Source: Balneolaceae bacterium
Lineage (GTDB): Bacteria; Bacteroidota; Rhodothermia; Balneolales; Balneolaceae
Assembly: GCA_034521495.1 (NCBI GenBank)
Contig: JAXHMK010000022.1
Coordinates: 124,001 to 188,000, forward strand
Reading direction: 5' to 3'
Length of the DNA stretch: 64,000 nucleotides
Part shown: positions 1 through 64,000 of the stretch, in pieces
Layout of the letters: each line of letters opens with the position of its first letter
How positions within the stretch are numbered: position 1 is the first letter of the stretch
Notes under the pieces: generated by a model
Told to the model about the DNA's origin: nothing
The model's input: the letters and a program-made list of their open reading frames with translations, nothing else
The model's database searches: none
Program-made: the position numbers and the translations under genes

Positions 1-2
1 CC

Positions 3-614
3 TATATTGGCGAAGTGATGAAGACGCGGCGTGACGAAGTATTCCTGGCAACGAAAAGCCACGATTACACCTATGACGGAACGATGCGCTTGTTTGAAGA
101 GAGCCTTCGCCGGCTGAATACGGATCATGTTGACTTGTACCAACACCATTATATGATGCAGGAGAGGTATGACAGATTGGTGCAAAAGAACAGTGCACGG
201 CAAGCATTTGAGAAACTGAAAGAGGAGGGAGTCGTTCGGTTTATCGGGGTGACGAGTCACTCAAGTCGGATTCTTTCGGAAGCGATTGAAGGCTATCCTT
301 ACGATTGTGCACTCATTCCTTTAAATGCATCAGGTTCTATTTTGCAGGATGAACAAAATCTCGACCGTTTCTTCCGGCTTACTTCTGACAGGAATATGGG
401 AGTGATCGGGATGAAAGTATTTGGCGGAGGTGGTTTGGTTGGCCGCGGATTGACACCAAAACAGCTTTTATACTATACAATGAGTCAGCCGGTTTCTACA
501 ACCATCGTAGGTATCTCCCGGATGGAACATCTTGAAGAGAATATTCGGAATGCGAAGGAATTCAAGCCGCTCACAGAGGAAGAGATAATGGAACTGCGAG
601 CAGGAATTCAGTGA
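3..614 (+). CDS. Aldo/keto reductase family protein, 5' end outside the window
   Basis: The C-terminal part of an NAD(P)H-dependent aldo/keto reductase, a cytosolic TIM-barrel enzyme that reduces carbonyl compounds. The reading frame is open to the left edge of the window, so the N-terminus is missing. Family patterns visible are EVFLATK followed by a long SLRRLNTDHVDLYQHH segment, RFIGVTSHSS (beta strand with the substrate-pocket region), GVIGMKVFGGGGLVG, and a C-terminal TTIVGISRMEHLEENI segment that matches the cofactor-binding end of the family. The internal GTG/ATG near base 15 is unlikely to be the true start because homology continues upstream of it. The substrate cannot be told from sequence. 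Confidence 0.88.
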   Translation, partial: YIGEVMKTRRDEVFLATKSHDYTYDGTMRLFEESLRRLNTDHVDLYQHHYMMQERYDRLVQKNSARQAFEKLKEEGVVRFIGVTSHSSRILSEAIEGYPYDCALIPLNASGSILQDEQNLDRFFRLTSDRNMGVIGMKVFGGGGLVGRGLTPKQLLYYTMSQPVSTTIVGISRMEHLEENIRNAKEFKPLTEEEIMELRAGIQ

Positions 615-1107
615 ACAGTTCATCAGGAAACAGTGAGCATTCTACTCGTGGCGAAGGTCTCCTTCGTACGTGTTTAGCGTTTTGCAGTATCTGTTTTCAT
701 TTAAAAAGCTTGAGTTCAAGTAATAAGCAAGGCTGTATAATCCCCACTTGAGAGGGGACAGATTGAATCGCGTTCAGCGATTGAATCAGGGGTGTGTTAC
801 CCAGGATTCGAAGTTCCTTTTAAACGTGTAGCCAATGGAACACTCCCTCGACACACCCCTGGTTCGTCAAACCCGGCTTCGCCGTTTTGCCTTCACCTGT
901 CCCCTCTCAAGAGTGGATTTCCTTCCCACTCCGAGGCATCAGGTCGATGAACAACTACTCTCCTTCGGTATATATTTATGAAGCTTTTCACTCGTTCAGA
1001 AGGTCTCCTTCTGAATGCACAGTTGAAGCTCTGCTTCATGTTTCTATAATGATGCGAGGTTCCGTTCCTAAGCGGAGCGTCGGAACAAGTAAGTTTGTAT
1101 AAGAAAA
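615..1107. repeat. Gene-free stretch built from palindromic interspersed repeats
   Basis: No convincing gene. It holds hairpins with the core GAAGGTCTCCTTC at 652-666 and 997-1013, followed by GAAGCTCTGCTTC near 1024-1036. A larger inverted repeat has its left arm near 742-761 and its right arm at 897-911 (CTGTCCCCTCTCAAG matches the reverse complement of the left arm over 15 bases), with a nested pair AGGGGTGTGT / ACACACCCCT. Closely related motifs recur at 40690-40940, so this is a dispersed non-coding repeat family, probably of the REP/hairpin type. Confidence 0.6.
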
Positions 1108-1329
1108 TTATCCTTCCACCCGTATCACATCAACCGGACAAACCTCGGCAGCTCTCTCGTTTAACTCCCGTTCATGTTCTCCCACGTCGGCGCGGTAGAC
1201 CTGTCCCTTTTTCTTTCCGCCGATGAGGACACATTTGCCGTCGCGCTTGGACATCTGCCACCGTTCGGGCCACGCCTCCACGCAGTAGTTGCAGCCGATA
1301 CATTTGTCCCGGTAATAGATGATGCGCAT
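1108..1329 (-). CDS. Small single-cluster [4Fe-4S] ferredoxin
   Basis: A 73-residue electron carrier. Cysteines 10, 13 and 16 form a CxxCxxC group (KCIGCNYC) and C64 sits in a CPVDVI motif, the arrangement of a mono-cluster [4Fe-4S] ferredoxin. The usual fourth cysteine plus proline after the first group is replaced by EAWP, so there is no second cluster. The start codon overlaps the stop of the upstream U32 gene by one base (TGATG), which indicates translational coupling; the likely partner is therefore the U32 protein, which itself should carry an Fe-S cluster. The ferredoxin assignment is firm; the partnership is inference from gene order. Confidence 0.85.
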   Translation of the reverse strand: MRIIYYRDKCIGCNYCVEAWPERWQMSKRDGKCVLIGGKKKGQVYRADVGEHERELNERAAEVCPVDVIRVEG

Positions 1330-2606
1330 CAGGAGCGATCCTCCCAGAGGTACACATTATCACCGTCCCGGACATCCACGTCAATCTTGATAGTGCATTC
1401 TTGTCCCTGGACCGCCTTTTCAGCAGGTTTGTCATCCACCCAAAACGATTCGATCGTTGGTTCCGCTACCCCGGTTCGATCGCCGATAATCAGGATGGAA
1501 TCATCTGTTGAGATCTCTCTCGCTTTGATTCGGAGATGAGCCACTTTTGCTTTGGGATAGTAATGAAGCACTTTCCCCACAAATGTTTTCTCTTTCCTGG
1601 CTGCAGAACCATAAACGGGACTCCATTCTCCCAGTTTTCTTCCCAAATAATAACCATCCCAAAATCCACGATTATACACCTGGTCTAAGTCGTTCTTCCA
1701 TTGTCTTGCTTTTTCGGGGGTGTAGGTGCCATTTGCAACAGCGAGAGAAGCTGCTTTGTAACAGCGGGTTGTAGTTTTAACATATTCGGGAGAGCGACCC
1801 CGTCCTTCAATTTTCAAAACGGCTGCACCTGAATCCAGTACACGGTCCAGGAAATCGATGGTGCAAAGATCCTTGGGCGACATGATGTATTCGTTATCAA
1901 TCTTCAGTTCGGTACCGTCATCAGACTGTACGTTGTAAGCATGACGGCAGTTTTGCATACAAGCCCCGCGGTTGGCAGATGCATTATACGTATGTAAACT
2001 GAGATAACATTTGCCGGATACGGCCATGCATAAGGCACCGTGAGCAAAAACTTCAATCTGTACCAGGTCACCGGATGGACCGGTTATATTTCTTCCTTTA
2101 ATTCCTTCCACGATCTTTTTCACTTGTCCAAGACTCAATTCCCGTGCCAAAACCATCACATCAGCGAAATGGCTGTAGAATTCTACCATTTCGATGTTTG
2201 AAATATTCGCCTGTGTGGAAATGTGGACTTCTACACCCTGTTTGTATGCATAGGAGATGGCGGCCTGGTCGGCTGCTATAATCGCTGTGATATTTTGTTC
2301 CTTTACCGTATCTATGATCCGTTTCATCATGGGCAGATCATGATCATACAGTACCGTATTAAGCGTAAGGTACGTTTTGATACCATGCTCTTTTGCAAGT
2401 GCCGATATCCTGGGTAGATCATCCATTGTAAAATTATTGGAGGCTCTTGCTCTCATATTCAGTTGTTCAATCCCGAAATAGATTGAATCGGCCCCGCCCT
2501 GGATGGCAGCACGGAAAGAGGTCCAGTCACCCGCCGGTGCCATGATCTCTGCATTCATGGGTTTTATTTCTTGTGATGAGTGAAGGCTCTTTTTTTCTGT
2601 GTTCAA
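1329..2606 (-). CDS. U32 family protein, TrhP/RlhA-like RNA hydroxylase
   Basis: A 425-residue member of the U32 'peptidase' family. The N-terminal half begins with the family pattern MAPAGDW..FRAAIQGGADSIYFG. The U32 signature ExF-x2-G-A-x-C-x6-G-K-C is present, with cysteines at about 193 and 200, then 216 and 248. This four-cysteine spacing resembles the [4Fe-4S] ligands known in the U32 proteins UbiU and UbiV. Characterised relatives hydroxylate tRNA (TrhP), 23S rRNA (RlhA) or ubiquinone precursors (UbiU/V). The length is nearest to TrhP, which makes 5-hydroxyuridine in tRNA with prephenate; that choice is inference. It is coupled to a downstream ferredoxin that could feed it electrons. 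A methionine at residue 17 is an alternative start. Confidence 0.85.
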   Translation of the reverse strand: MNTEKKSLHSSQEIKPMNAEIMAPAGDWTSFRAAIQGGADSIYFGIEQLNMRARASNNFTMDDLPRISALAKEHGIKTYLTLNTVLYDHDLPMMKRIIDTVKEQNITAIIAADQAAISYAYKQGVEVHISTQANISNIEMVEFYSHFADVMVLARELSLGQVKKIVEGIKGRNITGPSGDLVQIEVFAHGALCMAVSGKCYLSLHTYNASANRGACMQNCRHAYNVQSDDGTELKIDNEYIMSPKDLCTIDFLDRVLDSGAAVLKIEGRGRSPEYVKTTTRCYKAASLAVANGTYTPEKARQWKNDLDQVYNRGFWDGYYLGRKLGEWSPVYGSAARKEKTFVGKVLHYYPKAKVAHLRIKAREISTDDSILIIGDRTGVAEPTIESFWVDDKPAEKAVQGQECTIKIDVDVRDGDNVYLWEDRS

Positions 2607-2714
2607 CGGATGTATGGTTTAACTATGAAAGATTTTTTTAATATGAATAAAAGTAAAAGTATTAAGACAATTTTATATGTTATAATTAATAAGCTGTAAA
2701 CTCAACTACTGAGC

Positions 2715-3101
2715 ATGAATAAGGACAGAAAGTTAGCCATCATTCGAATAACAACTTCATTTGTAGCTGTGCTATTTGGAATGATTACCGTTTTTGTCGG
2801 TGGTCAAACACTTTTGGGTATTTCAGATCCGGGTTATACTATTTTTTTACCCTTACTGATTTTTAATTTTGTTATGGGCTTTCTCTATTTGATAACTGGT
2901 CTATTGATCTGGAAGAGTCACAAAAAGGCATTGCCTGCTGCCCGAACAGTCTTTCTATTGAATCTTTTTGTATTTCTGATGATCAGCTTACTCTATTTTT
3001 CGAGCGATAGGGTTGCTATGGAAAGTGTTATAGCCATGACATTCAGAACGGGAGTATGGCTTGTTATTTTAATGGTGATAAGGTTTAATAGAAAAAAATA
3101 A
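2715..3101 (+). CDS. Small four-helix membrane protein of unknown function
   Basis: A 128-residue protein made almost entirely of four hydrophobic segments (about residues 8-33, 42-66, 77-96 and 101-122) with short charged connectors and a basic C-terminus (RFNRKK). It should sit in the inner membrane. No family motif was recognised. It is transcribed alone, divergently from the U32 gene, from an AT-rich upstream region. Translation from the ATG at 2715 gives the only sensible start. Confidence 0.6.
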   Translation: MNKDRKLAIIRITTSFVAVLFGMITVFVGGQTLLGISDPGYTIFLPLLIFNFVMGFLYLITGLLIWKSHKKALPAARTVFLLNLFVFLMISLLYFSSDRVAMESVIAMTFRTGVWLVILMVIRFNRKK

Positions 3102-3336
3102 AGCCTGAGATACCGGAACCTTTGAAGACAGGACTGAGAGAAAAGCATATTATCCGTCAGACCGCTCCATGCGATCAGACGGGTTCTACGAACTGGCTGT
3201 TGAATAACTTTGGGACTTTTTTTCCCATTTTTGAACTCTGTCAGGTTCTTCAGACTCTTCCAGAGTCGATTAGACTAACCGAACTCTGTCAGGACCTCTC
3301 TTAGATCGGATTCTGACAGGTTCTACTAAAAACTAA
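3102..3336. repeat. Intergenic region with repeated GAACTCTGTCAGG units
   Basis: No credible gene. Three related units are visible: GAACTCTGTCAGGTTCT at 3233-3249, GAACTCTGTCAGGACCT at 3281-3297 and GATTCTGACAGGTTCT at 3309-3324. They lie between a plus-strand gene end and a minus-strand gene end, so they may also act as a transcription barrier. Function unknown. Confidence 0.5.
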
Positions 3337-3648
3337 TCAAGCAAATGCTTCCACAGCTATCTGATAGGCATGTAATGGATTTTCGGTATTCTCTTCCGTT
3401 TTAGAGTTAAACTCATTCACATCCTCCAGAATATTTTTAACGGTTGCTTCATCCTGGAAAGAGAAAAACAGAGTGGAGTAGATCCCTTTGTCCGGTTGAG
3501 AAAACCAGCTCCGGATATCCGGTTGATGGTCTTCTGTTTTGAAACCGTACATTTCTGTTTCGCTGTAGATGGGTACGTTATTTTTGGTCATCATAGCCCG
3601 AACCTCGTTTTCAAATTCTGCTACGCTAAGTATAATTAGTAATTTCAT
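3337..3648 (-). CDS. PII-like small protein encoded with an RND efflux operon
   Basis: A 103-residue cytosolic protein at the end of the RND operon. The pattern (MKLLIILS strand, amphipathic helix, YSETEMYGF, then GIYSTLFFSF and a C-terminal helix) fits the small ferredoxin-like fold of PII/CutA-type proteins, some of which are encoded beside RND metal or sulfur-related exporters. The T-loop and nucleotide-binding residues of true PII proteins cannot be assigned with confidence. It might sense a ligand and act on the pump; this is inference from gene order. It lies 97 bases downstream of the pump gene on the same strand. Confidence 0.55.
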   Translation of the reverse strand: MKLLIILSVAEFENEVRAMMTKNNVPIYSETEMYGFKTEDHQPDIRSWFSQPDKGIYSTLFFSFQDEATVKNILEDVNEFNSKTEENTENPLHAYQIAVEAFA

Positions 3649-3745
3649 AATGAATTAGATTGAGTTTTGAATAAGAAAAATAACCGGCTATACAGGCTAA
3701 AAGTGAGTCAAGTCTATGAAGCCTGCATAGCCGATTTTGTGTACT

Positions 3746-6700
3746 CTATTTAGTGATGATTTCATCTGCCCGCAGATTCTTTTTAGCCATGAAATAGATC
3801 AATGGTACGGTAACCAGGGTCAGCGCTGTGGAAGCGATCGCTCCGCCCATCAGCGAGATTGCCAGTCCCTGGAAGATCGGATCAAACAGGATTACAATCG
3901 CACCAATAACTACGGTACCGGCTGTTAACAGGATCGGCATGGTACGAACAGCGCCTGCCTCAATAACTGCATCTTGCAGGGAATTCCCCTCCTTCAGGCT
4001 GATCTGGATAAAGTCGATCAGCAGTACAGAGTTTCGAACCATAATGCCCGCCAATGCTATTAATCCAATCATGGACGTTGCGGTAAAGAAGGCACTGGCC
4101 ACCCAGTGTCCGATCAATATACCGATGAGGGATAACGGAATGGCAATCATCATGATAAACGGAACTCCAAAATCCTGGAACCAGCCGACAATCAGGATAT
4201 AGATAATCAGCAGAACCACTGCAAATGCAATTCCCAAGTCACGAAATACTTCAAGGGTAATTTGCCATTCGCCGTCCCATTTAACGGTGACATCTTCGCT
4301 TGTAAACGGCTGCCCGGCGTACTGTTGTTCAAGATTGTAGCCGGTAGGTAAATCAATTGCATCAATCTGATTTTGCGCATCCAGGATGGCATAAACCGGG
4401 CTTTCAATTTCACCGGCTACCTCAGCAGTTACATACACCACTCGTCTTTGATTCTTGCGATGGATGCTTTTTGCCAATGTTCTTTTCTCTACCTGGACCA
4501 GATCCGTGACAGGTACCATCGCCCCGGTTTGGGATTGTACATGTAGTCCGCCCAGATTTTGAACACCGGCGCGCGAGGACTCATCCAGTTTCATTTGGAT
4601 GGGTACCAGGCTGGCTTCGTTTTCATCATACAGAGAACTGACCGGATGTTGACCCAAGATCATTCCTAAAGATTCTGTAACCTGTTGCGGCATTACACCA
4701 GTTACAGCAGCTTTTTCTCTCTGAACGTCAAAGTGATATTCGGTCTGCTCATCTTCAACCATCCAGTCTGTATCGACAATTCCCGGAGTTTCTGAAAAGA
4801 TCTGTTTGATTTCATTTCCGATAGATCGCTGCATCTCCAGGTTGGGGCCATACACCTCGGCAACCAGTGTAGAGAGGACGGGTGGACCCGGAGGAACTTC
4901 GACCACTTTAACGTTCGCTCCATATTTTTCACCCACTTTTTGAACGAGCGGACGCATTCGCTTGGCGATGTCGTGGCTCTGGTCAGACCTCAGGCTTTTG
5001 TCCACAAGGTTTACCTGTATATCAGCCACATTCGACATTTGCCGCATATCATAGCTTCGAACCAACCCGTTGAAGTTGATCGGCGCATTAGTCCCGGAAT
5101 AGACCTGGTAATCATATACCTCGGGGACATCCAGCAGTGCCAAACCTACTTCCCGTGCAACAGCATCCGTTCGCTCAAGCGTTGTTCCTTCGGGCAGGTC
5201 GATGATCAACTGAATCTCATTCTTATTGTCGAAAGGAAGCATTTTCACCTCAACGGATCTCGTGTAGAAGAGAACCAGGGAAGCAAAAAGGATAACGGTG
5301 GTACCGAGTAAAAAGGCCCAGCGCTTCCAGCTGCTCTCCATCAGTGGGCGCATTGTTTTATCATACAATTTGTAGATGATCGTATCTTCAAGCTTATATC
5401 GTTTTCCTGAACTACCGCCGGAATGAACTCTTACGGCACTCAATAACCGGTATCCCAGCCATGGGGTTGCAATCAATGAAATAATCAGAGAAAGAATCAT
5501 GGCTACGGTTGCGCCGATTGCGATCGGGCTCATATAGGGCCCCATCAAACCGGAAACAAATGCCATTGGAATCACAGCGGCAATGACCGTAAAGGTGGCC
5601 AGGATGGCTGGATTTCCCACTTCATTAATGGCATAAATAGCTGCCTGCTTCAGGGGCAGTTTTCTCATCTTGAAATGGCGGTGCATATTCTCTGCTACAA
5701 TAATGGAGTTGTCAACCACAATACCGGTCACAAACACAAGTGCAAACAGTGTAATCCGGTTCAGGGTGTAATCATACATGTAGTAAAAGAAGAGAGTGAG
5801 GGCAAATGTAATGGGTACTGATATAAATACAACCAGTGCTCCTCTCCAGCCCATCGCAAGAAACACAACAAAAGAGACTGAAAGTACTGCAACCACCAGG
5901 TGAATCAGCAATGTATTTACTTTCTCAGTCGCTGTTTCACCATAATTCCGTGTCGTTTCCACACGAATGTTTTCTGTGATCACGGAACCGTTCAGTTTCT
6001 CCACCATCCGATCGATTTGAGTGGCAATCTCCATGGCATCGGCCCCCTGTCGCTTGGCTACTGAAATTGTAACTGCAGGGTATGAACTGCCGGCATGCAG
6101 GCCGCTCTCCTCAGATGATACGGGACCGGGGGAATAGGATACATAATTTGCCGGTTCACCGGGCCCGTCTTTCACCTCAGCAATATCACGGAGCAGAATG
6201 GAGTCGCCGGCGCGAACATCCAGAACAAGGCTTCCAACGTCCTCGGCGTTCTTCAGGAAACTACCGGTTTGCACCAGGTATTCCTCGTCATTTACTGAAA
6301 ATTTACCAGACTTAAATTCTCTGTTTGCGGCTTTAATTGTTTGTGCCACACGAAGAGGGTCTATGGCGAGTGAGGCCATTTTATTCTTATCAAGAACAAC
6401 CTGGACAGTGCGGGACCGTCCCCCGTGAATTTTGGTTTCGGCAACATCTGTAATCGATTTTATCTCGTTATCCAGTTCCTGGGCTATCCGGCGAATTTGG
6501 TAATCATCGTGCATATCACTCCAGAGGGTGAGCGTCACAATGGGCACATCATTTATGGACCTTGTCTTGATAAGCGGCATGGTAACCGGCTCCGGTTTGG
6601 TATCCATAAACTTCATGATCTCGTTGTAGAGCCGTACAAGGCTTTCCTCCACATCTTGTCCCACGTAGAAGCGTGCGGAAACCATTCCCATTTCCGGCAT

Positions 6701-6967
6701 CGAGGTTGAATAGACATATTCAACGCCTGAGATGTTAGAAAGAATTTTTTCCAGCGGAATGGATATCCTGTTTTCTACTTCCTGAGGCGATGCACCCGGG
6801 TAGCCGACAAAGATATCAGCCATGGGAACATCGATTTGGGGTTCTTCTTCACTGGGCGTAAGCCAAACTGCATATAGTCCGATGGCCATAAAGGCGATCA
6901 TCAGGAGCAGGGTAAGCTTTGAATCGATAAACGCCTGAGCAATTTTTCCTGCGAATCCGGTTTTCAT
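3746..6967 (-). CDS. RND family efflux pump, inner-membrane subunit
   Basis: A 1073-residue proton-driven resistance-nodulation-division transporter. It has the expected plan: TM1 at about residues 15-35, a periplasmic porter domain with the GASPQEVENRI motif, TM2-6, a second periplasmic half and TM8-12. In TM4 the proton-relay position reads GIVVDNSIIVAEN with D419 followed by Asn, where AcrB has Asp-Asp; such D-N variants are common in HAE1-type pumps. Upstream genes encode its adaptor and outer-membrane channel. The substrate is unknown; the ArsR-rhodanese regulator of the same operon suggests a sulfur- or metal-related signal rather than a general drug. Confidence 0.93.
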   Translation of the reverse strand: MKTGFAGKIAQAFIDSKLTLLLMIAFMAIGLYAVWLTPSEEEPQIDVPMADIFVGYPGASPQEVENRISIPLEKILSNISGVEYVYSTSMPEMGMVSARFYVGQDVEESLVRLYNEIMKFMDTKPEPVTMPLIKTRSINDVPIVTLTLWSDMHDDYQIRRIAQELDNEIKSITDVAETKIHGGRSRTVQVVLDKNKMASLAIDPLRVAQTIKAANREFKSGKFSVNDEEYLVQTGSFLKNAEDVGSLVLDVRAGDSILLRDIAEVKDGPGEPANYVSYSPGPVSSEESGLHAGSSYPAVTISVAKRQGADAMEIATQIDRMVEKLNGSVITENIRVETTRNYGETATEKVNTLLIHLVVAVLSVSFVVFLAMGWRGALVVFISVPITFALTLFFYYMYDYTLNRITLFALVFVTGIVVDNSIIVAENMHRHFKMRKLPLKQAAIYAINEVGNPAILATFTVIAAVIPMAFVSGLMGPYMSPIAIGATVAMILSLIISLIATPWLGYRLLSAVRVHSGGSSGKRYKLEDTIIYKLYDKTMRPLMESSWKRWAFLLGTTVILFASLVLFYTRSVEVKMLPFDNKNEIQLIIDLPEGTTLERTDAVAREVGLALLDVPEVYDYQVYSGTNAPINFNGLVRSYDMRQMSNVADIQVNLVDKSLRSDQSHDIAKRMRPLVQKVGEKYGANVKVVEVPPGPPVLSTLVAEVYGPNLEMQRSIGNEIKQIFSETPGIVDTDWMVEDEQTEYHFDVQREKAAVTGVMPQQVTESLGMILGQHPVSSLYDENEASLVPIQMKLDESSRAGVQNLGGLHVQSQTGAMVPVTDLVQVEKRTLAKSIHRKNQRRVVYVTAEVAGEIESPVYAILDAQNQIDAIDLPTGYNLEQQYAGQPFTSEDVTVKWDGEWQITLEVFRDLGIAFAVVLLIIYILIVGWFQDFGVPFIMMIAIPLSLIGILIGHWVASAFFTATSMIGLIALAGIMVRNSVLLIDFIQISLKEGNSLQDAVIEAGAVRTMPILLTAGTVVIGAIVILFDPIFQGLAISLMGGAIASTALTLVTVPLIYFMAKKNLRADEIITK

Positions 6968-7019
6968 TGTTTTCTATTTCCTTTCAAATTTTTATTAAAT
7001 ATTCTTTGTCTTTATCTCT

Positions 7020-8117
7020 TTACCGAATACTCAGTAATTGCCCTTGCCGGATTGATTGATCTGCGACAGCTACATATTGCTCGCCCGTTTTCAATCCTGA
7101 AAGGATCTCAATTTCGTTTCCGGATGCCTGGCCGGTTCGTACCCAGCGCAGCACAGCTTTGTTAGCATCACTGAGAGTATAAACCCCGGTCAGCTGACCT
7201 CTTTTCACAATAGCTGTTTTAGGAATGAAGAGAGTTTCAGCTTGATCCAGGTTCATGCTAATCTGTGCAAACATGCCGGTTTTTAATTGTCCGGCGATTT
7301 CTGAATCTGTGATACGGGCTTCGATAGCAAACTGCCGGCTCATAGGATCTCCGGCATCACTAACACTGCTTAACGTGGCCGGTACATTTTGAATCCCTGC
7401 TGAAGCGACTGTTATATGGATCTCTTGTCCATTTTCAATCTGGCCAATCCATTTTTCAGGAACACTGGCTGTTATTTTTATGGTCGAAGGATCGGCAATG
7501 GCAATCAGCGGATGTCCGGGTGCGGCCATATCTCCTTCAGAGACAAATTTTCGAGCCACAATACCGTCAAAAGGTGCACGAATGGTCGTGTAGGCCAGCA
7601 TTTCGTTTACTTCATTCAGGCGGGCTTCCAATGCTTCCATATTTGCCTTGGCTATCTCATACATTGTAGAGATGTCATCCAGCTCTTTGGAAGTGGCGCT
7701 TTCCTCCGCATACAGATTTTTGATGCGGTTGTAGTTCTTCTCCGTATTCTCAAGGTTGGCTTTGGCCTGAACCATGTTGGCTTCGAGCTGTGATTTTTGC
7801 GCCAGGATCTGATCGTCTTTGATCCGAACAAGCACATCGTCTTTTTTCACATTTTCACCCACGCTCACCGGAACCCCGGTAACGGTTCCCATAACAATAG
7901 TACTCAGGTTGGCCTGGTTATCACTTTCCACACGACCGGGAAATGTTTGTGCCTCAGCCGAAACAGAGGTTGAAGCGGTTTGAACCTGTACACTGAGGGC
8001 CTCTTCAGATGCAGATTGCTGATCTTCCTGGTTACAGCCTGAAAAGAGTGCCACCAGGAAAAAGAGGGATAAGATTCCCGAAATTGGTTTGATCCAAGTT
8101 TTATTTACGTAATTCAT
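7020..8117 (-). CDS. RND efflux periplasmic adaptor (membrane fusion protein), lipoprotein
   Basis: A 365-residue adaptor linking the RND pump to the outer-membrane channel. It has a signal peptide with a lipobox ending LFSGC at about residues 25-29, so it should be lipid-anchored. The first half of a lipoyl domain (ANLSTIVMGTVTGVPVSVGENVKKDDVLVRI), a long alpha-hairpin, the second lipoyl half (YTTIRAPFDGIVARKFVSEGDMA) and beta-barrel/membrane-proximal domains follow in order. It lies 52 bases upstream of the pump gene and 19 bases downstream of the OMF gene. Confidence 0.92.
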   Translation of the reverse strand: MNYVNKTWIKPISGILSLFFLVALFSGCNQEDQQSASEEALSVQVQTASTSVSAEAQTFPGRVESDNQANLSTIVMGTVTGVPVSVGENVKKDDVLVRIKDDQILAQKSQLEANMVQAKANLENTEKNYNRIKNLYAEESATSKELDDISTMYEIAKANMEALEARLNEVNEMLAYTTIRAPFDGIVARKFVSEGDMAAPGHPLIAIADPSTIKITASVPEKWIGQIENGQEIHITVASAGIQNVPATLSSVSDAGDPMSRQFAIEARITDSEIAGQLKTGMFAQISMNLDQAETLFIPKTAIVKRGQLTGVYTLSDANKAVLRWVRTGQASGNEIEILSGLKTGEQYVAVADQSIRQGQLLSIR

Positions 8118-8136
8118 TGTTTGATCTGTTTAATCG

Positions 8137-9501
8137 TTAATTATTAAAGTCTTCTTCGAGCAGCATTTCCAAAGCGGCAATGCTCATATTGTATTTGTAG
8201 AGTGCCATCACATTTTTCAGCCTGGCTTCGGCCAGTTTGGTTTCAGCCTCAAGCAGGTCGGTAGTTTTTTCGAGCCCTTCCTCATACCGGTTTGTTCGTA
8301 TTTCTACATTTTGAGAGGATTGCGATATTGACTCTTCCGTTAATTCCAGCTCTTTTGTGGCATGATTCAAAGACCGAACAGCCTCCCGCACTCGATTTTC
8401 CTGGTCTAACAGGTGCCTCTCCTGCATACTTTTGGCTTTCCTGTAATCTGCTTTCGCTTCCATCACTTTACCGGCCTTGCTGAATCCAGTGAATATATTC
8501 CAGCGGAGATTAGCTCCGATCATGTAGGAGGAGGCATCAAAATTGGCAAATTCGTTATCGTTAAATTCATAGCTTCCAAATAGATTCACAGATGGCAAAA
8601 AACTGAAGCCGGCCGATTTAACCATTTTTTGAGCAGCCGTTACCTGGTAATCAAAAGCCCTTGTTTGCGCATTGTTTACTTCAAAATCAGAGAGGTCTGC
8701 GGGGATTTGAGGTGCAGATACAAATTCTAAATCTTCCGTTGGGTTGATGGTGACTGCCCCATCCAGGCCAAGCATGAGAGCCAGCTCCTCCTGAACTTTT
8801 TCAATGTCATTTTTTGTCTGCAATACCCGGCTTTCCATGTCCAGTTCATATACCTTAGCAGCTAAATAATCCTCCCGGCTGAGGAGTCCCTGTTCAAAGT
8901 AGTTCTGGGCTTGGCGCCGGTGTTCTCCGGCAGTTTCAAGGGCGGTTTCAAGAACCTCTAATTGTCCCTTGTGTAAAACCAGGTTGTAATATTGCTGGCG
9001 AACCTGGTATCGGATGTAATTCCGGGTGCCATCCAACTGTTCGTTTGCCGAGTTCAGTTTGCTCTTAACGGCACCCCGCTGCATAATCATATCGGGATTG
9101 AACAGGGGCTGACGCACTTCAAATTTGGCGCTGTAATTTTCATAGAGATCCGGATCGTTTAGTAGTGCAGGGTTAAAATCCTGTTGAGAGACAACCTCCT
9201 GCTTTAGTTTGAATCCAAATACATTTAAAGGATCGTCAGTTGAGATGGCATTGTATTCAAACGATAGCTGCGGCAGAAAAACAGCATTGGTTTGCCGATA
9301 CTGTGCTTTGGTTTTATCTACCTCATACCCGGCCTGCTCAATGGAAAAATTTTGTTCAAGGGCTATTTCAGTTGCTTCCTGGAGTGAAAGTGATAGCTTT
9401 TTTTCTTCTTCCAAATTTTGTTGGGCATACAAGTTAAAAGGCAATGTTAAAGCCCCTAACAGCAGATATACTCCTATTGCGTATAACTTTTCTTTATTCA
9501 T
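8137..9501 (-). CDS. TolC-family outer membrane efflux channel
   Basis: A 454-residue outer-membrane factor. A signal peptide ends at about LYAQQ (residues 24-28). Two repeats of the TolC architecture follow, each with long coiled-coil helices and beta segments: LSLQEATEIALEQNFSIEQAGYEV opens the first, and NNAQTRAFDYQVTAAQKMVKSAGFSFLPSVNLFGSYEF opens the second. The C-terminus ends with the typical ALYKYNMSIAALEMLL helix. It is the first of three consecutive efflux genes and should form the exit duct of the pump. Confidence 0.92.
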   Translation of the reverse strand: MNKEKLYAIGVYLLLGALTLPFNLYAQQNLEEEKKLSLSLQEATEIALEQNFSIEQAGYEVDKTKAQYRQTNAVFLPQLSFEYNAISTDDPLNVFGFKLKQEVVSQQDFNPALLNDPDLYENYSAKFEVRQPLFNPDMIMQRGAVKSKLNSANEQLDGTRNYIRYQVRQQYYNLVLHKGQLEVLETALETAGEHRRQAQNYFEQGLLSREDYLAAKVYELDMESRVLQTKNDIEKVQEELALMLGLDGAVTINPTEDLEFVSAPQIPADLSDFEVNNAQTRAFDYQVTAAQKMVKSAGFSFLPSVNLFGSYEFNDNEFANFDASSYMIGANLRWNIFTGFSKAGKVMEAKADYRKAKSMQERHLLDQENRVREAVRSLNHATKELELTEESISQSSQNVEIRTNRYEEGLEKTTDLLEAETKLAEARLKNVMALYKYNMSIAALEMLLEEDFNN

Positions 9502-9541
9502 GTTAATTTTCGATTCTTGATTTATCTATCTGATTAATTAT

Positions 9542-9757
9542 TTAAACCTTACAGGGCTTTCCTTCTTTAAAGCCGAGATCGAATTGTCTGATAATTTTCC
9601 CTGCAAGGCACCAGCCTGTAAAGGTTGACTGCATCAAATTGAGGCCTACAAATAAGGTGAGCAGAAGCCAGTAAGGAGATACAAAATGCGCCAGTGTTAA
9701 ACTTAACGTAACCATAAAGCCTGCAAAAAAACGTATTGTACGTGAGTATTTGTCCAT
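9542..9757 (-). CDS. DUF2892 membrane protein (YgaP transmembrane domain type)
   Basis: A 71-residue protein with two membrane helices (about 8-26 and 29-48) and the DUF2892 pattern NLMQSTFTGWCLAGKIIRQFDLG. In other bacteria this domain is fused to a rhodanese (YgaP) or encoded beside rhodanese and sulfur-oxidation genes. Here the rhodanese is instead fused to the ArsR regulator upstream, so the two halves of a YgaP-like pair occur in one operon. The conserved Cys in FTGWC is present. Confidence 0.8.
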   Translation of the reverse strand: MDKYSRTIRFFAGFMVTLSLTLAHFVSPYWLLLTLFVGLNLMQSTFTGWCLAGKIIRQFDLGFKEGKPCKV

Positions 9758-9808
9758 AATTTTATATAGGTGATTGATTTAAATTTTTAATCCTAAGTGG
9801 TTTAATTC

Positions 9809-9961
9809 CCCGACCCTCTGGGTCGGAAAAAGACTAAATTCCCCCTTCGAAGGGGGAAAGCGAGCGGAGTGAGCTGGGGGATGACTATCTGCGTTTTGAA
9901 TTGACAAAGTCTTGGTTCTGAAGCATAAATGATCATCCCCCATTGCCCCCTTCAAAGGGGG
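9809..9961. repeat. Nested palindromic intergenic repeat
   Basis: Between the regulator and the DUF2892 gene lie two near-identical self-complementary units, CCCCCTTCGAAGGGGG at 9841-9856 and CCCCCTTCAAAGGGGG at 9946-9961. Inside them is a second inverted pair (TGGGGGATGAC near 9875-9885 and GATCATCCCCCA at 9931-9942). A further small hairpin CCGACCCTCTGGGTCGG starts near 9810. It could act as an attenuator within the operon or be an inserted repeat; translated frames across it are not credible genes. Confidence 0.6.
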
Positions 9962-10041
9962 ACACTTCACAATAAGTGCATAAATTGTTAAAAAAATTTG
10001 GATTATAAGTTGATACATCGTGGGCTTTGCCCCGAGGTAGT

Positions 10042-10713
10042 TCATTCTTTTTCGACAGGAAGATCTCTGGCTTCCCAATCGGGATAGCCGTTTTCAAGCC
10101 GAGAGGCCTGGAATCCTTTCTGATTTAGCATCTCCACGGCTTCATCGGCAAGCATGCAAAAAGGGCCTCTGCAATAAGCCACTATCTGTTTATTCTTGTC
10201 GAGATCCTTCATGTTTTTATTGAGCATATCTTTAGGAAAACAGATTGCATTGCGGATATGTCCTTTCTCATATTCTTCTTCAGGGCGTACATCAATGATC
10301 ATGATCTCCTCATCCTCCATTTTCTCCATGAGATCATCAGTGGAGATCGTTTGCATACCTTCCATGTTATTTCTGAAGTCATCGATTAAATGGGCAATCT
10401 CTGCATTTTGTGAGATTGAAAGACGGCGAAGAGAACACCAGGTATTAAACACAAGACTATTCGCCAACTGATAGTAGCTGTATTTTCCTTTTCGTTCTGT
10501 GGCTACCAATTTGGCATTTTTCAATACCTGGAGATGCTGGGAGGCATTGGCTACAGACAGGTTAGTATGATCTGCAATATACTCAACAGAGCAACTGCCC
10601 TGGGCCAGCAGATCCAAAATTTCCAGGCGATTTGGATTTCCCAAAGCCTTGGTCACATCGCTCATCTCTTTGTAAAGTGATTTCTTAAAATTGTTTAGAT
10701 CCATTGCTTTCAT
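10042..10713 (-). CDS. ArsR-family regulator fused to a rhodanese domain
   Basis: A 223-residue regulator (ATG at 10713 chosen; a TTG start at 10749 would place the start inside the palindromic operator). Residues about 12-100 form a winged helix-turn-helix: LGNPNRLEILDLLAQG, then LSVANASQHLQVLKNAKLV as the recognition region. Residues about 118-220 form a rhodanese domain with IIDVRPEEEYEKGHI and an active-site loop C181-RGPF-C186. C41 and C93 lie near the positions used by persulfide sensors such as SqrR/BigR, so reactive-sulfur sensing is plausible but is inference. It most likely represses its own RND operon through the palindrome just upstream. Confidence 0.88.
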   Translation of the reverse strand: MKAMDLNNFKKSLYKEMSDVTKALGNPNRLEILDLLAQGSCSVEYIADHTNLSVANASQHLQVLKNAKLVATERKGKYSYYQLANSLVFNTWCSLRRLSISQNAEIAHLIDDFRNNMEGMQTISTDDLMEKMEDEEIMIIDVRPEEEYEKGHIRNAICFPKDMLNKNMKDLDKNKQIVAYCRGPFCMLADEAVEMLNQKGFQASRLENGYPDWEARDLPVEKE

Positions 10714-10742
10714 TATTTGGTTCGCATAATTATAAGGAGGTT

Positions 10743-10780
10743 CTTTCAAACATTCAATTAATCTATTGAATGTTTGAAAG
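10743..10780. promoter_or_regulatory. Palindromic operator, perfect 16-bp arms
   Basis: CTTTCAAACATTCAAT at 10743-10758 is repeated exactly as its reverse complement at 10765-10780, with a 6-base spacer. It lies 30 bases upstream of the chosen ATG of the ArsR-rhodanese gene, where an autoregulatory ArsR site is expected. The sequence is AT-rich and overlaps the probable promoter. Assignment to this regulator is inference from position and symmetry. Confidence 0.75.
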
Positions 10781-11027
10781 TAAAATTGTTCTGTGCTTTA
10801 ACTGTATAAAAAACAATCTATAAAGGGATTATTTACATCGGAAAAAAGGGTAATTATTTCTACTTAACAGTGATTTCTGTCGAAGTATTGAGCTTTGTAA
10901 AGGGTGAGTTGGAGCACGTATACCAGAAATTCAAAACAATCAGATCATTAAAAGTAGTAAGAGTATTTTATCTTAAATATTGTATATTGTTACTATCAAG
11001 TAAGAAATTCAAAGTAAGTTTATAAAC

Positions 11028-12836
11028 ATGTTCAAAAATCAGCATCTATTTCACATACCCGTCATGGGAACCGGCCACTCCATCGACACCCCGATTCGTG
11101 TCGCCCATCTGGGTATACATTCGGTTATTTCCATCGTAGATGACATGCTATGTGAGAAAATCAGGAAACATTACAGCAACGAGTTCAATCTGCCATATCA
11201 GAACATTCCACAAACCGCAGAAGATGGCCGGGCTAAACGAATTACAGCATATCTGAACACAGTAGCGGATATTGTAGAGGAGAAATTCGGGCAGGTAAGG
11301 GCGATGGATTTTTTTGAAGGCAGTGAAAAGGACCGCTATTTTATGATGCTGCCTGAGGAAAGTCCGCTACGAAAAACCTATGAATTTGTGTTGTCCCTGA
11401 AGGATGAAGAGAAAAGACAGGAGTATTATGAGGAGCTTACAACCCTGATGACACCGGGTTCCATTGATGTAAATATCATGGCGAAAGTAGATGCTCTCAG
11501 ACTGGGTAAAGATGACAAACCGATGAGCAGCGAATTTAGTGATGCAAGTGCAGCCTTACGAGGATATGCCAACAGCAAGGTATCTTCTTCACTGGTGCTT
11601 TCAGCTGGATTTAATCCCAGGTTGTATGGTTATCTTTCGGAATTCAAAGATTTCTACAGGGACAAATCAGGAGAGATCAAAAAGAAAATAATTCTGAAAG
11701 TGAGTGATTTTCGCTCAGCCCTGATCCAGGGGAAATACCTGGCGAAAAAGGGATTAGAAGTAGCCGAATTCAGGATTGAGTCCGGATTGAATTGTGGGGG
11801 ACATGCCTTCGTATCAGACGGATCTTTATTGCCGGTTTTACTGAATGAATTTCGTGAAAAACGAGACCAGCTGAAGGAGACTTTTCAGCCGATGGTCAAA
11901 AGTTTTTATGAATCACAAGGATGGCAGTATCCGGAACTGGCAGAAGAAGACATTACACCGAGAATAACTGTGCAGGGAGGAATTGGAAACCATGGTGAAA
12001 TGCGCCGCTTGATTGAAGATTACGGGATGGACGCTACCGGCTGGGGAAGTCCATTCTTGCTGGTACCAGAAGCCACCTGCGTGGATGATTTTACATCTGA
12101 TGTATTGGCTGGTGCCGGGGAGAAAGATCTTTATTTAAGCAATGTATCGCCATTAGGGGTCCCATTTAATAATGTACGGGGATCCGGTTCAGAGATCCAT
12201 ACCAGGAAATTAATTGAGAAAGGCAAACCGGGTTCCAAATGTCCGAAAGGATTTTTGGTTACCAATACGGAATTTACAGAAAACCCAATCTGTACAGCTT
12301 CATCTGAATACCAGCTTTTAAAAATTAACTCTATCCAAGAGAGTGATCTGCCAGATTCTGAAAAAGAGAATCAAAAAGAGAAGGTGGTGGAAAAAACCTG
12401 TCTCTGCACAAATCTTGGAGCCGGTTCTATGATCAGGCTTGGAATTATGAAACCATCTTATGGCCGTCAGTCGATCTGTCCCGGCCCGAATATTGCATGG
12501 TTCGACCGGGAGTATTCCCTGGATGAGATGGTGAATCATATTTACGGAAGAGGCAGATCTCTTGTGCCAAAAGAGCGCCCCCACATGTTTGCCAAAGAAT
12601 TGGTGATGTATGTGGATTATATCAGTGAACTTTCGTTATTGACAGATCCCGAAGATTCGGAGTGGAAGAAACTGGTTCGGATGAGAAAAAACCTGGAAAC
12701 AGGAATGGATCTCTGCCTGGAGATAGCCAACGGAAATTCCTATAAAGGCGAAAATCTCAACTCGTTAAAATCTACCGTGGAGGAACAGAGAAGAAGACTG
12801 GCGGATATTTTTGATGTCGAAATGGTAGAAGCCTGA
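11028..12836 (+). CDS. Conserved protein of unknown function, 602 residues, TIM-barrel-like
   Basis: I do not recognise an established function. The N-terminus (HIPVMGTGHSIDTPIRVAHLGI) and the middle (RITVQGGIGNHGEMRRLI, then GMDATGWGSPFLL) resemble FMN-dependent TIM-barrel proteins such as nitronate monooxygenases, where a GGI segment binds the flavin phosphate; this is a weak fold-level impression. Cysteines lie at 42, 256, 351, 405, 422, 458, 460, 484 and 563, with five between 405 and 484 (KCPKG, ICTAS, TCLC, ICPGPN), which could bind a metal or Fe-S cluster. No signal peptide or membrane helix is seen. It stands alone, convergent with gdhA. Confidence 0.7.
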   Translation: MFKNQHLFHIPVMGTGHSIDTPIRVAHLGIHSVISIVDDMLCEKIRKHYSNEFNLPYQNIPQTAEDGRAKRITAYLNTVADIVEEKFGQVRAMDFFEGSEKDRYFMMLPEESPLRKTYEFVLSLKDEEKRQEYYEELTTLMTPGSIDVNIMAKVDALRLGKDDKPMSSEFSDASAALRGYANSKVSSSLVLSAGFNPRLYGYLSEFKDFYRDKSGEIKKKIILKVSDFRSALIQGKYLAKKGLEVAEFRIESGLNCGGHAFVSDGSLLPVLLNEFREKRDQLKETFQPMVKSFYESQGWQYPELAEEDITPRITVQGGIGNHGEMRRLIEDYGMDATGWGSPFLLVPEATCVDDFTSDVLAGAGEKDLYLSNVSPLGVPFNNVRGSGSEIHTRKLIEKGKPGSKCPKGFLVTNTEFTENPICTASSEYQLLKINSIQESDLPDSEKENQKEKVVEKTCLCTNLGAGSMIRLGIMKPSYGRQSICPGPNIAWFDREYSLDEMVNHIYGRGRSLVPKERPHMFAKELVMYVDYISELSLLTDPEDSEWKKLVRMRKNLETGMDLCLEIANGNSYKGENLNSLKSTVEEQRRRLADIFDVEMVEA

Positions 12837-12852
12837 TTCACCGAGACTGGAC

Positions 12853-12928
12853 TCTGTCTTTAAAGACAGTATAAGAATTACTTTGTGTGGGGAATGTATC
12901 GGGAAAATATCCTTTAAGGTATTTTCCC
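12853..12928. terminator. Hairpins between convergent genes
   Basis: CTGTCTTTAAAGACAG at 12853-12868 is a perfect palindrome, and 12901-12928 forms a second hairpin with arms GGGAAAATA / TATTTTCCC. They sit between the convergent ends of the 602-residue protein gene and gdhA, where a bidirectional terminator is expected. No long U-run follows on the plus strand. Confidence 0.5.
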
Positions 12929-12943
12929 TCCTCTCTCCCCATT

Positions 12944-14392
12944 TTAAACAATTCCCTGTTGTATCATAGCATCAGCTACTTTTATGAAACCGGCCCGGTT
13001 AGCACCTTTCTTGTAATTCACATAACCAGATGTTTCCTCTAAGCCATGTTCTACACACTGTTCGTGAATATTCTGCATTATATTTTTTAAACGATTCTCC
13101 ACTTCTTCCCGGCTCCATCGGGTAAAAGATCCGTTTTGCCCCATTTCCATTCCTGATACGGCCACACCTCCGGCATTTGCTGCCTTTCCGGGACCATACA
13201 AAATCATCTCATTGAGTAATCTGTGAATGGCACCGGGTCTGCAGGGTTTATTGGCACCTTCAGCTAAACAGATTAATCCGTTTTCCACTAATTTTTCTAC
13301 ATCTTTCTCATCTACTTCATTTTGAGTAGCACACGGCAGCGCAATTTGACATTCAACTATCCAGCTTTTTTTTCCTTTGTGGTACTCCACACCGTCAAAA
13401 GCTTCGGCATATTCTTTTATTCGTCCTCGTTTTTCGTTTTTCAACTTTTTAATAAAATTCAGTTTCTCCCTGTTTAGTCCGTTTGCATCATAAATCATTC
13501 CTGACGAATCGGATAAAGTAACTACTTTGGCACCAAACTCTATAGCTTTTTCAGCGGCAAACTGTGCTACATTTCCAGACCCGGATATAGTTACCCGTTT
13601 ATTTTTGAACGAAGTTCCCCGGGTGTGCAGCATCTCCTGTACAAAATACACCAATCCATACCCGGTAGCTTCAGGTCGTAAATAGCTTCCACCCCAAGCC
13701 GGCTGCTTGCCAGTTAAGACTCCCGAAAACTCATTTTTCAATCGTTTGTACTGTCCAAATAAATAACCAATTTCTCGATTTCCCACACCAATATCGCCAG
13801 CCGGTACATCCGTTGCCGGGCCAATATGACGATATAACTCTGTCATAAACGATTGGCAAAAACGCATAACTTCTGAATCTGATTTTCCTTTAGGATCAAA
13901 ATCGGATCCACCTTTAGCTCCGCCCATATTCAGAGTAGTTAAACTATTTTTGAAGATCTGTTCAAATCCTAAAAATTTCAGTGTATCCAGGTTAACCGTA
14001 GGATGAAACCGCAAACCACCTTTGTACGGGCCAATAGCCGAATTAAACTCTACACGATATCCCCGGTTTACGTGGACTCGCCCCTCATCATCCGTCCAGG
14101 GCACGCGAAAAATCAGAACCCGTTCTGGTTCAGTAATGCGCTCAGGAATGTTCAAGTTTTTATATGCAGGATTCTTTTCTATTAAATCCCATACTGAATC
14201 CATCACGTCTTTTACTACTTCATAAAATTCATTTTCAGAAGGATTTCGTCTTTCTAAGAAGCTTAAAAAAGTATCTAATTGTTTAATACTGGTTTTACTA
14301 TTCCTGGTATTTTTTGGGAGCCCATTGTCGTGGCTATCAACCACTTGTTCAAAAGACTCTTTTTTAGTGTTTTTGGATCTTCTTTCAGGCAT
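12944..14392 (-). CDS. gdhA: NADP-specific type glutamate dehydrogenase
   Basis: A 482-residue hexameric-type glutamate dehydrogenase, which interconverts 2-oxoglutarate plus ammonium and glutamate in the cytosol. Diagnostic motifs are GPYKGGLRFHP (substrate-binding lysine), LNMGGAKGGSDFDPKG (catalytic lysine region), PAGDIGVGNREIGYLFGQY, and a Rossmann segment VTISGSGNVAQFAAEKAIE. The C-terminal NAGGVAVSGMEMGQN motif is present. It is about 35 residues longer than the E. coli enzyme because of a charged N-terminal extension (residues 1-35); an internal start is possible, but no better start with a clear ribosome site was found. Confidence 0.95.
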   Translation of the reverse strand: MPERRSKNTKKESFEQVVDSHDNGLPKNTRNSKTSIKQLDTFLSFLERRNPSENEFYEVVKDVMDSVWDLIEKNPAYKNLNIPERITEPERVLIFRVPWTDDEGRVHVNRGYRVEFNSAIGPYKGGLRFHPTVNLDTLKFLGFEQIFKNSLTTLNMGGAKGGSDFDPKGKSDSEVMRFCQSFMTELYRHIGPATDVPAGDIGVGNREIGYLFGQYKRLKNEFSGVLTGKQPAWGGSYLRPEATGYGLVYFVQEMLHTRGTSFKNKRVTISGSGNVAQFAAEKAIEFGAKVVTLSDSSGMIYDANGLNREKLNFIKKLKNEKRGRIKEYAEAFDGVEYHKGKKSWIVECQIALPCATQNEVDEKDVEKLVENGLICLAEGANKPCRPGAIHRLLNEMILYGPGKAANAGGVAVSGMEMGQNGSFTRWSREEVENRLKNIMQNIHEQCVEHGLEETSGYVNYKKGANRAGFIKVADAMIQQGIV

Positions 14393-14639
14393 GGAATTGG
14401 TTTGTCAGATAAAGGAAATAAGAATGAGCTTTTAAATTTCGAATGAAATGTTAAACAAACATTTAAGAGATTGCCCCGGTTTATTTTAGATAGCAATGAT
14501 AACAAAAAATTTGAATGATATTATGAGCTTTTCTTCCAGGTAAAATACACACTGCCCAAACTATCAATTTAAAACTATTTTAGTTGCGGTAATTGATGCA
14601 GATTCAAACTATAACCTATTACCTGTTTGTACCCAGGTT

Positions 14640-15407
14640 TTACTCAGACCCTTTGCTCTCCCTCTCCAGTTTTATCACTTTTACTTTCCATTCTTGTGGA
14701 AGAGTCATTAGATATTCCCATTTGAACGGTTCGCTATATTCTGCTTCCATCTGGTAATAAAGAGGTTTGGGATCGTGATCGTTGATAAACACAAACGCTT
14801 CGCCCGGCTTTAGCTCATTGAATGCCTCAAATACCATGTCATGTCTTTTGGCCGGAGGATAGGGACGAACATCAAACTTGTTAACTACGGTGATATCAGT
14901 TGAATCAATATCATTTTCGGCTTTTTTAGTGACGTGAATGATGATTTTATTTTTTTCCTTCTTTTTGATTTCCCAGGTGTGATCATCTTTAAATTTTTTT
15001 TGAAAGATTTGATGGATTTTATCCGGTTTTTCAGAAGCTCGGATTTCCATTTTGTCTCCCGGAAGCATCATCCCGTAGCGGTGAAAAATAGTATATTTCC
15101 AGTCTCCTGGATCGGTTTTACGCAGATCGATCAGTGTAGAGATTTTGCTGTCTTTATCAGCTTCCGAATCAGCTGTTCGTGTCACGCGAACCTTCCACTC
15201 TTCGGGATCGCGTTGAAGGTATTCCCAGTCAACAACGTCACCAAAAATGGATCGGAATTCATAAAAAAGTGGCTTCGGATCATGGTCATTAATAAATACG
15301 AAACTGTCTCCTGCCGGAAGATTTTTAAAAAGCTTAAGTAGTTTTTTATGGCGTTTTATTGGGATGAAAGAACGTACATCGAGTTCACGTTCTGTTATTT
15401 GATTCAT
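14640..15407 (-). CDS. DUF2249 repeat protein of the NO-stress cluster
   Basis: A 255-residue cytosolic protein. The first and last thirds are clear copies of the DUF2249 domain: LDVRSFIPIKRHKKLLKLF..GDSFVFINDHDPKPLFYE at about residues 10-70 and FDVRPYPPAKRHDMVFEAF..GEAFVFINDHDPKPLYYQ at about 180-245. Both end in a PEEWKV/PQEWKV motif. The middle third (LRKTDPGDWKYTIFHRYGMMLPG) is a more divergent copy. DUF2249 proteins are commonly encoded beside denitrification and nitric-oxide response genes; the biochemical role is unknown. It is the last gene of a minus-strand set after the Ric-like and SufR-like genes. Confidence 0.85.
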   Translation of the reverse strand: MNQITERELDVRSFIPIKRHKKLLKLFKNLPAGDSFVFINDHDPKPLFYEFRSIFGDVVDWEYLQRDPEEWKVRVTRTADSEADKDSKISTLIDLRKTDPGDWKYTIFHRYGMMLPGDKMEIRASEKPDKIHQIFQKKFKDDHTWEIKKKEKNKIIIHVTKKAENDIDSTDITVVNKFDVRPYPPAKRHDMVFEAFNELKPGEAFVFINDHDPKPLYYQMEAEYSEPFKWEYLMTLPQEWKVKVIKLERESKGSE

Positions 15408-15459
15408 TCTGAATTCATTTAAGTTTAAAAGAGTATTGTATCTTGTATTAGGCTAAAAT

Positions 15460-15792
15460 TTAATTTTCGGACTCTTTATTATCCCGCCAATAATTATTTG
15501 CTGCTGCCACAGTCTGAAAATGAATGGCAATAACCTGTGAACTTGCAATGAGTGCGTCTGGGTCTTTTGAGTATACATCGCGAAGCATAAACAGGACTTC
15601 TTTATTAGGTTGTGTGGTTGTAACTCCTTTTCGGGCAAGCTGAACGGCTACCTGGAATCCCTCTTCAGGTGTTTGGGTTATCAGGCTGAGTTCGGTTTCA
15701 TCCTTCTGCTCTGATTCCATTTCGGCCTGAGCGTATAAATTAGTAACTGACACCAGTAAAAAAATGGGTAAGAGTAATGATATTGTTTTCAT
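15460..15792 (-). CDS. Small exported protein of unknown function
   Basis: A 110-residue protein with an N-terminal signal peptide (hydrophobic residues 4-18, cleavage near LYAQA). The mature part is acidic and polar; no family was recognised. It lies 52 bases upstream of the DUF2249 gene and 105 bases downstream of the SufR-like regulator on the same strand, so it is probably part of the NO-stress set. An upstream motif AAAACGGTTGAT at 15854-15865 resembles one in the divergent promoter near 17386. Confidence 0.6.
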   Translation of the reverse strand: MKTISLLLPIFLLVSVTNLYAQAEMESEQKDETELSLITQTPEEGFQVAVQLARKGVTTTQPNKEVLFMLRDVYSKDPDALIASSQVIAIHFQTVAAANNYWRDNKESEN

Positions 15793-15897
15793 AGTTTTTG
15801 ATTTTTGTTAGCGGTTGGATGTAAAGTATTTCTACTTTAGAAACTCGTATCAAAAAACGGTTGATCGATCTTGTTTCTTTGTGATTATTTGTTTCTC

Positions 15898-16533
15898 TTA
15901 ATTGTTGTTCGCAGCTATACAATACGTACATGAGGAGTCCCCATCAGCAATGTAGGAGGTGCGTTCCACATCTCCCTCAAATAGCCTTCCGTAAAAATCT
16001 GCTTCAAGCCGGCAGGGCAGGCGGGTCTCTTTGACGACCTCCTGGAACGGACAGTTGCATTCCCTGATATTGATTGTACTTTGTTCTTCATCAATTGTGT
16101 ATTCCGGCATAAAACCCTCCTCTTCGAGCATTGTCGACAAAACATCCAATCGGCCTTGCCTGTCTTCGGGGGCATGTTCCTTCATCAGCCGGTCTGCTTT
16201 TTCATAGCGCTTGTCCCAAAATTCTTCAAAAAAATCCTCAATGGTAGACTCTTCCCCCTTCTTCTTCAGATAGGAGAGAAAATTCCGCATCAACGCAGAT
16301 TCTCCAGACGGATACAAACGATGTCCTTGTTTCGTCAACTGGTACTGAAGGCTTGGCCTGCCGGGGCCGGATCGTTCATATTTTCGTTCGATATACCCAT
16401 CCCGTTCAAGCTGTAAAAAATGTTCTCTTAGGGTTGTTTTTGCCAGTTCTAATTGATCGGTAACTTCATCAATAGAGAGAATCCCTTTTCTCTTCAACAG
16501 GTCTAAAATCTCTTTTTTTGATCCGGTAATCAT
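15898..16533 (-). CDS. SufR-like winged-helix regulator with C-terminal Fe-S cysteines
   Basis: A 211-residue transcription factor (ATG at 16533; an upstream frame overlapping the Ric-like gene is discounted). Residues 5-60 form a winged helix (ILDLLKRKGILSIDEVTDQLELAKTTLREHFLQLERDGYIER, then GRPSLQYQLT). The C-terminal third has C159, C161, C174, C202 and C205 in the pattern CNCPF..LPCRLEADFYGRLFEG..CTYC, which matches the SufR family, whose members carry an oxygen- or NO-sensitive Fe-S cluster. It sits between a Ric-like gene and DUF2249 and is the best candidate regulator of the island. Which Cys bind a cluster is inferred. Confidence 0.85.
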   Translation of the reverse strand: MITGSKKEILDLLKRKGILSIDEVTDQLELAKTTLREHFLQLERDGYIERKYERSGPGRPSLQYQLTKQGHRLYPSGESALMRNFLSYLKKKGEESTIEDFFEEFWDKRYEKADRLMKEHAPEDRQGRLDVLSTMLEEEGFMPEYTIDEEQSTINIRECNCPFQEVVKETRLPCRLEADFYGRLFEGDVERTSYIADGDSSCTYCIAANNN

Positions 16534-16558
16534 AATTGCCACTCTGTTTTTCACCGAT

Positions 16559-17314
16559 TTAACTGTTCTCAAGTTTAGTTTCAATTTTAGGAAGAAGTTT
16601 TTCCTGTTCAATTTTCAAGTGATCGCTTAACGTTCGGTGCAGGGATTGAAGCCGGTTGCAAAGTATTCGAAGCGTGGAACATGCACTCTCATCGAAATGG
16701 AAATCCCCGCTCATCTTTTTGATTCGTTGAAGTGATTTTTTCATCTGTTTGTGATCCTCTTTCACCACATCCATGGAGCGTTTCAGATTCTGTACATTGC
16801 CGTCTAACATCCGCTCTTTCTGTTTTTGCAACTCACCGGCAAGCGGATAAAATGTCTCCGTTTCAAATTTCTTATAGAATGAAAGGGTATTTATCAATTG
16901 AAATACATGCCATTCAGCTTCTTTTAGCCAGGGATATTGTATACCGTGAACCTGGCTTACACGTTTATAATTATTTTGAATTTGCGAGGAGAGATCTGAA
17001 ACTGTGGAGAGACTTTCAGATGTTAAATATTCAGTTATTTCTGTGATGGATGTAAAATCGGGTAACTTCTTTTTCTGTTTGGATCCATTATTCTGAATTG
17101 CAGTATTCGATGATCGATTTTTTTTAATCCAATTCAATAGTTCAGCTTCATTCCATTGTTTTTCAAAACAGACCTGGCGCAGGGTTTTTTCTGTATCTAC
17201 ATTGGGGTTCAGGCCAATCGATTGTAAAAGTTGTGGGGTATCTTCATCGGCTGAGATAATTTGATTCAGTGTAGCTTCAGGTGACAGGTTTTTTAAAGTT
17301 GTTTCAGATTTCAT
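16559..17314 (-). CDS. Ric/ScdA-like hemerythrin-domain protein
   Basis: A 251-residue protein related to the RIC (YtfE/ScdA) di-iron proteins that repair Fe-S clusters after NO damage. Residues 1-65 resemble the ScdA N-terminal domain, but its hallmark Cys-Cys motif is absent (GLNPNVDTEKTLRQVC instead of a CC-containing turn). Residues about 115-245 resemble a four-helix hemerythrin bundle with VHGIQYPWLKEAEWHVFQL, KEDHKQMKKSL and DHLKIEQEKLLPKIE, the last being the HxxxE type iron ligand pair. The linker is lysine- and asparagine-rich. It is divergent from fdxA and 25 bases upstream of the SufR-like gene. Iron binding should be tested because several ligands look shifted. Confidence 0.7.
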   Translation of the reverse strand: MKSETTLKNLSPEATLNQIISADEDTPQLLQSIGLNPNVDTEKTLRQVCFEKQWNEAELLNWIKKNRSSNTAIQNNGSKQKKKLPDFTSITEITEYLTSESLSTVSDLSSQIQNNYKRVSQVHGIQYPWLKEAEWHVFQLINTLSFYKKFETETFYPLAGELQKQKERMLDGNVQNLKRSMDVVKEDHKQMKKSLQRIKKMSGDFHFDESACSTLRILCNRLQSLHRTLSDHLKIEQEKLLPKIETKLENS

Positions 17315-17485
17315 AGCACTTAGTTTTTCAAGTAAACTCTTTCATTCACCCTTAAAGTTAATAGGTATCAAACAATAAAACAATAAAAACGGTTAATACC
17401 GATTTTAATATTGTTTTCGGTTCATGAGGTTTCTATCTTCAGGAAAGCATTAAAAAAATGATTGAGTGTAAAGGAGGAATCTCCA
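17315..17485. promoter_or_regulatory. Divergent promoter region between Ric-like gene and fdxA
   Basis: An AT-rich 171-base divergent intergenic region. It contains AAAACGGTTAAT at 17386-17397, within a short inverted repeat CGGT-TAAT-ACCG at 17390-17401. A similar AAAACGGTTGAT lies at 15854-15865 upstream of the small exported protein. This shared motif is a candidate binding site for the SufR-like regulator. A strong ribosome site AAGGAGG at 17471-17477 serves fdxA. Confidence 0.5.
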
Positions 17486-17824
17486 ATGGCATATGTAGTA
17501 ACCGAACCTTGCATTAAATGCAAATATACCAACTGTGCGGCCGTTTGCCCGGTGGATGCCTTCCGGGAAGGGCCGAATTTTCTGACAATCGATCCCTTCG
17601 ATTGTATCGATTGTGATGCCTGTGTGCCCGAATGTCCCGTGGAGGCGATCTATCCTGATGATGAAGTACCCGAAGTGTGGGAGGATTATATCGATCTGAA
17701 TGAAAAACTGGCTGAGGAGTGGGATGACCGTGTTATCAATGAAACGAAAGATCCTCTGCCTGAGGCTGACGAGTGGGCCGAAGTTGAAAACAAACATGAG
17801 CTCTTAGTTGAAGAATGGTCATAG
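17486..17824 (+). CDS. fdxA: FdxA-type seven-iron ferredoxin
   Basis: A 112-residue ferredoxin closely following the Azotobacter FdI pattern: [17 protein letters not shown] at the start, [39 protein letters not shown], then a long acidic C-terminal tail. All seven expected cluster ligands are kept (Cys 9, 12, 17, 21 group and the CIDCDAC..CP group), giving one [3Fe-4S] and one [4Fe-4S] cluster; only the non-ligand Cys after CPVD is Ala. The ATG at 17486 is preceded by AAGGAGG. FdxA is commonly induced in NO and Fe-S stress responses, and it heads the plus-strand set here. Confidence 0.93.
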
Positions 17825-17969
17825 AAAAACTCTTAGAATTAGAAGGAAATGTGTTAAGGAAATTGATGATAAATAGTTCCAAAAAAGTGCAAAAAGTACG
17901 CGATTAGCAGTCATAAATTTTCGGTAGGTAAAATATTTTTATTCTGAATAATTAAAGAGTTGCTTTAAA

Positions 17970-18299
17970 ATGGATTCGATTGAAATCAACAGACAAGATA
18001 TTGTACAAAAGCTTCGCGAAGTCATTGATCCGGAGCTGGGAGTGAATATCGTAGATCTTGGTCTTGTTTACGGCATATACCGGGAAGGGGATAAAATTGT
18101 GGTGGAATATACGGTTACAACACCGGGCTGCCCCATGCGGCGATACTTACAGCAAAAGGTGGAAAAAACTTTAAACAGGTTAGATGCTGTTGAAGATTTT
18201 GAAACACGACTGGTTTGGGAACCTGAGTGGTCTGTGGATATGATTGTTCCCGATGTCGAATTCTTTTCTGTTCCACCACCTCAACTTAATCAACAGTAA
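17970..18299 (+). CDS. MIP18-family (DUF59, SufT/PaaD-like) Fe-S assembly protein
   Basis: A 109-residue protein with the DUF59 fold pattern: IVQKLREVIDPELGVNIVDLGLVYGI at residues 10-35 and YTVTTPGCPMRRYL at 50-63, which holds the conserved cysteine of the family. DUF59 proteins act in Fe-S cluster maturation (SufT) or as assembly factors of oxygenases (PaaD). Next to fdxA and a Ric-like gene, a role in rebuilding Fe-S clusters under NO stress is plausible. The next gene starts 3 bases after its stop. Confidence 0.88.
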   Translation: MDSIEINRQDIVQKLREVIDPELGVNIVDLGLVYGIYREGDKIVVEYTVTTPGCPMRRYLQQKVEKTLNRLDAVEDFETRLVWEPEWSVDMIVPDVEFFSVPPPQLNQQ

Positions 18300-18302
18300 G
18301 CT

Positions 18303-19388
18303 TTGAAGAACTTTCAATTATCAAACAGAATCCTGGTTGTATTCCTGGTATTTGCCGGTATGGGTTTATTGACAGGTTTATATTCAGGGTTAGTAAGGTT
18401 GGGATTTTTAACGACCGTTGACCTTCAAATTCCCGGCGGGTTGCATGGCCCTTTAATGATAAACGCCTTTCTTGGAACTTTGATAAGCCTTGAACGTGCA
18501 GCTGCCCTTGAAAAGTTTTGGGCAATGGCCAGTCCTTTTTTGATGGCTGTTTCCGTAATTTTCATGCTTTTTGTGAATCTGACGTACGGAGCCTGGCTGT
18601 TTACAGCAGGTAGTTTTGCAGTTGTTACAGCCCTGTTATACGTTTGTTATCTGCAGCCCAAAATTTATCATTTTATCATGGCGATGGGTGGCCTGTCTCT
18701 TCTTATTGGCAACGGATTATTCCTGGCCGGATACCCCGTGTTTACAATCGTGATCTGGTGGATGGGGTTTCCCGTTCTGACCATTTTCGGCGAACGCCTG
18801 GAACTAAACCGCATCATGCGTCCTCCTAAAAAGGCGCGGCAGATATTTATTGGTTTTATTGTGATCTGGATTGCTGGTGCGATCCTGCTTCATACAAGCA
18901 GGGAATACGGATGGTATCTTCTTATGATTTCAACCCTGGCAACGGCTGTTTGGCTGTTGAAATACGATATTGCGCGCCAAACGATTCGGTCTGTGGAGTG
19001 GACAAAGTACAGTGCCTGGTGCTTGTTGAGCGGTTATGCATGGTTAATCGTAACAAGTATCACAGGCCTGGTGAGCGGATTTCCATATGCCGGTCCTATT
19101 TACGATGCCCTGCTGCACATGGTGTTTGTAGGGTTTGTATTTAGCATGATATTTGCACATGCATCGGTTATCATTCCCTCCCTTTCGGGAAAAATGGTAC
19201 CGTGGAGCCGGTATTTTTATCTGCCCTTTTTTCTGCTCCATGGATCATTAATTTTACGGGTTGCGGGGGATTTTGCAGGCAACTTTTCCGTTCGGGCCAT
19301 CGGTTCATGGATTAATGTAATTGCAATTTTACTTTTTCTCGGTGGTATTGTGTTCCGGCTTATCAGGGGCGAAGCTGAAAAAGAATAG
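18303..19388 (+). CDS. NnrS-like polytopic membrane protein
   Basis: A 361-residue inner-membrane protein with about ten hydrophobic helices. The start is a TTG at 18303, three bases after the previous stop, and the first residues lead directly into TM1. Conserved-looking histidine motifs GLHGPLMINAFLGTLISLERA (about residues 46-66), DALLHMVFVGFVFSMIFAHASVIIP (about 263-287) and an HGSLILR segment suggest a haem/copper-binding NnrS-type protein, a family that relieves NO-derived damage. The match is at the level of pattern and context, so an unrelated membrane family is possible. No alternative ATG start before residue 19. Confidence 0.6.
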   Translation: MKNFQLSNRILVVFLVFAGMGLLTGLYSGLVRLGFLTTVDLQIPGGLHGPLMINAFLGTLISLERAAALEKFWAMASPFLMAVSVIFMLFVNLTYGAWLFTAGSFAVVTALLYVCYLQPKIYHFIMAMGGLSLLIGNGLFLAGYPVFTIVIWWMGFPVLTIFGERLELNRIMRPPKKARQIFIGFIVIWIAGAILLHTSREYGWYLLMISTLATAVWLLKYDIARQTIRSVEWTKYSAWCLLSGYAWLIVTSITGLVSGFPYAGPIYDALLHMVFVGFVFSMIFAHASVIIPSLSGKMVPWSRYFYLPFFLLHGSLILRVAGDFAGNFSVRAIGSWINVIAILLFLGGIVFRLIRGEAEKE

Positions 19389-19422
19389 ATCTTTAAGTAG
19401 TAGGAGAAAAAAATTAAATTTT

Positions 19423-19800
19423 ATGTCAATGAAAGATATTCGAAACGACCAGGATATTAAATTACTGGTCCATACATTTTATGGTAAAGTAGAAGATGAC
19501 GAACGATTAGGATATATATTTAACGATGTTGCCGAGGTAGACTGGGATGAACATCTTCCAAAAATGGTTGACTTCTGGTCGAATCTGTTATTTCAAACCA
19601 GGCGGTATAAGGGGAAACCTTTTCGGCAGCATCTTCCACTTCCAATTGAAAAACAGGATTTTTCCCGATGGTTTGGATTGTTTGAATCAACTGTTGATGA
19701 ACTGTTTGAAGGTGAGAGAGCGAATCATGCCAAAGAGATGGCCGCGCGTATCGCATCTTCATTTTCTTTGCGAATGGAGATGGACGGGAAGTTTGATTAA
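19423..19800 (+). CDS. Group III truncated haemoglobin
   Basis: A 125-residue globin (ATG at 19423, or 19429). It has the trHbIII pattern: LLVHTFYGKVEDDERLGYIF, LPKMVDFWSNLLF, then YKGKPFRQHLPLPIEKQDFSRWFGLFESTVDELF, in which the H of PFRQH is the probable proximal haem ligand. Group III truncated globins handle NO or oxygen, which fits the neighbouring genes. Upstream in-frame codons overlap the previous gene and are not needed for the globin fold. A weak ribosome site (TAGGAG) lies at 19401-19406. Confidence 0.9.
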   Translation: MSMKDIRNDQDIKLLVHTFYGKVEDDERLGYIFNDVAEVDWDEHLPKMVDFWSNLLFQTRRYKGKPFRQHLPLPIEKQDFSRWFGLFESTVDELFEGERANHAKEMAARIASSFSLRMEMDGKFD

Positions 19801-19823
19801 TTTTTAGAGAAATATTTCTTGAG

Positions 19824-19997
19824 ATGAATGAGAATGAAAAATATCAGCTCGCCGAAAAAGTAAAAGAAGCTTGTATTCAGGCTGCAAGAGAAGGCTTTCA
19901 GAATGCATCCATAAGCGGTTTATGTAAGGAAGGATCTGTGGAAGCTGCTATCAGTGCTATCCAAAATTTGAAAGTAGAAAAATTCATAGAAAAATAG
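19824..19997 (+). CDS. Small conserved 57-residue protein
   Basis: ATG at 19824 to TAG at 19995-19997 gives 57 residues: MNENEKYQLAEKVKEACIQ, then AAREGFQNASISGLCKEG and SVEAAISAIQNLKVEKF. It is predicted all-helical with two cysteines (about 17 and 34). Similar short proteins, often mislabelled acetyltransferase, occur in many proteobacterial genomes; I recall the pattern but cannot verify it here. It lies between the truncated globin and a cytochrome with 23- and 10-base gaps, so it belongs to this operon. Confidence 0.65.
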   Translation: MNENEKYQLAEKVKEACIQAAREGFQNASISGLCKEGSVEAAISAIQNLKVEKFIEK

Positions 19998-20007
19998 AGG
20001 AAGGCTT

Positions 20008-20457
20008 ATGAAAAATCGAATGTACGTCGTAGCAATTCTGATGATATCATTTTTATTGTTTACAACGGGTTCATTTTACTTTCATAAACAGGTTAAAACG
20101 TTACCGCTGGTTCCCATGATGCAACAATTATTAGCTGATATACAGCAGGTTGATCAGGGTATTTATACAGAGAGTTATTCATTAATTGAGAAAGGGTCAG
20201 GTCAGATCTCGGATCATCCTACCATGACGTCTGATGATAAAGAGTTGGTTAAATCAACGTTGGGTGAAGAGATGCAGAAGTTTGTGGAATACGATATGAT
20301 TGTACATCATCATGCGGATTCTATGCGGATGGCAGCCATAAACAAAAATATGCAGAAGGTTTTGCAACACTATAGAATTGTTCAGTCCGGTTGTGTAGAC
20401 TGTCATGCCAATTTTCGTGATCGAGTTTCATCCGCTCGTTTAGAGAAAAGTGAATAA
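20008..20457 (+). CDS. Monohaem cytochrome, cytochrome c'-like
   Basis: A 149-residue exported or membrane-anchored protein. A hydrophobic N-terminal segment spans residues 5-24. The mature part is helical and ends with a single haem-binding motif C129-VDC-H133 (SGCVDCHANFRDR), the C-terminal placement typical of cytochrome c' and c-556 four-helix bundles; cytochrome c' binds NO. Its membership of the island supports that reading. A DUF3365-type haem sensor protein is the main alternative. Six bases separate it from the following DUF3565 gene. Confidence 0.75.
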   Translation: MKNRMYVVAILMISFLLFTTGSFYFHKQVKTLPLVPMMQQLLADIQQVDQGIYTESYSLIEKGSGQISDHPTMTSDDKELVKSTLGEEMQKFVEYDMIVHHHADSMRMAAINKNMQKVLQHYRIVQSGCVDCHANFRDRVSSARLEKSE

Positions 20458-20463
20458 CAATAC

Positions 20464-20646
20464 ATGAAACAGCCAATCATCGGATTTCACAAAGATGAAC
20501 ATGACGACTGGGTAGCCGATCTGAAATGCGGCCATACGCAGCATGTACGTCACGATCCGCCCTGGCAGTTGAGACCGTGGGTTATGATGGAAGAAGAGAG
20601 AAAGTCTATGTTAGGTCGGTCATTTATTGGATTGAAAAATATGTGA
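20464..20646 (+). CDS. DUF3565 family protein, copy 1, altered C-terminus
   Basis: A 60-residue protein of the DUF3565 family: MKQPIIGFHKDEHDDWVADL, then KCGHTQHVRHDPPWQLRPWV. The family normally ends in a CxxC pair that, with the CGH..H residues, could bind zinc. This copy instead ends RSFIGLKNM and lacks the final pair, so its metal site is probably incomplete. The second copy, downstream of the TonB-dependent receptor, keeps CKEC. The function of the family is not established. Confidence 0.85.
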   Translation: MKQPIIGFHKDEHDDWVADLKCGHTQHVRHDPPWQLRPWVMMEEERKSMLGRSFIGLKNM

Positions 20647-20756
20647 GACGGAAAAAGATTTATAAGTACTTGTAAAAAATCCTAACACAAAAGATGTTGA
20701 ACGCAAGGAAATGTTTTTAAGTTTTCTTGCAAACGACTGCATCATAACTATATCCC

Positions 20757-23132
20757 ATGAAATTTGTGTTTAGGACTCCACTTTATTTAACAATTGGTAT
20801 TTCTATTCTATTTCTGATCGGTTTCTCAACCGGTATACATGCACAATCTACAGGAACATTGACGGGTTATGTTACGGACGCTCTTTCGGGTGAGCCACTG
20901 GTTGGGGCCAATGTTGGTCTGCAAGGAACCGCACAGGGTGCCGCTACGGATAGTGACGGGTTTTATGAAATCGATAATATTGAGCCGGGCACTTATATCG
21001 TCGTTGCCACTTATGTGGGTTACGAAACCCAGCGCCAAAACAATATTAACGTGCGAAGCGCGGGTAACAGGAATATCAATTTTGAATTGTCTCCAACAGC
21101 TGAGCAGCTCGAAGAAGTGGTCGTTTCTGTATCTGAACCGTTTATCGCTCCTCCTGAAAATCCTGTCAGTTTCAGGCGCCTTTCGCCCGAGGCGATCTCA
21201 ACCTATCCGGCCGGAAACAGCGATATTGCCAAAGTTGTGCAATCGCTGCCCGGAGTGTCCGGCTCCGTCACAGGGTTCAGAAATGACGTGATTATTCGTG
21301 GTGGCGCTCCCAATGAAAACGTCTACTATCTGGATGGCATAGAGATTCCAACGATCAACCATTTCTCCACACAAGGGAGTGCCGGCGGACCGGCGGGCCT
21401 GCTTAACGTTTCGTTTTTTGAAGGGGTGGAACTTAGTACCAGTGCATTCGGTGCATCGGCAGGGAATGCACTTTCCGGTGTGCTTCGTTTCAACCAACGC
21501 AATGGAAACGACCGTGAATTTCGCACCAATTTTCGCGTGGGTGCAAGCGAAGCCGCTTTAACCACTGAAGGGCCGCTTTTTAAGGGTGATGCAACATCTT
21601 CCAACACCACCTTTATTGCCTCTGTTCGCCGTTCCTATCTGCAGCTTCTGTTCCAGCTTATCGATCTCCCATTTCTGCCTGACTATTGGGATTATCAATA
21701 CAAAGTGGATCATAAATTTAACTCCAAAAATCAGATCTCACTGATAGGTGTAGGGTCCATCGACGATTTTCGGATTAACGTCCCGGACGATATTACCCCC
21801 GATCAGCAAGCCACCCTCGACCAGGTGCCTGTGATTCAGCAGCAAACCAATACCACAGGACTTTCATACGAGCGCCGCCTGAGCGACGGTTTCGGTGTTA
21901 GCCGTACGTCGCTGAGCCGAAGCAGTTTTTACAACGATTTTTCACGGTATCGCGACAACGAAAATCAGGATGGCCTTTTTTCCAGAAATCGCGCTCGTGA
22001 GGTTCGTTATACCTTGAGGAACGAAACAACTTTTTTCCGTGAGCAATCAACCCTCTCTGTTGGTGCATCGGCACGGCTAAATAACTTCGAGAATGATTTT
22101 TTTGATGATAACACGAGTGTTTCATTTGACACTGATCTCAACTTCATGAGTTACGGAGGGTTCGTTCAGTGGTCATCAGAGGGGCTTACAGAACGGCTGG
22201 ATTTGACCGCAGGCATTCGGTTTGACGGTAATACATTCACCGATAGTGGTAACGAGATTTATCGTACGCTTTCGCCACGGGCAGCACTCACCGTCAATCT
22301 TGATGAAGAAGGGCAGTGGAAAGGAGTGCTTTCTGTCGGTCGCTATTTCAAAAAACCGCCGCTTACCCTGCTGGGTTATAAAGAGAGCGGCGATTTCGTG
22401 AATCGAGATGCACAGTACATCAGGTCGGATCACCTTACCGGTGGGATTAACTATTTTCCTCGTTCGAGCACGAAAATCTCGGTTGAAGGATTTCTGAAAC
22501 TCTATGATAACTACCCTGTTTCCAATCGGGAAGAGGTCAGCCTGGCCAATCTTGGCGGCGGATTTGAGGTTCTCGGAAACGATGATATTGAGTCTGTTGG
22601 AAAGGGCAGAACCTACGGTGTTGAATTCCTGACTCAACAAACATTAACCACAAATTATTATGCTATTCTCGCTTACACGCTTTTTTGGAGTGAGTTCACC
22701 GGTTTTGATCGGGATCGCTATTTGCCTTCAGCCTGGGACAGCCGTCACCTCCTCACATTTACCGGCGGATATCAACTTGGCAATAGCTGGGAATTCAGCC
22801 TCAGAACACGCCTGATTGGCAGAACGCCGTTTGCTCCCATTAATGAAGAACGCAGTATCGAAACCTATCCCGAGTTTGTGTTCGACTATAGCCGGCTCGG
22901 CAGTGAACGCCTCAAGCCATTTAACGCTACCGATATTCGAATCGACCGGAAGTGGAATTTCCAAAACTTTTCATTTGACCTCTATCTCGAAATTCAGAAT
23001 CTCTTTGCACAGGATACTCCATCGGAGCCGAGCTACCTGCTGGAAAATGGTAATAACCCGGAACTTGTACGTGTTGATCAGCTTAGTGAATCATCAATAT
23101 TGCCGACAATTGGGATTATTCTGGATTTTTGA
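20757..23132 (+). CDS. TonB-dependent receptor with carboxypeptidase-like N-terminal domain
   Basis: A 791-residue outer-membrane transporter. A signal peptide (about residues 1-30, ending GIHAQS) is followed by a CarboxypepD_reg-like domain (GTLTGYVTDALSGEPLVGANV to about residue 115), a plug (NSDIAKVVQSLPGVSGSVTGF, then DVIIRGGAPNENVYYLDGIEIP) and a 22-strand barrel ending in the aromatic C-terminus ILPTIGIILDF. No SusD partner is encoded nearby, so a siderophore, haem, metal or peptide ligand is more likely than a glycan. It lies between two DUF3565 genes in the NO-stress island, a placement that hints at iron or haem uptake but is not proof. Confidence 0.93.
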   Translation: MKFVFRTPLYLTIGISILFLIGFSTGIHAQSTGTLTGYVTDALSGEPLVGANVGLQGTAQGAATDSDGFYEIDNIEPGTYIVVATYVGYETQRQNNINVRSAGNRNINFELSPTAEQLEEVVVSVSEPFIAPPENPVSFRRLSPEAISTYPAGNSDIAKVVQSLPGVSGSVTGFRNDVIIRGGAPNENVYYLDGIEIPTINHFSTQGSAGGPAGLLNVSFFEGVELSTSAFGASAGNALSGVLRFNQRNGNDREFRTNFRVGASEAALTTEGPLFKGDATSSNTTFIASVRRSYLQLLFQLIDLPFLPDYWDYQYKVDHKFNSKNQISLIGVGSIDDFRINVPDDITPDQQATLDQVPVIQQQTNTTGLSYERRLSDGFGVSRTSLSRSSFYNDFSRYRDNENQDGLFSRNRAREVRYTLRNETTFFREQSTLSVGASARLNNFENDFFDDNTSVSFDTDLNFMSYGGFVQWSSEGLTERLDLTAGIRFDGNTFTDSGNEIYRTLSPRAALTVNLDEEGQWKGVLSVGRYFKKPPLTLLGYKESGDFVNRDAQYIRSDHLTGGINYFPRSSTKISVEGFLKLYDNYPVSNREEVSLANLGGGFEVLGNDDIESVGKGRTYGVEFLTQQTLTTNYYAILAYTLFWSEFTGFDRDRYLPSAWDSRHLLTFTGGYQLGNSWEFSLRTRLIGRTPFAPINEERSIETYPEFVFDYSRLGSERLKPFNATDIRIDRKWNFQNFSFDLYLEIQNLFAQDTPSEPSYLLENGNNPELVRVDQLSESSILPTIGIILDF

Positions 23133-23147
23133 AAAACAGACTTATTC

Positions 23148-23336
23148 ATGAAACAGCCCATTACCGGATTTCACAAAGACGAACAGGGTGACTGGGTTGC
23201 GGATCTTGCATGTGGCCACACACAGCATGTGAGGCATGATCCACCCTGGCAGCTTCGCCCGTGGGTGGTAACAGAAGAAGGTCGGCAATCAAAGCTTGGC
23301 GAAAACCTGGAGTGTAAAGAGTGTGATAAGGGGTAG
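23148..23336 (+). CDS. DUF3565 family protein, copy 2, intact CxxC end
   Basis: A 62-residue paralogue of the gene at 20464. The first 40 residues are nearly identical (MKQPITGFHKDEQGDWVADL, ACGHTQHVRHDPPWQLRPWV) and the end carries CKEC. The cysteines and histidines fit a small zinc-binding fold. It starts 15 bases after the receptor gene, so the receptor is bracketed by the two copies. Function unknown; presumably part of the same stress operon. Confidence 0.88.
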   Translation: MKQPITGFHKDEQGDWVADLACGHTQHVRHDPPWQLRPWVVTEEGRQSKLGENLECKECDKG

Positions 23337-23412
23337 CAGATGCAAAATCTTTTTCTTTTTTTTGGAAAAACCTCAGTTCGATTAACTATATCTTGATTTA
23401 GATGTTTAAAGG

Positions 23413-23436
23413 TCCCCTCCTTTTTCAAGGAGGGGA
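23413..23436. terminator. GC-rich hairpin between convergent genes
   Basis: TCCCCTCC-loop-GGAGGGGA at 23413-23436 forms a strong stem in the 240-base gap between the DUF3565 gene (plus) and the TetR gene (minus). Similar CCCCTCC/GGAGGGG sequences recur in the window (for example 23510-23525), so it may be a dispersed repeat that also ends transcription. Confidence 0.45.
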
Positions 23437-23575
23437 ATTAGGGGTGGTTTAATTGATGAATTCAGGACACTAAAGAGTCAAAATCCTAAGGCTACCTCTC
23501 CTAGCTCCGCCTTACATAGGAGGGGAACGCAATAATCAGCATTTTAAAATCGAACCCAGTTTAAAATGTACTTTT

Positions 23576-24211
23576 TTATGGCTCCTTTTTCATCACCATG
23601 CTTACCAGATAATCAGGTATAAATGCTTCCCGGGCGTCAATGAACTCTGAAAAGCCCTCTTCGTCCATATCCAATATAACCTGAATGACGGGACGGCCCA
23701 GGAAGGGAAAAACCAGCATGGCCATAATGTTCACAAAAATTTGCTCAGGCGGCAGATCTACGGTATTTCCTTTTTCCCTCTCTTCCTTGATCTGATTCAA
23801 AAAAGGCTGCACTCGTTTCCCGATTTCACCGACAACAAATTTCTTCAGCCGGCTTGGATTTTTGTTCATTTCGTGAATCACAAAGAGCGGGATATCGGGA
23901 TTGACTTTTAGAAGCTCAATATATTTTTTTGCAAATTTCCGAAGCTTTTCATCCAGCGGCAGATCTTCGTTGAGCAGCGAAGCCACCTGTGGCATCAGCT
24001 TGATGATGGAGAGCTCATACACTTTTTCGAATAGCTTCTCTTTTGATCGATAGTAGTAGTGCAGCATCGACTTGTTGATGTCGGCCTTATCCGCTATCTC
24101 CTGCATTCGCGCGCCTTCCAGCCCTTTACTCTGAAATACCTCACGGGCTGCATCAAAAATTTTCTGTTCCGTTGATGACGAGGACTGTTCTGTAGATTCT
24201 TCTTTTTTCAT
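23576..24211 (-). CDS. TetR family repressor of the duplicated efflux locus, intact copy
   Basis: A 211-residue TetR-type regulator. Residues 14-60 form the DNA-binding domain (QKIFDAAREVFQSKGLEGARMQEIADKADINKSMLHYYYRSKEKLFEKVY). The remainder is a helical ligand-binding domain. It is divergent from the MFP-RND-OMF genes that start at 24762, the usual arrangement for a repressor of an efflux operon, and a palindrome with AACCATATGGTT lies between them. This copy keeps its natural C-terminus; the second copy at 30358-30945 is truncated and frameshifted. Confidence 0.92.
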   Translation of the reverse strand: MKKEESTEQSSSSTEQKIFDAAREVFQSKGLEGARMQEIADKADINKSMLHYYYRSKEKLFEKVYELSIIKLMPQVASLLNEDLPLDEKLRKFAKKYIELLKVNPDIPLFVIHEMNKNPSRLKKFVVGEIGKRVQPFLNQIKEEREKGNTVDLPPEQIFVNIMAMLVFPFLGRPVIQVILDMDEEGFSEFIDAREAFIPDYLVSMVMKKEP

Positions 24212-24236
24212 GACAACATTTGTTTCAGATTATTCT

Positions 24237-24510
24237 AAAATAAAAACCTGAGTTCGATTTTTAATCTTTAATGAAATGCTCCATAAGTGAGACTGTCCAA
24301 AAGATGGTTTTGATTTATGGGCGCCTTAATAATTAAAGTTTACTTCGTGAACCTTTGAGTCTTTGTGTCTTCGTGGTAATAAATTCACGGTTTATGCCAC
24401 GAAGACTCGAGGACGCGAAGCAACACGAAGGATGTGTATAACAACTATTTGAAATTAGACTAAAATATTTAATTCAAGCTACGTCCAAATATATTTTTTT
24501 GGACAGCCTT
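24237..24510. repeat. Insertion-like segment with GTCCAAAA ends, in copy 1 only
   Basis: Within the 550-base TetR/MFP gap, GACTGTCCAAAAGA at 24291-24304 and TTTTTTGGACAGCC at 24495-24508 are imperfect inverted repeats around 218 bases. Inside is a hairpin with arms CTTCGTGG and CCACGAAG (near 24369 and 24395). In the second copy of the duplication the matching segment (30971-31187) is largely unrelated, although a GTCTTCGTGG..ATTCACGG..ATGCCA trace is shared. It may be a decayed MITE-like element. Confidence 0.45.
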
Positions 24511-24575
24511 AGCATCTTTTATCATAATTTTAAAGTGGTACTCAGGTTAAAATATAAAAGTTTAGAACAATATTT

Positions 24576-24711
24576 AACTATATGGTTGAAATATTTGGTT
24601 GAAGGGAGGTAAGGTTGATAGAAGATTCTACAGTTTATTATCTGTAATAGATTAATCATCAACTGTTTACAGAGTCGGAGCTGAACGAATTTGTAAATTA
24701 ACCATATGGTT
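24576..24711. promoter_or_regulatory. Candidate TetR operators upstream of efflux operon copy 1
   Basis: AACCATATGGTT at 24700-24711 is a perfect 12-base palindrome located 50 bases before the adaptor start. A near-copy, AACTATATGGTT, lies at 24576-24587. The same sites occur in the second copy of the locus exactly 6673 bases further on. TetR-type repressors bind such sites; the link to this TetR is inference. Confidence 0.6.
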
Positions 24712-24761
24712 GAACTATATGATTTATGTCCGTAAACTGTGGTTGAACACAAAAAAAGAGT

Positions 24762-25868
24762 ATGGACATGAATAAAGCCTATCTAAGTACTGCGGTACTT
24801 TTACTATTAATGATAACAGCCTCATGCAGCGGTGAATCAGCAGAGAAGCCTGCAGAAAATCAAATTGAGACTGCAGCAGCCGAACTCGATTCTCAGCAGG
24901 TTCGCTTTTTCAACGTGAAAACGGAATCTGTAGCAGATCGGGTAACTTTAAGCGGACGTCTTCGTGCGGATAACCGTGTTGAGCTTTTCCCGGAAGTGCA
25001 GGGCAGGGTGATGGAGGGAGGCAAGCCGTTTCAGGAAGGGATTTCCTATCAAAAAGGAGAAATTTTAATAAAGCTGGACGACAGCGAAGCCGGGCTGAAG
25101 CTTCAGTCATCAAGAAGCAAGTTCAAAACCGTTGTCTCCGGGCTAATGGCCGATATCAAGCTGGACTATCCGGAAACGCTGCCGCAGTATGAGGAGTGGT
25201 TTAATACGCTGAGCGCTGAGAAATCTGTTTCGCCCATTCCCGAGTTTGAAGAGAGTGTACGCCGTTTCCTGGAGTCGAAAGGCGTGTATGAACTCTACTA
25301 CGGCATCAAAAGTGCAGAGGAACAGCTGGAAAAATTTATAATTCGCGCACCGTTTTCAGGAGTTTTATCGGCCGCCAAAGCTGAGCCGGGTCAGGCAGTT
25401 GGGCCACAGTTTCATTTGGGTACGCTGGTAGATCCATCGCGGTTTATTTTAAACGCTTCGATTGAACCCGATGATGCAGAATGGATTCTGCCCGGACAAA
25501 CGCTGGAGGTAAGAAATCAGGATCAAAGCAGAGCGTATGCTGCAACCGTGACGAGAGTGAACCCGTCGGTGGATCCGGCCTCGCAACAGGTGTTTGTGTA
25601 CCTGGAGGTTTCGGGCAATAACTTACGGGAGGGAATGTACCTGGAGGGTGAGATCGAATCAGAGAGAACAAAGGAGCTGGCCAGAATTCCAAAAACAGCT
25701 TTGACGAGAACGCGGGACGTAATTGCCAATAGAGACGGACAGCTGCTTGAAGTGCCCGTTCAAATTGAGGAATTGGAGCGGAGCCACCTCTGGGTAAGCG
25801 GGTTGGAAAATGGGGAAGAGATCGTAGAAGATGTCACTGAACCGGTCAGCGGCCGAATCATCAAGTAG
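24762..25868 (+). CDS. RND efflux adaptor (membrane fusion protein), copy 1
   Basis: A 368-residue periplasmic adaptor. A lipoprotein-type signal ends TASCSGES (Cys about residue 22). The order is first lipoyl half (NRVELFPEVQGRVMEGGKPFQEG, ILIKLDDSEAG), a helical hairpin that is shorter than usual, second lipoyl half (IIRAPFSGVLSAAKAEPGQAVG) and a beta-barrel domain. The pump gene starts 8 bases downstream with a weak AGGA ribosome site. Compared with copy 2 at 31435, about ten residues differ over the protein, far more than in the adjacent pump. Confidence 0.93.
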   Translation: MDMNKAYLSTAVLLLLMITASCSGESAEKPAENQIETAAAELDSQQVRFFNVKTESVADRVTLSGRLRADNRVELFPEVQGRVMEGGKPFQEGISYQKGEILIKLDDSEAGLKLQSSRSKFKTVVSGLMADIKLDYPETLPQYEEWFNTLSAEKSVSPIPEFEESVRRFLESKGVYELYYGIKSAEEQLEKFIIRAPFSGVLSAAKAEPGQAVGPQFHLGTLVDPSRFILNASIEPDDAEWILPGQTLEVRNQDQSRAYAATVTRVNPSVDPASQQVFVYLEVSGNNLREGMYLEGEIESERTKELARIPKTALTRTRDVIANRDGQLLEVPVQIEELERSHLWVSGLENGEEIVEDVTEPVSGRIIK

Positions 25869-25876
25869 GAAATTCC

Positions 25877-28800
25877 ATGAAGAGATTAATTAACTTTTTT
25901 GTCCGTAACCCCGTCATGGTTACCCTGGGGCTGATGATCATCGTTCTGATGGGCATCCTCAGCTTTAGCCAGACGCGCTACACGCTGAATCCGCCGGAAG
26001 ATCCGACTGAAATTTATGTGAATATCACGTATCGCGGCGCATCACCGCTTGAAATTGAAGAGCGGGCGATATCCAGAATTGAAGAGAACCTGAACGGTAT
26101 AAACGGGATGGACCGTCATACCTCCGTGGCCCGGGAAAACAGCGGCCGCATTACCGTGGAGATTTTTGAGTGGGCCGATATTAATGAAGTGTTGGTTGAC
26201 GTGGAGAACGCGGTGAACAGGGTAACAGACCTGCCCGAAGAGATGGATCGCCCGATTGTTTATAAGCAGGAGATGCTCAATCCCACGATTTCGCTTGCGC
26301 TGACCGGCGACATCTCGCTTCAGCAGAAAAGAGATTATGCCGATCAAATCAGGGATGAATTTCTTGTTGAGAAGGGAATCTCAAACGTAATCCTGCACGG
26401 CTTTCCTCCTGAAGAGATCTCCATTGAACTCAACGACGAGCAGATGGACCGGTTTGGAATTTCCGCGCAGGAAGTAGCGGAAGCCGTTAGGAAAAATAAT
26501 ATTGACATCACCGGTGGCGAATTGAAGATGGAGGATGCCAACTGGCAGATCAGGGCTGAAAACAAAGAGGTGACAGCGCTCGAAATTGCTCAGATTCCTG
26601 TGCGTTCGGGACTGAACGGTGAACGCGTTCTTCTGAAAGAGATCGCCTCTGTAACAGATCAATTCGACGACCGGCCCATTGAACGCTATCTCGATGGCGA
26701 AGAGTCGGTGGTGATTCAGGTCGTGACCACCAACGAAGAGAATCTTGTGGCCATTGCCGAAGAGGTGAAAGAGTACGCCGGACATTTTAATACGCTGCAC
26801 AGCGGCGTTGAGCTGACTGTAGTGGAAGATTTTTCCGAATTCGTGTATGAGCGTGTTGATTCCCTCAGGAGTAACGCCATTTTCGGTTTAATCCTGGTGT
26901 TGCTCATCCTCACGCTATTCCTTGATAAACGGATTGCGATGTGGGTCTCTCTTACGATTCCGCTGGCAATTTTGGGTACCTTTGCTACTGCACTGCTGGG
27001 GTATGATTTCACAATCAACGTGGTATCGATATTTGGCATTATCCTGGTTTTGGGGATGCTGGTGGATACCGGTGTGGTGGTTGCTGAAAACATTTACCGC
27101 CATTACGATGAATTTGGAGAATCACCTGTTGAGGCTGCCCGTAATGGCGCCGCTGAAGTTGCCTCACCTATGATCATCTCGCTTATGACCACAGCTACGG
27201 CGTTCAGCCTCTTCTTTTTTCTTCCCGGAAAACCCGGTGCCTTTTTTACGGAAGTCTCCTTTGTGGTGGTGAGTGCGCTGCTGGCCGCGCTCATTGTAAC
27301 ATTTCTTTTTCTGCCTCAGAAACTCACTGTTTCAAAAGTATTGTCCGATCAGAATAAGCAAACCCGTTTTGAGAAAGCGATGGCGAGCGGGCTTACATCA
27401 TTCAGGGACAACTATTTTATGCCATTTACTGATTTCATTTCTCACAAATGGCGATGGCTCAATGTTTTCGCCTTTATTCTTCTGCTGTTAGGTTCGGTTG
27501 CCCTGATCAGAACCGGCGTTTTACCGGTTACCTTTTTCCCCTATCTGGATGATGACGTTCAGCTGGTGCGGATAGAGATGGAGCCGGGAGTTCCGGTGGA
27601 TACTACCCGGGCGAAGCTGATGAAAATTGAAGAAGCCGTATACAGAGTCGGGGATCGGCTCACGGAAGACAGAACAGATAATGAGAACGTAATACAGAAT
27701 GTGGAGAGAATCCTGGGTCCTGAAAGCCACCAGGGAGAACTGCGAATTGTTATGATGGGCGGCGATGAGCGGGGAATTCCGGCCTACGAAATCAACAATA
27801 TGTTCAGGGATGAAGTGGGAGATGTACCCGGCACAAATTACATCCGGTTTATTTCTGCACTTGCCGAGCACCGGTTTGGCGGACTCCCGGTGGATATTTC
27901 GGTTTCGGGAAAGAGTATAGAGAATATTCAGGAAGCTGCCGAAAAACTGAAGAGATCACTTGAAAAACGAGACGATTTGGTGGATGTGGCGGATACCGAT
28001 CAGCGCGGCAACCCCGAACTGCATATTGAACTGTCAAAAGCAGGTGAACAGCTTGGGCTTACGCTTCAGGATATCATGATGCAGGTCCGAACGGCTTTCT
28101 TCGGGATGGAGCTTCAAACGCTTCAGCGCACAGGAAATGATGTGAGGGTGTGGCTGAGATTTCCTGAGGAGAACCGGGAGAGTTATCGTGATCTGATGGA
28201 TGTTAAAATCAGAACGCCGAAGGGTGCTTATCCATTGTCGCAGGTGGCGCATATTTCGCCGACGGATGCATCTCTCAACGTCAATCATATTAACGGCCGG
28301 CGAACCATTCGGGTAGATGCCGACCTGGCTGATCCATCCCTTTCCGCTCCTGCAATCCTGGCCGATATCAGGGAAAGCACGCTGTCGCCCCTGGAGAAGG
28401 AGTTTCCCGGCGTGCAGTTTGTGATTGAGGGGCAGAACCGTGAATCGGCAAAAGTGACCGAGGCAATGCAGGCGGTAGCCCCGGTTATACTGCTCGTCAT
28501 CCTGGCGCTGATGGTCGTTAACTTTCAATCATTCAGCCAGACGTTCCTGGTTCTTCTTACGCTGCCGTTTGCCTTTACGGGCGTGGTGATCGGCCACTGG
28601 GTGCACGGTGCAACCATGAACATATTTTCCCTGATCGGGATGATTGCACTCATCGGTATCCTGATCAATAACCTGCTGGTTCTTATCACGGCTTTTAATG
28701 ATAATCTGAAGGCTGAAATGACGTTCGAAGAGGCGCTGAGAGATGCCGTACGGTCACGTTTTCGGCCCATTTTACTCACAACGCTCAGTACGGTGGCCGG

Positions 28801-29044
28801 ATTGATTCCCATGATTTTTGTTGGCGGACTGGCGTCTGCATTTTTAAAACCGCCGGCCATTGCCATCGCTTACGGGCTCACGTTTGGGCTGCTGATCTCC
28901 CTTACGCTTGCACCGGCTTTTCTGGTCATTTTCAACAACGCGAAATTCACAATTCTGAAGATACTGGGCAAAGAACCGGAGACACAGGAGAGTATTGAAC
29001 CGGCAGTCATTCTTCATGAACATCATAAAAAGAACACACTATGA
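25877..29044 (+). CDS. RND family efflux pump, copy 1
   Basis: A 1055-residue HAE1/hydrophobe-type RND permease. TM1 spans about residues 9-29, followed by the porter domain (YRGASPLEIEERAI), TM2-6 (about 335-480), a second porter half and TM8-12 (about 865-1035). In TM4 the proton-relay segment reads GMLVDTGVVVAEN with D397. It differs from copy 2 at only two residues that I could find (Arg/Ser in AEKLK(R/S)SLEK and Val/Ile in AVAP(V/I)ILL). The OMF gene overlaps its stop by 4 bases (ATGA). The substrate is unknown. Confidence 0.95.
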   Translation: MKRLINFFVRNPVMVTLGLMIIVLMGILSFSQTRYTLNPPEDPTEIYVNITYRGASPLEIEERAISRIEENLNGINGMDRHTSVARENSGRITVEIFEWADINEVLVDVENAVNRVTDLPEEMDRPIVYKQEMLNPTISLALTGDISLQQKRDYADQIRDEFLVEKGISNVILHGFPPEEISIELNDEQMDRFGISAQEVAEAVRKNNIDITGGELKMEDANWQIRAENKEVTALEIAQIPVRSGLNGERVLLKEIASVTDQFDDRPIERYLDGEESVVIQVVTTNEENLVAIAEEVKEYAGHFNTLHSGVELTVVEDFSEFVYERVDSLRSNAIFGLILVLLILTLFLDKRIAMWVSLTIPLAILGTFATALLGYDFTINVVSIFGIILVLGMLVDTGVVVAENIYRHYDEFGESPVEAARNGAAEVASPMIISLMTTATAFSLFFFLPGKPGAFFTEVSFVVVSALLAALIVTFLFLPQKLTVSKVLSDQNKQTRFEKAMASGLTSFRDNYFMPFTDFISHKWRWLNVFAFILLLLGSVALIRTGVLPVTFFPYLDDDVQLVRIEMEPGVPVDTTRAKLMKIEEAVYRVGDRLTEDRTDNENVIQNVERILGPESHQGELRIVMMGGDERGIPAYEINNMFRDEVGDVPGTNYIRFISALAEHRFGGLPVDISVSGKSIENIQEAAEKLKRSLEKRDDLVDVADTDQRGNPELHIELSKAGEQLGLTLQDIMMQVRTAFFGMELQTLQRTGNDVRVWLRFPEENRESYRDLMDVKIRTPKGAYPLSQVAHISPTDASLNVNHINGRRTIRVDADLADPSLSAPAILADIRESTLSPLEKEFPGVQFVIEGQNRESAKVTEAMQAVAPVILLVILALMVVNFQSFSQTFLVLLTLPFAFTGVVIGHWVHGATMNIFSLIGMIALIGILINNLLVLITAFNDNLKAEMTFEEALRDAVRSRFRPILLTTLSTVAGLIPMIFVGGLASAFLKPPAIAIAYGLTFGLLISLTLAPAFLVIFNNAKFTILKILGKEPETQESIEPAVILHEHHKKNTL

Positions 29045-30417
29045 GATTGGTAATTTTATCTTTTATACTGGCGATTTTGGCTGGCAGCGTTTCTGCTCAG
29101 GAAAAGTTCACCCTTGATGAAGCGATCAAAGCAGCGCTGGAGCACAACCACAGCGTGCAGATCAGCGATATTAGTGCGGATATTGCAGAGAACAGCGTAT
29201 CGCGCGGAAACGCCGGTCAGCTGCCAAACCTTGCGATAACCGGAGGAGCAAGTGCTGCCTATAGCGATCTTGATGTCACACCGGGATCATTTTTCCAGAA
29301 TCTGCTCAATCCACAGGGATCGAATCAGCAAGGGTCACCGCCAACTATCTCGTATGATGGAGTTACCACCACGCAGTTCAATTCACAGATCGGGACACAA
29401 ATGGTGATTTACGACGGAATGAAGGGACGATTGCGTTACAAATTGCTGGAAACGGGAAGCGATCTGGCCGATTTGCAGTACCGTACTGAATTGGAAAACA
29501 CCATTTTAAATATCACCCAAAAGTTTATAAATGTAGCTTCGCTGCAGAAAGCGATAGAGGTCAAGGAAGTTTCGCTTGAGCAAAGCAACGACCGCTATCG
29601 CACCATTGAAACGAGGCGGGAATACGGCCAGGTAAATGAACAGCAGCTCTTGCAGGCCCTGGCAGATTTAAAGAGCGACAGTACGGCCTTTAGAAATCTG
29701 AAGCTTCAGTATGAAAATGCGTACCGCGATCTTCATACCGATATCGGGTGGGATCAGCGCGAGATGGATCCCGTGGCTGATGAATTTGCTGGGGCAGAAC
29801 TGCCGGGTTACGAGGATTTTTTATCGATGATGATGGAGAACAACTCTCTGCTGAACATCAGGGAAAAACGGCTGGAGCAGGCTGAGCTGAATGAACGGAT
29901 GACAAAAGCCGGATTTTTGCCCTCACTAACCGCATCGGCCGGGTATGGCTACAGCTACATGAACGCAACCGAAGGTCAATTTGAGACGCAGGAGCAGCTC
30001 GGTTTTACCGGCGGATTATCACTGAAGATCCCGATTTTCAGCGGCGGCAGAAATCGTATCGAGTCTCAAAATGCAAAAGAGAGGAGTCGCCAGGAAGAGC
30101 TTCGAAAAGAGGAGTCGGCAATGCAGCTTCAAACCCGTTTTGAAAACAGCTGGCAGCAGTATCTGCACCTGGAAGATCAGCTTGAAACAGAACGTTCAAA
30201 CCGAGCGGTTTACGAGCGAAATTACGAACGTGCGGAAGAGATGTTCAGCCGTGGTGAGATTACCGGAGTGGAACTGCGTGCAGCTCAGCTATCGCTGGAA
30301 AATGCGCGGCTAAGAGTGTCGGAAACCGGTTTTCAGCTGAAACAAACCGAGACGCTCGCTTCCCGGGCGTCAATGAACTCTGAAAAGCCCTCTTCGTCCA
30401 TATCCAATATAACCTGA
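29041..30417 (+). CDS. TolC-family outer membrane factor, copy 1, C-terminus replaced by antisense TetR sequence
   Basis: A 458-residue outer-membrane factor with signal peptide (ends VSAQE) and two TolC-type repeats. It matches copy 2 (35714-37075) up to KQTETL and then diverges at base 30356-30358, where the duplication junction falls. The last 19 residues (ASRASMNSEKPSSSISNIT) are read from the reverse of a TetR gene's 3' end, in place of the natural LLYLSGVLVADYPY. The protein should still form the channel if the lost end is dispensable. ATGA overlap with the pump gene. Confidence 0.9.
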   Translation: MRLVILSFILAILAGSVSAQEKFTLDEAIKAALEHNHSVQISDISADIAENSVSRGNAGQLPNLAITGGASAAYSDLDVTPGSFFQNLLNPQGSNQQGSPPTISYDGVTTTQFNSQIGTQMVIYDGMKGRLRYKLLETGSDLADLQYRTELENTILNITQKFINVASLQKAIEVKEVSLEQSNDRYRTIETRREYGQVNEQQLLQALADLKSDSTAFRNLKLQYENAYRDLHTDIGWDQREMDPVADEFAGAELPGYEDFLSMMMENNSLLNIREKRLEQAELNERMTKAGFLPSLTASAGYGYSYMNATEGQFETQEQLGFTGGLSLKIPIFSGGRNRIESQNAKERSRQEELRKEESAMQLQTRFENSWQQYLHLEDQLETERSNRAVYERNYERAEEMFSRGEITGVELRAAQLSLENARLRVSETGFQLKQTETLASRASMNSEKPSSSISNIT

Positions 30418-30945
30418 ATGACGGGACGGCCCAGGAAGGGAAAAACCAGCATGGCCATTATGTTCACAAAAATTTGTTCAGGCGGCAGATCTACGGTATT
30501 TCCTTTTTCCCTCTCTTCCTTGATCTGCTTCAGAAACGGCTGCACTCGTTTCCCGATTTCACCGACAACAAATTTCTTCAGCCGGCTTGGGTTTTTGTTC
30601 ATCTCGTGAATCACAAAGAGCGGGATATCGGGATTGACTTTTAGAAGCTCAATATATTTTTTTGCAAATTTCCGAAGCTTTTCATCCAGCGGCAGATCCT
30701 CATTGAGCAGCGAGGCCACCTGCGGCATCAGCTTGATGATGGAGAGCTCATACACTTTTTCGAATAGCTTCTCTTTTGATCGATAGTAGTAGTGCAGCAT
30801 CGACTTGTTGATGTCCGCCTTATCCGCTATCTCCTGCATTCGCGCGCCTTCCAGCCCTTTACTTTGAAATACCTCACGGGCGGCTTCAAAGATTTTCTGT
30901 TCCGTGGATGACGAGGACTGTTCTGCTAGATTCTTCTTTTTTCAT
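30358..30945 (-). pseudogene. TetR repressor copy 2, frameshifted and truncated
   Basis: Sequence aligns with the intact TetR gene at 23625-24211. Two lesions are visible. A one-base insertion (CTGCTAGATTC where copy 1 has CTGTAGATTC, near 30925) shifts the frame five codons after the ATG at 30945 and leads to a stop about 14 codons later. At the other end the last 14 residues (IPDYLVSMVMKKEP) are lost at the duplication junction. A frame from an internal ATG (MQEIADKAD) remains open but lacks the first helix of the DNA-binding domain, so the product should not be a functional repressor. Confidence 0.88.
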
Positions 30946-31248
30946 GACAACATTTGTTTCAGATTATTCTAAATACGTTTACAAGTTTAATCTAAAAATG
31001 TTCGATAATAGCTTCCAATCTTTTGAATGGGGAAATAGCTTCCTGAACCCTGAGCTTGTCTTCGTGGAGGAGATTCACGGGTGATGCCAGATGAGTATGT
31101 GATTCACACTAAGATTTTTCAGCTGTTTGACATCAAACAAGTACTTATCAAGCTACCTCCAATACCTCCTTTGGAAGGGGGAGCATCTTTTATCATAATT
31201 GTTAAACGTGGTACTCAGATTAAAATATAAAAGTTTAGAACAATATTT

Positions 31249-31384
31249 AACTATATGGTTGAAATATTTGGTTGAAGGGAGGTAAGGTTGCTAGAAGATT
31301 CTACAGTTTATTATCTGTAATAGATTAAGCATCAACTGTTTACAGAGTCAAAGCTAACCGAATTTGTAAATTAACCATATGGTT
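31249..31384. promoter_or_regulatory. Candidate TetR operators upstream of efflux operon copy 2, and intergenic region 30946-31434
   Basis: AACTATATGGTT at 31249-31260 and the perfect palindrome AACCATATGGTT at 31373-31384 repeat the sites of copy 1 with an offset of 6673. The rest of the gap from 30946 holds no gene; bases 30971-31187 are unlike copy 1. Since the local TetR is broken, the intact TetR at 23576 would have to act on both operator sets. Confidence 0.6.
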
Positions 31385-31434
31385 GAACTATATGATTTAT
31401 GTCCGTAAACTGTGGTCGAACACAAAAAAAGAGT

Positions 31435-32541
31435 ATGGACATGAATAAAGCCTATCTAAGTACTGCGGTACTTTTACTATTAATGATAACAGCCTCATGC
31501 AGCGATGAATCAGCAGAGAAACCGCCCGAAAGCCAAATTGAGACTGCAGCAGCCGAACTCGATTCTCAGCAGGTTCGCTTTTTCAACGTGAAAACGGAAT
31601 CTGTAGCAGATCGGGTAACTTTAAGCGGACGTCTTCGTGCGGATAACCGTGTTGAGCTTTTCCCGGAAGTGCAAGGCAGGGTGATGGAGGGAGGCAAGCC
31701 GTTTCAGGAGGGGATTTCCTATCAAAAAGGAGAAATTTTAATAAAGCTGGACGACAGCGAAGCCGGGCTGAAGCTTCAGTCATCAAGAAGCAAGTTCAAA
31801 ACCGTTGTCTCCGGGCTAATGGCCGATATCAAGCTGGACTATCCGGAAACACTGCCGCAGTATGAGGAGTGGTTTAATACGCTGAGCGCTGAGAAGTCTG
31901 TTTCACCCATTCCCGAGTTTGAAGAGGGTGTACGCCGTTTCCTGGAGTCGAAAGGAGTGTATGAACTCTACTACGGCATCAAAAGTGCAGAGGAACAGCT
32001 GGAAAAATTTACGATTCGCGCCCCGTTTTCAGGAGTTTTATCGGCCGCCAAAGCTGAGCCGGGTCAGGCAGTTGGGCCACAGTTTCATTTGGGTACGCTG
32101 GTAGATCCATCGCGGTTTATTTTAAACGCTTCGATTGAACCCGATGATGCAGAATGGATTCTGCCCGGACAAACGCTGGAGGTAAGAAATCAGGATCAAA
32201 GCAGAGCGTATGCTGCAACCATTACGAGAGTGAACCCGTCGGTGGATCCGGCCTCGCAACAGGTGTTTGTGTACCTGGAGGTTTCGGGCAATAACTTACG
32301 GGAGGGAATGTACCTGGAGGGTGAGATAAAATCAGAGAGAACAAAGAAACTGGCCAGGATTCCAAAAACGGCTTTGACGAGAACGGGGGATGTAATTGCC
32401 AATAGAGTCGGTCAGCTGCTTGAAGTGCCCGTTCAAATTGAGGAATTGGAGCGGAGCCACCTCTGGGTAAGCGGGTTGGAAAATGGGGAAGAGATCGTAG
32501 AAGATGTCACTGAACCGGTCAGCGGACGAATCATCAAGTAG
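31435..32541 (+). CDS. RND efflux adaptor (membrane fusion protein), copy 2
   Basis: A 368-residue paralogue of the gene at 24762, offset 6673 bases. The ATG at 31435 matches the start of copy 1; an upstream GTG-type frame adding 12 residues is not conserved in copy 1 and is rejected. Differences from copy 1 include Gly/Asp after the lipobox Cys, KPPESQ for KPAENQ, Gly/Ser in FEE(S/G)VRR, Thr for Ile in KF(I/T)IRA, Ile for Val in AAT(V/I)TRV, and a cluster near the C-terminus (GEI(E/K)SERTK(E/K)L, RT(R/G)DV, NR(D/V)GQ). Architecture is as in copy 1. Confidence 0.92.
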   Translation: MDMNKAYLSTAVLLLLMITASCSDESAEKPPESQIETAAAELDSQQVRFFNVKTESVADRVTLSGRLRADNRVELFPEVQGRVMEGGKPFQEGISYQKGEILIKLDDSEAGLKLQSSRSKFKTVVSGLMADIKLDYPETLPQYEEWFNTLSAEKSVSPIPEFEEGVRRFLESKGVYELYYGIKSAEEQLEKFTIRAPFSGVLSAAKAEPGQAVGPQFHLGTLVDPSRFILNASIEPDDAEWILPGQTLEVRNQDQSRAYAATITRVNPSVDPASQQVFVYLEVSGNNLREGMYLEGEIKSERTKKLARIPKTALTRTGDVIANRVGQLLEVPVQIEELERSHLWVSGLENGEEIVEDVTEPVSGRIIK

Positions 32542-32549
32542 GAAATTCC

Positions 32550-35500
32550 ATGAAGAGATTAATTAACTTTTTTGTCCGTAACCCCGTCATGGTAACCCTG
32601 GGGCTGATGATCATCGTTCTGATGGGCATCCTCAGCTTTAGCCAGACACGCTACACGCTGAATCCGCCCGAAGACCCGACTGAAATTTATGTGAATATCA
32701 CGTATCGCGGCGCATCACCGCTTGAAATTGAAGAGCGGGCGATATCCAGAATTGAAGAGAACCTGAACGGTATAAACGGGATGGACCGTCATACCTCCGT
32801 GGCCCGGGAAAACAGCGGCCGCATCACCGTGGAGATTTTTGAGTGGGCCGATATTAATGAAGTGTTGGTTGACGTGGAGAACGCGGTGAACAGGGTAACA
32901 GACCTGCCCGAAGAGATGGATCGCCCGATTGTTTATAAGCAGGAGATGCTCAATCCCACGATTTCGCTTGCGCTGACCGGCGACATCTCGCTTCAGCAGA
33001 AAAGAGATTATGCCGATCAAATCAGGGATGAATTTCTTGTTGAGAAGGGAATCTCAAACGTAATCCTGCACGGCTTTCCTCCTGAAGAGATCTCCATTGA
33101 ACTGAACGACGAGCAGATGGACCGGTTTGGAATTTCCGCGCAGGAAGTAGCGGAAGCCGTTAGAAAAAATAATATTGACATCACCGGTGGCGAATTGAAG
33201 ATGGAGGATGCCAACTGGCAGATCAGGGCTGAAAACAAAGAGGTGACAGCGCTCGAAATTGCTCAGATTCCTGTGCGTTCGGGACTGAACGGTGAACGCG
33301 TACTGCTGAAAGAGATCGCCTCTGTAACAGATCAATTCGACGACCGGCCCATTGAACGCTATCTCGATGGCGAAGAGTCGGTGGTGATTCAGGTCGTGAC
33401 CACCAACGAAGAGAATCTTGTGGCCATTGCCGAAGAGGTGAAAGAGTACGCCGGACATTTTAATACGCTGCACAGTGGCGTTGAGCTGACTGTAGTGGAA
33501 GATTTTTCCGAATTCGTGTATGAGCGTGTTGATTCCCTCAGGAGTAACGCTATTTTCGGTTTAATCCTGGTGCTGCTCATCCTCACGCTATTCCTTGATA
33601 AACGGATTGCGATGTGGGTCTCTCTTACGATTCCGCTGGCAATTTTGGGTACCTTTGCTACTGCACTGCTGGGGTATGATTTCACAATCAACGTGGTATC
33701 GATATTTGGCATTATCCTGGTTTTGGGGATGCTGGTGGATACCGGTGTGGTGGTTGCTGAAAACATTTACCGCCATTACGATGAATTTGGAGAATCACCT
33801 GTTGAGGCTGCCCGAAATGGCGCTGCGGAAGTTGCCTCACCTATGATCATCTCGCTTATGACCACAGCTACGGCGTTCAGCCTCTTCTTTTTTCTTCCCG
33901 GAAAACCCGGTGCCTTTTTTACGGAAGTCTCGTTTGTGGTGGTGAGTGCGCTGCTGGCCGCGCTCATTGTAACATTTCTTTTTCTGCCTCAGAAACTCAC
34001 CGTTTCAAAAGTATTGTCCGATCAGAATAAGCAAACCCGTTTTGAGAAAGCGATGGCGAGCGGGCTTACATCATTCAGGGACAACTATTTTATGCCATTT
34101 ACTGATTTCATTTCTCACAAATGGCGATGGCTCAATGTTTTCGCCTTTATTCTTCTGCTGTTAGGTTCGGTTGCCCTGATCAGAACCGGCGTTTTACCGG
34201 TTACCTTTTTCCCCTATCTGGATGATGACGTTCAGCTGGTGCGGATAGAGATGGAGCCGGGAGTTCCGGTGGATACTACCCGGGCTAAGCTGATGAAAAT
34301 TGAAGAAGCCGTATACAGAGTCGGGGATCGGCTCACGGAAGACAGAACCGATAACGAGAACGTAATACAGAATGTGGAGAGAATCCTGGGTCCTGAAAGC
34401 CACCAGGGAGAACTGCGAATTGTTATGATGGGCGGCGATGAGCGGGGAATTCCGGCCTACGAAATCAACAATATGTTCAGGGATGAAGTGGGAGATGTAC
34501 CCGGCACAAATTACATCCGGTTTATTTCTGCACTTGCCGAGCACCGGTTTGGCGGACTCCCGGTGGATATTTCGGTTTCGGGAAAGAGTATAGAGAATAT
34601 TCAGGAAGCTGCCGAAAAACTGAAGAGTTCACTTGAAAAACGAGACGACCTGGTGGATGTGGCGGATACCGATCAGCGCGGCAACCCCGAGCTGCATATT
34701 GAACTGTCAAAAGCAGGTGAACAGCTTGGGCTTACGCTTCAGGATATCATGATGCAGGTCCGAACGGCTTTCTTCGGGATGGAGCTTCAAACGCTTCAGC
34801 GCACAGGAAATGATGTGAGGGTGTGGCTGAGATTTCCTGAGGAGAACCGGGAGAGTTATCGTGATCTGATGGATGTTAAAATCAGAACGCCGAAGGGTGC
34901 TTATCCATTGTCGCAGGTGGCGCATATTTCGCCGACGGATGCATCTCTCAACGTCAATCATATCAACGGCCGGCGAACCATTCGGGTAGATGCCGACCTG
35001 GCTGATCCGTCCCTTTCCGCTCCTGCAATCCTGGCCGATATCAGGGAAAGCACGCTGTCGCCCCTGGAGAAGGAGTTTCCCGGCGTGCAGTTTGTGATTG
35101 AGGGGCAGAACCGTGAATCGGCAAAAGTAACCGAGGCAATGCAGGCGGTAGCCCCGATTATACTGCTCGTCATCCTGGCGCTGATGGTCGTTAACTTTCA
35201 ATCATTCAGCCAGACGTTCCTGGTTCTTCTTACGCTGCCGTTTGCCTTTACGGGCGTGGTGATCGGCCACTGGGTGCACGGTGCAACCATGAACATATTT
35301 TCCCTGATCGGGATGATTGCACTCATCGGTATCCTGATCAATAACCTGCTGGTTCTTATCACGGCTTTTAATGATAATCTGAAGGCTGAAATGACGTTCG
35401 AAGAGGCGCTGAGAGATGCCGTACGGTCACGTTTTCGGCCCATTTTACTCACAACGCTCAGTACGGTGGCCGGATTGATTCCCATGATTTTTGTTGGCGG

Positions 35501-35717
35501 ACTGGCGTCTGCATTTTTAAAACCGCCGGCCATTGCCATCGCTTACGGGCTCACGTTTGGGCTGCTGATCTCCCTTACGCTTGCACCGGCTTTTCTGGTC
35601 ATTTTCAACAACGCCAAATTCACAATTCTGAAGATACTGGGCAAAGAACCGGAGACACAGGAGAGTATTGAACCGGCAGTCATTCTTCATGAACATCATA
35701 AAAAGAACACACTATGA
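32550..35717 (+). CDS. RND family efflux pump, copy 2
   Basis: A 1055-residue RND permease, almost identical to copy 1 at 25877 (offset 6673). By eye about 28 nucleotide differences occur over 3168 bases, of which only two change an amino acid. Architecture, TM4 aspartate D397 and the 4-base overlap with the next gene are all kept. The low rate of amino-acid change shows purifying selection or gene conversion between the copies. Confidence 0.95.
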   Translation: MKRLINFFVRNPVMVTLGLMIIVLMGILSFSQTRYTLNPPEDPTEIYVNITYRGASPLEIEERAISRIEENLNGINGMDRHTSVARENSGRITVEIFEWADINEVLVDVENAVNRVTDLPEEMDRPIVYKQEMLNPTISLALTGDISLQQKRDYADQIRDEFLVEKGISNVILHGFPPEEISIELNDEQMDRFGISAQEVAEAVRKNNIDITGGELKMEDANWQIRAENKEVTALEIAQIPVRSGLNGERVLLKEIASVTDQFDDRPIERYLDGEESVVIQVVTTNEENLVAIAEEVKEYAGHFNTLHSGVELTVVEDFSEFVYERVDSLRSNAIFGLILVLLILTLFLDKRIAMWVSLTIPLAILGTFATALLGYDFTINVVSIFGIILVLGMLVDTGVVVAENIYRHYDEFGESPVEAARNGAAEVASPMIISLMTTATAFSLFFFLPGKPGAFFTEVSFVVVSALLAALIVTFLFLPQKLTVSKVLSDQNKQTRFEKAMASGLTSFRDNYFMPFTDFISHKWRWLNVFAFILLLLGSVALIRTGVLPVTFFPYLDDDVQLVRIEMEPGVPVDTTRAKLMKIEEAVYRVGDRLTEDRTDNENVIQNVERILGPESHQGELRIVMMGGDERGIPAYEINNMFRDEVGDVPGTNYIRFISALAEHRFGGLPVDISVSGKSIENIQEAAEKLKSSLEKRDDLVDVADTDQRGNPELHIELSKAGEQLGLTLQDIMMQVRTAFFGMELQTLQRTGNDVRVWLRFPEENRESYRDLMDVKIRTPKGAYPLSQVAHISPTDASLNVNHINGRRTIRVDADLADPSLSAPAILADIRESTLSPLEKEFPGVQFVIEGQNRESAKVTEAMQAVAPIILLVILALMVVNFQSFSQTFLVLLTLPFAFTGVVIGHWVHGATMNIFSLIGMIALIGILINNLLVLITAFNDNLKAEMTFEEALRDAVRSRFRPILLTTLSTVAGLIPMIFVGGLASAFLKPPAIAIAYGLTFGLLISLTLAPAFLVIFNNAKFTILKILGKEPETQESIEPAVILHEHHKKNTL

Positions 35718-37075
35718 GATTGGTAATTTTATCTTTTATACTGGCGATTTTGGCTGGCAGCGTTTCTGCTCAGGAAAAGTTCACCCTTGATGAAGCGATC
35801 AAAGCAGCGCTGGAGCACAACCACAGCGTGCAGATCAGCGATATTAGTGCGGATATTGCAGAGAACAGCGTATCGCGCGGAAACGCCGGTCAGCTGCCAA
35901 ACCTGGCGATAACCGGAGGAGCGAGTGCTGCCTATAGCGATCTTGATGTCACACCGGGATCATTTTTCCAGAATCTGCTCAATCCACAGGGATCGAATCA
36001 GCAAGGGTCACCGCCAACTATCTCGTATGATGGAGTTACCACCACGCAGTTCAATTCACAGATCGGGACACAAATGGTGATTTACGACGGAATGAAGGGA
36101 CGATTGCGTTACAAATTGCTGGAAACGGGAAGCGATCTGGCCGATTTGCAGTACCGTACTGAATTGGAAAACACCATTTTAAATATAACTCAAAAGTTCA
36201 TAAATGTAGCTTCGCTGCAGAAAGCGATAGAGGTCAAGGAAGTTTCGCTTGAGCAAAGCAACGACCGCTATCGCACCATTGAAACGAGGCGGGAATACGG
36301 TCAGGTAAATGAGCAGCAGCTCTTGCAGGCCCTGGCAGATTTAAAGAGCGACAGTACGGCCTTTAGAAATCTGAAGCTTCAGTATGAAAATGCGTACCGC
36401 GATCTGCATACCGATATCGGGTGGGATCAGCGCGAGATGGATCCTGTGGCTGATGAATTTGCTGCGGCAGAACTGCCGGGTTACGAGGATTTTTTATCGA
36501 TGATGATGGAGAACAACTCTCTGCTGAACATCAGGGAAAAACGGCTGGAGCAGGCTGAGCTGAATGAACGGATGACAAAAGCCGGATTTTTGCCCTCACT
36601 AACCGCATCGGCCGGGTATGGCTACAGCTACATGAACGCAACCGAAGGTCAGTTTGAGACGCAGGAGCAGCTCGGCTTTACCGGCGGGCTATCGCTGAAG
36701 ATCCCGATTTTCAGCGGCGGCAGAAATCGTATCGAGTCTCAAAATGCAAAAGAGAGGAGTCGCCAGGAAGAGCTTCGAAAAGAGGAGTCGGCAATGCAGC
36801 TTCAAACCCGTTTTGAAAACAGCTGGCAGCAGTATCTGCACCTGGAAGATCAGCTTGAAACAGAACGTTCAAACCGCGCAGTTTACGAGCGAAATTACGA
36901 ACGTGCGGAAGAGATGTTCAGCCGTGGTGAGATTACCGGAGTGGAACTGCGTGCAGCTCAGCTATCGCTGGAAAATGCGCGGCTAAGAGTGTCGGAAACC
37001 GGTTTTCAGCTGAAACAAACCGAGACACTGCTTCTGTATCTGAGTGGTGTTTTAGTAGCAGATTATCCATATTGA
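35714..37075 (+). CDS. TolC-family outer membrane factor, copy 2, natural C-terminus
   Basis: A 453-residue outer-membrane factor identical to copy 1 except for Ala/Gly in EFA(A/G)AEL and the C-terminus, which here is LLYLSGVLVADYPY. This copy represents the original end of the locus, downstream of the duplication. It has the signal peptide (ending VSAQE), FTLDEAIKAALEHNHSVQI at the start of the first repeat and FLPSLTASAGYGYSYM in the second. Confidence 0.93.
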   Translation: MRLVILSFILAILAGSVSAQEKFTLDEAIKAALEHNHSVQISDISADIAENSVSRGNAGQLPNLAITGGASAAYSDLDVTPGSFFQNLLNPQGSNQQGSPPTISYDGVTTTQFNSQIGTQMVIYDGMKGRLRYKLLETGSDLADLQYRTELENTILNITQKFINVASLQKAIEVKEVSLEQSNDRYRTIETRREYGQVNEQQLLQALADLKSDSTAFRNLKLQYENAYRDLHTDIGWDQREMDPVADEFAAAELPGYEDFLSMMMENNSLLNIREKRLEQAELNERMTKAGFLPSLTASAGYGYSYMNATEGQFETQEQLGFTGGLSLKIPIFSGGRNRIESQNAKERSRQEELRKEESAMQLQTRFENSWQQYLHLEDQLETERSNRAVYERNYERAEEMFSRGEITGVELRAAQLSLENARLRVSETGFQLKQTETLLLYLSGVLVADYPY

Positions 37076-37131
37076 AGGATAGTCAGGATGAAGATTTTAA
37101 ATCATAACACAAAACAAACGAGAACATAATA

Positions 37132-37608
37132 ATGAGTGAATTAAATAGTATAGGACTCGATAACACAAAAACTAAAAAATTGGCTGAAAGGCTGAATGTT
37201 TTACTGGCGAATTACTCAGTATTTTATCAGAATACAAGAGGTTATCACTGGAATATAAAAGGAGATACATTTTTTGAACTTCATGTAAAATTCGAAGAGC
37301 TCTATGATGACCTGGTTATAAAAATTGATGAGGTTGCAGAGCGAATTTTAACACTGGGATATACGCCCGAGCATCAGTATTCGGAGTATGTGAAAGTTTC
37401 AGAAATTACTGAAAGCCCTAAAGTAAGTGACGGAAAAAAAGCGGTAGATAATATTCTAAACGCCTTTAAGGTAACGTTAAAGTTGCAGCGTGAAATTCTT
37501 GATCTTTCGGACGAAGCAGACGACGAGGGCACCAACGCACTGATGAGCGACTACATCAGCGAGCAGGAAAAACTCGTCTGGATGTACTCTTCCTATGCAG
37601 GAGAATAA
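37132..37608 (+). CDS. dps: Dps-type ferritin-like DNA-protecting protein
   Basis: A 158-residue ferritin-like protein that should form a dodecamer, oxidise iron with peroxide and protect DNA. The inter-subunit ferroxidase ligands are all present with the right spacing: H39 (YHWN), H51, D66 and E70 (KIDEVAERI). The rest follows the Dps pattern with a C-terminal LMSDYISEQEKLVWMYSSY helix. Transcribed alone downstream of the efflux duplication, with a short AT-rich leader. Confidence 0.92.
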   Translation: MSELNSIGLDNTKTKKLAERLNVLLANYSVFYQNTRGYHWNIKGDTFFELHVKFEELYDDLVIKIDEVAERILTLGYTPEHQYSEYVKVSEITESPKVSDGKKAVDNILNAFKVTLKLQREILDLSDEADDEGTNALMSDYISEQEKLVWMYSSYAGE

Positions 37609-37738
37609 AAAGCAGAAAAGATCATGGTTTAGTTGTGATGTCGGTGTGGTTGATTCCGCTCCGGCATCTTTTTGTGTGCCATCTGTACACAGGAATCTGT
37701 AAGTTTGAACAGACTGAATAAATTCATGAATTTATAGT

Positions 37739-38095
37739 ATGAATACCATCAGAACTAAACGAGTTTATGAAGAACCCACTGAATCTGACGGCTACCGAAT
37801 TCTAACCGAACGCCTCTGGCCGCGCGGCGTATCAAAAGAGCGGGCTAATCTTGATAAATGGATGAAGGGAGTAGCTCCAAGTCACGAGCTGCGAAAGTGG
37901 TTTGATCACGATCCGGGCAAATGGGAGGAGTTCAAGGAGAAATACCGAAGAGAACTGTTTGGATCTGAGTATGTGGTAGAGCTGATCGATATTATCAAAG
38001 AGCATGAAACCGTAACTTTTGTATTTGCCTCAAAAGATATGGAACACAACAGCACAGTACTTTTAAAAGAGTTTATTGAAGATCTGTTGAAATAA
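37739..38095 (+). CDS. DUF488 family protein
   Basis: A 118-residue cytosolic protein with the DUF488 pattern: TKRVYEEPTESDGYRILTERLWPRGVSKE, LDKWMKGVAPSHELRKWF, then FKEKYRREL and VTFVFASKDMEHNSTVLLKEF. The conserved RLWPRG and WF.HDP motifs are intact. The family is widespread, and its function is not established. It opens a short run of same-strand genes (DUF488, DinB, GGCT-like). Confidence 0.9.
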   Translation: MNTIRTKRVYEEPTESDGYRILTERLWPRGVSKERANLDKWMKGVAPSHELRKWFDHDPGKWEEFKEKYRRELFGSEYVVELIDIIKEHETVTFVFASKDMEHNSTVLLKEFIEDLLK

Positions 38096-38120
38096 AACCT
38101 TCAATTATTATTTTAGGCAT

Positions 38121-38681
38121 ATGCCTGGAACAACTCATAAAGATAAGCTGAAAGACCATTTAGATCAGATTGAATCTGACCGAAATAATCTTTTTTCGGA
38201 ATTGGATAACTTATCTCAAGAGCAACTTCAGTTCAGAAAGTCACCTGATAAATGGACTATTTTGCAGATTCTGGATCATTTGAAGACTTCTGAGAAGTTG
38301 TCTGTGGTCTACATCAAGAGGAAATCCGGTTCAGGAGATAAATTTAGGAAATCAGGTTTTCGTTCAAAATTTCGTCTTTTTGCTTTAAAGCTTGCCTTTG
38401 TTCTTCCTTTCAAATACAAAGCTCCAAAGATTTCCGATGCAACCGGGAAAGATCCAGATTATAAGGAGCTAAAATCGGACTGGGAAAATGTCAGGCGAGA
38501 TCTGAAAGAGCTGATTCAAAACCTGGATGAGAGTACTCTAAAGAGCGAAATTTACAAACATCCAAGAATCGGCATGTTAAATATGCAGCAAACATTGGGA
38601 TTTTTTGAAACTCATTTTAAGCATCATCAAAAACAGATTTTTGACTTGATGACTCACCCTTCATTCCCGCAGAAAGCGTAA
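38121..38681 (+). CDS. DinB-superfamily protein
   Basis: A 186-residue four-helix-bundle protein. The motifs KWTILQILDHLKTSEK (first metal histidine) and GFFETHFKHHQKQIFDL (paired histidines near the C-terminus) match the DinB/YfiT metal-binding arrangement. Members are usually thiol transferases or uncharacterised damage-related proteins; the substrate is unknown. It starts 26 bases after the DUF488 gene and ends 5 bases before the next gene. Confidence 0.82.
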   Translation: MPGTTHKDKLKDHLDQIESDRNNLFSELDNLSQEQLQFRKSPDKWTILQILDHLKTSEKLSVVYIKRKSGSGDKFRKSGFRSKFRLFALKLAFVLPFKYKAPKISDATGKDPDYKELKSDWENVRRDLKELIQNLDESTLKSEIYKHPRIGMLNMQQTLGFFETHFKHHQKQIFDLMTHPSFPQKA

Positions 38682-38685
38682 GAAT

Positions 38686-39096
38686 ATGTCTGCTGAATAT
38701 CTGTTTGTATACGGATCGCTGAGAAGAGATTTTTCATCACCTGCAAGCGATGTTTTAGACAATCATGCCGAATATATTGGTGAGGCTACATTTCAGGGAA
38801 AATTGTACAAGATTGACTGGTATCCCGGGGTTGTGTCTTCAGATGATCCGGATGATATTGTAGTTGGAGAGGTTTATAAAATGAACGACAAGGAGAGAGT
38901 GCTTTCTAAACTGGACCGGTATGAAGGCTGCTCACCTGTTGATCCCGAACCCCATGCTTTTACCCGTACAAAGACGCAGGTGAAGCTAAAAAACGGGGAT
39001 AAGATTAAAGCCTGGATCTATCTTTACAATCTATCGACTTCAGAAAAGAAGCGTATTCCTTCTGGTGATTTCGTTACTTTTAAAAACAGAAGATAA
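38686..39096 (+). CDS. Gamma-glutamylcyclotransferase-like (AIG2/GGCT) protein
   Basis: A 136-residue small beta-barrel protein with the family start YLFVYGSLRRDF (YGSLR substrate loop), then GKLYKIDWYPGVV, VVGEVYKM and LDRYEGC. The glutamate of DRYEGC corresponds to the catalytic acid. GGCT-like enzymes release 5-oxoproline from gamma-glutamyl compounds. The exact substrate cannot be told. It is adjacent to and probably co-transcribed with the DinB gene. Confidence 0.88.
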   Translation: MSAEYLFVYGSLRRDFSSPASDVLDNHAEYIGEATFQGKLYKIDWYPGVVSSDDPDDIVVGEVYKMNDKERVLSKLDRYEGCSPVDPEPHAFTRTKTQVKLKNGDKIKAWIYLYNLSTSEKKRIPSGDFVTFKNRR

Positions 39097-39229
39097 TGTC
39101 TCTAACTTAATTGGAGATATATCTGCTGATAAGCTGAAAATCTCAAATATAAACTAATTTACATGGTTTCCTGTTTTTAAAACAGGACAGATATTTTTGG
39201 TCTGATAGCGATTTTCTGATAATGAAGTA

Positions 39230-40681
39230 ATGCTTATCGCCATGTTAGAAAACCTATACAATGATAGTTACTGGCTTGCCCGGTTTATCATTCAGCGTGG
39301 AGTAGGACTTTCCTACCTGATTGCGTTTCTCGTAGCACTCAATCAATTCAAACCACTTGTTGGAGAAAACGGATTGTATCCCGTGCGGCGCTTTCTGGAT
39401 AGAATCCCATTTAAAAAATCACCCAGTATTTTTCACTGGAAATACTCCGATTCCCTCTTCACTGTAATAGCATGGAGCGGAATACTACTTTCGCTTTTGG
39501 CTGTTTTTGGTATTTCTGATATGGGCCCGATCTGGGTCTCCGTGCTTATTTGGCTGCTGCTATGGATTCTGTATCAATCTATTGTAAATGTGGGTCAGCT
39601 ATTTTGGGGATACGGCTGGGAATCGCTGCTTCTGGAAGCTGGTTTTTATGTGATCTTTTTAGGGCCTTTGCATTTCGAAACATCCATTATTGTGATATTT
39701 ATATTACGCTGGCTGGTGTTCCGGGTTGAATTTGGAGCCGGGCTGATTAAAATGCGGGGCGATTCCTGCTGGCGGGAACTTACCTGTATGAATCATCATC
39801 ACGAAACACAGCCGATGCCCAATCCGCTAAGCTGGCTTTTTCATAACCTGCCGCAGGCTTATCACAAGTTTGAAACTCTTGGAAATCACTTTGTTCAGCT
39901 TGTGGCTGTCTGGTTCCTGTTTTTTCCTCAACCTATTGCATCTGTTGCGGCATTGTTGATAATGGGCACACAATTCTACCTGATCGTCAGCGGAAACTAT
40001 TCATGGCTGAACTGGATGACTCTCGTACTGGCTACAAGCGGGCTGAGTGATTCATTCTTGCAATCCATTGTTTCAGTTTCCGTACCTGCTGTAACGGCAT
40101 CACCGCTTTGGTTTTGGATCGCAGGAATGATATTGGCAATTGCGGTTCTTTGGATGAGCAAAGGTCCGGTGATGAATATGATTTCTCCATCTCAGATGAT
40201 GAATTTCAGCTTTAATCCCGTTCATCTGGTCAACACGTACGGTGCATTTGGATCGGTTACAAGAAGCAGAAACGAAATTGTGATTGAGGGAACAACCGAT
40301 GAAACGATTACTGATGAGACAGAATGGAAAGCCTACGAATTCAAAGGCAAGCCAACTGACCCATCGAGAATGCCCCCACAGATTGCTCCGTATCATACTC
40401 GCCTCGACTGGCAGATGTGGTTTGCGGCGATGAGGGGAATACGAAATGCTCCGTGGCTTGTAAGGCTGATTAAGCGTTTTTTACAGGACGACAAACCGAC
40501 TTTAAAACTTATCAGGAGCAATCCATTTAAAAATGAGCCGCCAAAATATGTTCGGGTCCGTCTTTTTAGATATGAGTTTACAAGCTTTAAAGAAAAGCGA
40601 GAAACCGGGAAATGGTGGAAACGGGAGTTTTTAACATCTTACTTGAATCCGGTTTCGTTAGAGGATTTGAAGGATGTTTGA
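39230..40681 (+). CDS. Lipase maturation factor family membrane protein
   Basis: A 483-residue polytopic membrane protein of the LMF family. Multiple helices occupy about residues 15-320, with conserved-looking motifs GENGLYPVRRFL, WGYGWESLLLEAGFY, FRVEFGAGLIKMRGDSCWRELTCMNHHHETQPMPNPLSW and GNYSWLNWMTLVLA. The C-terminal soluble part (EWKAYEFKGKPTDPSRMPPQIAPYHTRLDWQMWFA) is typical of LMF proteins. In animals LMF1 helps fold lipases; the bacterial role is unknown. The start at 39230 is used, with a second in-frame ATG at 39242. Confidence 0.92.
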   Translation: MLIAMLENLYNDSYWLARFIIQRGVGLSYLIAFLVALNQFKPLVGENGLYPVRRFLDRIPFKKSPSIFHWKYSDSLFTVIAWSGILLSLLAVFGISDMGPIWVSVLIWLLLWILYQSIVNVGQLFWGYGWESLLLEAGFYVIFLGPLHFETSIIVIFILRWLVFRVEFGAGLIKMRGDSCWRELTCMNHHHETQPMPNPLSWLFHNLPQAYHKFETLGNHFVQLVAVWFLFFPQPIASVAALLIMGTQFYLIVSGNYSWLNWMTLVLATSGLSDSFLQSIVSVSVPAVTASPLWFWIAGMILAIAVLWMSKGPVMNMISPSQMMNFSFNPVHLVNTYGAFGSVTRSRNEIVIEGTTDETITDETEWKAYEFKGKPTDPSRMPPQIAPYHTRLDWQMWFAAMRGIRNAPWLVRLIKRFLQDDKPTLKLIRSNPFKNEPPKYVRVRLFRYEFTSFKEKRETGKWWKREFLTSYLNPVSLEDLKDV

Positions 40682-40689
40682 CGTCTTGA

Positions 40690-40940
40690 ATTTTACTCGT
40701 TCCGAAGGTCTCCTTCGGAGCGCCAAATGGAAGCTCTGCTTCTATTCAGCTTCTGGCGTGGAGCAGAGCGCTGCCGCAAGATAAAATTTTAGAGAAGCAG
40801 AGATTCAAAGCTGGGTGTTTCGAAACAGAGTTTCGGAACAAGTAAAAAATGGGTTTGAAGTAGTTCAATGTGGACACACCCCTTGTTCAAATCAATCGGC
40901 TTCGCCGTTGATTCTCACTTTCCCCTCTCAAGAGGGGAGG
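40690..40940. repeat. Intergenic hairpin repeats related to those at 615-1107
   Basis: Hairpins CCGAAGGTCTCCTTCGG at 40702-40718, GAAGCTCTGCTTC at 40730-40742 and TTTCGAAACAGAGTTTCGGAAC near 40818-40840 recur, ending with TCCCCTCTCAAGAGGGGAGG at 40921-40940. The order GAAGGTCTCCTTC, GAAGCTCTGCTTC, CGGAACAAGTAA and CCCCTCTCAAGAG is shared with the region at 615-1107. It lies between two convergent genes. No gene is seen in it. Confidence 0.6.
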
Positions 40941-40946
40941 AAAATC

Positions 40947-42041
40947 CTACAGCTCAATCCTCGATCGCCCATTCCTTGAACTCTCCATAATGGCATTTAC
41001 AATCCGGATGTCATTCAGTCCCTGGCTGCCGGGTACTATTGGTGGCCGTCCTTCTTTGATAGCCAGTGCTTCAGCATCCATCTGTCGGGCTTGCTGGTGG
41101 CCGGGATCGGCAGGTAGATCAGTTCCGTCGCTGGTCTGTCCCTGTACTCCGCTGTATGATGACATCGGCTTCAGGTAGTACCAGCCATCTTCGGTATTTA
41201 CATTCAGGTAGTTCATCGATTTGCCGAAACTTGTTTCGCCCGTGCAGATCATGCCGTTTGCAAATTCCAATTTAAAGTCGGTAATCTCATCCACTTCGGG
41301 GTAAACTTCCTTTCGAACCGTGCTTTGCCGCCCGTTAACAGCAATGGGTTCCATTTGAGTGGCATATCGAATGGCATTGATCGGATAGACGCCCATATCA
41401 TACAAAGCACCTCCGCCAAGCTCGGCATTTTTTCTCCAATTGCCATCTTCATGATATCCGTCATACCCGGCGGCTGTTCGAACTTCTGTCACAGCTCCGT
41501 AGGTTTGTTCCCTGGCAAACTGCATAATTTTCTGAGTGTTCGGTTCATGATGCAGCCGGTATCCGATGGCCAGGCTCACATTATTCCGATTTACTGCATC
41601 AATAATGTTCTGGCACTCTTCCACATTCATAGCCATCGGTTTTTCGCACCATACATGTTTACCCGCTTCAGCAGCTATGATGGAATATTTAGCATGAAGG
41701 CCGGTTGGCAAAACAATATATACGATATCAATTTCATCGTTATTGGCTATCTCGTGCATATTCTCGTAGTTGTATACATTGCCATCGGGGATATTATATT
41801 TTTCCTGCCAAACCGGGATTTTTTCCGGCGATCCGGTTACAATTCCTCTTAATTCGCAATGTTCGGTTTGCTGCAGTCCGGGTCCCAATCGTCCCGTACT
41901 GTAACTTCCCAATCCTACCAAGGCTACACCCAGCTTCTCCCTGCTTTGCGGGATGATAATATTAGGTAATCCAATTGCCGATACAGCCAGCGCTGATCCT
42001 GTTTGTTTTAAAAAGGTTCTTCTTGAAATTGTGTTTGCCAT
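40947..42041 (-). CDS. Exported Gfo/Idh/MocA family oxidoreductase
   Basis: A 364-residue NAD(P)-dependent sugar-type oxidoreductase. Residues 6-12 (SRRTFLK) form a Tat signal followed by a hydrophobic stretch, so the folded protein with cofactor is probably exported. The Rossmann motif VALVGLGSYSTG follows at about residues 38-49, and the family motif WCEKPMAMN at about 130 contains the catalytic lysine. Exported members include glucose-fructose oxidoreductase relatives. The substrate is unknown; the D/R-rich C-terminus (NGRSRIEL) is complete. Confidence 0.92.
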   Translation of the reverse strand: MANTISRRTFLKQTGSALAVSAIGLPNIIIPQSREKLGVALVGLGSYSTGRLGPGLQQTEHCELRGIVTGSPEKIPVWQEKYNIPDGNVYNYENMHEIANNDEIDIVYIVLPTGLHAKYSIIAAEAGKHVWCEKPMAMNVEECQNIIDAVNRNNVSLAIGYRLHHEPNTQKIMQFAREQTYGAVTEVRTAAGYDGYHEDGNWRKNAELGGGALYDMGVYPINAIRYATQMEPIAVNGRQSTVRKEVYPEVDEITDFKLEFANGMICTGETSFGKSMNYLNVNTEDGWYYLKPMSSYSGVQGQTSDGTDLPADPGHQQARQMDAEALAIKEGRPPIVPGSQGLNDIRIVNAIMESSRNGRSRIEL

Positions 42042-42161
42042 AATGATGAATCTTAATAATTGATTAATGCTACTTCATTAAAATATGTAATTCGGTTAAA
42101 TAACTGAAAATCAGAGCATCAAAAAGCAAGCAAATTATAATCTTTGGTTTTTACATATTTA

Positions 42162-42290
42162 GAAGGCTTTGCAAAACTATGACCGTCATCCTGAACTTGA
42201 TTCAGGATCTCCTGATACTGGCTATAAAGACGAATGGAGAATCTGAATCGAGTTCAGATTGACGCATACCCACGGTTTTGCAAAGCCTTC
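42162..42290. mobile_element. 129-bp MITE, copy A
   Basis: The element is bounded by perfect 16-base terminal inverted repeats, GAAGGCTTTGCAAAAC at 42162-42177 and GTTTTGCAAAGCCTTC at 42275-42290. Direct repeats ATTTA at 42157-42161 and 42291-42295 fit a 5-base target duplication. The interior holds two hairpins (ATCCTGAACTTGATTCAGGAT and TCTGAATCGAGTTCAGA). Copy B at 46398-46526 has the same length and different flanks. It encodes nothing and needs a transposase in trans. Confidence 0.85.
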
Positions 42291-42322
42291 ATTTAATGTA
42301 CAGTCAAAAAATTGGTTTTCTT

Positions 42323-43219
42323 ATGGATAATAAAATATTTCAAAACGATCATGCTAAAGAGAAGCTTGAAGAGTGGTATCAGCTGTTTTTGAATAAGATC
42401 GATACTCCTACAGAATCCATCCAGGTAGAAACGTCATTTGGCACCAGTCATGTTTTGAAAGCGGGAGATGATTCCAAACCGGTACTTCTTTGCCTGCACT
42501 CCATGTTGACAAGCTCAGCTCATTTGGTTTCTGAGCTAAATCCATTATTGGATCATTATCAAATTTTTGCACCCGATCTGCCGGGCCAATTTGTTAGAGG
42601 GCCTGAAGTAAGATTTTCGTACAAAGACAACTCATTTTCAGATTGACTTTTCGAAATTGAGAGTGAATTCAGTTTGGAGAAGATCAACTTGCTTGGAATT
42701 AGTTTGGGTGGTTTTGCCGGCTTACAGTTTGCAAAAGTTTATCCAGGCAATGTAAATAATTTGATCCTGATTGTACCGGCGGGAGTTGTTTGCAGATCAA
42801 TATGGGAAGATGTTAAGAAAATGGCTGTTCCGTCAATTTTGTACCGGTTCAATCAAACTTAGAAGAGGCTCAAGAAATTTGTAGATCCACTTCTTACAAC
42901 CTGGGATGAAGATTGGGGGCCTTATATCGGTGATGTGTTCACCTTATTTAAACCCGATCTGAGAATTCTGCCTCTCATTTTTGAGGAGGAAATTAAAAAA
43001 TGGGAAATTTCCACGCTTGTGTTTGCAGCGGAGAATGATATCTCTTTTCCCGGCAGGAAGATGATTCGAAGATTAAAATCGAACAACTCGGATATCCAAA
43101 CGGAGTTGTTGGAAAATTGTAAACATTCCCCGCCAACGACGCCAAAATTCCGAATATGTTTATCCGGAAAAATTCTGGAATTTCTTGAGGGAGAGGGTGC
43201 AGTAAAATCAAAAAATTGA
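42323..43219 (+). pseudogene. Alpha/beta hydrolase gene interrupted by two in-frame stops
   Basis: Reading one frame from ATG 42323 gives a 298-codon alpha/beta hydrolase with the nucleophile motif GISLGG (S127), acid D239 (AENDISFPG) and H268 (CKHSPPTT). The frame is broken by TGA at codon 108 (42644-42646) and TAG at codon 180 (42860-42862), with no indels, so all three pieces stay in phase. It therefore looks recently inactivated by point mutations. The start is only 32 bases downstream of MITE copy A, whose insertion may have removed or displaced its promoter. An alternative start at 42296 lies almost inside the element. Confidence 0.88.
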
Positions 43220-43359
43220 AAAAATGTATAAGTTCATTGTCAATTAAACTATGATATTGCAATAAAAGCGCTTCCCAACCTTTAAATCTTCAAAAGCATG
43301 ATGATTTTATTAGCAATAATGGCTATCTATACCCCTACCAAATTTTAAAATGAGTTATA

Positions 43360-46164
43360 ATGACCTGGAAAGAAACTATACGACATTACGCCGAATCTGC
43401 TAACATCAGTGATCCTTTAACTGCAAACCTTATTACTCTTACAGGATTTTTAGAAGAATACCTGCAGAATCGGGGTCAAAAATCACTCCGAGAATTAGCC
43501 GCAGAACTTCCTGAACTATCTGCAAAAGCGTTTAAAGATTCAGGTGAAAAATTTAATGAACAGCTTGTAGATCGGATCGAGCAGATGGATATCGATCAGA
43601 TTCGTGGTTTACTTCGCCTTACAACTATTTTCTTTCACCTGGTTAACTCCCTTGAGCAGCACGAGATCATACGAATTAACCGGGAGCGGGCTAAAAAAAT
43701 TGATCTGGATCATCCGCGTCCCGAGAGTATTGCCGATGCTCTGAAATTTTTCAAAAATAAGGGTATTAGTTACAATGATGCGCTGGAACTGTTCAAACAG
43801 ATGGATATTCAGCCTACAATAACAGCTCACCCAACAGAAGCCCGCCGCCGTAGTGTGCTAAATAAACAAGAAAATATTACCGATATGATCGGTGATCTGG
43901 ACGATCCGCGGCTAACACCCAACGAAAGAGATGCACAGCTCAAGCAGATTGTCAACGAAATTGCTCTTCTTATTTCGACCGATGAAGTGCGTTCCGAACG
44001 GCTTACAGTTGAAGATGAAGTAGAAAACGGTCTGTTTTACTTTACAAACTCTATCTGGAATACGGTGCCGCGATTGTATGATGACATTCGAAATGCTTTT
44101 ACTCAACAGTACAACAAAACACCCGATCTGCCGATTGTACTAAAGTACCGGTCGTGGATTGGAAGCGATCGTGATGGAAACCCCAATGTAACAAGAGATG
44201 TAACCTGGCAAACTTTGATTGAACATCGGAAAAGTGCGCTGAAGTTATATCTGAATGAGTTGGAAAAAATCCGCAGGTATCTTTCCATTTCGAATAACCT
44301 GGTACCGGTTTCTGATGAGCTTAAAAAATCATTGAAAAAAGATGAGAAGGAAGTACCGCTCACAACGCAGTATAAAAGGCATTATAAAAATGAGCCTTAC
44401 CGGAGAAAAATTACACATATCATGCATCGTCTCCGAAATATGCTGAATGATTTGAAAGGCAGTGAGCAGGAGATTTTAGAATCATCCAAATCATACAAAA
44501 CCAGCGATTTTATTGACGACCTGAACTTGATTTCAGAATCTTTGATAAATGGCGGATTGGAGGATATTGCCAAATTTGGCGACTTTAATGATTTGGTAAT
44601 CAGGGCCAATACATTCGGATTTCACTTGGCGGCTCTTGATATTCGTCAGCATAGTGGTGTGCATGAGAACGCCGTTAAAGATCTGTTGTCTGTTGCGAAT
44701 GTTCATGAAAACTATTCCAGTTTAGGTGAAGAGGAAAAAGTGGATATCCTTATGCAGGAACTTCGGAATCCGCGTCCGCTGGCTCCTAAACATGCGAGGT
44801 TAAAACCGGCTACCGTCGAAATTCTGGACGTATTTCAGTTAATTAACCAGATTCTTGAGCTGGATAAAAATGCTTTTGGAAGCTATATCATCAGTATGAC
44901 TCATGGTGTGAGTGATATGCTGGAAGTTGCAATTCTTGCAAAAGAAACGGGCTTATGGTGGCTTGAAAATGGAAGGGTAGGGAGTAAGATCGACATTGTT
45001 CCCCTTCTTGAAACCATTGAAGATCTGGATAAAGGAGCTGAGTTAACGGAAACAATCTTGACCAACGATCTCTACAAGCAACAACTGGAAGCCCGAAATA
45101 ACTTCCAGGAGATCATGTTGGGATACTCAGACAGTAACAAAGACGGTGGCTACTGGATGGCTAACTGGGCGCTTCAAAAAGGACAGATGGAACTTGGCCG
45201 GGTGCTTCGAAAGCACGATGTTGATTTCCGGTTGTTCCATGGCCGTGGAGGAACGGTAGGCCGTGGTGGTGGCCGATCTAACCGCGCTATTTTGGCACTG
45301 CCGTCCATCAGTAATAATGGACGAATTCGATTTACCGAGCAGGGTGAAATTATCTCCTTCCGGTATTCCCTCCCGGATATAACCCGTCGCCATCTCGAAC
45401 AGATTGTGAATGCCGTTGCCCGGGTAACTGGTGGCGAAGGCCAAAAAGAGATTAAAGAAGGTGATGAAACGGAAATCATCATGAACAAAATTTCAGAAGG
45501 TACGATGAAAGCCTATCGCGACCTGATTGACGATCCTGAATTTTGGGAGTGGTTTAAAAAAATTACACCGGTAGAGCATATTGGTAATCTTCCAATCGCT
45601 TCAAGGCCGGTGTCCCGGGGTGGAGACAAAGGGCTTGAATTTGACGATCTGCGGGCCATTCCGTGGGTATTCGGGTGGACACAGGTACGTTACAATGTTC
45701 CGGGTTGGTATGGATTGGGGGCTTCACTCGGCCCAATTATTGATGAGGATCCATCAGTGATGGAAACACTTAAAAAATGGTACAAGGAATGGAGTTTCTT
45801 CGGAACCATTGTGGATAATGCTCAACGAGAGCTTGCCCGAACACACGTATTAACAACCGAAATGTATACTAAAGATGCAGATCAGCGGCTGCATAAAACG
45901 ATTTTGAAAGATTTCGATAAAACACGTGATATGATCCTGGAAATTACTGAACAGGAAAATATTCTGGACATGAGGAAAGTGATACAAAATTCAATTGAAT
46001 TCAGGAATGTGTTTACATATCCGTTAAACCTGTTGCAGGTTGAACTATTAAACCGTTGGGAAGAGGCCGGTAAAAATGCGGATGAAGAGGAGATACTTGA
46101 ATTAAAGCATGCAATGTTCTTGAGTATCAACGGTGTTGCTGCGGCGATGCAGAGTACAGGATAA
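43360..46164 (+). CDS. ppc: Phosphoenolpyruvate carboxylase
   Basis: A 934-residue cytosolic enzyme that adds bicarbonate to phosphoenolpyruvate to give oxaloacetate, an anaplerotic step. Both signature regions are present: TITAHPTEARRRS with catalytic H157, and FHGRGGTVGRGGGRSN with H627 in the second loop. YRSWIGSDRDGNPNVT and the SDSNKDGGYWMANW segment are also diagnostic. The C-terminal GVAAAMQSTG ends as expected (…QxTG). It is transcribed alone, with convergent pressure from the sugar porter beyond 46165. Confidence 0.97.
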   Translation: MTWKETIRHYAESANISDPLTANLITLTGFLEEYLQNRGQKSLRELAAELPELSAKAFKDSGEKFNEQLVDRIEQMDIDQIRGLLRLTTIFFHLVNSLEQHEIIRINRERAKKIDLDHPRPESIADALKFFKNKGISYNDALELFKQMDIQPTITAHPTEARRRSVLNKQENITDMIGDLDDPRLTPNERDAQLKQIVNEIALLISTDEVRSERLTVEDEVENGLFYFTNSIWNTVPRLYDDIRNAFTQQYNKTPDLPIVLKYRSWIGSDRDGNPNVTRDVTWQTLIEHRKSALKLYLNELEKIRRYLSISNNLVPVSDELKKSLKKDEKEVPLTTQYKRHYKNEPYRRKITHIMHRLRNMLNDLKGSEQEILESSKSYKTSDFIDDLNLISESLINGGLEDIAKFGDFNDLVIRANTFGFHLAALDIRQHSGVHENAVKDLLSVANVHENYSSLGEEEKVDILMQELRNPRPLAPKHARLKPATVEILDVFQLINQILELDKNAFGSYIISMTHGVSDMLEVAILAKETGLWWLENGRVGSKIDIVPLLETIEDLDKGAELTETILTNDLYKQQLEARNNFQEIMLGYSDSNKDGGYWMANWALQKGQMELGRVLRKHDVDFRLFHGRGGTVGRGGGRSNRAILALPSISNNGRIRFTEQGEIISFRYSLPDITRRHLEQIVNAVARVTGGEGQKEIKEGDETEIIMNKISEGTMKAYRDLIDDPEFWEWFKKITPVEHIGNLPIASRPVSRGGDKGLEFDDLRAIPWVFGWTQVRYNVPGWYGLGASLGPIIDEDPSVMETLKKWYKEWSFFGTIVDNAQRELARTHVLTTEMYTKDADQRLHKTILKDFDKTRDMILEITEQENILDMRKVIQNSIEFRNVFTYPLNLLQVELLNRWEEAGKNADEEEILELKHAMFLSINGVAAAMQSTG

Positions 46165-46397
46165 AGGTGAGAATGTAGTCTTGAGTCTTGAGATTTGAAA
46201 AAACTGAAAATGGCGCACGCGTCTCGCTTGTGCCATTTTTTTGATCAATTTCTATAATTTCCCGTCTCCCGTCTCCCGTCTCACTTTTTCACCAAAACGG
46301 TATTCACTTTAATCAAAGATATTAGGTAACGGGTAAGCTGTGGCTGTATGGTGTAATTCGTAAATCTGCGAATGGGTTGATTCTGAATTGGTTTAAG

Positions 46398-46526
46398 GAA
46401 GGCTTTGCAAAACTCTGCCCGTCATCCTGAACTCGATTCAGGATCTCCAGATACTGGCTATAAAGGCGAATGGAGAATCTGAATCGAGTTCAGATTGACC
46501 AATAACCACGGTTTTGCAAAGCCCTC
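46398..46526. mobile_element. 129-bp MITE, copy B
   Basis: Second copy of the element at 42162-42290: left terminal repeat GAAGGCTTTGCAAAAC at 46398-46413, right repeat GTTTTGCAAAGCCCTC at 46511-46526 (one mismatch), same 129-base length and nearly the same interior. It is flanked by TTAAG at 46393-46397 and 46527-46531, a 5-base target duplication. It sits in the 500-base gene-free gap between ppc and the sugar porter. Confidence 0.85.
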
Positions 46527-46575
46527 TTAAGATTCCAATCGAAACTATTCGTTCTGTGTCGTTTATAATAATTTT

Positions 46576-46603
46576 CAGTAACGGGCAAGCTGCCCGTTGT
46601 ACA
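46576..46603. repeat. REP-like palindrome CGGGCAAGCTGCCCG
   Basis: CAGTAACGGGCAAGCTGCCCGTTGTACA occupies 46576-46603; its core ACGGGCAAGCTGCCCGT is an inverted repeat. The same 28-base string is at 53164-53191 and related units lie at 52881-53070. It is a short dispersed palindromic repeat of unknown function. Confidence 0.6.
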
Positions 46604-46606
46604 AAT

Positions 46607-46642
46607 AAAAAAGCCCGATGATTTTAAATCACCGGGCTTTTT
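46607..46642 (-). terminator. Rho-independent terminator of the sugar porter gene
   Basis: AAAAGCCCG and CGGGCTTTT arms with a short TGATTTTAAATCA inner stem form a strong hairpin, followed on the minus strand by a run of U. It lies 22 bases downstream of the sugar porter stop. Because both sides carry A/T runs it may also stop plus-strand transcription. Confidence 0.8.
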
Positions 46643-46664
46643 GATATTTAGAATTAAAGCTAAA

Positions 46665-48116
46665 TCAGCTTTGCAGTTCGGCTTCGGCTTCGCGAGAAAT
46701 ATCCTCAAGTGTTTTTCCTTTGGTTTCGAGAACATATTTCTTAACGAATACAAAGGCTACAAGTCCGAAGAAGGCGTAGATTCCATATGAAAGCCCGAGC
46801 CCTATTCCGGCAAGCATAATCGGGAAGGTCATGGTAATGGTAAAGTTGGATAACCATTGTACCAATCCACAGATGGCAAGAGCGGCTCCACGGAATTGAT
46901 TCGGGAACATTTCGCCAAGCATTACCCACATAACAGGACCCCATGAGAATGCAAAGAATGCCACATATCCATTGGCTGAAATGAGAGCGTAAATACCCAT
47001 ATTACCTTCAAGTATCAGATCTCCAGCGGCATTTACTCCTGCCGTACCAAATATAATAGCCAGTATACCGAGCATAACTGCCTGGCCAAGAGCACCAATA
47101 GCCAGCAGCGGTTTTCGTCCTACTTTATCTACCAGGGCAATGGCTACAAAGGTAAACACAATATTTACCGAACCGGTAATTACATTCTGCAACAATGCAT
47201 CTGCTTCAGTAAATCCGGCAGCCTGCCACAAGGTTGAACCGTAATAGAAAACAACGTTAATACCTGTAAACTGCTGTAAGGCGGCCAGCCCGATTCCAAC
47301 CCATACAAGTGGATGAACACCCCCGGTTGCTTCAACAATGATATCCCGCATACTTGGGCGGTGATCTTTTCTCAGGGTAGATTTAATATCGGCCACTTTC
47401 GCTTCTGCATCTACTGTATCCGAGAGACTTGTAAGAACATCTTTTGCTTCATCAATCCTTTCAGCCGCCACCAGATATCTTGGGGATTCAGGGATAAAAA
47501 TGAGTGCAAATAAAAAGATAGATGCAGGAGTAATTTCAACCCAAAACATCCACTGCCAGGTTTGAAATCCCCACCAGTGCAGTTCAGAAGCTCCGCCAGA
47601 CATTCCGGCGAGCCAGTAGTTACTTAAGAAAGCAACAAATAGCCCGATTACAATCATCAGTTGTTGAAGAGTAGCAAGACTTCCGCGGATTTTAGCCGGC
47701 GCAATTTCACTGATGTAAGCCGGTGTAAGAATACTGGCCGCGCCAACGGCAAGCCCGCCAACAATACGTGCCATTACAAATTGAAATGATCCGCCGGCAA
47801 CGCCTGATCCCCATGCACTTAGAATAAATGCCAGGGCTGTTGCAATCATTACGGGTTTACGCCCAAATTTATCAGCCAGAGTTCCGGCAAAAAATGCACC
47901 CACAGCACAGCCAAGTAGCATTGATGCCACGTTGAATCCTGTACCCGCTGCATCAGAATTGAATGCAAGCTGAAGTGCATCTACGGTACCATTAATAACT
48001 CCACTGTCAAAGCCAAATAGAAAGCCTCCTATTGCAGCAACGAGGGAAAGGAATAGTACCCGTCCTACATTCCCGGTTCCTTCCACTATTGCATCGTCCT
48101 GTGTTTTCATACTCAT
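46665..48116 (-). CDS. MFS sugar porter (sugar:proton symporter family)
   Basis: A 483-residue inner-membrane transporter with twelve predicted helices. Sugar-porter signatures are visible: GGFLFGFDSGVINGT in TM1, DKFGRKPVMI in the loop between TM2 and TM3, AYISEIAPAKIRGSLATLQQ, the central-loop motif FIPESPRYLVAAER, QQFTGINVVFYYG and VDKVGRKPLL. The C-terminal PETKGKTLED-type motif reads LETKGKTLEDI. Proton-coupled sugar uptake is expected; which sugar is unknown. The upstream 460 bases hold its promoter and a repeat element. Confidence 0.95.
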   Translation of the reverse strand: MSMKTQDDAIVEGTGNVGRVLFLSLVAAIGGFLFGFDSGVINGTVDALQLAFNSDAAGTGFNVASMLLGCAVGAFFAGTLADKFGRKPVMIATALAFILSAWGSGVAGGSFQFVMARIVGGLAVGAASILTPAYISEIAPAKIRGSLATLQQLMIVIGLFVAFLSNYWLAGMSGGASELHWWGFQTWQWMFWVEITPASIFLFALIFIPESPRYLVAAERIDEAKDVLTSLSDTVDAEAKVADIKSTLRKDHRPSMRDIIVEATGGVHPLVWVGIGLAALQQFTGINVVFYYGSTLWQAAGFTEADALLQNVITGSVNIVFTFVAIALVDKVGRKPLLAIGALGQAVMLGILAIIFGTAGVNAAGDLILEGNMGIYALISANGYVAFFAFSWGPVMWVMLGEMFPNQFRGAALAICGLVQWLSNFTITMTFPIMLAGIGLGLSYGIYAFFGLVAFVFVKKYVLETKGKTLEDISREAEAELQS

Positions 48117-48321
48117 CCGGTTAATTAGATTATTAATTTATTGAGAACATTATCCCATTTTTTTGGGAAAATTCAAATCTTCATTAAAGACAATTTACAA
48201 AGCATCGGTTCGCAATGCATGGTTAAATGCAGATTCCATAAGAAGATTGGCGTTTAGATGTTTTTTTAAGAGAATTCGTTTACCGATTGCCTAAAAAAGT
48301 GACCTTCCCCGCGAGGGATCC

Positions 48322-48502
48322 CCCAACTGGCGCAAGTGTTAAGCGAAGCGTCACTTGTGCCCCTTTCCTTTTGCAAAAAAACATGGACACAAGTAACATC
48401 CTTGACGTACGGTTGGTAGAATCATTCTTCCGGTAAGACAAACCCTGCATTATTCCAATGCATTTTTTCAAATACCGGATTTAACACTTGCACCAGTTTG
48501 GG
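48322..48502. repeat. Element with 21-base inverted ends, non-coding
   Basis: CCCAACTGGCGCAAGTGTTAA at 48322-48342 is the approximate reverse complement of TTAACACTTGCACCAGTTTGGG at 48481-48502. The interior contains a second AAGTG/CACTT pairing (near 48347-48360). No convincing gene lies inside. It resembles a decayed small mobile element or structured repeat in the promoter-side gap of the sugar porter. Confidence 0.45.
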
Positions 48503-48578
48503 TGAACACGTTAAGAGAATAAAAATCTATTTTGCAAAACCCTATTAAGATGAAAATGTGTCCTCCGCGACAGTGCTC

Positions 48579-49139
48579 TTATTTCCTGTCTGTGTATAAT
48601 CCGCGGCTTTTTTCGCGACTGAATTTCTTTCGGTTGTACTCTTCTGTTTCTCCTTTTGGGATGGAAAGGCTTTGCCAGTCATCACCGGCAAATATTTTAG
48701 CAAGGTACACAATCTGTCCGGTGTGATAGGCTACGTGGGCAAGATGACGTTCAATGGCTTCAATCAACTTATGACCATCATTTCGAATGTAAATAATGGA
48801 GTCAAGTTCATTATCTTCAATGGAATCGAGTGCCTCAAACAGAACACCCCAGCCTTTCTCCCAATACTCCATCAGCTCGTTCTTTGATTCAAAATCATCC
48901 ACAAACTCTGTTTCGCGGTTCCTCCAGGGTTTTTCTCCGTCTTCGGTTCTGAAGTTTGTCCAGCGGGAGATCATATTACCGGACAGGTGCTTCATCAGGA
49001 TGGCAATGGAGTTTTGATTTTTTTGAATCTGTTCGTGAATCCGATCATTTGAAATTTGGTTGATCGATTTCTCAGTTAGTGATTTGTAATATTGAAATAG
49101 TTGAATAGTGCCATCCAGTCGATGTTCATATTCACTCAT
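48579..49139 (-). CDS. DUF1572 (DinB-superfamily) protein
   Basis: A 186-residue four-helix-bundle protein. The start ATG at 49139 has a good upstream AAGGG; the longer frame to 49223 adds residues with no support. The pattern SIAILMKHLSGNMISRWTNF, EKPWRNRETEF and LIEAIERHLAHVAYHTGQIVYLAKIF matches DUF1572, with probable metal-binding histidines in KHLSGN and RHLAHVAYH. The function is unknown; related DinB proteins bind divalent metal and thiols. Confidence 0.88.
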   Translation of the reverse strand: MSEYEHRLDGTIQLFQYYKSLTEKSINQISNDRIHEQIQKNQNSIAILMKHLSGNMISRWTNFRTEDGEKPWRNRETEFVDDFESKNELMEYWEKGWGVLFEALDSIEDNELDSIIYIRNDGHKLIEAIERHLAHVAYHTGQIVYLAKIFAGDDWQSLSIPKGETEEYNRKKFSREKSRGLYTDRK

Positions 49140-49269
49140 AATATTCACCCTTTTTATTGAAAGATTTCCAGTACTATACAATAAGTAATTTGTTTGAGAG
49201 TATAATAAAGTAGAAGTTCTCAAGCAGAAGCTGATTTAAAGCAGATATTTATCCAAAGCAATTATTCAG

Positions 49270-49530
49270 ATGATTACACTACACCGATATAAAGATGATG
49301 AACGAGCCGAAAAGATCGAGGAAAAATTACAAGATCTAATTTTGGCTTACAATATTGAAGATTTAGAGGATGAACAAGCGGAATCTTATATAGAGGATAG
49401 CGGGAAAAAAATTCGCGGAGAGGAGGAACTCGAAGCCTGGTTCAGAGAACTTGAAGATGAATTAAATTGGCAACGTTCAATTAGCGGAGATGGCTGTTAT
49501 ATTCACCCCGAATCAGGTAAAATTTGTTAA
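49270..49530 (+). CDS. Small acidic protein, possibly glutaredoxin-fold
   Basis: An 86-residue acidic protein. The sequence MITLHRYKDDERAEKIEEKL followed by LAYNIEDLED, SYIEDSGKKIRGEEELEAWF suggests a short beta-alpha-beta fold like the N-terminal part of glutaredoxin or GST, but no CxxC is present at the active-site position; two cysteines occur only at the end (GDGCYIH, GKIC). It stands alone with short AT-rich flanks. Function unknown. Confidence 0.6.
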   Translation: MITLHRYKDDERAEKIEEKLQDLILAYNIEDLEDEQAESYIEDSGKKIRGEEELEAWFRELEDELNWQRSISGDGCYIHPESGKIC

Positions 49531-49632
49531 ATGATTATTTCAGGAAGACTTTGAAAAACGTTTTTTAAAAAATTAATTTTCAGGTTTGTTTGCAATGCTT
49601 ATAGCATTTGGTAAACAGAACTTATATATTCG

Positions 49633-49752
49633 CAATAACATAACACCTTAGTAAAGCCCTTCTCAGGACGAGTGAGTAAACCCAACTCAAGTTTTTTGAA
49701 TCTTTTCTTGGGTGCAATCAACAATACATAATTTAATATCTAAGTAATAACA
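49633..49752 (+). promoter_or_regulatory. Structured leader of the cold-shock gene
   Basis: The 220 bases before the cold-shock gene hold no gene. The last ~120 show possible pairings (ACCCAACTCAAG with CTTGGGT, near 49679-49720) and the tight sequence TTCTCAGGACGAGTGAG. Cold-shock genes often use such long leaders for temperature-dependent translation. No canonical Bacteroidota -7 box could be assigned with confidence; TATATTCG at 49625-49632 is a possible one. Confidence 0.4.
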
Positions 49753-49971
49753 ATGAGTCAACAAGGAAAAGTAAAATGGTTTGACGCTGAGAAAGGATTT
49801 GGATTTATCCAGCCAGACGACGGCGGCAAAGATATTTTTGTACACAGAAACAATGTAGAGAACTTAGGACCCAACCAAGGTCTTGAAGATGGAGAAGAAG
49901 TAGAATTCGATGTTGAAGAAACACCGAAAGGACTGAGTGCCGTAGAAGTACGTAGTCTTACCTACGAATAA
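49753..49971 (+). CDS. CspA-family cold-shock RNA-binding protein
   Basis: A 72-residue single cold-shock domain. RNP1 is KGFGFI (residues 14-19) and RNP2 is DIFVH (about 28-32), preceded by GKVKWFDAE. It binds single-stranded RNA and DNA and melts secondary structure. Length is normal for the family. It is followed by a strong terminator and preceded by a long leader, consistent with a monocistronic, post-transcriptionally regulated gene. Confidence 0.96.
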   Translation: MSQQGKVKWFDAEKGFGFIQPDDGGKDIFVHRNNVENLGPNQGLEDGEEVEFDVEETPKGLSAVEVRSLTYE

Positions 49972-49994
49972 TTTTTTAAGTCAATTAAAAAAGG

Positions 49995-50028
49995 AAAGCC
50001 CGCCTCAATCCGAGACGGGCTTTTTTTT
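49995..50028 (+). terminator. Rho-independent terminator of the cold-shock gene
   Basis: AAAGCCCG..CTC and GAG..CGGGCTTT arms form a hairpin followed by eight T. It is 24 bases after the cold-shock stop and just before the convergent DksA-like gene. Confidence 0.85.
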
Positions 50029-50087
50029 ATTTCCGGAACCCCTGCCGGAATATTTCTTCTCGTTGATTTTTTCTCTCTTTTTGTACG

Positions 50088-50522
50088 TTAGGACATTACA
50101 ACTCTCTTGTCTAATCCACTGTTTTTAGCAGCAATACTGTACCTGGTGTGTGGTGCAAATTCAAGGCGTTCCTTTTCAATAGGTTGCCCGGTTGCCCGGC
50201 AGATTCCATAGGTTCCGTTATCAATTCTCTCAAGTGCTCTGTTTAGCTGACCGATAAATTTTCTATTTCTCTCGATAAGTCGGTTTGTAAGATCTACGCT
50301 CTCTTCAATGCTCCCCATGTCGCTCATATGATGATCAATAGAAGATGCATCATCTGTTTCTGATGAACGTTGCTCTTCAAGTGAATTTAAAAGGTATTCC
50401 AGTTCATCCCGGGCCTCTTGTCTTTTACGAATAATCAGTGATTCAAAGTATGCAAGTTCTGTTTCGTTGAGAACAGTTTTAAGGTCTTCTCTTGTCTGAG
50501 GAAATTTATGTGCTTCCATCAT
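50088..50522 (-). CDS. DksA/TraR-like protein with degenerate zinc finger
   Basis: A 144-residue protein of the DksA/TraR type, with an N-terminal coiled coil (residues about 20-100) that could reach into the RNA polymerase secondary channel. The C-terminal domain reads NGTYGICRATGQPIEKERLEFAPHTRYSIAAK: the GxCxxxG and RL..P..H positions are recognisable, but the second, third and fourth zinc cysteines are missing (TG and SIAAK instead of CG and CxxC). Such zinc-poor DksA relatives occur in Bacteroidota. A role in stringent control or polymerase modulation is plausible but unproven. Confidence 0.85.
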   Translation of the reverse strand: MMEAHKFPQTREDLKTVLNETELAYFESLIIRKRQEARDELEYLLNSLEEQRSSETDDASSIDHHMSDMGSIEESVDLTNRLIERNRKFIGQLNRALERIDNGTYGICRATGQPIEKERLEFAPHTRYSIAAKNSGLDKRVVMS

Positions 50523-50694
50523 CTTAGGGTTATGTAGTTGTTAATTTGTTTACATAACAATACCAAAAATGACTATACACAGTAATAAGGGAATCCCTTA
50601 ATGCAGCCTGAGTGTAAGTATGACAGAGGGGTCTTTAATTACTTTAACGATTTGTTATCTGATTGAGCAGCCAGAATAAAGGTGAAAGAGATAA

Positions 50695-50717
50695 AACCCC
50701 GCCTGAATAGACGGGAT
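50695..50717 (-). terminator. Possible terminator after the TIM-barrel gene
   Basis: On the minus strand CCCGTC and GGCGGG arms (one G-T pair) form a short hairpin followed by a TTTT run, about 22 bases downstream of the stop at 50739. It is a moderate candidate. The rest of the gap 50523-50738 shows no gene. Confidence 0.5.
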
Positions 50718-50738
50718 TTACTTTTTTTGCCACTTCGT

Positions 50739-51695
50739 TCAGGCAGTTTTTCTCGCCGCTTTTGCAAGATTGTTTTCTATCAAATAGTCAATACTTTCTC
50801 CGGCGGCCTGGAATACATCGATCTCGCTTTCATCCAGTTCAACGACCATCCAGGTGTGAGAGTCGCCGCAAGCCTGGACTATCTCTTCAAAATTCTGTGT
50901 TCCCTGTCCAACGGGTACCATCGGATCATGAGGGCCTTCACCCAAATCTTCAGACCATTCGGCATCCCCATCTTTTATATGGAGAAACTCCACACGGTCG
51001 CCATATTTTCTGATGATATCCGCAGGATCCTGCCCGGCCGTTTTTACCCAATAAGTATCAATCTCAAAAAATATATCGTCGCTGATATAATTCACAAGCG
51101 TTTCAAACGGATAGGTGCCATTATCGCCTACTTTCATTTCCCACCAGTGGTTGTGCAGGCCAAACTGCAAGCCGTTGGATTGCAAAAACTCACTGGCTTC
51201 ATTGTAAATTTCAGCAAGTTCTTTAGTTCCATCTTCGGTCTGATAGCGTTCATCTTCAGGCCAGCCGTGCCAAATAACCTTATCATTACCATAAGCTTCA
51301 GCTCGTCGCAATGCCCGTTCACCCACTTCACCGACCGGTATCTGGCTGTGCATAGAGCTTACCGAGAGGCCGGCATCCCTTAGCATTTGTCCTACTTCTT
51401 CATAGTTCATCTCTTCTGAAAAATCATAGGTTTCAACATATTTGTATCCCAGATCTGAAATTCGCCGGAGCGTTCCCGGAATATCTTCATTCAGTTGGTT
51501 TCGAAATGTGTACAGTTGAACGGAAACTGTATGCAGCGGATCGGATTGAGTCACATCTTGATCCATTTGAGCCGAGTCTCCCTCCCCGGAACTGCATGCG
51601 CTTAGCAAATAAGATGAGCCAAACAGTGCCGATACACTGCCAACCCCAAGATTTTTCAGAAATTTTTTTCGGGAATATTCTTTTTTGGATTTCAT
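50739..51695 (-). CDS. Exported xylose-isomerase-like TIM-barrel protein
   Basis: A 318-residue member of the sugar phosphate isomerase/epimerase (AP endonuclease-2) superfamily. The N-terminus combines a twin-Arg-like KEYSRKKFLKNLG start with a lipobox LLSACSS (Cys about residue 34), so it is probably a Tat-exported lipoprotein. The barrel follows: VSVQLYTFRNQL, LGYKYVETYDF, GLQFGLHNHWWEM (metal histidines), IFFEIDTYWVKTAG, VEFLHIKDGD and WMVVELDES, the usual metal-binding residues. The substrate is unknown; in this phylum such proteins often act on sugar acids or inositols. Confidence 0.9.
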   Translation of the reverse strand: MKSKKEYSRKKFLKNLGVGSVSALFGSSYLLSACSSGEGDSAQMDQDVTQSDPLHTVSVQLYTFRNQLNEDIPGTLRRISDLGYKYVETYDFSEEMNYEEVGQMLRDAGLSVSSMHSQIPVGEVGERALRRAEAYGNDKVIWHGWPEDERYQTEDGTKELAEIYNEASEFLQSNGLQFGLHNHWWEMKVGDNGTYPFETLVNYISDDIFFEIDTYWVKTAGQDPADIIRKYGDRVEFLHIKDGDAEWSEDLGEGPHDPMVPVGQGTQNFEEIVQACGDSHTWMVVELDESEIDVFQAAGESIDYLIENNLAKAARKTA

Positions 51696-51853
51696 AGGTA
51701 TGGTTTTTTAGAGGGTCAATTGCACATTGAACAGATCATTTGACCGTTCAGAGCACAACAATCAAGCTGATAGTTTTGCAATACGAAACAAAAAATGTAA
51801 AATAGATTCTCAAAGCAACCCGAGAAAAAAAGTAGAACTGGAATACTTTCAGA

Positions 51854-52702
51854 CTATGCATGTAACAACTTCCAGTGTTCTTCCTGGATCGCTTTAACAA
51901 CGGGCCCAGGTTTACCGGTACCAAGATTCTTCCCGTTAATTACAGTTACCGGTTGAATGTCCGTAGTCGTACCTGAGAAAAAGAGCTCATCAAGTTCAAA
52001 CAGTTCTTCCTCGCGGATTGGGTTCAAGTGAACGGGAATGTCCAGTTTATCGGCAATTTCCAGAACAACTTGTCTTGTTATTCCACTCAAAATATAGTTT
52101 GATTCCGGATAGGTATAGAGTTCCCCATCTTTCACTCCAAAAATATTGGCATTCGGGCTTTCGGTAATCACTCCGTCGCGAATCAACAGTGCACTGTTTA
52201 CACCTGCATCCTGAGCCTGTTGCTTGGCAAGGGTATTGGGGAGAAGCTGTACTGTTTTGATATTACAACGCGTCCACCGAACATCTGCAAGAGTAATGAC
52301 ATCCACACCGGTTTCATGCAGTTCGGTGTGTGGTGTAAACGCACTGGCTGATAGATAAATAGACGGTTTTACGGCAGGATTTGGAAATGTGTGAGTGCGT
52401 GGCCATGCTGTACCGCGCGTAATTTGAAGATAGATGGCTGCCTCTCCTTCAAGCAAGTCATTTTTTTCCAGGAGTTCACGGCTGATCTTCGGAATATCAT
52501 CAAGAACAGAATGATTAATATTAATTTTAAGTGATTTTAATCCCTGCTCTAATCGTTCAAGGTGCTCCTTTTCCCGGAAGGGTTTACCATTTATAATTCG
52601 GGTTACTTCATAAACACCATCTCCAAAAATAAAGCCGCGATCAGCGACAGAAACTTTCGCTTCATTATGTTCAACAAATGATCCGTTTAAATATACCTGC
52701 AT
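51854..52702 (-). CDS. dat: D-amino-acid aminotransferase-like fold-type IV PLP enzyme
   Basis: A 282-residue class IV aminotransferase. The pattern VYLNGSFVEHNEAKVSVADRGFIFGDGVYEV opens the family, and the PLP lysine lies in RWTRCNIKTVQLLPNTLAKQ, which matches the D-alanine aminotransferase motif (RW.RCDIK). SALLIRDGVITESPNANIF and SGTTTDIQPVT complete the active site. It is expected to interconvert D-amino acids and 2-oxo acids; branched-chain aminotransferase activity is the alternative, but the RCNIK context favours Dat. Confidence 0.9.
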   Translation of the reverse strand: MQVYLNGSFVEHNEAKVSVADRGFIFGDGVYEVTRIINGKPFREKEHLERLEQGLKSLKININHSVLDDIPKISRELLEKNDLLEGEAAIYLQITRGTAWPRTHTFPNPAVKPSIYLSASAFTPHTELHETGVDVITLADVRWTRCNIKTVQLLPNTLAKQQAQDAGVNSALLIRDGVITESPNANIFGVKDGELYTYPESNYILSGITRQVVLEIADKLDIPVHLNPIREEELFELDELFFSGTTTDIQPVTVINGKNLGTGKPGPVVKAIQEEHWKLLHA

Positions 52703-52880
52703 CGTATTATTTTAATTTGATATTGACTTGCAATGATAAATCTTTTCAGTCAAAATTGGTATTTAAATCCTGTATTAATCAAATAAAAAGACTGATATGA
52801 GCTTCTCCGGCCTCAACAAACAAGTATACTCATCTGATGATTTGTGGGTTAAGTTAGTAAGACTCGCCAGCCCAAAAACC

Positions 52881-53215
52881 CAATGAGCAGGCGAGGCAAT
52901 GTACGCCGGACAGCTTGCCCGGCACGACAGATTTAGTATTGGCAACGTCCAGGTGTGCGTTTTAATAGATAATTCAGACATCCTGCTTCACCCGCATCAA
53001 TAGTTTTGAGTTGATGAGTAACGAGCTGGCAGCCCGTTGTACATGTACGCCAGACAGCTTGTCCGGCACGATACTTAAAGATTAGGATAGAGAAAGTTGA
53101 TGTAGGTTGTAGATCAACAAACAGGGATTCAACCCAGCGTATTTACCAATAATTTGGGATGGTCAGTAACGGGCAAGCTGCCCGTTGTACATGTATGCCG
53201 GACAGCTTGTCCGGC
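52881..53215. repeat. Cluster of REP-like palindromic repeats
   Basis: The 593-base gap 52703-53295 holds three related units: GTACGCCGGACAGCTTGCCCGGCACGAC near 52901-52928, GAGTAACGAGCTGGCAGCCCGTTGTACATG.. with CCAGACAGCTTGTCCGGCACG at 53016-53070, and CAGTAACGGGCAAGCTGCCCGTTGTACA plus GCCGGACAGCTTGTCCGGC at 53164-53215. The first unit is partial. The same repeat occurs at 46576. No gene is seen; translated frames are only repeats. Confidence 0.6.
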
Positions 53216-53295
53216 CACTGATTATTAAAATAAAATTTGTAGAAACGGATAGAGTCTGTCCCGAACACTTTGAGGGCTGCCCGATGCACTTTAAA

Positions 53296-53784
53296 TTATC
53301 CCAACTCCTTAAACCGAACTTTTCGTGTTTCGGTATCAAATGTGGCAACCATAGGATCTGCATCGAAGCCATTCACACTTCCCGGGTTGATTGAAAGAGT
53401 ATCACCAATGGTGTCCACCTTAGGCTCGTGTGTATGGCCGGATATCACAACATCATATTTTCCACACAACTCCAGGCTCTCCGTAATTTCCGGATATGTA
53501 CCATGATAGACGCCGAATGTTATCCCGTCCTCTTCAATTCTGGAGAAATCACCGTAAAGTGTACCGTTGATCATATCAAATTTTTTCATCAAAAGGTATT
53601 TGTCACCATCATTGTTTCCAAAAACACCGTGCAGATCTAATTCCTCAAATAGGGGAATGATAAACGGACTGCAATAATCACCGGCATGAATTACCCGTTT
53701 GATCCTATTCTCCTTAAAAAAGGAAACTGCTTTTTTGACATGTTCTATGTGATCATGTGAGTCTGAACAGATACCTATTTTCAT
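53296..53784 (-). CDS. YfcE/MJ0936-type metallophosphoesterase
   Basis: A 162-residue calcineurin-like phosphoesterase. All metal-binding motifs are visible: ICSDSHDH at the start, VIHAGDYCS, GVFGNNDGD, VYHGT and VISGHTHEP. It should hydrolyse small phosphodiesters with a di-metal centre; the true substrate is not known. It lies alone on the minus strand, with a REP-rich gap downstream. Confidence 0.93.
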   Translation of the reverse strand: MKIGICSDSHDHIEHVKKAVSFFKENRIKRVIHAGDYCSPFIIPLFEELDLHGVFGNNDGDKYLLMKKFDMINGTLYGDFSRIEEDGITFGVYHGTYPEITESLELCGKYDVVISGHTHEPKVDTIGDTLSINPGSVNGFDADPMVATFDTETRKVRFKELG

Positions 53785-53912
53785 GATAATCGGGGTTTCT
53801 AAATTAATACGAATAAGAGTTTAAAGAACAAATCCACGGATCTTCATGAAGAATCACGCTTATGCTTTTATCAAATCTTTATTAACTTGTCCATTCAATT
53901 TAAAAGTACCAA

Positions 53913-54004
53913 AGACTTCCGAAGTCTGTGTAAACTTTTTTAAACTGATAAACGCAAATCAAAAAATAAACCGTTTTTAAAGAATCTGGAGACTTCGGAA
54001 GTCT
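53913..54004. repeat. Two palindromes AGACTTC-GAAGTCT
   Basis: AGACTTCCGAAGTCT at 53913-53927 and AGACTTCGGAAGTCT at 53990-54004 are each self-complementary and are also inverted relative to each other. They sit in the divergent gap between the phosphoesterase and gatC. Their role is unknown; they could be a repeat, a hairpin or a regulator site. Confidence 0.45.
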
Positions 54005-54059
54005 GTTTTAATTAAATATAGCAACACAATTTTTCAACCAAGAATTTAGATTTCTGATC

Positions 54060-54350
54060 ATGTCCGTAACAAAAGATGATGTACAATATGTAGCCAATCT
54101 TGCACGGCTGCAACTCACCGATGAAGAGGCCGAGAATTTCAAAGAGGATATGAATGATATTCTTGGATATATCGATCAACTGAATGAGTTGGATACAGAA
54201 GATGTGGAACCTCTGGAGCACGTGACGGAAATTACAGCCAGTAAATTCAGAGAAGACGAAGCCAAAGAGCCTATCAGCCACGAAGACGCCCTGAAAAACG
54301 CCCCGGACGCCGATTCTGACTATTTCCGTGTTCCAAGAGTCATAGAATAA
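54060..54350 (+). CDS. gatC: Aspartyl/glutamyl-tRNA amidotransferase subunit C
   Basis: A 96-residue subunit that bridges GatA and GatB in the complex converting Glu-tRNA(Gln) or Asp-tRNA(Asn) into the amidated form. The pattern VTKDDVQYVANLARLQLTDEEAENF, LGYIDQLNELDTEDVEP and a C-terminal DSDYFRVPRVIE is diagnostic and the length is normal. gatA and gatB are not in the window. The next gene starts 1 base after its stop. Confidence 0.95.
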   Translation: MSVTKDDVQYVANLARLQLTDEEAENFKEDMNDILGYIDQLNELDTEDVEPLEHVTEITASKFREDEAKEPISHEDALKNAPDADSDYFRVPRVIE

Positions 54351-54351
54351 A

Positions 54352-56841
54352 ATGGCAAGACGTAAAGGAAAACAGGGTGGGCCGGAACCGGATTTTTGGG
54401 ATAAATTGTCCACAGGAAAACAGCATCTGCTGGCTCTTGGATTTCTGTTTCTGCTGCCTTTCTTTTTACATTTTTCTTCCACTCTGGGCGGTCAGCAGTA
54501 TATGGGGAGTGATGTTATTCAATGGCGTGCCGGTGCGGAGAGTTTAATTGAATATAAAGAGGAAACCGGAGAGATAGCCCACTGGGCTACCAATATGTTT
54601 TCGGGAATGCCGGCGAACACCATCTCCCATCCGCCGAAGGTGATGAACCTGGACAACACACTTCTCAGCTTTCTTGATTTTATCTACCCGGCCGCGCAGA
54701 TGTGGATTTTGCTGGGTGGTGCCTATCTAATGTTTATTATGTTGGGCAGCCGTCCTCTCTCAGCTGTTTTCGGGGCGATTGCCATTGGGTTTACAACGTA
54801 TGTTGCATTGATTATCGGTGCCGGCCATAAGGCAAAATTTGTGGCATATATCTATATTCCATGGCTCTATGTGGGATATCTGATGATTACCCGATCACAG
54901 AAAAACAGGTGGATCTCATTTTTTATATTTGCACTGGCGCTCACACTTCACCTTCGTGCATACCATCCCCAAATAACTTACTATTTCCTGTTTCCGCTCG
55001 GAACTCTTTTTATTTACGATTGGGTAAAAGCCATTAAAGAAGATCAGTCAAAAAAATTCCTGAAATATTCAGGGTGGCTTGTAGGAGCTGGTATTGTAGC
55101 TATTTTCATCACATTTCAGATGTACTGGAGTACACTGGAATATTCCCCCTACAGTATGCGCGGAGGAACGGCGGCGGCAGGTACAGATGGCTTGGCCAGG
55201 GATTACGCGTTTGGATGGTCGCAGGGTTGGGGGGAGCTTTTAACACTGCTGATACCCGGAGCTTACGGCGGATCTGAACTTTACTGGGGACCTAAATCAT
55301 TTACCAGTGGTCCTCACTATTTTGGTGCGTTTGCCTTTCTCTTTTTTATGTTTGGTTTGATGAAATCTTCCCACAAATTTAAGCACCTTTTCCTCTGGCC
55401 GGGAGTTGCAGCGGTTCTCTTTTCACTTGGTGAACATTTCGGCCTGTTGAACAACCTGATGTTCGGGTTTTTCCCTTTGTTTGATAAATTCCGGGTTCCG
55501 GAAACCTGGTTAATCATGGCAATTTTCTGCTTTTCTGCAATTTCCGTTTTTGGCCTGGACTGGCTTATTACTGAGATCAGGAAGCGCATGCAGAAAGGGA
55601 ACTGGAAGATGCCGCTATTTATCAGTTCTGCTATCGCTCTGGGTGCTATTTTGATTGCATTACAAGGACTCTCCTTTGAAAAACCGGGAGAACGCCAACA
55701 ACTTGAACAGAGGGTTGCAGTTCAGAATAATGTTTCTGTAGATGATCCGAGAGTCTCTCAAACGGTATCGAATCTGCTTCAAACACAAATAATCCCCGAA
55801 CGCAAAGATCTGGCTCAGAAAGATGCGATTCGATTTGCATTGCTGTTTGTGATCGGGGCTGGAATTATATGGGCAATGGGAGCCGGTAAAATACCGATCT
55901 CTGCCGGCGCCATTTCATTATGTGTGATTCTTGCATACGATTTAATGAGCGTGGACAAACGCTACATGAGTGAAAGTGCATTGGTTGATGATGACACATC
56001 GCGTGAGGAAGTCATACAACAGCGCCAGCGCGGACTGGACCAATTCGTGTCCGAGAATGTATCCCACGAAGAGGGTTGGGAATACAGGGTCTTTCCTATT
56101 CTCGATAACCCGTTTAATAATGCAATTCCCGCTTATTTTTATCCGTCGGTTGGAGGATATTCGGGAGCTAAATTGGGCTATTACCAGGATTTGATTGATA
56201 GATATTTTCGGGATTTTATTGGCCAGATGTACAGATCGGGGGCAACAAATGCCAATACCGGTGTTTTAAATATGCTGAATGTAAAATACGTGACCGCTCC
56301 ACAACCGTTTTCTCCGCCGGGTTTTGAGGTTGTACATCCAACTGATCAGGGAGTGGTGATGGAAAACTTGAATGTACTCCCCAAAGCCTTTTTTGCGGAT
56401 TCTGTGGCTGTGATGGAAAATCAACAGGAGGTTTTGAATCAACTAACGGGTGATTTCGATCCAACTAAAACTGCATATGTTACACAAGAATCTTCGTTGA
56501 ATATTCAAGCGGATAGTACCGCCTCTGTTACAGTTACTGAATATAATCCAAATTATATTTCACTGGATATTTCCCGTTCTGAACCCGGTTTTTTAGTGCT
56601 TAGCGAAATCTGGTATCCCCCGGGCTGGACAGCTACTTTGAATGGAGAAGAGATGGATATCATCAGAACGAACTATGTGCTTCGGGGATTTGAAATTCCC
56701 GCTGGTAATCATACTCTTGAAATGACGCTTGAACCGGTTTGGTATACCACAGGAAAATGGATAGCGCGATTTGGGAACCTGCTTTTGTTTGGTATGGGGG
56801 CGATTGGGATATTTATATTCTTTAGAAATAGAGATACTTAA
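54352..56841 (+). CDS. YfhO-like polytopic membrane protein
   Basis: An 829-residue membrane protein with roughly twelve helices (about residues 25-530) and a large C-terminal soluble part. YfhO-type features are the MGSDVIQWRAGAES and NMFSGMPANT motifs near the start, FRVPETWLIMAIF, NVKYVTAP and the end motif EIWYPPGWTATLNGEE with LRGFEIPAGNHTLEM. YfhO proteins are linked to surface glycan or lipid modification, probably as GT-C-like transferases. It follows gatC by one base but is functionally separate. It is convergent with the sulfotransferase. Confidence 0.9.
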   Translation: MARRKGKQGGPEPDFWDKLSTGKQHLLALGFLFLLPFFLHFSSTLGGQQYMGSDVIQWRAGAESLIEYKEETGEIAHWATNMFSGMPANTISHPPKVMNLDNTLLSFLDFIYPAAQMWILLGGAYLMFIMLGSRPLSAVFGAIAIGFTTYVALIIGAGHKAKFVAYIYIPWLYVGYLMITRSQKNRWISFFIFALALTLHLRAYHPQITYYFLFPLGTLFIYDWVKAIKEDQSKKFLKYSGWLVGAGIVAIFITFQMYWSTLEYSPYSMRGGTAAAGTDGLARDYAFGWSQGWGELLTLLIPGAYGGSELYWGPKSFTSGPHYFGAFAFLFFMFGLMKSSHKFKHLFLWPGVAAVLFSLGEHFGLLNNLMFGFFPLFDKFRVPETWLIMAIFCFSAISVFGLDWLITEIRKRMQKGNWKMPLFISSAIALGAILIALQGLSFEKPGERQQLEQRVAVQNNVSVDDPRVSQTVSNLLQTQIIPERKDLAQKDAIRFALLFVIGAGIIWAMGAGKIPISAGAISLCVILAYDLMSVDKRYMSESALVDDDTSREEVIQQRQRGLDQFVSENVSHEEGWEYRVFPILDNPFNNAIPAYFYPSVGGYSGAKLGYYQDLIDRYFRDFIGQMYRSGATNANTGVLNMLNVKYVTAPQPFSPPGFEVVHPTDQGVVMENLNVLPKAFFADSVAVMENQQEVLNQLTGDFDPTKTAYVTQESSLNIQADSTASVTVTEYNPNYISLDISRSEPGFLVLSEIWYPPGWTATLNGEEMDIIRTNYVLRGFEIPAGNHTLEMTLEPVWYTTGKWIARFGNLLLFGMGAIGIFIFFRNRDT

Positions 56842-56856
56842 GTGAAGTAGTAATTC

Positions 56857-57678
56857 TTATTTCGTAGAGTGTTCAGTTCTATATCGTTTTAAAACGTCTT
56901 CACTTGAATAGAACTCGCTAAACAATTCGTAATCCTTTTTATAGAATTCAAGAAGGAACTGTAGCGAGGAATGACTTAAATCAGATAATTGAAATTTGGG
57001 TCCGCCTGATTTCCGGCTTTTCATTACGAGAGTGCTATCGTAACTATTCAGCATGTTTTGCAGGGAATTTAACTCTTCAAATGGGAAAGTCTTATCCGCG
57101 TATTCCAGTGTGCCTCCTAAAAGATTAGATTGCAGCTCGGTGTGGTGCCGGATACCGGGATTCATACGCCGGTATTCAACTAAGTTCAGTGCAAAAGTAT
57201 CCAGGTCAGGTTCAGAAGAAAGCCCGATTCGATCGAGTTTATTTCTGCTTTTTTGAAGATCTCCCAGCTGTACAACTCTGTTTCCATAGCACGACAGAAA
57301 CCGGTCAATGGGATCGCGAATGACTGTAAAACAGAATGCATTGTGTTTTTTTAATGCCTCAATACCAGTAAATGCGTCCCTTTGCTTATTATAAAAATCG
57401 TGCAAACTTTGATATCCATACTTTCGATAATTTGAGAGATCAAAAGATTCATGATACTCAAGGTAGTGCATGGCATGTTTTAAAGATGTACATGCATTTT
57501 TTGGTATAGGAATATAAATCAAATCAAGATTTTTCAGATAAATCTGGTGGACTTGATATCCGGATAAACCAAGTTTTCTTGCTGCCAATCTAAATATGTG
57601 GCGAATATTCAGATACAGACGAACTATTTGCTGTCGTATTCTTCTATGTAAGGAATGGATATTGCGTTTTCTGATCAT
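56857..57678 (-). CDS. Sulfotransferase family 2 protein, carbohydrate type
   Basis: A 273-residue PAPS-dependent sulfotransferase. The 5'-phosphosulfate loop IYIPIPKNACTSLKHAM lies at about residues 53-68, and the 3'-phosphate loop FTVIRDPIDRFLSCY at about 137-150. The N-terminus is basic and lacks an obvious signal peptide or membrane anchor. Its start overlaps the stop of the upstream glycosyltransferase by 4 bases, so the two are co-translated; a role in sulfating a surface glycan or related acceptor is the natural inference. Confidence 0.88.
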   Translation of the reverse strand: MIRKRNIHSLHRRIRQQIVRLYLNIRHIFRLAARKLGLSGYQVHQIYLKNLDLIYIPIPKNACTSLKHAMHYLEYHESFDLSNYRKYGYQSLHDFYNKQRDAFTGIEALKKHNAFCFTVIRDPIDRFLSCYGNRVVQLGDLQKSRNKLDRIGLSSEPDLDTFALNLVEYRRMNPGIRHHTELQSNLLGGTLEYADKTFPFEELNSLQNMLNSYDSTLVMKSRKSGGPKFQLSDLSHSSLQFLLEFYKKDYELFSEFYSSEDVLKRYRTEHSTK

Positions 57679-58505
57679 AAAAGGTACTTATTGGCAACCC
57701 AGCGCTTCAGTTCTTTAAATAGTTTTTTTGGAGGAACCCAACCTAAAATATCAAAAAAAGACCTGATCTTTCCCTGGGCCAGCCGAATATTGTAGAGTTG
57801 ATATCTCCGCTGATCCCGGTTCATTTTTGATTTGTGCTTTTGGTAGACCGAAAGATAACCGTGAAGCTGTGATTTAGAGTTCGAAATTCGCTCGGTTGAT
57901 TTTCCCCGATGAATGGTTTGCAAAGGTTTTTGAATGACCTTAACAGGCCCAAATTTCTCACAAAGCCGAATCCACAAATCATAATCCTGGGCGGCCTTCA
58001 GGGATTCATCAAACCCGCCAATCTCCATCAATCTCACTTTTTTGGCGAGAACCTGATTACCTACGTAATTGGAATAAAGCAGATCATTCAAAGTAATCTT
58101 CTTTTTTTTGTGCCAGACGACAGAACGGTTTGACGAGACCATTTTATCATTTGATGTGATACATGCAAAGGAATCATCGTAGTTTTCTAACAGCAGGGTT
58201 ATTCGTTCTGGATGCCACTCGTCGTCATCATCCAAACCGGCTACAAATTCTCCCTGTGCCCGTTCAATTCCCTGGTTTCGTGCCCTGCAGGCCCCAACGG
58301 ATTCCTCATTTCGAATCAGAATGATGGAGTGTTCTTTTTGATATTCTGCAATCACGGCTGCAGTATCATCTGTTGAGCCATCATCCACCACGATTATTTC
58401 AATATTTTTATAGGTTTGATTGAGAACCGACTCAATAGCCCTCGGCAGTAGATCTGCCCGGTTTTTGGTAGTGATAATTGCAGAGACAAGTGGTTGGGAG
58501 TTCAT
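57675..58505 (-). CDS. GT2 family glycosyltransferase
   Basis: A 276-residue cytosolic-face family 2 glycosyltransferase. GT-A motifs are LVSAIITTKNRADLLPRAIESVL at the start, IEIIVVDDGSTDDT (nucleotide-binding), VAGLDDDDEWHPERI (DxD-type metal site) and AQDYDLWIRLCEKFG near the C-terminus (catalytic/ED region). Probably adds a sugar to a surface polysaccharide. It is operonic with the sulfotransferase downstream. Confidence 0.93.
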   Translation of the reverse strand: MNSQPLVSAIITTKNRADLLPRAIESVLNQTYKNIEIIVVDDGSTDDTAAVIAEYQKEHSIILIRNEESVGACRARNQGIERAQGEFVAGLDDDDEWHPERITLLLENYDDSFACITSNDKMVSSNRSVVWHKKKKITLNDLLYSNYVGNQVLAKKVRLMEIGGFDESLKAAQDYDLWIRLCEKFGPVKVIQKPLQTIHRGKSTERISNSKSQLHGYLSVYQKHKSKMNRDQRRYQLYNIRLAQGKIRSFFDILGWVPPKKLFKELKRWVANKYLL

Positions 58506-58534
58506 GATTATTCAGTAAAAAAATTACTCTTATG

Positions 58535-58692
58535 AAGCCGTCCAAAAAGAATGACATTCTAAACTTGATACTCCAAAGGAGTCCTTGGGACAGAATCTCC
58601 AATCATTAATAAAGTTTGGAGATACCGGATCGTGATCCGGTAGAATAAAATTGAATTTATTTACTTAAAGTGCATTTTTTTGGACTTCCTCG
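58535..58692. repeat. Possible element with GTCCAAAAA ends
   Basis: GAAGCCGTCCAAAAAGA near 58534-58550 and its approximate inverse TTTTTTGGACTTCCTC at 58675-58690 bound about 155 bases in the divergent glycan-gene promoter. A hairpin CCGGATCGTGATCCGG lies inside at 58625-58640. The ends resemble those at 24291/24508, suggesting one degenerate family. Confidence 0.35.
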
Positions 58693-58788
58693 AAGAGGCT
58701 GCGGACATTTGAAGGTTTTTAAACCAACATTCATAATGGATTATAATACTTCATTCTGTATCCATAGAATAATTACCTTTGGGATGGT

Positions 58789-59658
58789 ATGAAAAAAATG
58801 GTCAAATATTTACTTAGAAAACTGTTTTGGGGATTTTTTCGCCACTTGCTGCCGGATGAACTCTACCTGAAGATTCGCTATTGGATAGAACTGGACGAGT
58901 GGCCGGACCTGAATCAACCCAGAAAATTCACTGAAAAGATTCAATATCTGAAATTGCATGAACAGTCCGGAGTTCGCAAAAAAGTGGCAAACCGAACCAC
59001 TGCAAGAGAGTATGTCAAAGAAAAAGTTGGAAGGGACTATCTGATCCCTCTGATTGGAATTTACGATGAACTGACCCGCGAAATTTGGGATTCTCTGCCG
59101 AATCAATTTGTGCTCAAAGCCAATCATGGAAGCGCAATGTTAAAGATTGTGTTTGATAAAAGTCAGGAGGAATATCATGATCTGTATCATCAAACCGAAA
59201 AATGGAAAAAGTTCGATTATGCTGAGTTCGGTCGCGAAAGAGTATATGATGGCATTCCCCGAACCATTGTTGCTGAGAAGCTGCTGCTGGATAAAGATGG
59301 AAGTATTCCGCCGGACTATAAATTTTTCTGCTTTCATGGCCGTGTGGAGATTATCCAGGTAGATATCGACCGGTTCAACAATCAAAAAAGAAAATTAGTA
59401 GATCGGGATTTTACGGAGATCAAAGCAACTATTTTACATCCGAAATATAAAGAGGATTTAGAGTGTCCGGAAAATCTTGATGAAGCGATTGATCTGGCCG
59501 AGAAGTTGTCAGCTGATTTTAATTTTATCCGGGTGGACCTGTATCTGCTCGAGAATAAGATCTATGTTGGCGAGCTTACAAATTATCCGGGAAATGGATT
59601 CCAACCGTTCCAGCCCGAGTCGATGGAATACAAAGTAGGAGATTTGCTGCAATTATGA
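58789..59658 (+). CDS. TupA-like ATP-grasp protein
   Basis: A 289-residue protein of the ATP-grasp TupA type: LPDELYLKIRYWIELDEWPDLNQPRKFTEKIQYLKL, YVKEKVGRDYLIPLIGIYD, FVLKANHGSAMLKIV (ATP-binding lysine), AEKLLLDKDGSIPPDYKFFCFHGRVEIIQVD and FNFIRVDLYLLENKIYVGELTNYPGNGFQPF near the C-terminus. TupA-type proteins are found in teichuronopeptide and polysaccharide gene clusters and probably join an amino acid or similar group to a glycan. The downstream sulfotransferase overlaps by 4 bases. Confidence 0.88.
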   Translation: MKKMVKYLLRKLFWGFFRHLLPDELYLKIRYWIELDEWPDLNQPRKFTEKIQYLKLHEQSGVRKKVANRTTAREYVKEKVGRDYLIPLIGIYDELTREIWDSLPNQFVLKANHGSAMLKIVFDKSQEEYHDLYHQTEKWKKFDYAEFGRERVYDGIPRTIVAEKLLLDKDGSIPPDYKFFCFHGRVEIIQVDIDRFNNQKRKLVDRDFTEIKATILHPKYKEDLECPENLDEAIDLAEKLSADFNFIRVDLYLLENKIYVGELTNYPGNGFQPFQPESMEYKVGDLLQL

Positions 59659-60473
59659 ACCAGATACATATCGTAGGAGTGAGCCCCAGATCGGGTACAA
59701 CATTGCTGGCTGAAGCGATGAAAACCTGTTTTAACATAGATTATTGCACTCCGCATGAAGATCGCCTGTTTACTCGTCCACCGTTCAGAACGGATGTATT
59801 CTTGACTAAACGCCCCAGGGATATAATGATAGCAGGGCCAAGCTTAAAGGTGGATCCGAATTTTTATGTGATCTGCCTGATCCGCGACCCTCGTGATATT
59901 ATCTGCAGTAACCATCAAAAAGCCCCCGACCAATATTGGACCGGCCTGAAATTCTGGAAGATATATAGTAAAAAAGTAAAAGAGCTTGAAAAATTTTCCC
60001 GATTTACTGCCATTAAATATGAAGAGTTGGTATCTGACCCGGATCGAATCCAGGAACGATTAATGGAAAAAATTCCGATTCTGGAGAAAAAGATGAATTT
60101 TAGTGAATACCATCTGGCGGCGTCCGTTTCCGATTCTTCAAAAGAAGCGTTGAAAAGTGTTCGCCCTATCAAACCGACAAGCGTGGGAAAGTGGAAAGAG
60201 CATAAAGCACGGGTGGCGGGGCAGATTCAATTGCACGGATCAATCGCAGAAGATTTGATCCGGTTTGGTTACGAAGAGGATGAAGAATGGCTGAAAGAGC
60301 TTAGTGGTGTGGAGCCGGATCTTTCTGAAAGTTATCGCAGCGAGTTTGTTACATTGAAAGATCGAATCGGTTTCAGGGCCGGAAAATATGCCGAGGCCGC
60401 AAGACGAATAATCGAACGATTTCTTGGAACAAGAATACGGATTACACATCCCAAGAAGTGGTTTAAACCATAA
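59655..60473 (+). CDS. Sulfotransferase, second copy in the glycan cluster
   Basis: A 272-residue sulfotransferase. The N-terminal phosphosulfate loop is HIVGVSPRSGTTLLAEAM, followed by the VICLIRDPRDIICSNHQKAP motif at about residues 73-92. It has no signal peptide and looks cytosolic. It differs in type from the 56857 gene (this one has the PRSGTT loop). The 4-base overlap with the TupA-like gene suggests modification of the same surface product. Confidence 0.87.
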   Translation: MNQIHIVGVSPRSGTTLLAEAMKTCFNIDYCTPHEDRLFTRPPFRTDVFLTKRPRDIMIAGPSLKVDPNFYVICLIRDPRDIICSNHQKAPDQYWTGLKFWKIYSKKVKELEKFSRFTAIKYEELVSDPDRIQERLMEKIPILEKKMNFSEYHLAASVSDSSKEALKSVRPIKPTSVGKWKEHKARVAGQIQLHGSIAEDLIRFGYEEDEEWLKELSGVEPDLSESYRSEFVTLKDRIGFRAGKYAEAARRIIERFLGTRIRITHPKKWFKP

Positions 60474-60502
60474 AATTTTATGATGATTGACTAAATCCAT
60501 TC

Positions 60503-61444
60503 ATGCCAAAAAGACCTCAAATAACAATTGCAATTTGCACCTATAACCGTGCCGGCTACCTGAAAGACACGCTTGATGATCTTGCCACACAAAACGTGAG
60601 CCCCGGCAAGTTTGAAATACTCGTCGTAAACAACAACAGCAAAGATGGAACGGAAACAGTTTGTGAGATTTTTTCAAAAACGCAGCCGGAATACAATTTT
60701 AGATATGTATTGGAAAAACAGCAGGGGCTCTCGTTTGCCAGAAACCGTGCAGCAAGAGAAGCTGAAACCCCGGTATTGATTTACATTGATGACGATGTAA
60801 AACTCCCTCGTGATTTTGTAAAAACGGCAATTGATTATAGTAAGAAAAGGCCTTCAACGATGTGTGCCGGTGGCCGGATTCATGTAACATTCGACGGTGC
60901 AGATCCCGATTGGATTCCCGATGAACTGATGCCGATGTTTGGCCTACACGACCTGGGGGATGAGGATAAATTTTATCCGCCATCGAATTTTCCGAGAGGC
61001 GGGAATATGATGATTCGAAAATCTATTTTTGATGCATTCGGCTGGTTCGATACTCATTTGGGCCGAAAAGGTACTCAACTACTTGGAAGCGAGGAGAAGC
61101 ACTACTTTGAAAAGTTGAGAAAGAACGGGGTTGAACTTCATTATTGGGCCGATCTTGAACTTACACACAGAATTGGCTCCAACCGGCTGGAAAAGGAATA
61201 CCTGGAACAACAATCTGTAGGTATTGGCCGAAGTGAACGGATGAGAGTATCGGAAACAGAATTTGGAACGCTGAAAAAACTCGGAACTGAATTGGTAAAA
61301 TTTTTGGGAAGTTTGTTATTGGCTGTTGGATATCTTGCAAAGGGAAAAACCAGGGCAGCGGGATTTATCATTCAGTTTCGGATTTGGGTATTAAAAGGAT
61401 TTCTAACACCCGATCTTACGAAAATGAATCGGGATAGCAGTTAG
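60503..61444 (+). CDS. GT2 family glycosyltransferase
   Basis: A 313-residue family 2 glycosyltransferase. Motifs are ITIAICTYNRAGYLKDTLDDL, FEILVVNNNSKDGTETV, GLSFARNRAAREAETPVLIYIDDDVKLP (metal site IDDD) and NFPRGGNMMIRKSIFDAFGWFDTHLG, then ELTHRIGSNR near the C-terminal side. A hydrophobic segment close to the end (about 264-280) may bind the membrane. It is 29 bases downstream of the sulfotransferase in the same direction. Confidence 0.93.
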   Translation: MPKRPQITIAICTYNRAGYLKDTLDDLATQNVSPGKFEILVVNNNSKDGTETVCEIFSKTQPEYNFRYVLEKQQGLSFARNRAAREAETPVLIYIDDDVKLPRDFVKTAIDYSKKRPSTMCAGGRIHVTFDGADPDWIPDELMPMFGLHDLGDEDKFYPPSNFPRGGNMMIRKSIFDAFGWFDTHLGRKGTQLLGSEEKHYFEKLRKNGVELHYWADLELTHRIGSNRLEKEYLEQQSVGIGRSERMRVSETEFGTLKKLGTELVKFLGSLLLAVGYLAKGKTRAAGFIIQFRIWVLKGFLTPDLTKMNRDSS

Positions 61445-61581
61445 AGCATCAGATCTTTTTTTCAAAAAGTGAAAAGTTGCAAAACCATCATCAAACAGCC
61501 TACCTTCAGGTTAATCCAATTACATAAATAGTGTCTCTTAGGACACGATGAGTTTTCTTACAAACACTAAAGAGCTGAATT

Positions 61582-63060
61582 TTGGGAATCATTGTTCGCC
61601 AGAGCATTTCTAATACTATAATTGCCTATGTGGGAATTGCCCTGGGGTTTGTACTTACAATCTTAATGTTTCCGCACATTCTTACTCCTGATCAGTACGG
61701 GCTGACCAGAGTCCTTATTTCAGCTTCGTTTATCAGCTCACAGTTTGCACATCTGGGCTTTCAAAACCTGGTGATTCGCTACTATCCGTTTTTTAAAAAA
61801 GCCGCTCCCAAACGCCATGGATTCCTGTTTTGGATTATCACGATTCCTGTTGCCGGGTTTATCCTTTTTACAATTATCTATCTGCTTGCCAGCGATACTA
61901 TTATCCAATATTACAGAGAGCGTTCTCCCCTGTTTGTAGACTACTACCTTTGGGTGCTGCCTCTTACGTTATTTATCATCTATTTTGAGGTGCTCAACAA
62001 CTATTTACGATCCCTTCGAGATTCCACAACAGGTTCGTTTGTAAACGAAATTCTGCAGCGTTTTATATCCATTCTAATACTTGCTGTTTACTTTTTTGAG
62101 TGGATCGGATTCCAGCAGTTCATAGCATTATTTATTTTCAGTTATCTTATTCAGCCATTAATTATCGGCATTCAAATTTGGCGGAAGAGAGAATTACAAC
62201 TGACTCCTAATTTTTCAATCATACGAAAAAAACTGGTGAAGGGAATGGCCAGTTACAGCCTCTATTCCATGCTCGGTGGGCTCACAACGGTTTTTGTCTG
62301 GAATGTTGATATTATGATGCTCGGTTCTATGGCCGGTTTGGATGATACTGCCGTATATTCTATTGCATTCTACATTGTCTCAGTGATTACGGTTCCGCAG
62401 CAGTCAATTCATAAAATTGCGGCGCCTCTTATGTCCGATTTTATAAAAAAGAAGCAGTGGAAAGAGGTTGAATCCATTTACAAAAAATCTTCCCTGAATC
62501 AGCTTATTCCCGGTCTTCTCATTTTTGGTTTGATATGGATACATCTCGATAAACTATATATGCTTCTTCCCGAGGTATATGCCGCCGGTGTATGGGTGGT
62601 TTTTATTGTTGGAATCGGGAAACTTACAGCAATGATCAGTGGATTAAATGGAGTGATACTATCGAACTCAAAACACTATCGTGTCAGCTTTTATACCAAT
62701 ATTATCCTGGTAGCCATAACAATCATCGCCAATTACCTGCTGATTCCGACATATGGAATTGAGGGAGCGGCACTTGCTTCGGCGATGGCAATCATCATCT
62801 ACAACGCCGTAAAGTATTTATATGTACTGCTAATAATGGGATTGCAACCGTTAAGTTCAAAAACTTTCTGGATACTGTTATTAGGAGCATCTACCATCTA
62901 TATTACACATGTTTGGGTTGATTTTTCCTTCATTTGGCTGGATATAGCTATAAAATCGATCATTTTTCCCTTCACATTTATGGCGCCAATCCTTTACTTT
63001 AAGGTTTCTCCAGATATCAATAAACTTTTAGAATCGCTTCGGTCCTATTTAGCTCGATGA
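61582..63060 (+). CDS. Polysaccharide flippase, Wzx/MATE-like
   Basis: A 492-residue membrane protein with 12-14 helices, matching the polysaccharide biosynthesis/oligosaccharide flippase superfamily: FPHILTPDQYGLTRVLISASFISS near the start, NYLRSLRDSTTGSFVNEILQRF, MLGGLTTVFVWNVDIMMLGSMAGLDDTAVYSIAF, and APLMSDFIKKKQW. It would move lipid-linked sugar repeat units across the inner membrane. The start is TTG at 61582; no upstream ATG fits. The next gene overlaps its stop by 4 bases. Confidence 0.92.
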   Translation: MGIIVRQSISNTIIAYVGIALGFVLTILMFPHILTPDQYGLTRVLISASFISSQFAHLGFQNLVIRYYPFFKKAAPKRHGFLFWIITIPVAGFILFTIIYLLASDTIIQYYRERSPLFVDYYLWVLPLTLFIIYFEVLNNYLRSLRDSTTGSFVNEILQRFISILILAVYFFEWIGFQQFIALFIFSYLIQPLIIGIQIWRKRELQLTPNFSIIRKKLVKGMASYSLYSMLGGLTTVFVWNVDIMMLGSMAGLDDTAVYSIAFYIVSVITVPQQSIHKIAAPLMSDFIKKKQWKEVESIYKKSSLNQLIPGLLIFGLIWIHLDKLYMLLPEVYAAGVWVVFIVGIGKLTAMISGLNGVILSNSKHYRVSFYTNIILVAITIIANYLLIPTYGIEGAALASAMAIIIYNAVKYLYVLLIMGLQPLSSKTFWILLLGASTIYITHVWVDFSFIWLDIAIKSIIFPFTFMAPILYFKVSPDINKLLESLRSYLAR

Positions 63061-64000
63061 AAGCACTACTGATTGATAAGGATTCAGATCAGCCGGTGAT
63101 GAAGGTTGGTGAATTTCCTGATCCCCATCCGGAACCCCATGAGATTCTCGTGAAGGTTGAAGCAACTGCACTCAACCGTGCTGATCTCCTCCAGAAAGCG
63201 GGAAACTACCCTGTTCCCGAAGGCGCTTCGCCAATACTTGGATTAGAGATGGCAGGTGTTGTAGAAGAGACCGGATCAGAAGTCACAGAATTTAAACAGG
63301 GAGATCGTGTATTCGGACTGCTACCCGGCGGCGGATACGCTGAGTATTGTACGATTCATCAGGATATGGCAATGACCATTCCGGATGAGCTTTCCTTTGA
63401 AGAAGCTGCTGGAATCCCTGAAGTTTTTTTGACCGCTTTCCAGGCAATTGATTGGCTGGGAGAATGTTCAAAAGAGGAAACGATTCTGATTCACGCCGGT
63501 GCCAGCGGAGTGGGAACGGCTGGTATACAACTGGCTAAGCATTTGTTTGATGCACGCGTCATCACAACGGCCGGAACGAGTCAAAAGAACGAACTGTGTG
63601 AAAGTTTGGGCTCTGATCTCTCCATCAACTATAAAGAAGAGGATTTTTCTGATGTGATTGAATCGGAGTTTGGAGAAAATTGTGTGGACTTGATTATCGA
63701 TTTTGTGGGGTCGCCTTATTGGGAGATGAATATCAAAATTTTAGGGTTGGATGGGCGTTTAGTCTATCTGTCGATGTTAGGCGGAGCGAAAGTCGATCAG
63801 ATGAATTTGGTGCCGATTTTGAGAAAACGATTGACGATCAAAGGCTCAACCCTTCGAAACAGAAGTGATGAGTATAAGATCAAACTCACAAAAGAGTTTA
63901 AACAAAATGCGCTCGATCTATTTTAAGGACGGAACAATCAAGCCGATTATTGACTCTGTGTTTGATTGGAGCGATGTTGAGGACGCTCATTTGAGAATGA
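63057..64000 (+). CDS. PIG3-type quinone oxidoreductase, with apparent frameshift near the window edge
   Basis: A zinc-free medium-chain dehydrogenase/reductase of the PIG3 quinone oxidoreductase type. Motifs are MKALLIDKDSDQPVM, ATALNRADLLQKAGNYPVPEGASPILGLEMAGVV, LPGGGYAEYCTI, ILIHAGASGVGTAGIQLAKHL (NADPH-binding) and VDLIIDFVGSPYW. The frame ends early at TAA 63924-63926 after 289 residues, while the family runs to about 325. Reading the +1 frame from 63925 gives KDGTIKPIIDSVFDWSDVEDAHLRM, exactly the expected C-terminal segment, so one base in the run TTTT at 63921-63924 is extra. The gene continues past the window. Either a sequencing error or a fresh pseudogene. Confidence 0.88.

Follow-up and report, generated by a model that had tools for sequence, protein, structure and literature searches.

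Head-to-tail duplication of a TetR/MFP-RND-OMF efflux locus in a Balneolaceae bacterium, with one of the two repressor genes broken

Results

The window, by which we mean the entire stretch of 64,000 nucleotides analyzed (positions 124,001 to 188,000 of contig JAXHMK010000022.1, Balneolaceae assembly GCA_034521495.1), contained two direct copies, head to tail, of a multidrug-type efflux locus made up of TetR, MFP, RND, and OMF genes, as recognized by sequence alignment. The duplicated unit was 6,733 bp, with copy 1 at 23625-30357 and copy 2 at 30358-37030, and the local alignment between them started at 23625/30358 and ended at 30362/37034. Exact 20-mers of the window recurred at two spacings: 4,616 pairs at an offset of 6673, that of MFP, RND, and OMF, and 324 pairs at 6733, that of TetR. 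The two offsets differ because the TetR-MFP control regions of the copies are unequal in length. These values bore out the exact 6673-base repetition of three consecutive genes noted in a preliminary description of this DNA. A whole-genome search for a third copy of the locus found none, leaving two copies only.

All three pump components were encoded on the plus strand in each copy. The MFP periplasmic adaptor gene of copy 1 (24762-25868) was an open reading frame (ORF) whose product scored above the RND_mfp cutoff; that of copy 2 was placed at 31435-32541, its frame being open from 31399 and its start set by comparison with copy 1. The copy 1 RND permease (25877-29044; 1055 aa), likewise an ORF, matched ACR_tran over residues 5-1019 (E = 5.4e-168), a size and domain content expected of an RND system, and its counterpart in copy 2 occupied 32550-35717. 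The OMF outer-membrane channel gene of copy 2 (35714-37075) had its natural C-terminus and a complete OEP match (187 of 187 positions). In copy 1 (29041-30417) the natural C-terminus was replaced by about 20 codons of antisense TetR, with a stop at 30417, and the OEP match reached position 177 of 187, lacking the last ten. MFP also matched HlyD_3, such that adaptor and channel were both encoded alongside the permease.

In its divergent TetR gene and MFP-RND-OMF order, the locus resembled TetR-regulated tripartite RND loci of the AcrR-AcrAB-TolC and MdtABC/MexAB types. Among solved chains the permease was closest to MdtB and AcrB. It fell below all named-family cutoffs. Near residue 397, in helix 4, it had D-T against D-D in MdtB, and near residue 932, in helix 10, N against K, so that the proton-relay set usual for such pumps (a pair of Asp in helix 4 and a Lys in helix 10) was not retained. 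The helix 4 D-T was found in every readable orthologue, and the changes at the relay positions are a trait common to the orthologues and no part of the duplication. Judging from these residues, the energy coupling of this RND subfamily may differ from that of AcrB, and we place the locus in the broad RND superfamily, not with AcrB itself.

The two permeases differed at 2 of 1055 residues. The preliminary description had suggested either a dosage benefit or a difference in substrate between the pumps; the latter is unlikely because the permeases are near-identical, and we rejected it, an effect on dosage or regulation being more plausible. Synonymous changes accounted for 27 of 29 differences in RND, 17 of 18 in OMF, 19 of 30 in MFP, and 15 of 17 in TetR, and the six pump genes have remained open under purifying selection.

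The two repressor genes, both on the minus strand, were in different states. The ORF of TetR copy 1 (23576-24211; 211 aa) was intact, had an orthologue of equal length in G001, the nearest relative carrying the locus, and had the N-terminal DNA-binding domain (TetR_N at residues 18-63, matching positions 1-46 of 47). In TetR copy 2 (30358-30945), a single base inserted at 30926, near codon 7, broke the frame, and OMF sequence read in antisense took the place of the C-terminus. The longest ORF of this copy with a normal start, 30333-30839, began inside the DNA-binding domain, and from the first usable start only positions 19-46 of 47 of TetR_N were matched. We considered an internal restart of this gene and rejected it, since the first ATG (M37) falls within the DNA-binding domain. 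Only one of the two loci, that of copy 1, thus retains an intact repressor gene. The claim that a complete locus had been duplicated accordingly fails for copy 2, with its repressor gene frameshifted and deprived of its C-terminus, and the copy 1 OMF is also altered in carrying a foreign C-terminal tail.

Breakpoints were located in the two outermost genes. The left breakpoint (23625-23629), at the alignment start, consisted of GCTTC within the TetR 3' end, and the right breakpoint (37030-37034) of GCTTC within the OMF 3' end. Between them, the duplication junction (30354-30362; GCTCGCTTC) could be read directly as an OMF 3' end fused to a TetR 3' end, with GACGCTC on one side of the joint and GCTTCCCGGG on the other. 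Copy 2 retained the natural end of OMF, GACACTGCTTCTGTAT, and copy 1 that of TetR, AAATGCTTCCCGGG. As had been described, GCTTC was common to both parents; the homology was nevertheless imperfect, with one more C before GCTTC at the joint (position 30357) than in the copy 2 OMF parent. Either the joining process introduced this base or OMF was then present as a different allele. At a random pair of points in the region, at least five shared bases would be expected with a probability of 0.6% (0.006). A direct repeat with an inner joint that fuses both outer ends with little homology is the pattern of tandem duplication by illegitimate recombination. We rejected duplication mediated by an insertion sequence or repeat, there being neither a long repeat nor a transposase at the breakpoints.

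Other repeats were seen in the window. A dispersed intergenic repeat at 23440-23566, with many copies in two related genomes (G018 and G024), lay just outside the left breakpoint and was absent from the junction. Farther along, two copies of a repeat of ~135 bp with inverted ends GAAGGCTTTGCAAAAC, about 90% alike (42157-42296 and 46391-46530), flanked a stretch holding a gene resembling phosphoenolpyruvate carboxylase.

The nearest relative, G001, had a single copy of the locus, with an RND protein 87% identical to those described here. Its TetR ended in AFMPDYLVSMVMKNPS, matching TetR copy 1, and its OMF in LLLYLSGGLLGSY, matching OMF copy 2. Comparison with this sequence confirms that the natural gene ends are those on the outside and that the new joint is the inner fusion. 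Because the single copy of G001 has both natural ends, the tandem duplication and the order of events that had been read from the breakpoints hold. In ten further genomes of the family, one orthologue per genome was listed, with identities of 55-71%. A contig search for relatives found one, a Balneolaceae MAG at 71%. In another genome (G002), Dps and DUF488 genes neighbored the single copy, and in the window both sit to the right of copy 2.

The related loci also varied in other respects. Three of them (L045, L046, and L049) had two tandem TetR genes beside one orthologous pump, about 65-70% and 35-40% identical to TetR copy 1, and regulator number therefore varies at this locus. In G051, another genome of the family, two RND genes on separate contigs (C6:19654-22659 and C13:153785-156790) had the same match score and may represent an independent duplication of a pump.

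A variable, repeat-rich tract of 210-270 bp formed part of each TetR-MFP control region. In copy 1 (24245-24512) it consisted of a palindromic repeat interrupted by an element of ~220 bp with inverted ends AGACTGTCCAAAA/TTTTGGACAGCCT; the copy 2 tract (30975-31183) was about 83% identical to it in aligned columns with about 30 gaps, a rough figure given the gap-rich alignment. The ~1% divergence stated in the preliminary description thus does not extend to these regions. The copy 2 tract was nearer to the copy 1 tract (z about 14) than to other members of the dispersed family (z 1.4-5.2). It was considered as a captured gene fragment and rejected as such, its best outside match being an intergenic stretch at C18, and a search for a phage match to this tract found none.

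The ~220-bp element (24285-24512) was MITE-like, its ends being inverted (AGRCTGTCCAAAA) and its core, CTTCGTG, palindromic, and was dispersed through the genus. Further copies were present at C21 of the same genome (G000:C21:177191-177410), adjoining a transposase gene, and at many sites in G018, G004, G009, and G016. An outer repeat occurred without the element at C4; this match, tried as a third pump, was rejected, being no more than a shared repeat in the intergenic space between an ATPase-like and a universal-stress-like gene.

The 250 bp adjoining MFP were 97% identical between copies. Here, candidate operators with a core motif conserved in relatives were located on the plus strand of copy 1 at 24574-24590 (TTAACTATATGGTTGAA) and 24698-24714 (TTAACCATATGGTTGAA), and on the same strand of copy 2 at 31247-31263 and 31371-31387. 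The palindrome TTAACYATATGGTTGAA was exact at four sites in the genome, two per copy and upstream of each pump, and a search of the whole genome for exact occurrences outside the duplicated locus found none. Its core was present in 8 of 11 orthologous loci, always in the TetR-MFP gap or just upstream of MFP (at one of the eight the TetR side runs off the contig), and the exact core was absent from the other three. These palindromes are the best operator candidates. With TetR copy 1 intact and identical candidates at both pumps, a single repressor would most likely govern both.

Divergence was uneven along the unit. At the nucleotide level it was 0.9% in RND, 1.4% in OMF, 2.7% in MFP, and 2.5-3% in TetR, and at synonymous sites 3.6%, 5.5%, 7.4%, and 12%, respectively (between-gene chi-square P = 4e-4), and all four genes were similarly distant from G001. 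Synonymous differences were more frequent towards the edges of homologous blocks (P = 8.5e-4 over all edges), although only weakly so when the right block was taken by itself (P = 0.03), and distance to the breakpoint, considered singly, had no significant relation to synonymous divergence (P = 0.42). Gene conversion between tandem copies would be expected to leave such edge enrichment, which nevertheless does not prove it, and the unevenness suggests either gene conversion or a mosaic of alleles. The earlier argument from roughly 1% divergence, that the duplication is no recent culture artefact, is not valid: at synonymous sites the divergence changes more than threefold from one part of the unit to another, and the overall 1% therefore does not date the event. 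Polarized with one distant outgroup, the TetR copy 2 branch had 4 synonymous changes and 1 nonsynonymous change, a constrained pattern pointing to a loss of frame that was probably later than most of the divergence.

Discussion

The duplication is genuine and of an ordinary kind, with no new system involved, and the locus falls within kinds already known. Pump genes amplified in tandem through microhomology joints have been well documented (PMC11721125, PMC10256781). In Staphylococcus aureus, sdrM amplifications have pump-bearing units of 7-13 kb and joints with microhomology or none (PMC10256781, PMC11721125); the present locus is similar in its pump-carrying unit, here 6.7 kb, and its GCTTC joint. 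Unlike those amplifications, which are unstable and recent, it consists of two fixed, diverged copies with the second repressor broken. Concerted evolution of prokaryotic paralogues is also known (PMC6053082), and our pair resembles it in the unevenness of divergence and in having paralogues far closer to each other than to the orthologue of the nearest relative. The present pair, however, occurs in one genome only, so that conversion is inseparable here from a recent origin or a mixing of alleles. In the literature searched we found no duplicated RND locus with a frameshifted TetR.

We propose that an illegitimate, short-homology join between the 3' ends of the outermost genes duplicated the whole TetR/MFP-RND-OMF locus head to tail, each copy thereby losing one gene end, that of OMF in copy 1 and that of TetR in copy 2. 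A later one-base insertion would have put the copy 2 repressor out of frame, with the TetR-MFP control regions drifting apart in their repeat-rich tract and purifying selection keeping the six pump genes open. Partial homogenization by gene conversion after the event would best account for the uneven divergence. The intact TetR copy 1 would repress both pumps in trans via the candidate operators, and induction would then give roughly a double dose of one pump. Taken whole, from short-homology duplication and loss of the second repressor to repression of both pumps by TetR copy 1 and partial gene conversion, we consider this account reasonably probable.

The divergence may also reflect differences that predate the duplication, as would be the case if illegitimate recombination with incoming DNA had joined in tandem the alleles of two strains that had diverged within a single species, in a duplication that could be very recent. 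This we judge somewhat unlikely. The 4:1 ratio on the broken TetR branch, where 72% nonsynonymous changes would be expected without selection (binomial estimate, P about 0.02), is in its favor, although the polarization relies on one distant outgroup with synonymous sites near saturation; the 2-3% divergence of the broken TetR, mostly synonymous, fits a recent join equally well, the control regions are far more different than the genes, and tandem repeats that are not under selection do not usually persist (PMC11721125). Yet a join of alleles requires a rarer event than simple tandem duplication and offers no reason for divergence to rise towards the block edges. Two histories remain: an older duplication, partly homogenized, in which the second repressor was lost recently, or strain alleles that were joined recently.

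It is quite unlikely that copy 2 escapes TetR control and acts as a constitutive pump. Its repressor is broken and its upstream tract is different, and terminator-like and promoter-like matches differ between the two tracts, but the promoter matches are at chance level, and with the 250 bp by MFP 97% identical and the operator candidates unchanged, TetR copy 1 should still act there. An assembly artefact, with strain variants of a single-copy locus placed in tandem, is very improbable: the copies do differ by 1-3%, as strain variants might, but the joint of OMF and antisense TetR shares GCTTC only, too short for an assembler overlap, and both copies lie well inside a long contig (C22; 263,522 bases) of an assembly with a low estimated contamination of 1.15%.

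A further reading would have the two copies form a stable, selected pair, with one repressor, a double pump dose, and gene conversion homogenizing the structural genes while only the control regions diverge. We hold this to be unlikely; if true, it would be an example, found naturally in a bacterium, of regulation duplicated while structural genes are homogenized. The locus also cautions against taking the percent identity of tandem copies as necessarily dating the event that produced them. More broadly, a tandem pump duplication may outlast the usual unstable stage, here with structural genes and operators kept and one repressor lost, and the locus illustrates legibly a way in which an environmental bacterium could come to have its pump dosage fixed.

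Follow-up and report, generated by a model that had tools for sequence, protein, structure and literature searches.

Bacterial pseudogenes that arise by point mutation carry in-frame stop codons and changes at conserved positions, mostly from G:C to A:T, and related species keep intact orthologues in an unchanged gene order. Bacterial MITEs are short, non-coding elements with inverted repeats that are flanked by a target duplication and occur in many copies; MITEAba12 of Acinetobacter, for example, is reportedly an IS-derived, non-autonomous element. Among solved proteins, the best-scoring relatives of the hydrolase family considered here are carboxylesterase NP/YbfK (4ccw, E 4e-28 in a profile search), with chains 4ccw, 2r11 and 4ccy presumably all representing this enzyme from Bacillus species.

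A gene and an adjacent element that recall these systems lie in a stretch of 64,000 nucleotides (the window) from a Balneolaceae genome of 4.57 Mb in 22 contigs; we infer that this genome and its congeners belong to the genus Rhodohalobacter. The gene, an alpha/beta hydrolase with two in-frame stops, shares every feature listed above with bacterial point-mutation pseudogenes, and differs from typical cases in having no indel yet and in keeping its catalytic residues, so that it stands at an early stage. The adjacent MITE has all the features listed for bacterial elements such as MITEAba12, from which it is distinguished by its 129 bp and its 5-bp duplication. The gene is very probably a real and recent pseudogene and not a case of readthrough, and its decay probably began before the MITE was inserted.

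The hydrolase gene and its neighbourhood

The coordinates of the features are given in Table 1; the interval 42162-43219 treated in the original prediction comprises the MITE and the hydrolase gene together. The hydrolase frame matches the Pfam families Abhydrolase_1 (PF00561, 3.4e-15) and Abhydrolase_6 (PF12697, 2.2e-7), both above the cut-off, and family profile and Ser-acid-His set agree in placing it among the alpha/beta hydrolases. The catalytic set had been described as intact, and indeed Ser127, Asp239 and His268 are retained and occupy the alignment positions of Ser, Glu and His in 4ccw. The Bacillus enzymes are nevertheless distant relatives: nucleophile and His correspond in the alignment, whereas the acid is Asp in the hydrolase family and Glu in the NP chain. 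By sequence relation, the gene would encode a carboxylesterase NP-like protein. The presence of two stops without any indel was borne out, as the frame has no internal indel relative to its nearest two orthologues, those of genomes G011 and G015; elsewhere in the alignment, G010 and G020 are without two residues near codon 105 and the ends of the orthologues vary in length.

Table 1. Positions of the hydrolase pseudogene, its flanking genes and the MITE in the window.
Feature	Position	Strand	Remarks
Alpha/beta hydrolase pseudogene (carboxylesterase NP-like by sequence relation)	42323-43219	+	298 codons plus stop; Ser127/Asp239/His268 present
In-frame TGA, codon 108	42644-42646	+	Trp in 8/8 intact orthologues (TGG in G011, G015)
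In-frame TAG, codon 180	42860-42862	+	Glu in 8/8 intact orthologues (GAA in G011, G015)
Divergent neighbour, open 364-aa frame, presumably a Gfo/Idh/MocA-type oxidoreductase	40947-42041	-	Adjoins hydrolase also in G011, G015
Downstream neighbour, open 934-aa frame, presumably phosphoenolpyruvate carboxylase (ppc)	43360-46164	+	Adjoins hydrolase also in G011, G015
MITE, 129 bp	42162-42290	.	Both ends carry inverted repeats GAAGGCTTTGCAAAAC; almost entirely palindromic
Target-site duplication ATTTA, left copy	42157-42161	.	5 bp
Target-site duplication ATTTA, right copy	42291-42295	.	5 bp

A comparison with relatives had been proposed as a check. G011 and G015, the latter taken to be Rhodohalobacter sulfatireducens WB101, carry an intact hydrolase in the same place and orientation and without the MITE, and the gene order ppc, hydrolase and divergent oxidoreductase is common to all three genomes. 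The window hydrolase is 71% identical to that of G011 and 64-65% identical to that of G015. The oxidoreductase, on the other hand, is 91% identical to its counterpart in G015 and 77% to that in G011, and since the nearest relatives of the two genes differ, the gene histories at this locus disagree.

A search of 58 genomes (own included) gave some match to the hydrolase in 38, mostly to distant hydrolases. At E 1e-30 or better, 12 of the 28 genomes of the genus (own included) were matched, namely the own genome, eight with open-frame family members of 42 to 71% identity and three with distant ones; G003, G007 and G022 have only a relative that is 24 to 28% identical. Scanning the genome contigs with the hydrolase alignment gave 17 loci, and scanning them with the single hydrolase protein gave no match. 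In G004 an intact copy is accompanied by a heavily decayed one (L075, G004:C76:1-3327), which decayed independently and shows a frame change as well as several stops. An in-frame TAA in G016 and G019 proved to be the normal terminal stop.

An orthologue of ppc (69% identity or more) is present in 23 of the 28 genomes of the genus; G013 and G017 have only a distant ppc, and G001, G009 and G021 gave no match. The 1.5 kb upstream of ppc could be read in 21 of these 23, G020 and G026 ending at a contig edge, and the hydrolase occupies this place in three of the 21 (own, G011 and G015). In G010, ppc has the oxidoreductase upstream of it in divergent orientation, and the interval between the two gave no hydrolase match. 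With the hydrolase at the ppc locus in so few of the readable genomes, the gene is accessory and its loss is not unusual; it is ordinary bacterial gene loss.

Conserved positions and a possible neutral phase

The window hydrolase deviates at 13 of the 78 columns that are invariant in eight other orthologues. Besides the two stops, these are 11 missense changes (I82F, S90F, L116F, G158R, G163D, P216L, S220F, L224I, P230S, E275K and W279C), and 11 of the 13 changes are from G:C to A:T when compared with the codons of G011 and G015. The same count gave 1/66 for G011, 6/71 for G015, 3/68 for G023, 1/66 for G004a and 3/68 for G010. For G016 and G019, whose hydrolases are near-identical to each other, it was 0/65 each, rising to 3/68 for G019 when G016 was dropped. 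The intact orthologue of G020, however, deviates at 10/75 columns, which is close to the value in the window. The main argument for a dead hydrolase is the pair of stops; the missense changes come second.

Eight sequences and 291 columns were analysed with a codon model that has three omega classes and, on a single tip, a neutral phase at the end; G016 was omitted as near-identical to G019. With the stops included, the neutral phase on the window hydrolase was u = 0.046 substitutions per site, the log likelihood dropping by 2.04 at 0.020, 1.01 at 0.07 and 4.30 at 0.10; an alternative topology gave u = 0.048. When the stops were masked in the same eight sequences, u was 0.036 with a 2 delta lnL of 9.1. 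Of the seven other sequences, five (G011, G015, G010, G020 and G004a; G019 and G023 were left out) were given the same tail, and 2 delta lnL was at most 2.0, the intact G020 showing a weak tail (u 0.028, 2 delta lnL 2.0). In a three-sequence model with the stops masked, the window hydrolase had u 0.038 and 2 delta lnL 4.2, and G011 and G015 had none.

As a control, the three-sequence model was applied to seven neighbouring intact genes in three lineages, giving 21 tests, and in two of these 2 delta lnL exceeded 3.84: w50088 in the window lineage (u 0.027, 2 delta lnL 5.9) and w38686 in the G015 lineage (u 0.075, 2 delta lnL 9.0). For w38121 the values were 2.6 and 2.3 on two lineages, and the remaining 17 were at most 0.8. 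Because the control fires on intact genes, ordinary relaxation or adaptive change can mimic a neutral phase, and the value of u is less certain than its likelihood interval suggests.

Averaged over the whole branch in three species, omega gave no sign of relaxation in the hydrolase (0.13 vs 0.11, 2 delta lnL 0.1), and an omega of 1 on the whole window branch fits 7.4 lnL units worse. A normal whole-branch omega means that any loss of the hydrolase is recent, and it speaks against an old pseudogene. For other genes of the window lineage, omega was 0.056 vs 0.028 in the sugar transporter and 0.19 vs 0.04 in w50088, and the relation was reversed in the oxidoreductase (0.029 vs 0.082). The intact gene at 50088-50522 (minus strand) combines a raised omega with a neutral-phase signal in the window lineage, and its constraint may have changed.

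The MITE and the order of events

The element in the window folds nearly end to end (z -11; none of 200 shuffles as good) and is recognised as a MITE by being short, having terminal inverted repeats, lacking an ORF, occurring in multiple copies and having a target-site duplication. Its end sequence GAAGGCTTTGCAAAAC, with at most one mismatch, was found 175 times in the window genome, compared with once for the reversed control. Among the matches listed (100 of 175), end pairs 129 to 158 bp long occur, and no inward-facing pair of IS size and no autonomous partner was seen by eye. The genome has 40 scored places, and 12 copies, including that of the window, lie within three mismatches. Among 30 aligned copies, that of the window shows no private base over its 129 positions, and two others are identical to it. 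Counted by eye in the 17 copies displayed with both ends, a perfect 5-bp target duplication is present in 12, window included, and the other five match at four of five bases or fewer.

No copy among the 30 is fully contained in a retained ORF (80 aa or more). Another 12 copies, picked from 29, lie upstream of ORFs of 193 to 478 codons that start 41 to 146 bp from the MITE; these ORFs are mechanical predictions, and five of them run off the stretch. Ten of them were compared with Pfam: nine match families, including ScpA, a sigma factor and pseudouridine synthase, and the tenth has no match. The window holds a second copy at 46398-46526, with TTAAG on both sides, between the convergent ppc and sugar-transporter genes. 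One arm of the MITE (42185-42211, GTCATCCTGAACTTGATTCAGGATCTC) recurs without the remainder in congeners and in three other Balneolaceae genera (G029, G032 and G033), with 92 to 100% identity along some 26 bases. Rfam gave no match in the window at gathering scores, and none of the papers in the collection searched has both Rhodohalobacter and MITE.

According to the original prediction, the MITE was inserted first and removed expression, after which the gene drifted. The data do not support this order, although it keeps some probability. The MITE is free of mutations while the hydrolase seems to have drifted by u of about 0.046, and giving gene and MITE (0/129 changes) an equal neutral exposure lowers lnL by 4.46; the resulting 2 delta lnL of 8.93 corresponds under the usual approximation to a one-sided p of about 0.001 to 0.003, uncorrected for the 2/21 control. 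As equal age fits worse, decay probably preceded the MITE. This relative dating takes mutation rates to be equal, gene conversion between MITE copies to be absent, the twins not to descend from the window MITE, and u to represent true neutral drift. Should the window MITE be the parent copy, or should gene conversion have homogenised the copies, the insertion cannot be dated from the clean sequence of that MITE.

That the MITE landed first and separated the hydrolase from its promoter, leaving an unused gene to drift, is a tentative alternative. The distance of 32 bases between the end of the MITE and the hydrolase ATG, as originally described, includes five bases of target duplication and is in its favour. 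Removing the MITE and one duplication would leave a spacer of 147 bp, comparable to the 154 bp of G011, though G015 has 235 bp. The gene-age estimate that opposes this order is itself weakened by the 2/21 control; on this account the MITE-first order moved from improbable to doubtful, and confidence in a decay-first order from fairly high to moderate. Against it, apart from the contrast in mutation load, is the position of the 12 other picked copies near ORFs, nearly all of those searched having a Pfam match.

The favoured order therefore remains decay first and MITE later, held with moderate confidence: a recent pseudogene that decayed by point mutation and beside which the MITE was inserted afterwards. 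The sequence of events would be as follows. An accessory carboxylesterase-like gene is located between ppc and the divergent oxidoreductase in three Rhodohalobacter species, and in the window lineage it would have been under purifying selection through most of its history. It would then have fallen out of use and drifted through point mutations, mostly from G:C to A:T and so far without an indel, gaining the two stops and about 11 changes at invariant positions. The MITE would have been inserted later, 32 bases upstream, when its family, which has made many insertions, spread in the genome. The broken frame, the orthology, the synteny and the MITE with its target duplication are seen in the sequences, and the loss of function and the earlier onset of decay are deduced from them.

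A probably dead gene beside a mobile element

That the gene has presumably lost its function was weighed against two further accounts. Sequencing or assembly error at both stops is very improbable, as other conserved positions of the hydrolase are altered too, masking the stops still leaves a neutral phase in the fit, and the flanking genes are open and conserved. Slightly less probable again is a hydrolase that is still read through its stops by selenocysteine, a suppressor tRNA or a leaky context. The frame is maintained across both stops, the catalytic residues are retained, and codon 108 is a TGA followed by C, TGA-C being a leaky stop context. However, the two stops differ and replace Trp and Glu, 11 further invariant columns are changed, and the sole tRNA-Sec match over the cut-off was rejected as a tRNA-Ser (anticodon tga), which together make readthrough unlikely. 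A variant in which low-level readthrough of both stops yields a little divergent esterase, at a level set by a hairpin-forming MITE leader, is equally hard to credit. The earlier preference for point mutation over recoding is thus upheld by the two stops, the missense changes and the neutral phase.

The hydrolase locus offers a clean example of gene loss at an early stage in Balneolaceae. It also cautions that a mobile element next to a dead gene has not necessarily killed it. Setting the mutation load of the element against that of the gene can hint at which event came first, within the limits that the control reveals.
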